Shown here piece by piece: positions 1-11,224 of a DNA stretch of 11,224 bases (the first letter of the stretch is position 1; the number at the start of each line of letters is the position of its first letter). The position numbers and the translations under genes are program-made. The stretch comes from Candidatus Omnitrophota bacterium (GTDB taxonomy: Bacteria > Omnitrophota > Koll11 > Gygaellales > Profunditerraquicolaceae), in contig JAQUNE010000036.1 of NCBI GenBank assembly GCA_028717765.1, forward strand, positions 1 to 11,224. The letters run 5' to 3'. The notes beneath the pieces are model-generated. The model made no database searches. It worked only from the letters and a program-made list of their open reading frames with translations, and was not told the origin of the DNA.

Positions 1-910
1 TGGAAGGAAATGCTTTTTGCGCATCAAACTGAGAAAATTCACTCCTCATTTTTAATCCGCTCTGGGGGATCTTCCCTAACGACCTCCAAATACTATCATC
101 CACAAGAAAAACTTTACGCATCACCTTTTGCGCCTCAAGATTTCCCTCACGGCTAACCACGCGCAGATATTGATTTTCAACCCGGGGTTTATTTTCAACT
201 ATCTGCTTTAAAAGAAGATACATGCCTTCCAAAATATCCACGGGCTCAAACCCACTGACACAACAGGCCACTCCAAATCCTCGAGGGATAAATTCATACG
301 GTTTTGTACCGATAATTGCTGAAACGTGCCCAGGGCAGAGAAAACCATCCAGCCTTAATCTTTTGTCCTGAAGAAGAAAAAACATTGCCGGAGGAATTAG
401 TTTTAAGCAGGTATAAAAATAGAGGTTCTTTAATCTTTCTTTTTTTGCTTGGAGTATGCTCAGCGCGATAGCGGGTGCCGTGGTTTCAAAACCCACTGCC
501 AAAAAAATGACTTTCTTCTGCGGATTTTTCTTGGCAAGATGAATCGCTTCTAAAGGAGAATAGATTATGCGCACGTCTGAAGACTTGGCGCGTTCCCTCT
601 CGAGGCTGGATTTATTGCCAGGAATACGCAACATGTCGCCAAAAGTAAGCATCAAGACATCCTTGTTTTTTGATAATTCTATCGCGGTATCAATATATTC
701 GCTAGGGCTCACGCAAACCGGGCAGCCTGGTCCGGCAATCAGGCTTAAGTTTTCCGGTAAGAGTTTATCTAAGCCAAACCGGCAAAAATTTTGCGTATGC
801 GTTCCGCAGACTTCCATCAAATTAATCTTTTCATCCGGCATGATCTGATGGATTTTCTCTGCCAGCTTCCTTGCCAAGCCTAAATTACGGAATTCATCAA
901 CGTATTTCAT
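1..910 (-). CDS. hypD: Hydrogenase maturation protein HypD (3' end cut by window)
   Basis: HypD is the Fe-S scaffold that works with HypC to assemble the Fe(CN)2CO unit of [NiFe]-hydrogenases in the cytoplasm. I translated the minus strand by hand: an unbroken frame of 303 residues runs off the left edge, so roughly the last 60 residues of a usual 360-380 residue HypD are missing, including the C-terminal cysteines of the 4Fe-4S site. Visible family motifs are MEVCGTHT (about 32-39), GPGCPVC (60-66), VGFETTAP (about 139-146), CPGHVSAIIG (192-201) and SGFEPVDIL (219-227). The N-terminus MKYVDEFR is typical of the family, which supports this ATG. It lies inside the end of hypC (14-nt overlap) without a clear SD, so translation is probably coupled. 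The identification is secure. Confidence 0.96.
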   Translation of the reverse strand, partial: MKYVDEFRNLGLARKLAEKIHQIMPDEKINLMEVCGTHTQNFCRFGLDKLLPENLSLIAGPGCPVCVSPSEYIDTAIELSKNKDVLMLTFGDMLRIPGNKSSLERERAKSSDVRIIYSPLEAIHLAKKNPQKKVIFLAVGFETTAPAIALSILQAKKERLKNLYFYTCLKLIPPAMFFLLQDKRLRLDGFLCPGHVSAIIGTKPYEFIPRGFGVACCVSGFEPVDILEGMYLLLKQIVENKPRVENQYLRVVSREGNLEAQKVMRKVFLVDDSIWRSLGKIPQSGLKMRSEFSQFDAQKAFPS

Positions 911-1106
911 CAATCAGTTTTAAGGTCTCTTTTGCTTTTTCGGGTGCGATCCTTTGAATCGCAAAGCCGGCGTGCACCAAACAATAATCACCAACTTTTG
1001 CCTTAGGCAGCATGGCAATATTGATCGTACGCGTAAGTTTGCCGGATTCAACCTGGGCAAACTCCCCGTTAATCTGTTTTATTTTCATGGGAATTGCTAA
1101 ACACAT
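897..1106 (-). CDS. hypC: Hydrogenase assembly chaperone HypC/HupF
   Basis: HypC is the small chaperone that carries the Fe(CN)2CO group with HypD and delivers it to the hydrogenase large subunit precursor. The 69-residue product has the usual length. It begins with the diagnostic MCLAIP, whose Cys2 (the essential metal and partner-binding cysteine) is kept. GDYCLVHAGFAIQ at about 39-51 is the second family signature, with one Cys where Val is common. The gene starts 2 nt after the hypF-like stop codon and its tail overlaps hypD by 14 nt, so the three genes form a coupled maturation module. Confidence 0.97.
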   Translation of the reverse strand: MCLAIPMKIKQINGEFAQVESGKLTRTINIAMLPKAKVGDYCLVHAGFAIQRIAPEKAKETLKLIDEIR

Positions 1107-1108
1107 AG

Positions 1109-2200
1109 TTATCTGCGTAAGTAATTTGCAACTGCTGCCTGCCCTAAAGAAAGGGCGCTATCACTGCTCGATAGCTCTTTATGGGTGACCACATTAAACC
1201 CAGTATTACATAATAACTCCAAACTTAAATCAAGTAAAAGCTTATTTTGGAAAACCCCTCCCGAGAGGACGATCTGCTTAATTGCGCTTTTTTCCCTTAA
1301 AATTAAGCAGGTTTGCTGAATCATTTTAGCTACCGTCTGATGAAATCTATAGGCGATTTTTTCATTTGCCTCCGCGGCCTTTAAGTCCGCAACTATCTGC
1401 CTAAACATCGTTTTTGGATCAATTATATAAATACCTGCTTTTTTACGGATATTAAAACTGTACCCTGTGGCGCGCGAGGTGCAACGAGAAGCTACTTTTT
1501 CCAGCTCCATCGCCAATTCTGCTTCTCGACTAACCTGGTATTTTTTTAAAACTAAACTTCCTGCGGCGTCAAAAAGCCTGCCCATACTGCTGGCCGCAGG
1601 GGTATTAAAATTCAAGGCATACATTTTCTTTAACCCCTGCCATTCTTTTTTGTAAGGCGCAGGATAAAATTTAAAATCTAGCCAGGCACAAGCCAACCTC
1701 CAGGGTTGGCGGATTGCTGCTTGCCCGCCCAAAAGTGGGATCTGCCTTAAATGCGCCATTCTCTGGTAACGCTGATAATTACAAATCAGAAACTCTCCGC
1801 CCCAAAGAGTTCCATCTCCGCCTAAGCCGGTCCCGTCAAAGGCTACACCGATTACCTTCTGATTTGGTAATTTATTTTCTGCCATACATGCACTAATATG
1901 GGCGTGGTGGTGCTGTACTGGCTGGTACCTATAACCACCAGGGCCAAGGTTTAAGCCGAACTTGGTGGACTGATATTCTGGATGCAAATCATAGGCAATA
2001 ACTCTTGGCTTCTGCTTAAGAAAATATTTTGCCTCTTTTTCAAAGGCAGATAAATCTTGCGGATTATCCAAATCACTATGCACCGGGCCTATATAGGCGA
2101 ATTTACCCCGGGCAAAACAAAGGGTGTTTTTTGTCTGAGCGCCCAGAGCGAGAATCGCTTTATTGACTTTAAATGGTAAGGGTACTTTTTTCAGTGTCAT
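1109..2200 (-). CDS. hypF: Stand-alone HypF C-terminal (Kae1-like carbamoyltransferase) domain protein
   Basis: Full-length HypF (about 750 residues) makes the cyanide ligands of [NiFe]-hydrogenases. Its N-terminal acylphosphatase, zinc-finger and YrdC domains form carbamoyl-adenylate, and its C-terminal Kae1-like half transfers the carbamoyl group to HypE. This 363-residue protein has only the C-terminal half. Visible motifs are LALGAQTKNT (17-26), DLHPEYQST (71-79), QHHHAH metal ligands (96-101), FDGTGLGGDGTLWGGEF (121-137), SSMGRLFDA (204-212) and LSGGVFQN (312-319). The final metal/ATP motif reads SSSDSALSLGQ (344-354), where HypF usually has a DGG core; the Asp is kept. The ATG overlaps the pabC stop as ATGA, and pabC fills the upstream DNA, so the N-terminal half is absent here. 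The clean domain boundary and intact motifs argue for a split protein rather than a decayed gene. Confidence 0.88.
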   Translation of the reverse strand: MTLKKVPLPFKVNKAILALGAQTKNTLCFARGKFAYIGPVHSDLDNPQDLSAFEKEAKYFLKQKPRVIAYDLHPEYQSTKFGLNLGPGGYRYQPVQHHHAHISACMAENKLPNQKVIGVAFDGTGLGGDGTLWGGEFLICNYQRYQRMAHLRQIPLLGGQAAIRQPWRLACAWLDFKFYPAPYKKEWQGLKKMYALNFNTPAASSMGRLFDAAGSLVLKKYQVSREAELAMELEKVASRCTSRATGYSFNIRKKAGIYIIDPKTMFRQIVADLKAAEANEKIAYRFHQTVAKMIQQTCLILREKSAIKQIVLSGGVFQNKLLLDLSLELLCNTGFNVVTHKELSSSDSALSLGQAAVANYLRR

Positions 2201-2952
2201 TTTTTTAACAAAAGAAGGTATGCTTTCAAAAAAAGTTTGCTTATTTTGCCGCTTTGACCGTTTCCAATGGATTTATTTTCCAATCTGGTTAAGGGCATTA
2301 CCCCAATCAAGGAATTTGTCAGAAAAGCTTCTTCTGCGGATTGTAAATCCTCTAGCGTAAAATCACCCTCAAATATTTTAATCTGTTTTTTCTTCGCTAA
2401 ATTAAAAATAACCCTCCTGGTAATTCCTTCTAAGCAGCCATTACTTAATGCCGGAGTAAAAAGGGTGTTGCCGCTGCGGAAGAATATATTACTCCTGGAT
2501 CCTTCAGCAATTAACCCCCTATGATTTAGGATAACCGCTTCGTCAAACCCTCTTTTTCTTGCCTGCTCCAAACTTAAATTATAAATCAGCCGGTTGGTGG
2601 ACTTTATCCGCGCCAACAGAGAGTTTTCGTCCTGCCTAAGAGAAGAAACCGCGGCGGAAAATCCTTTTTTGTACTGCTGCCGGGAAAAAGGGCGATATTC
2701 CTTGGCAAAGATAGAAATCTCCATTCCGGAAGATGATTCGCATAAGGTTAAACGTACAGAAGCATCCGGCAATTGATTTAATTTTACGGTAGAATAAATT
2801 TCCTTTTCCAACTGCCGGCCGGCTGTAGCTAACCTTAGATGCACTAATTTAGCCGCCCGGGCAAGCCTTTCCAGATGCCAATCCAAATGGATGATTTTAC
2901 CCTCAAAACAGCGCATCGTTTCAAAAAGGCCGGTGATTTTTTCAGGTTCCAT
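2197..2952 (-). CDS. pabC: Aminodeoxychorismate lyase-like class IV PLP aminotransferase
   Basis: This is a fold-type IV PLP enzyme, most likely the lyase that splits 4-amino-4-deoxychorismate into 4-aminobenzoate and pyruvate for folate synthesis. The 251-residue product shows GLFETMRCFEGKI (8-20) at the N-terminus, the likely PLP lysine K117 in RIKSTNR, EGSRSNIF (150-157) for cofactor phosphate binding, EGITR (175-179), and EAFLTNSLIGVMP (208-220), a pattern common in PabC. Branched-chain and D-amino acid aminotransferases share the fold. The directly upstream pabB (11-nt overlap) makes PabC the best call. A GGAGG sequence at 2959-2963 sits 6 nt before the ATG and supports this start. Confidence 0.87.
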   Translation of the reverse strand: MEPEKITGLFETMRCFEGKIIHLDWHLERLARAAKLVHLRLATAGRQLEKEIYSTVKLNQLPDASVRLTLCESSSGMEISIFAKEYRPFSRQQYKKGFSAAVSSLRQDENSLLARIKSTNRLIYNLSLEQARKRGFDEAVILNHRGLIAEGSRSNIFFRSGNTLFTPALSNGCLEGITRRVIFNLAKKKQIKIFEGDFTLEDLQSAEEAFLTNSLIGVMPLTRLENKSIGNGQSGKISKLFLKAYLLLLKK

Positions 2953-4312
2953 TAATTGCCTCCACCATCCCCCTGCCCTTTACCAGGGTTTCCTGATATT
3001 CTTCAAGCGGGTCGGAATCCGCGACAATTCCACCGCCTACCCCAAAATAAAGTTCTTTACCCTTTTTTAAAATTGTGCGGATCATAATATTAAAATCCAT
3101 CTTTCCGCAAAAACTTAAATACCCCAATGCCCCGGTATAGATCGCGCGTTTATCCGGCTCTAATTCATCAATGATCTCCATGGCGCGGATCTTCGGGCAA
3201 CCGGTGATTGACCCGCCGGGAAAACAGGCACGCAATAGATCAAACCTGTTACTACCTTTAAATAGCCTTCCTTCAATAGTGGCAGTAGTCTGGTAAACTG
3301 TGCGATACTCTTCTAATTGCCGAAGCTTTGTCACCTTGATCGTATCATAATCGCAAACCTTGCCTAAATCATTCCTCTCTAGGTCAACAATCATAATCAG
3401 TTCTGCTTGATCTTTAACACTATCCAAAAGCTCTTTTCTTAAACATGCATCTCTTTTCTTATTGGGGCTGCGCCCACGCGTACCTTTCATCGGCCGGGTA
3501 ATTACCCTATCGCTAGTCAACTGAAGAAATCTCTCCGGAGAAGAACTGAGGATCTGAAAATCCCCGGCATCAAAATATGCGCTGAAAGAAGCGGGGTTGG
3601 CCTTTCTTAAGCGACGGTAAATTTCAAGGCTACTTAAATCTGTCTTACTTTGAAATCTCTGGGAAAGATTCACCTGATAGATATCTCCTGCCTTGATATA
3701 CTCTTTGGCCTTTCTTACCGCACGCAGGTAATTTTCTTTAGTAAAGTTAGATTCTAACCTAAAGATCTGATTTTCTTTCTGAATGCTTTTTTCATGCTTC
3801 TGCAACTTTCCGCTCTCAAGGATAATCTTACTGATCCTACGGAAATTCGATTCGGCTAATGTTTTTGCCAAAGCAGAACTCTTTTCCGGAAAACCTGTTG
3901 CGCAGATAAAAAAAACTTTTTTCAGATGATCAATAATAATTACCGTATTATAAAAATGAAACAAGCATTCCGGAACCGCAAGAGCGGTTTTTTCCCGCGG
4001 CTTAATTTTTCCCTCTAATCGCACGCCCAGATCATATGCCAAATACCCCACTGCGCCTCCGATGAAGGGGGGAGCCCCAGGAATTGCTGGCAAATAATAA
4101 TTTTTAAATGCGGCGGCGAGCTTTTGAAAAGGTGTAGAGCCGCTTATACTTAACTTTAAGAATGGCTCAATACCAAAAAAAGAATAGCGGCCGGTATTTT
4201 GCAGTTGCAGGCTGGAATCCAAAAAGAATGCCCCTTCGTAATCAACGAAATTTTGCCAGAGAACCGCGGGGTCGAATTCAAGCTTATATGACTTCCAGAT
4301 GTAATATGCCAT
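2942..4312 (-). CDS. pabB: Aminodeoxychorismate synthase component I (PabB)
   Basis: A chorismate-utilising enzyme that aminates chorismate to 4-amino-4-deoxychorismate using ammonia from a glutaminase partner (PabA or a shared TrpG). The 456-residue product is full length. It has the N-terminal TrpE/PabB region with GRYSFFG (41-47) and GAVGYLAYDLG (86-96), then the chorismate-binding domain from about 190. That domain carries SSSPERFL (256-263), RPMKGTRGR (273-281), DLERNDLG (310-317), FPGGSITGCPK (364-374) and GVGGGIVADSDP (424-435). K276 in the MKGT motif is the lysine that marks PabB; anthranilate synthase TrpE has alanine there. No amidotransferase gene is in the window. The start overlaps the exonuclease gene by 29 nt, and no later Met fits the domain. 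An anthranilate or isochorismate synthase is less likely. Confidence 0.92.
   Translation of the reverse strand: MAYYIWKSYKLEFDPAVLWQNFVDYEGAFFLDSSLQLQNTGRYSFFGIEPFLKLSISGSTPFQKLAAAFKNYYLPAIPGAPPFIGGAVGYLAYDLGVRLEGKIKPREKTALAVPECLFHFYNTVIIIDHLKKVFFICATGFPEKSSALAKTLAESNFRRISKIILESGKLQKHEKSIQKENQIFRLESNFTKENYLRAVRKAKEYIKAGDIYQVNLSQRFQSKTDLSSLEIYRRLRKANPASFSAYFDAGDFQILSSSPERFLQLTSDRVITRPMKGTRGRSPNKKRDACLRKELLDSVKDQAELIMIVDLERNDLGKVCDYDTIKVTKLRQLEEYRTVYQTTATIEGRLFKGSNRFDLLRACFPGGSITGCPKIRAMEIIDELEPDKRAIYTGALGYLSFCGKMDFNIMIRTILKKGKELYFGVGGGIVADSDPLEEYQETLVKGRGMVEAINGT
2959..2963 (-). promoter_or_regulatory. Shine-Dalgarno GGAGG of pabC inside the end of pabB
   Basis: The reverse complement reads GGAGG six bases before the pabC ATG at 2952, within the last codons of pabB. 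It supports the overlapping start over a later one. Confidence 0.6.
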
Positions 4313-5105
4313 CTATCCTAAAGGAGCGCTCCTCGTTTCTTAAAGAACAAAAACCCACAAGATAACTGTAATTGTTTTCTTTCTTGATCTCTTTCGGAAT
4401 CACTTGCCTTTCTGTAACTTGCGCGCTGGAAGAAGAAAGATATTTAATTTTTATTCTCAAGGCCTGCGAGATCGCTTCTTCTATCTGGGCAATTCTCTCT
4501 GCATTGATATTTTGCAAAAGCAGTGGATTAAGCATAAAGAGGTTGGAGAAATTTTTGAAATCCGTCACCCCCTTAGAGGTTAAGATTTCTTTTAGCCTGG
4601 AGAATACCTCCCAGGTAATTTCTACATCAGAGAAAGCGCGGTGCTGCTGCTGCTCTTTAATCCCCAGCCGCTGGGCAACAAACCAGAGCGCGTAACGCTC
4701 TAATTGCGGCAGCAGCCTTTTTGCCATTTTTAAAACATCTAAAACAATGATCTCTGGGGGAAAATCTTTCTTTAAAAGCTTTAATTCATTTTGTAAAAAT
4801 TCTAAGTCGAAGGCAGCATTATAAGAACACAGGCAACTTCCTGAGATAAATTCTAAAAACTTAGGCATAACCTCAGAAATTAAAGGCGCACCTGCCAACA
4901 TTTCCTCGCTGATCCTGTTGACCGCGAAAGCGCCAGGAGAAATCTGCCGCTGCGGATTGACCAGCGTGGTAAAAGTAGCTAATTTTTCCTTCCCGCGAAA
5001 CCTAATTCCTGCAATTTCCACGACCCTATCCCCTGTACGCGGTTCAAGGCCAGTGGTTTCAGTATCGAAAATCGTAATCTCTACCTCATCAATATGTTTA
5101 TTCAT
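4284..5105 (-). CDS. DnaQ-type DEDDh 3'-5' exonuclease with C-terminal WYL-like domain
   Basis: Residues 8-175 form a DnaQ/PolC-epsilon type exonuclease. Metal ligands are visible as D14 and E16 in FDTETTG, D100 in SYNAAFD, and H155 and D160 in HRAFSD, so all DEDDh residues are present and the enzyme should be active. The C-terminal part (about 207-273) is not part of the exonuclease. Its pattern of an IKY strand, T-x-R-x-V-x-P (231-237), a YLVGFC strand (248-253) and a basic/acidic stretch ending RSFRIDGI (260-267) matches a WYL domain, a ligand- or nucleic-acid-sensing SH3-like module. The 273-residue protein is therefore a probable repair or DNA-processing nuclease with a sensor domain. 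It is not a replicative epsilon subunit fused to a polymerase. The start overlaps the DUF2156 stop as ATGA. The substrate is unknown. Confidence 0.85.
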   Translation of the reverse strand: MNKHIDEVEITIFDTETTGLEPRTGDRVVEIAGIRFRGKEKLATFTTLVNPQRQISPGAFAVNRISEEMLAGAPLISEVMPKFLEFISGSCLCSYNAAFDLEFLQNELKLLKKDFPPEIIVLDVLKMAKRLLPQLERYALWFVAQRLGIKEQQQHRAFSDVEITWEVFSRLKEILTSKGVTDFKNFSNLFMLNPLLLQNINAERIAQIEEAISQALRIKIKYLSSSSAQVTERQVIPKEIKKENNYSYLVGFCSLRNEERSFRIDGILHLEVI

Positions 5106-5998
5106 GCTGTCCGTTTTACGATGTAAGCTGGCAGGAGTTTTACCGGTTTATAAGAGAATTTTACCTGCCGCAGATTTTCTAACCCAGAATCATCCATCAC
5201 ATTGATATATTTAAAATCCTTTAACTGCGAGCAAAATTCCCGAAAGATAAACTGGGCGAGCCCTTTCTGGCTCAAATCAGCGATTTCATACAAAACACAG
5301 AAGGTGTCTGAATTTAATTTAAAACCAAAAGTAAAAGCCTTGATCTTATTATTCACCTTGACTATCCTACCCAGGCAATTCAAGGATTTATAATTATCCA
5401 ATAATATCTTTAAGGCATTCAGGCTGTCCTTAAGCATCCCCTGATACAAAATATCCTGGTTGGATTTAGCGCGTTCTTTGGCCCAGGCCAGATATAATTT
5501 CAGGCAATCATCAAGGTGTGTTTTCTTAAAAGGCAAATATTGAAATTCGTAATTTTTTAAAAAATAATTTAAGGAAGAACGTTTAGATTTAAACCTGTTT
5601 CCTTTTAACTCTACAAGATCTTCCCGTAAACAAACATAATCAACGGATTTTTTGCTACAGGCAAACCCTAATGACCGATAAAACTCCAAGTCTTTTTCCT
5701 CAACATTTTCAATCCGAGAAATTTCCTTATTTCGATTGAAGCCATCAAGGAGCTTAAAGACCTCCGTGGTAACTTCCGGGTTTAATTCTTTCGCCAAAGG
5801 GCCAAGATACAAAAATGTGCCGATTTGGTCCTGAAAAAACACACACAGACACCCATGGATGATTACCCAGTAAATCCTAAATAACCCCTTCCAGATATAA
5901 ATATTCTCGAAAGTATAGACAGATAATTCATGCCTGGATAAACCAAGGTAGCGGTTAAATAATGCCTTATTCCGGAGAGTCAATTTATGCAGTTTCAT
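5102..5998 (-). CDS. DUF2156 / LPG synthase C-terminal-like GNAT-fold protein
   Basis: The 298-residue protein matches the soluble DUF2156 family, whose fold is that of the C-terminal transferase domain of lysyl-phosphatidylglycerol synthase (MprF) and of Fem-type aminoacyl-tRNA-dependent transferases. It has no membrane flippase part. Visible hallmarks are the N-terminal ENIYIWKGL pattern (31-39), YLGPLAK (64-70), LKGNRFKSKRSSLNYFLK (131-148), which is the signature helix of the family, and a C-terminal YKPVKLLPAYI segment. Family members probably transfer an acyl or aminoacyl group, but I cannot name the substrate. The gene overlaps the YkgJ-like gene by 14 nt and has no good SD, so translation is probably coupled. 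Confidence 0.8.
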   Translation of the reverse strand: MKLHKLTLRNKALFNRYLGLSRHELSVYTFENIYIWKGLFRIYWVIIHGCLCVFFQDQIGTFLYLGPLAKELNPEVTTEVFKLLDGFNRNKEISRIENVEEKDLEFYRSLGFACSKKSVDYVCLREDLVELKGNRFKSKRSSLNYFLKNYEFQYLPFKKTHLDDCLKLYLAWAKERAKSNQDILYQGMLKDSLNALKILLDNYKSLNCLGRIVKVNNKIKAFTFGFKLNSDTFCVLYEIADLSQKGLAQFIFREFCSQLKDFKYINVMDDSGLENLRQVKFSYKPVKLLPAYIVKRTA

Positions 5999-6494
5999 CA
6001 GATATCTTTAACTCAACAACCTCAGAAACTTCTTCGTAAGCCGAAAGCAGCTGCGGGTTATCGCGTAAAATCTTTTTTTGCTTGGGAGCATTTAGGAAAG
6101 TAGCCAGATATTCGGCATAATCTTTGAATTCTTTACCCTTAAGATTTTCTTTGATATAGGGGCAATTTAGATCCACTGTCAAAAGGACCTTCCCTTCCCT
6201 AAAATTAATCAAGAAGGGGTAGAGTTGGCATTCAAAAGGGCGCCCTGAATAAATTCTGCATTTATTTTCCCCTAGATTCAAAAAAGCGCAGATGAAGCCT
6301 TCCCCTTCTGGATGGGCTATAGGATGAATGCGTTTATCCAGAGAGATCGAACAACTAGGCAGGTCATTTTTTTCCATGAGCTGCTGTATCTCTTCTTCTA
6401 AAAGACAAGGCGCCCAAACAGAGTTCTCCTCTAAAAACCGGCAACAGCCTTTACATTTCAGACAGAATTCCTGAGGAACAAATTGCTTGATCAT
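5985..6494 (-). CDS. YkgJ-family cysteine cluster protein (CxxCxxCC)
   Basis: This 169-residue protein belongs to the YkgJ/PF03692 group of putative zinc- or iron-chelating proteins. The N-terminus carries CLKCKGCC (11-18), and further cysteines are C69, C79, C89 and C111. The typical KCRIYSGRPFECQLYPF stretch (78-94) holds two of them. The arrangement suggests one bound metal or Fe-S site. No biochemical role can be read from the sequence; family members have been linked to Fe-S chemistry and to tRNA or protein modification only loosely. Its ATG overlaps the stop of the tRNA-binding protein gene as ATGA, so the two are translated together. Confidence 0.88.
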   Translation of the reverse strand: MIKQFVPQEFCLKCKGCCRFLEENSVWAPCLLEEEIQQLMEKNDLPSCSISLDKRIHPIAHPEGEGFICAFLNLGENKCRIYSGRPFECQLYPFLINFREGKVLLTVDLNCPYIKENLKGKEFKDYAEYLATFLNAPKQKKILRDNPQLLSAYEEVSEVVELKISDETA

Positions 6495-6811
6495 TTAACG
6501 ATGCTTCCTAATTTTAATTTTTTCTCCGGAGAGACAATGACAATTCCGTTTTCATCAGAGGCAGCAAGGATCATTCCCTGGCTTTCTACTCCCCGTAAAA
6601 GGGCTGGCTCAAGATTATCCACAACTACCACCTGTTTACCGATAAGATCTTCCTTCTGGTAAAAGGCTCTAATGCCAGCGACTACCTGCTTTTGCCTGTC
6701 TCCGAGATCTAAAGTAATCACGTAAAGCCTGTCAGCATCAGGATGTTCATTAACTTCTTTAATTTCAGCTATTTTAAGTTCTAATTTCCGAAAATCATCA
6801 ATCGTAACCAT
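6491..6811 (-). CDS. Free-standing tRNA-binding domain protein (Trbp111 / MetRS beta-like)
   Basis: A 106-residue OB-fold tRNA-binding domain of the EMAPII/Trbp111 family, like the C-terminal appendix of methionyl-tRNA synthetase. Diagnostic features are IDDFRKLELKIAEIKEVNEH (4-23), HPDADRLYVITLDLG (23-37), QVVAGI (42-47), VVVVDNLEPALLRGVESQGM (62-81) and LAASD (83-87). Such proteins bind the outer corner of tRNA as dimers, in trans to a synthetase. I prefer the ATG at 6811 over an in-frame TTG one codon upstream, because AGGAGGT at 6817-6823 is 5 nt from the ATG but only 2 nt from the TTG. CsaA-type chaperones share the fold and are the main alternative. Confidence 0.87.
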   Translation of the reverse strand: MVTIDDFRKLELKIAEIKEVNEHPDADRLYVITLDLGDRQKQVVAGIRAFYQKEDLIGKQVVVVDNLEPALLRGVESQGMILAASDENGIVIVSPEKKLKLGSIVK

Positions 6812-6816
6812 CAAAG

Positions 6817-6823
6817 ACCTCCT
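6817..6823 (-). promoter_or_regulatory. Shine-Dalgarno AGGAGGT of the tRNA-binding protein gene
   Basis: The reverse complement reads AGGAGGT five bases before the ATG at 6811. It lies in the 26-nt gap after the radical SAM gene, one of the few non-overlapping junctions in the window, and it decides between the ATG and the adjacent TTG start. Confidence 0.75.
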
Positions 6824-6837
6824 ATGCTTTATATGAA

Positions 6838-7983
6838 CTACTTGGGAAGGGCGCTGTTAATCATTTCTGCGCGGGCATGGGCCACTTCACAGAAATATTC
6901 AACCGGGGTATCCATTGATCCGGTTTCTAAATGCGCATGGGCAGGACACCAAATACAGAGATTAACTAAGGAGCATTTACGGCACTTCTCTAAAAATTCT
7001 TTCTTATTTGAACGCAAGTCCCTAACCTGTGTAACAAAATTCTTCCAGATCTGATCTAAATTACCGTCCCTAAGATCACAAATACACGACGCATGCCAAA
7101 GCGAGGAACAAAGCCGGAAAAATCCATCGTAACTTACGGTGAAACTGCCATTTCCGGTACCACAGTGAAAAAGATGATTGCAGTTAAAATGTTCGAACTC
7201 CGGATTGATCAATTCATTACATCCATTCTTTAAAGCACCGTAGCGTTCAGAGTCCGCATGTTCAATAGCAACGATCTCTTTGGGAGAAAGGCGCTCTGAT
7301 TTTATTTCTTCATTCCTTTTTTTATCCGCATCAAAACGCAGGTGTAGAAACGGGTCAAAACGAAAATAGTCTTTGGTCCTTTCCCGGCAGAACTGCGAAA
7401 TTAGAGGCAATTCATGCACATTAGAACGGATTGCCATAGCCTTATAGCGCACCTTGACCCCATTATCAAGTAACATCTTTAGCCCACGCATGAAAGCAGC
7501 ATAAGAACCTTTCTTTCCGCTTACCTTTTCGTAAGTTTCCTCGGTAACTCCATAGACGGTCACCTCGATATCCCGAGGAGGATATTTCTTAAACAAATCA
7601 ATGTGCTTCTGATTTATCAGCGTGGCATTGGTAAAAACTGAAATAAAAAGCCCTTTTTTCTTCAGGTACATATAAATTTCAAAAAAATCTTCTCTTAAAA
7701 GCGGCTCCCCTCCGGTAAGCAGGCACCATAAAGCACCCAAAGACACAGCTTGGTCGGCAATCTTCTGAATCTCTTGAAAAGAGATTTCTTTTTTCTTTGC
7801 CCCTGGGTCATCTTTGGGCAAATTAATATAACAATGCCGGCAGCTGTTGTTACAGCGCGCGGTAAGCTCCAGGTCAAAAGAAATAACGTTGCGGTTATTA
7901 CGCATTTTCTCCCAAACCGGAAATTCCGGTAAGGAAAGTGAAGATACAAAGGATTCGCTATTTTGCGATTTATTATTTTCCAT
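6838..7983 (-). CDS. Radical SAM/SPASM domain protein (distal copy)
   Basis: A 381-residue radical SAM enzyme with a C-terminal SPASM domain, the architecture of peptide-modifying maturases. The N-terminal core has CNNSCRHC (44-51), whose three cysteines hold the SAM-cleaving 4Fe-4S cluster, GGEP (91-94) for SAM amine binding, and FTNATLI (117-123). A middle stretch around 215-235 has the RN-x-E-x-I then RLSPKEI pattern. SPASM cysteines include C274 (in FHCGTGNGS), C292, C334, C337, C343, C346 and C365, enough for auxiliary clusters. The end, TPVEYFCEVAHARAE (359-373), is shared with the upstream paralogue. The ATG shares one base with the stop of the S26-like gene (TAATG). The substrate is unknown; the PqqD-like neighbour suggests a peptide. 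Confidence 0.93.
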   Translation of the reverse strand: MENNKSQNSESFVSSLSLPEFPVWEKMRNNRNVISFDLELTARCNNSCRHCYINLPKDDPGAKKKEISFQEIQKIADQAVSLGALWCLLTGGEPLLREDFFEIYMYLKKKGLFISVFTNATLINQKHIDLFKKYPPRDIEVTVYGVTEETYEKVSGKKGSYAAFMRGLKMLLDNGVKVRYKAMAIRSNVHELPLISQFCRERTKDYFRFDPFLHLRFDADKKRNEEIKSERLSPKEIVAIEHADSERYGALKNGCNELINPEFEHFNCNHLFHCGTGNGSFTVSYDGFFRLCSSLWHASCICDLRDGNLDQIWKNFVTQVRDLRSNKKEFLEKCRKCSLVNLCIWCPAHAHLETGSMDTPVEYFCEVAHARAEMINSALPK

Positions 7984-8501
7984 TAGAGTATGGGTTTAAG
8001 TGTATTCCTAATTGGCATCGGTATCCTCCTCCAGCACCAGACTAAAAATGGTAGAATCCTCTTACGGCTCAAGAGAACAATCAGGGCTTCTTCCTTCCCC
8101 AGCCCCAAACGTACCTTACGGCCTTTTCTTTCTATTTTTGAAACAAACCCCAGAAGGTTCTCATTCGGAATAAAACCATCCGGGTAAAACAGGCTATCGC
8201 CTTTAATCAGATAACAACCTTTAAGCTGTTTGATCACTCTGTGAATAATCAGCTTCTCCGCGCAAGGATGCATAAAAGCCACTGCCTTGCCAAAGAGCGT
8301 TTTTGCGCAAGATAACGGAGAGATCGTCACGATATCACCGTCTCTGATAAAAGGCGACATACTAAATCCCTTGACCAGAAAGCGGAAAGGTACGCCTTTT
8401 TCCAGCGTTGCCCTCAGAAGCTCGCCTAGCGCTTTTCCGGAGAGGAACAATTCCTCATCGCTGACTACGCAAAATTCTGATTTAGCCTCTTCCAACTTCA
8501 A
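7983..8501 (-). CDS. S24/S26 family signal-peptidase-like serine peptidase
   Basis: A 172-residue protein with the LexA/signal peptidase fold. KGFSMSPFIRDGDIV (44-58) contains the SMxP nucleophile box (S47). IIHRVI (85-90) has His where bacterial LepB has Lys, as in Sec11/SipW-type enzymes. IKGDSLFYPDG (99-109) gives a possible D102. I see no N-terminal membrane anchor; a hydrophobic stretch lies near the C-terminus (about 138-158), interrupted by basic residues. This could be the leader protease of the cassette, but that is inference from context. The frame has no ATG before the catalytic box. The TTG at 8501 lies inside the end of the pqqD-like gene (20-nt overlap), with AAAAGGAAG at 8509-8517 seven bases away. 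A TTG two codons further in is also possible. Confidence 0.82.
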   Translation of the reverse strand: MKLEEAKSEFCVVSDEELFLSGKALGELLRATLEKGVPFRFLVKGFSMSPFIRDGDIVTISPLSCAKTLFGKAVAFMHPCAEKLIIHRVIKQLKGCYLIKGDSLFYPDGFIPNENLLGFVSKIERKGRKVRLGLGKEEALIVLLSRKRILPFLVWCWRRIPMPIRNTLKPIL

Positions 8502-8793
8502 CCAACATCTTCCTTTTGATTAATTCCTGAGTTAAGCCTAAAAGGTCTTTTTCAATCGCATTGGATTCGGCGTCAAAATCCGCGCTCAAATCTTTTGCCA
8601 CCTGTTTTAGGTTTTTTTTGCCGTCTAACCTATCCCAGATCGCCCTTCCTGTTTCATTGAGGGTAAAAATCTCATCCTCTAAATCACCGATACCAGAAGT
8701 GATCGGGATGATAATAAATTCCCCTTGAACCTGGCGCGCCACCACATCTTGTGAAGGCACATAAATTTTTTCTAAGCTTACTTTTGCTTCCAT
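8482..8793 (-). CDS. PqqD-family peptide-binding chaperone (RRE domain)
   Basis: A 103-residue PqqD-like protein. PqqD-type RREs are winged-helix domains that hold the leader of a precursor peptide and present it to a radical SAM enzyme. The N-terminal strands are around 10-30. The typical helical part follows: FTLNETGRAIWDRLDG (43-58), NLKQVAKDLSADFDA (61-75), and a terminal helix with DLLGLTQELIKRKMLV (83-98). It lies between two radical SAM genes and the peptidase-like gene, which is what one expects for a RiPP-type pathway. A strong SD supports the start. Its presence implies a peptide or protein substrate, but no precursor gene is visible nearby. Confidence 0.88.
   Translation of the reverse strand: MEAKVSLEKIYVPSQDVVARQVQGEFIIIPITSGIGDLEDEIFTLNETGRAIWDRLDGKKNLKQVAKDLSADFDAESNAIEKDLLGLTQELIKRKMLVEVGRG
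8509..8517 (-). promoter_or_regulatory. SD-like AAAAGGAAG supporting the TTG start of the S26-like gene
   Basis: Located in the end of the pqqD-like coding region, seven bases before the TTG at 8501. The S26 frame has a stop at 8520-8522 and no ATG between that stop and the catalytic serine box, so a TTG start is required here. Confidence 0.5.
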
Positions 8794-8798
8794 GTTTT

Positions 8799-8805
8799 CC
8801 TCCTT
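8799..8805 (-). promoter_or_regulatory. Shine-Dalgarno AAGGAGG of the pqqD-like gene
   Basis: The reverse complement reads AAGGAGG five bases before the ATG at 8793, inside the 15-nt gap after the second radical SAM gene. It is a near-perfect anti-SD match, suggesting this small protein is translated strongly. Confidence 0.75.
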
Positions 8806-8808
8806 ATG

Positions 8809-9996
8809 CTATTCTTCTACCTTTTTTGCACATAGTTCATCAATTCTTTCTTTCCAGTTTTCTACTTCCCAGGCTACTTCATTTTCTCTCACCAGCCCCA
8901 AGAATCTTGCCTGGGCATGGGCAATTTCACAAAGATATTCAATCGGCGTATCCAATGTACCGTACTCAGACCAGGATTTTGCCGGGCACTGCTCGCAGAG
9001 CCCTTTTAAAAAACAATGCGCGCAACGCTTAAGATAATCTTTATTCTGGGCTTTTAATTTCCTGACTTCAGGAAAAAAATTTGTTACCGCATCTTCCAGC
9101 GAGCCTTTTTTTAGATCATAAATTGTTTGCGGATGCCGCAGCATCATGCAGGGCTGAAAAAATCCGTAGGCATCGACACACCCGCTGGAATTGCCCGATC
9201 CGCAGGAAAAAAGCGTATCGCCCGAGGAACGCATGAATTTAGAACAAAACTCCTGCATCCCTTTTATATATTTATTTTTTTTCCGGGTGAGGACTCGTAA
9301 ACCTTCTTCCGCAGAAAGACGGACTTTTTTGATCTGCTGGCTCTTGGCATCCCTTCTACAACGTAGGTCAAAAAACATCGAATAAGATGGCGGCTGTCCG
9401 TCCATCCAAGGGATGTTTTGCGACCAAACCTCAAATTCGTCTATCTCATCTTTATTCTTCGGCAAAAGCGCGCCCTTTACGACAAAAGGGATTTTGTGTT
9501 TACGCAAAAGGTCAATTCCCCTAAAAGCGGCAGCAAACGAACCCTTGACACCAGTTGCCGCTTCGTAAGATTCTTCTTTCATGCCATAAACAGTAACTTC
9601 CATTTTTTCTCGGGGTGGAGTATGGGCAAACATTTGCGCTAACTCCGGAGTAATTAAGCTGGCATTGGTAAAGATCATCACTTTTAGACCAGACCTTCTA
9701 GCAAAAAGATAAAGCTCTGTAAAATCTTCCCTTAAAAGCGGCTCGCCGCCAGTGAATCTCACGGTCATACAGCCTAAAAGGGCCGCCTCTTTTAAAATCT
9801 CTTTTATCCGGTCAGAAGAAAGCTCTCTTTTTTTTGCCGCGAGGTCATCCTTGGGCAAATTAATACAACAATGGACACAGTTATTATTACAGCGCTCGGT
9901 TAATTCCAGATCCAGCCAGCCTAAAACAGGTTTGAGGCTTTTCTGAAATACTGGCTTATCCCCTTTTGCTATTGAAACGTAAGATTCGCTTTTCAT
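8809..9996 (-). CDS. Radical SAM/SPASM domain protein (proximal copy)
   Basis: A 395-residue paralogue of the gene at 6838-7983. The core has CNNNCVHC (36-43), followed by a fourth Cys, FTGGEPLLREDF (81-92) and IFTNASLI (108-115). The sequence after the cluster motif, INLPKDDLAAKKRELS (45-60), is nearly the same in the paralogue and looks like a subfamily signature. SPASM-type cysteines include C265, C283, C325, C328, C334, C337 and C356, ending in TPIEYLCEIAHAQA (350-363). About 30 extra, charged and coil-like residues follow that motif and are absent in the other copy. The ATG overlaps the kinase stop as ATGA. It probably acts on a peptide presented by the PqqD-like protein; the reaction (thioether, C-C link, epimerisation or other) cannot be read. 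Confidence 0.93.
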   Translation of the reverse strand: MKSESYVSIAKGDKPVFQKSLKPVLGWLDLELTERCNNNCVHCCINLPKDDLAAKKRELSSDRIKEILKEAALLGCMTVRFTGGEPLLREDFTELYLFARRSGLKVMIFTNASLITPELAQMFAHTPPREKMEVTVYGMKEESYEAATGVKGSFAAAFRGIDLLRKHKIPFVVKGALLPKNKDEIDEFEVWSQNIPWMDGQPPSYSMFFDLRCRRDAKSQQIKKVRLSAEEGLRVLTRKKNKYIKGMQEFCSKFMRSSGDTLFSCGSGNSSGCVDAYGFFQPCMMLRHPQTIYDLKKGSLEDAVTNFFPEVRKLKAQNKDYLKRCAHCFLKGLCEQCPAKSWSEYGTLDTPIEYLCEIAHAQARFLGLVRENEVAWEVENWKERIDELCAKKVEE

Positions 9997-10877
9997 TTTA
10001 TAGTTTTTTTCAGTAAACCAATGATCTCTTTGTCTTTGTTAAACTTCTGTACATAACAGGGCACTCCCTGCGCTATCTGTTCGACCAGAACAAGTGTTTT
10101 CTCCCACCAATCCGTAGTAACAAACGGTTTGATCAGGCAACTTAAGATCCTTTTTGTGACTTCATTTTTATCCGTTAATGGTATGAGTCGATTCTCCGGG
10201 GCTTTTTCCAGAAAAAGCAGCGCCTTTAAAGGTACGGATTTTCCTGAAACTGTCGGAACGTCTCCATGGCTCCATGTACCGTAGGCCTTGAATTTCCCGT
10301 TTACCTTGCGTACAATTATCCGGTCATCACAGAGGATATCCGCGTCATCCTTTAAAATCCCCGCCATTGTAGATTTCCCCGCTTCAGAGTGCCCGACAAA
10401 AAGTAACCCCTTGCCATTGAGATCCACCCCGCAGGCATGTAAATAGCAACCCTGTCTGTCCGCCAAAATACGGGCAATCAATATTTGATCGGTAGGAAAA
10501 AGGGTCAGTGAATGTAGCCCGCCTTTTATAAAATGTTCGTCGCGGTCATTATAGATCCTGGCATGGGTATGGTCCTGATTAAAAACTGCAACCCGGTGCA
10601 GGCTCTTATCCTCCGGGGTAGGTGAAATACCTAAATATACCCAAGAAGAATTATTTTTGTAAACTGCCCAGGGTGCTTTACGATAAACTTCTTTACCTAA
10701 ATCCTTATCTTTTAATTCAGGTAAGGAAAAATGGTGCCTGATCGTAACAATATCCTCTCCGGGTTTTTCTGCACTAAAAAAATTAAACTTGGGGTGAAAA
10801 GTCTGGTCAGTAATCGGCAAGTCCGCTTCGACCTGAATGGTAATATCAGCGATTTTAAAGTAACGACGGTGATTCAT
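9993..10877 (-). CDS. Possible separately started HPr-kinase-like protein (internal start in the fused frame)
   Basis: Inside the SPASM-kinase frame, an ATG at 10877 (MNHRRYFKIAD) sits 7 nt after a perfect AAGGAGGG. From there the product would be a complete 294-residue HprK-like kinase. Numbered from this Met, the P-loop GHSEAGKS is at 162-169, CDDR at 183-186 and HGD at 204-206. The radical SAM paralogues end roughly where this domain starts, so the original arrangement was probably two genes. Whether the cell makes the fusion, the free kinase or both cannot be decided from the sequence. Confidence 0.6.
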   Translation of the reverse strand: MNHRRYFKIADITIQVEADLPITDQTFHPKFNFFSAEKPGEDIVTIRHHFSLPELKDKDLGKEVYRKAPWAVYKNNSSWVYLGISPTPEDKSLHRVAVFNQDHTHARIYNDRDEHFIKGGLHSLTLFPTDQILIARILADRQGCYLHACGVDLNGKGLLFVGHSEAGKSTMAGILKDDADILCDDRIIVRKVNGKFKAYGTWSHGDVPTVSGKSVPLKALLFLEKAPENRLIPLTDKNEVTKRILSCLIKPFVTTDWWEKTLVLVEQIAQGVPCYVQKFNKDKEIIGLLKKTIK

Positions 10878-11224
10878 CAGCCAACCCTCCTTAAATTTTT
10901 TGTTTTCTTTAGCCACCGTACAAAGATAATCTATCTTTGCCGTAAATTTCCCATGCTCTAGATAACTATAGACAGGACAAACCCGGCAATTCTGCCTTTG
11001 CTCACAAGCTCCACAGTTATCCTTATACTCTTTCGTAATTTTTATTTTTTTCCCTAATGAAGGGATAAAATTATCCCAGGCATCCTGAAAATTCCCCTTA
11101 CGTAGATCATAACGCAGCTGGGGATCCTTAATAAAACAGCAAAAAGTCATTTTGCCGTAAGGGTCAACATGAAAATCTCTGCGAGAATCTACGCATGAAC
11201 TAAAAAGATACTGATCCGTCTTTG
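9993..11224 (-). CDS. Radical SAM SPASM domain fused to HPr-kinase-like domain (5' end cut by window)
   Basis: The open frame continues past the right edge; 409 residues are visible. The first part (about 1-110) is a SPASM domain. It begins with QYLFSSC, continues with a DPYGKMTFCC segment, and then shows CGACEQRQNCRVCP and a final DYLCTVA. This is the same cysteine pattern as the two radical SAM paralogues downstream, so a radical SAM core very probably lies outside the window. It runs without a stop into a 294-residue HPr-kinase-like domain: YFKIADITIQVEADLPI at its start, then HACGVDLNGKGLLFVGHSEA leading into the P-loop GHSEAGKS, then CDDR, and GTWSHGD further on. HprK-like kinases in RiPP clusters can phosphorylate precursor peptides; that role is inferred here. 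Residue Met at 11150 is internal, not a start. Confidence 0.85.
   Translation of the reverse strand, partial: KTDQYLFSSCVDSRRDFHVDPYGKMTFCCFIKDPQLRYDLRKGNFQDAWDNFIPSLGKKIKITKEYKDNCGACEQRQNCRVCPVYSYLEHGKFTAKIDYLCTVAKENKKFKEGWLMNHRRYFKIADITIQVEADLPITDQTFHPKFNFFSAEKPGEDIVTIRHHFSLPELKDKDLGKEVYRKAPWAVYKNNSSWVYLGISPTPEDKSLHRVAVFNQDHTHARIYNDRDEHFIKGGLHSLTLFPTDQILIARILADRQGCYLHACGVDLNGKGLLFVGHSEAGKSTMAGILKDDADILCDDRIIVRKVNGKFKAYGTWSHGDVPTVSGKSVPLKALLFLEKAPENRLIPLTDKNEVTKRILSCLIKPFVTTDWWEKTLVLVEQIAQGVPCYVQKFNKDKEIIGLLKKTIK
10885..10892 (-). promoter_or_regulatory. Strong internal Shine-Dalgarno at the SPASM-kinase junction
   Basis: The reverse complement reads AAGGAGGG seven bases before the in-frame ATG at 10877. 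In the fused frame the bases encode Lys-Glu-Gly at the domain boundary. It is among the best SD matches in the window, unlike most of the coupled starts, and supports independent initiation of the kinase. Confidence 0.7.

What the first reader, a model, noticed from the sequence alone, without database searches (positions are those of the whole stretch)
9993..11224. In-frame SPASM-HprK-like kinase fusion with a built-in second start
The SPASM tail of a radical SAM enzyme runs without a stop into an HPr-kinase-like domain. A perfect AAGGAGGG and an ATG (10877) lie exactly at the domain border. The two radical SAM paralogues in this window end near the equivalent position, so a stop codon seems to have been lost while the old ribosome binding site remained. 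One gene could give both a bifunctional maturase-kinase and free kinase.
Basis: partly seen in the sequence, partly recalled or inferred. Interest (0 to 1): 0.72.

Follow-up and report, generated by a model that had tools for sequence, protein, structure and literature searches.

The report
Fused peptide-tailoring enzyme: radical SAM plus kinase
The gene is a genuine, widely shared fusion of two peptide-modifying enzymes in Omnitrophota bacteria, and it sits in a little-known pathway that appears to tailor, and probably phosphorylate at their very last residue, whole families of small cysteine-rich peptides.

Summary
Window 9993-11222(-) is one open frame, a SPASM tail running into an HprK-like kinase, with AAGGAGGG and an ATG (10877) at the border. 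The fusion is neither an assembly error nor recent: all 120 listed homologues span the junction, 113 of them at 560 aa or more. The 'lost stop, old ribosome site' story is not supported: the junction Met occurs in 6 of 121 aligned sequences, SD plus ATG in 2 of 20 distinct junction DNAs, and on the tree it is a late gain in the window's small clade. Internal initiation there remains possible.

What it is: a bifunctional maturase of a RiPP system (three radical SAM enzymes, PqqD-like RRE, signal-peptidase-like protease; in relatives also an ABC exporter, NTP_transf_5 and Cys-rich precursors with a WxxPxL leader). Precursor cores vary, but 119 of 120 listed homologues end in Ser or Thr, as do 138 of 144 from Omnitrophota genomes. 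Kinases of phospho-lasso peptides phosphorylate exactly the C-terminal Ser, so I infer the same here. Closest known: those kinases and 'linear polyphosphorylated peptides' (LPP), described without radical SAM enzymes. No activity was tested.

The parts
9993..11222 (-). radical SAM/SPASM-HprK-like kinase fusion gene, 3' 409 codons plus stop (5' part outside the window)
   Evidence: open frame; 120 of 120 listed homologues span the junction
10878..11222 (-). SPASM end of the radical SAM half; its C-terminal helix runs straight into the first kinase strand in the full-length model of P0001
   Evidence: NCBIfam TIGR04085 17.6 bits (below its cut-off 27); invariant Cys; model (mean pLDDT 81.3)
9996..10877 (-). 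HprK-like kinase domain (294 aa)
   Evidence: TIGR04249 ScmC 1.3e-10, Hpr_kinase_C 6.9e-4, both below curated cut-offs; model pLDDT 93.4; HprK/PEPCK fold
10437..10439 (-). catalytic-type His (kinase residue 147)
   Evidence: invariant in 32 of 32 rows
10368..10394 (-). P-loop GHSEAGKST (kinase residues 162-170)
   Evidence: G162, S164, G167, K168, T170 invariant in 32 rows
10320..10328 (-). DDR motif (kinase residues 184-186)
   Evidence: D184 invariant, D185 and R186 at least 90% in 32 rows
10885..10892 (-). internal Shine-Dalgarno-like AAGGAGGG (codons Lys-Glu-Gly)
   Evidence: read directly; AAGGAGG plus ATG shared only with L008/L037 among 20 distinct junction DNAs
10875..10877 (-). internal ATG at the domain border
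   Evidence: Met in 6 of 121 aligned sequences
8809..9996 (-). second radical SAM enzyme of the cluster (395 aa)
   Evidence: PF04055 3.5e-21; ScmE 88.7 bits (below its cut-off 400)
8482..8793 (-). PqqD-like RRE (leader-binding protein)
   Evidence: PF05402 1.1e-13, over its cut-off
7983..8501 (-). archaeal-type signal-peptidase-like protease, probable leader peptidase
   Evidence: TIGR02228 46.5 bits (cut-off 51.85); Ser (SMSP), His (IIHRV) and Asp (KGDS) read by eye
6838..7983 (-). third radical SAM/SPASM enzyme
   Evidence: PF04055 1.5e-23; SPASM 20.3 bits, just under its cut-off 21.5

Best explanation
The gene encodes a bifunctional RiPP maturase. A PqqD-like RRE binds the [W/Y]xxPx[L/I] leader of small Cys-rich precursors. 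The radical SAM half, with the two partner radical SAM enzymes, modifies the Cys-containing core (type of bond unknown). The fused HprK-like kinase phosphorylates the hydroxyl of the precursor's C-terminal Ser or Thr. The NTP_transf_5 enzyme may then decorate that phosphate, the signal-peptidase-like enzyme removes the leader and the ABC exporter exports the product. Shown here: fusion, domain architecture, motifs, gene neighbourhood of relatives, precursor family, near-invariant C-terminal Ser/Thr. Inferred: substrate, phosphorylation site, order of steps. In the window's own small clade an internal start may additionally yield free kinase; this is possible but unproven.
For: Fusion. Kinase core with His, P-loop Lys and Asp-Asp, the residues reported as essential in lasso kinases (passages of PMC9266682; PMC10368454). 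Fold. Precursors: in L037, the closest relative with a genome (same gene order as the window), a precursor lies just upstream of the fusion; in 11 of 17 separate-gene kinase loci a small Cys-containing ORF lies directly before the kinase, and the profile search adds three more. C-terminal Ser/Thr: 119 of 120 and 138 of 144, against 33 of 362 for long ORFs and 17.7% at positions -28 to -2. Co-occurrence in 384 Omnitrophota genomes: 43 of 45 precursor genomes hold the kinase against 63 of 339 others; 101 of 106 kinase genomes hold NTP_transf_5 against 34 of 278 others. Leader motif [YW]xxPx[LVIAFYM] in 120 of 120 and 128 of 144.
Against: No biochemistry. Related kinases BsfK and LppK phosphorylate Ser3 of the core, not the last residue, so the kinase family alone does not fix the site. 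Two precursors that look intact end in Gly (L086) and Tyr (L095), and the small ORF before the kinase in L023 ends in Gly. G037 and G227 hold precursors without a kinase match, perhaps through incompleteness. Kinase scores lie below every curated cut-off. The co-occurrence tests are not corrected for relatedness, some precursor matches are weak (G107 E 0.009, G234 E 0.004), and the precursor profile was built partly from kinase-adjacent genes. The window itself shows no precursor (best profile match E 0.17); it ends inside the fusion gene.
Confidence: 0.72

Rival explanations
1. One reading: two neighbouring genes recently fused by loss of a stop codon, and the old ribosome binding site still makes free kinase.
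For: SD plus ATG exactly at the domain border. Most free kinases start near this position.
Against: Every listed homologue spans the junction; SD plus ATG is absent from 18 of 20 distinct junction DNAs and nested inside the fused clade, so it is a gain, not a relic. At the mechanically chosen starts of five distant free kinases one (L048) has AAGGAG, so such a site is not typical of the separate genes.
Confidence: 0.04
2. The internal start is real but new: in the window's clade (window, P0001, L037/P0002) one gene makes the fusion and free kinase.
For: 2 of 1,898 internal in-frame ATGs carry AAGGAGG, namely these two. Between window and L037 four-fold third positions agree in only 33% of 82, yet both SD codons are the same (AAG/AAG at 5 of 33 conserved Lys, GAG/GAG at 1 of 14 conserved Glu, this one). 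The piece folds on its own in prediction. G355 has a single kinase match, the fusion.
Against: Post hoc test on one pair of sequences; the Lys-Glu codons belong to a conserved FKExW helix, so only two synonymous choices and one Met are needed. An AGGAGG-ATG inside the L001 radical SAM core shows that such sites arise by coincidence. Six of the 13 fused genomes have one kinase match and seven have more (at most six candidates scored each), so there is no clear rule that a free kinase is needed. No expression data; DNA of P0001 was not seen.
Confidence: 0.3
3. The kinase half regulates carbon metabolism as a true HPr kinase/phosphorylase.
For: HprK-type P-loop core; TIGR00679 25.1 bits.
Against: Far below the cut-off of 240; fused to a peptide maturase; separate-gene relatives mostly lie beside precursor genes; co-occurs with NTP_transf_5.
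Confidence: 0.04
4. The kinase phosphorylates an internal core Ser (as LppK or BsfK do) and the terminal Ser/Thr is kept for another reason, such as RRE, exporter or radical SAM recognition.
For: BsfK and LppK act on Ser3 (passages).
Against: Counted from the C-terminus, no other position approaches the conservation of the last residue: Ser/Thr 0.13-0.33 at -2 to -12 against 0.96 at -1. Positions counted from the leader end were not tested.
Confidence: 0.15

Closest known systems
Linear polyphosphorylated peptides (LPP; Nat Commun 2026, PMC13381572; section 6 read whole, otherwise passages)
   Same: Archaeal-type signal peptidase as leader protease, discrete RRE, HprK-like kinase, NTP transferase, MsbA-like exporter, [Y/W]xxP leader, conserved leader with variable cores.
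   Different: No radical SAM enzyme is mentioned ('radical SAM' and 'rSAM' occur 0 times in its main text), its kinase acts on Ser3, its leader reads YxxPxVLxHQ..., and it is described mostly from Bacillota; here three radical SAM enzymes, a fused kinase, Cys-rich cores and a terminal Ser/Thr.
Paeninodin-type lasso peptides with kinases PadeK/ThcoK/SyanK and PsmK/PsmN (PMC9266682, PMC8498205, passages read)
   Same: HprK-like kinase with His-Lys-Asp-Asp, terminal Ser as the conserved site across otherwise unlike precursors, nucleotidyltransferase partner, RRE.
   Different: No lasso cyclase match among the window's 14 genes, nor an Asn_synthase match on the cluster's contig in the sister genome; radical SAM enzymes instead; kinase fused to one of them.
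SynChlorMet (Scm) cassette of NCBIfam
   Same: HprK-like ScmC, PqqD-like ScmD, two radical SAM/SPASM enzymes ScmE and ScmF (model names seen; that ScmC is HprK-like is from its matches here and recall).
   Different: All far below the equivalog cut-offs (ScmC 41.1 of 125, ScmE 88.7 of 400, ScmF 87.7 of 400, ScmD 26.6 of 100); separate models, none fused. No paper on it was found.

Membership tests
Radical SAM/SPASM peptide maturases | radical SAM core with CxxxCxxC | tested here: met
   P0001 PF04055 81.7 bits over 29.5; CxxxCxxC in 108 of 113 homologues of 560 aa or more. For the window's own gene this part lies outside the window.
Radical SAM/SPASM peptide maturases | SPASM domain with auxiliary cluster cysteines | tested here: inconclusive
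   Profile scores below cut-off, but CxxCx5CxxCP in 110 of 113 and seven Cys of that region invariant in 39 rows.
Lasso-type HprK-like peptide kinases (PadeK/ThcoK) | His-Lys-Asp-Asp catalytic motif | tested here: met
   in 120 homologues P-loop 120, Asp/Glu-Asp-Arg or Asp-Glu-Arg 120, His in its motif 114; motif described in PMC9266682 passages
Lasso-type HprK-like peptide kinases (PadeK/ThcoK) | precursors sharing a C-terminal Ser | tested here: met
   Ser or Thr in 119 of 120 and 138 of 144; 23 of the 120 and 7 of the 144 are Thr
Lasso-type HprK-like peptide kinases (PadeK/ThcoK) | phosphorylation of that residue | not testable with these tools
   needs biochemistry
Lasso peptides | lasso macrolactam cyclase (Asn_synthase-like) in the cluster | tested here: not met
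   none among the window's 14 genes; in sister genome G355 PF00733 matches lie on contigs C2, C57 and C43, not on C1 with the cluster
LPP | SpI + RRE + HprK-like kinase + NTP transferase + MsbA-like exporter | tested here: inconclusive
   SpI-like (just under its cut-off), PqqD and kinase (under cut-offs) in the window; ABC exporter in sister L037 and NTP_transf_5 about 6 kb from the fusion in its genome; the window does not reach those genes
LPP | leader YxxPxVLxHQxIxFETxxS | tested here: not met
   leader here WxxPxLIxLxRGKPEExVLxxCK in relatives
LPP | no radical SAM enzyme among its core genes | tested here: not met
   three radical SAM genes
HPr kinase/phosphorylase (TIGR00679) | score over curated cut-off | tested here: not met
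   25.1 of 240 bits
SynChlorMet ScmC (TIGR04249) | score over curated cut-off | tested here: not met
   41.1 of 125 bits

The most novel reading that the evidence does not exclude
An undescribed class of RiPPs: radical-SAM-modified, Cys-rich peptides phosphorylated (perhaps phosphoglycosylated) on their last residue, made by one fused maturase-kinase that serves many dispersed precursors in one genome (18 with a complete end read in G355; a relative with another leader and a more distant kinase, G255, has 34), with, in the window's clade, an evolved internal start that releases the kinase as a second product.
Probability: 0.5. Interest if true: 0.78.

Novelty: new variant of a known kind. Interest (0 to 1): 0.6.

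Why it matters
If true, it adds radical SAM chemistry to the phosphorylated RiPPs known from lasso peptides and LPPs, physically joins the two chemistries in one protein, and gives a sequence rule (last residue Ser/Thr beside an HprK-like kinase) that finds hundreds of precursor candidates, largely in an uncultured phylum. It makes a simple test possible: does the kinase add phosphate to the last residue?

Tried and rejected
Rejected: assembly error or hidden stop (120 of 120 listed homologues span the junction, without indel there); raw reads were not available. Rejected: relic ribosome site. Rejected: ordinary HPr kinase or Scm cassette member by score. No precursor was found in the window by pattern, among small ORFs or by profile (best E 0.17). 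The pattern missed L037's divergent precursor, which I saw. The NCBIfam and Pfam libraries gave no good match for the precursors (37 members; single weak hits at E 0.017 or worse, among them an SSH RaS-RiPP model at 0.031 and a paeninodin family model at 0.068). PF27840, named for these proteins, was not reported by the Pfam copy here. In one search four rows of alignment A1 (L012 twice, L018, L019) were set one codon off, so they lack their last residue; this cannot favour Ser/Thr ends. In one search the script's ATG flag tested the codon after the right one; I read the ATGs from the printed letters. HPr kinase chains were among the Foldseek matches but not among the 50 rows shown, which are all PEP carboxykinases. 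The Scm search listed only unrelated uses of the abbreviation; one search listed general radical SAM papers. PMC9902471 (passages) reports expressed biosynthetic clusters in Omnitrophota and radical SAM proteins as tailoring enzymes in general; the passages name no kinase fusion.
Full report
What is in the window. The minus-strand frame 11222-9993 is open without a stop for 409 codons and runs off the window's end. Its first part is the SPASM end of a radical SAM protein; from the Met at 10877 on it is an HprK-like domain. AAGGAGGG stands 7 bases before that ATG. Downstream on the same strand follow, tightly packed, a second radical SAM enzyme, a PqqD-like RRE, a signal-peptidase-like protease and a third radical SAM/SPASM enzyme, and then genes that look unrelated (tRNA-binding domain, CxxCxxCC protein, LPG synthase C-terminal-like, exonuclease-WYL, chorismate-binding enzyme, aminotransferase, HypF C-terminal part, HypC, HypD).

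The fusion is real and old. The homologue search gave 3193 proteins at E<=0.001; the best 120 are listed, all span the junction, 113 are 560 aa or longer, and of the 12 listed with an organism name 9 are called Omnitrophica or Omnitrophota. There is no indel at the junction. In 384 Omnitrophota genomes 13 hold it over most of its length. Domain motifs are intact in nearly all: P-loop in 120 of 120, the acidic-Asp-Arg motif in 120 of 120, the His motif in 114 of 120, the radical SAM Cys motif in 108 of 113 of the long ones. No whole genome is held for the window; the closest relative with one is G355 (locus L037), 80% identical over 407 aligned residues and with matching neighbours along the window.

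The internal start. The junction residue is Lys in 97, Arg in 8 and Met in 6 of 121 aligned sequences. Of 20 distinct junction DNAs only the window's and that of L008/L037 have AAGGAGG plus ATG. A tree of 48 kinase domains puts window, P0001, L037 and P0002 in one small clade (100/98) inside the fused clade, and the other three Met-bearing proteins in a second one, so the Met was gained twice; the bootstrap had not settled, 21 of 45 inner branches are open and long branches meet at the root. The relic story therefore fails. The site is still not trivial: 2 of 1,898 internal in-frame ATGs in 357 ORFs have AAGGAGG, and they are these two, and the SD codons agree between window and L037 although four-fold sites agree in only 33%. 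Against it, the Lys-Glu codons sit in a conserved FKExW helix so little is needed to make the site, an AGGAGG-ATG occurs by coincidence in the L001 radical SAM core, and the test was made after seeing the site. I give 0.3 to its being used.

The substrates. L001 carries four small ORFs with a shared leader around its fusion gene, and L037 has one just upstream. A profile of 11 such ORFs found 682 proteins at E<=1; of the best 120, which are listed, all have WxxPx[LVIAFYM] in the leader and 110 have exactly three Cys in the core, 104 have Cys at position -7, and 119 end in Ser (96) or Thr (23); the one exception, P0205, ends in Phe. These 120 represent 90% clusters, not independent events. In fetched Omnitrophota DNA a profile found 153 distinct ORFs, 139 ending in Ser/Thr; leaving out 5 that run off the end of a stretch and 4 under 45 aa gives 138 of 144, of which 16 have no Met start in my reading. 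Of the 6 others, L086 and L095 look intact; L133, L136 and two in L073 look broken. Long ORFs of the same loci end in Ser/Thr in 33 of 362. Precursors with a quite different leader in G209 and G255 obey the rule too (25 of 25, 34 of 34). Of 17 separate-gene kinase loci mapped, 11 have a small Cys-containing ORF directly before the kinase, 10 of these ending in Ser/Thr and one (L023) in Gly; the profile adds three (for L045 through L036, L050, L051).

Partners. Ten flanking genes from seven loci were scanned; six, one each from L001, L038, L040, L041, L042 and L049, are NTP_transf_5, and in the seventh locus, L037, the scanned gene is an ABC exporter lying just upstream of the precursor. G355 has one NTP_transf_5, about 6 kb upstream of the fusion. 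Over 384 genomes 101 of 106 with the kinase also have NTP_transf_5, against 34 of 278 without; 43 of 45 with the precursor have the kinase, against 63 of 339. These counts are not corrected for kinship.

Reading. Put together this is a RiPP pathway with the parts list of the linear polyphosphorylated peptides published in 2026 (section 6 of PMC13381572 read) plus three radical SAM enzymes, with the kinase fused to one of them and a last-residue Ser/Thr instead of Ser3 as the likely site. The type of cross-link made by the radical SAM enzymes cannot be told from sequence. Searches for HPr kinase with radical SAM and precursor peptide, for Omnitrophota with RiPP or radical SAM, for HPr kinase with RiPP, and for HprK-like/HprK-related kinases listed few papers; passages of five (PMC4289311, PMC8498205, PMC9902471, PMC10368454, PMC13381572) were read, the others seen as listings, and none seen describes this system. 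The library lacks most subscription journals.

Noticed in passing
window 1109-2200 (-): HypF here shows only the C-terminal Kae1-like carbamoyltransferase domains (363 aa); the sister locus L037:1703-2794 has an ORF of the same length. The N-terminal HypF domains were not looked for elsewhere.
   Followed up: no
window 4284-5105 (-): Exonuclease (RNase_T) joined to a WYL domain in 273 aa; an ORF of the same length stands in L037:4815-5636.
   Followed up: no
L121-L132 (G255) and L110-L120 (G209): Many RiPP-like precursors with other leaders (such as DPDQAILQVCK and NPEQAVLSCC), several in a row and spread over many contigs; the 59 with a complete end all end in Ser.
   Followed up: partly
L001:9406-10437: 343-aa ORF with a signal-peptidase-like start (read by eye) and a longer second part; no Pfam match at E 0.001.
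   Followed up: no
L040, L041, L042 (gene after the kinase): NTP_transf_5 joined to a Peptidase_S24-like stretch, in L042 also to a methyltransferase domain: further fusions among the tailoring enzymes.
   Followed up: no
G018:C128 and G176:C3: Kinase and NTP_transf_5 matches with the same bit scores (308, 156.4) in two genomes, as if one stretch were shared or cross-contaminated.
   Followed up: no
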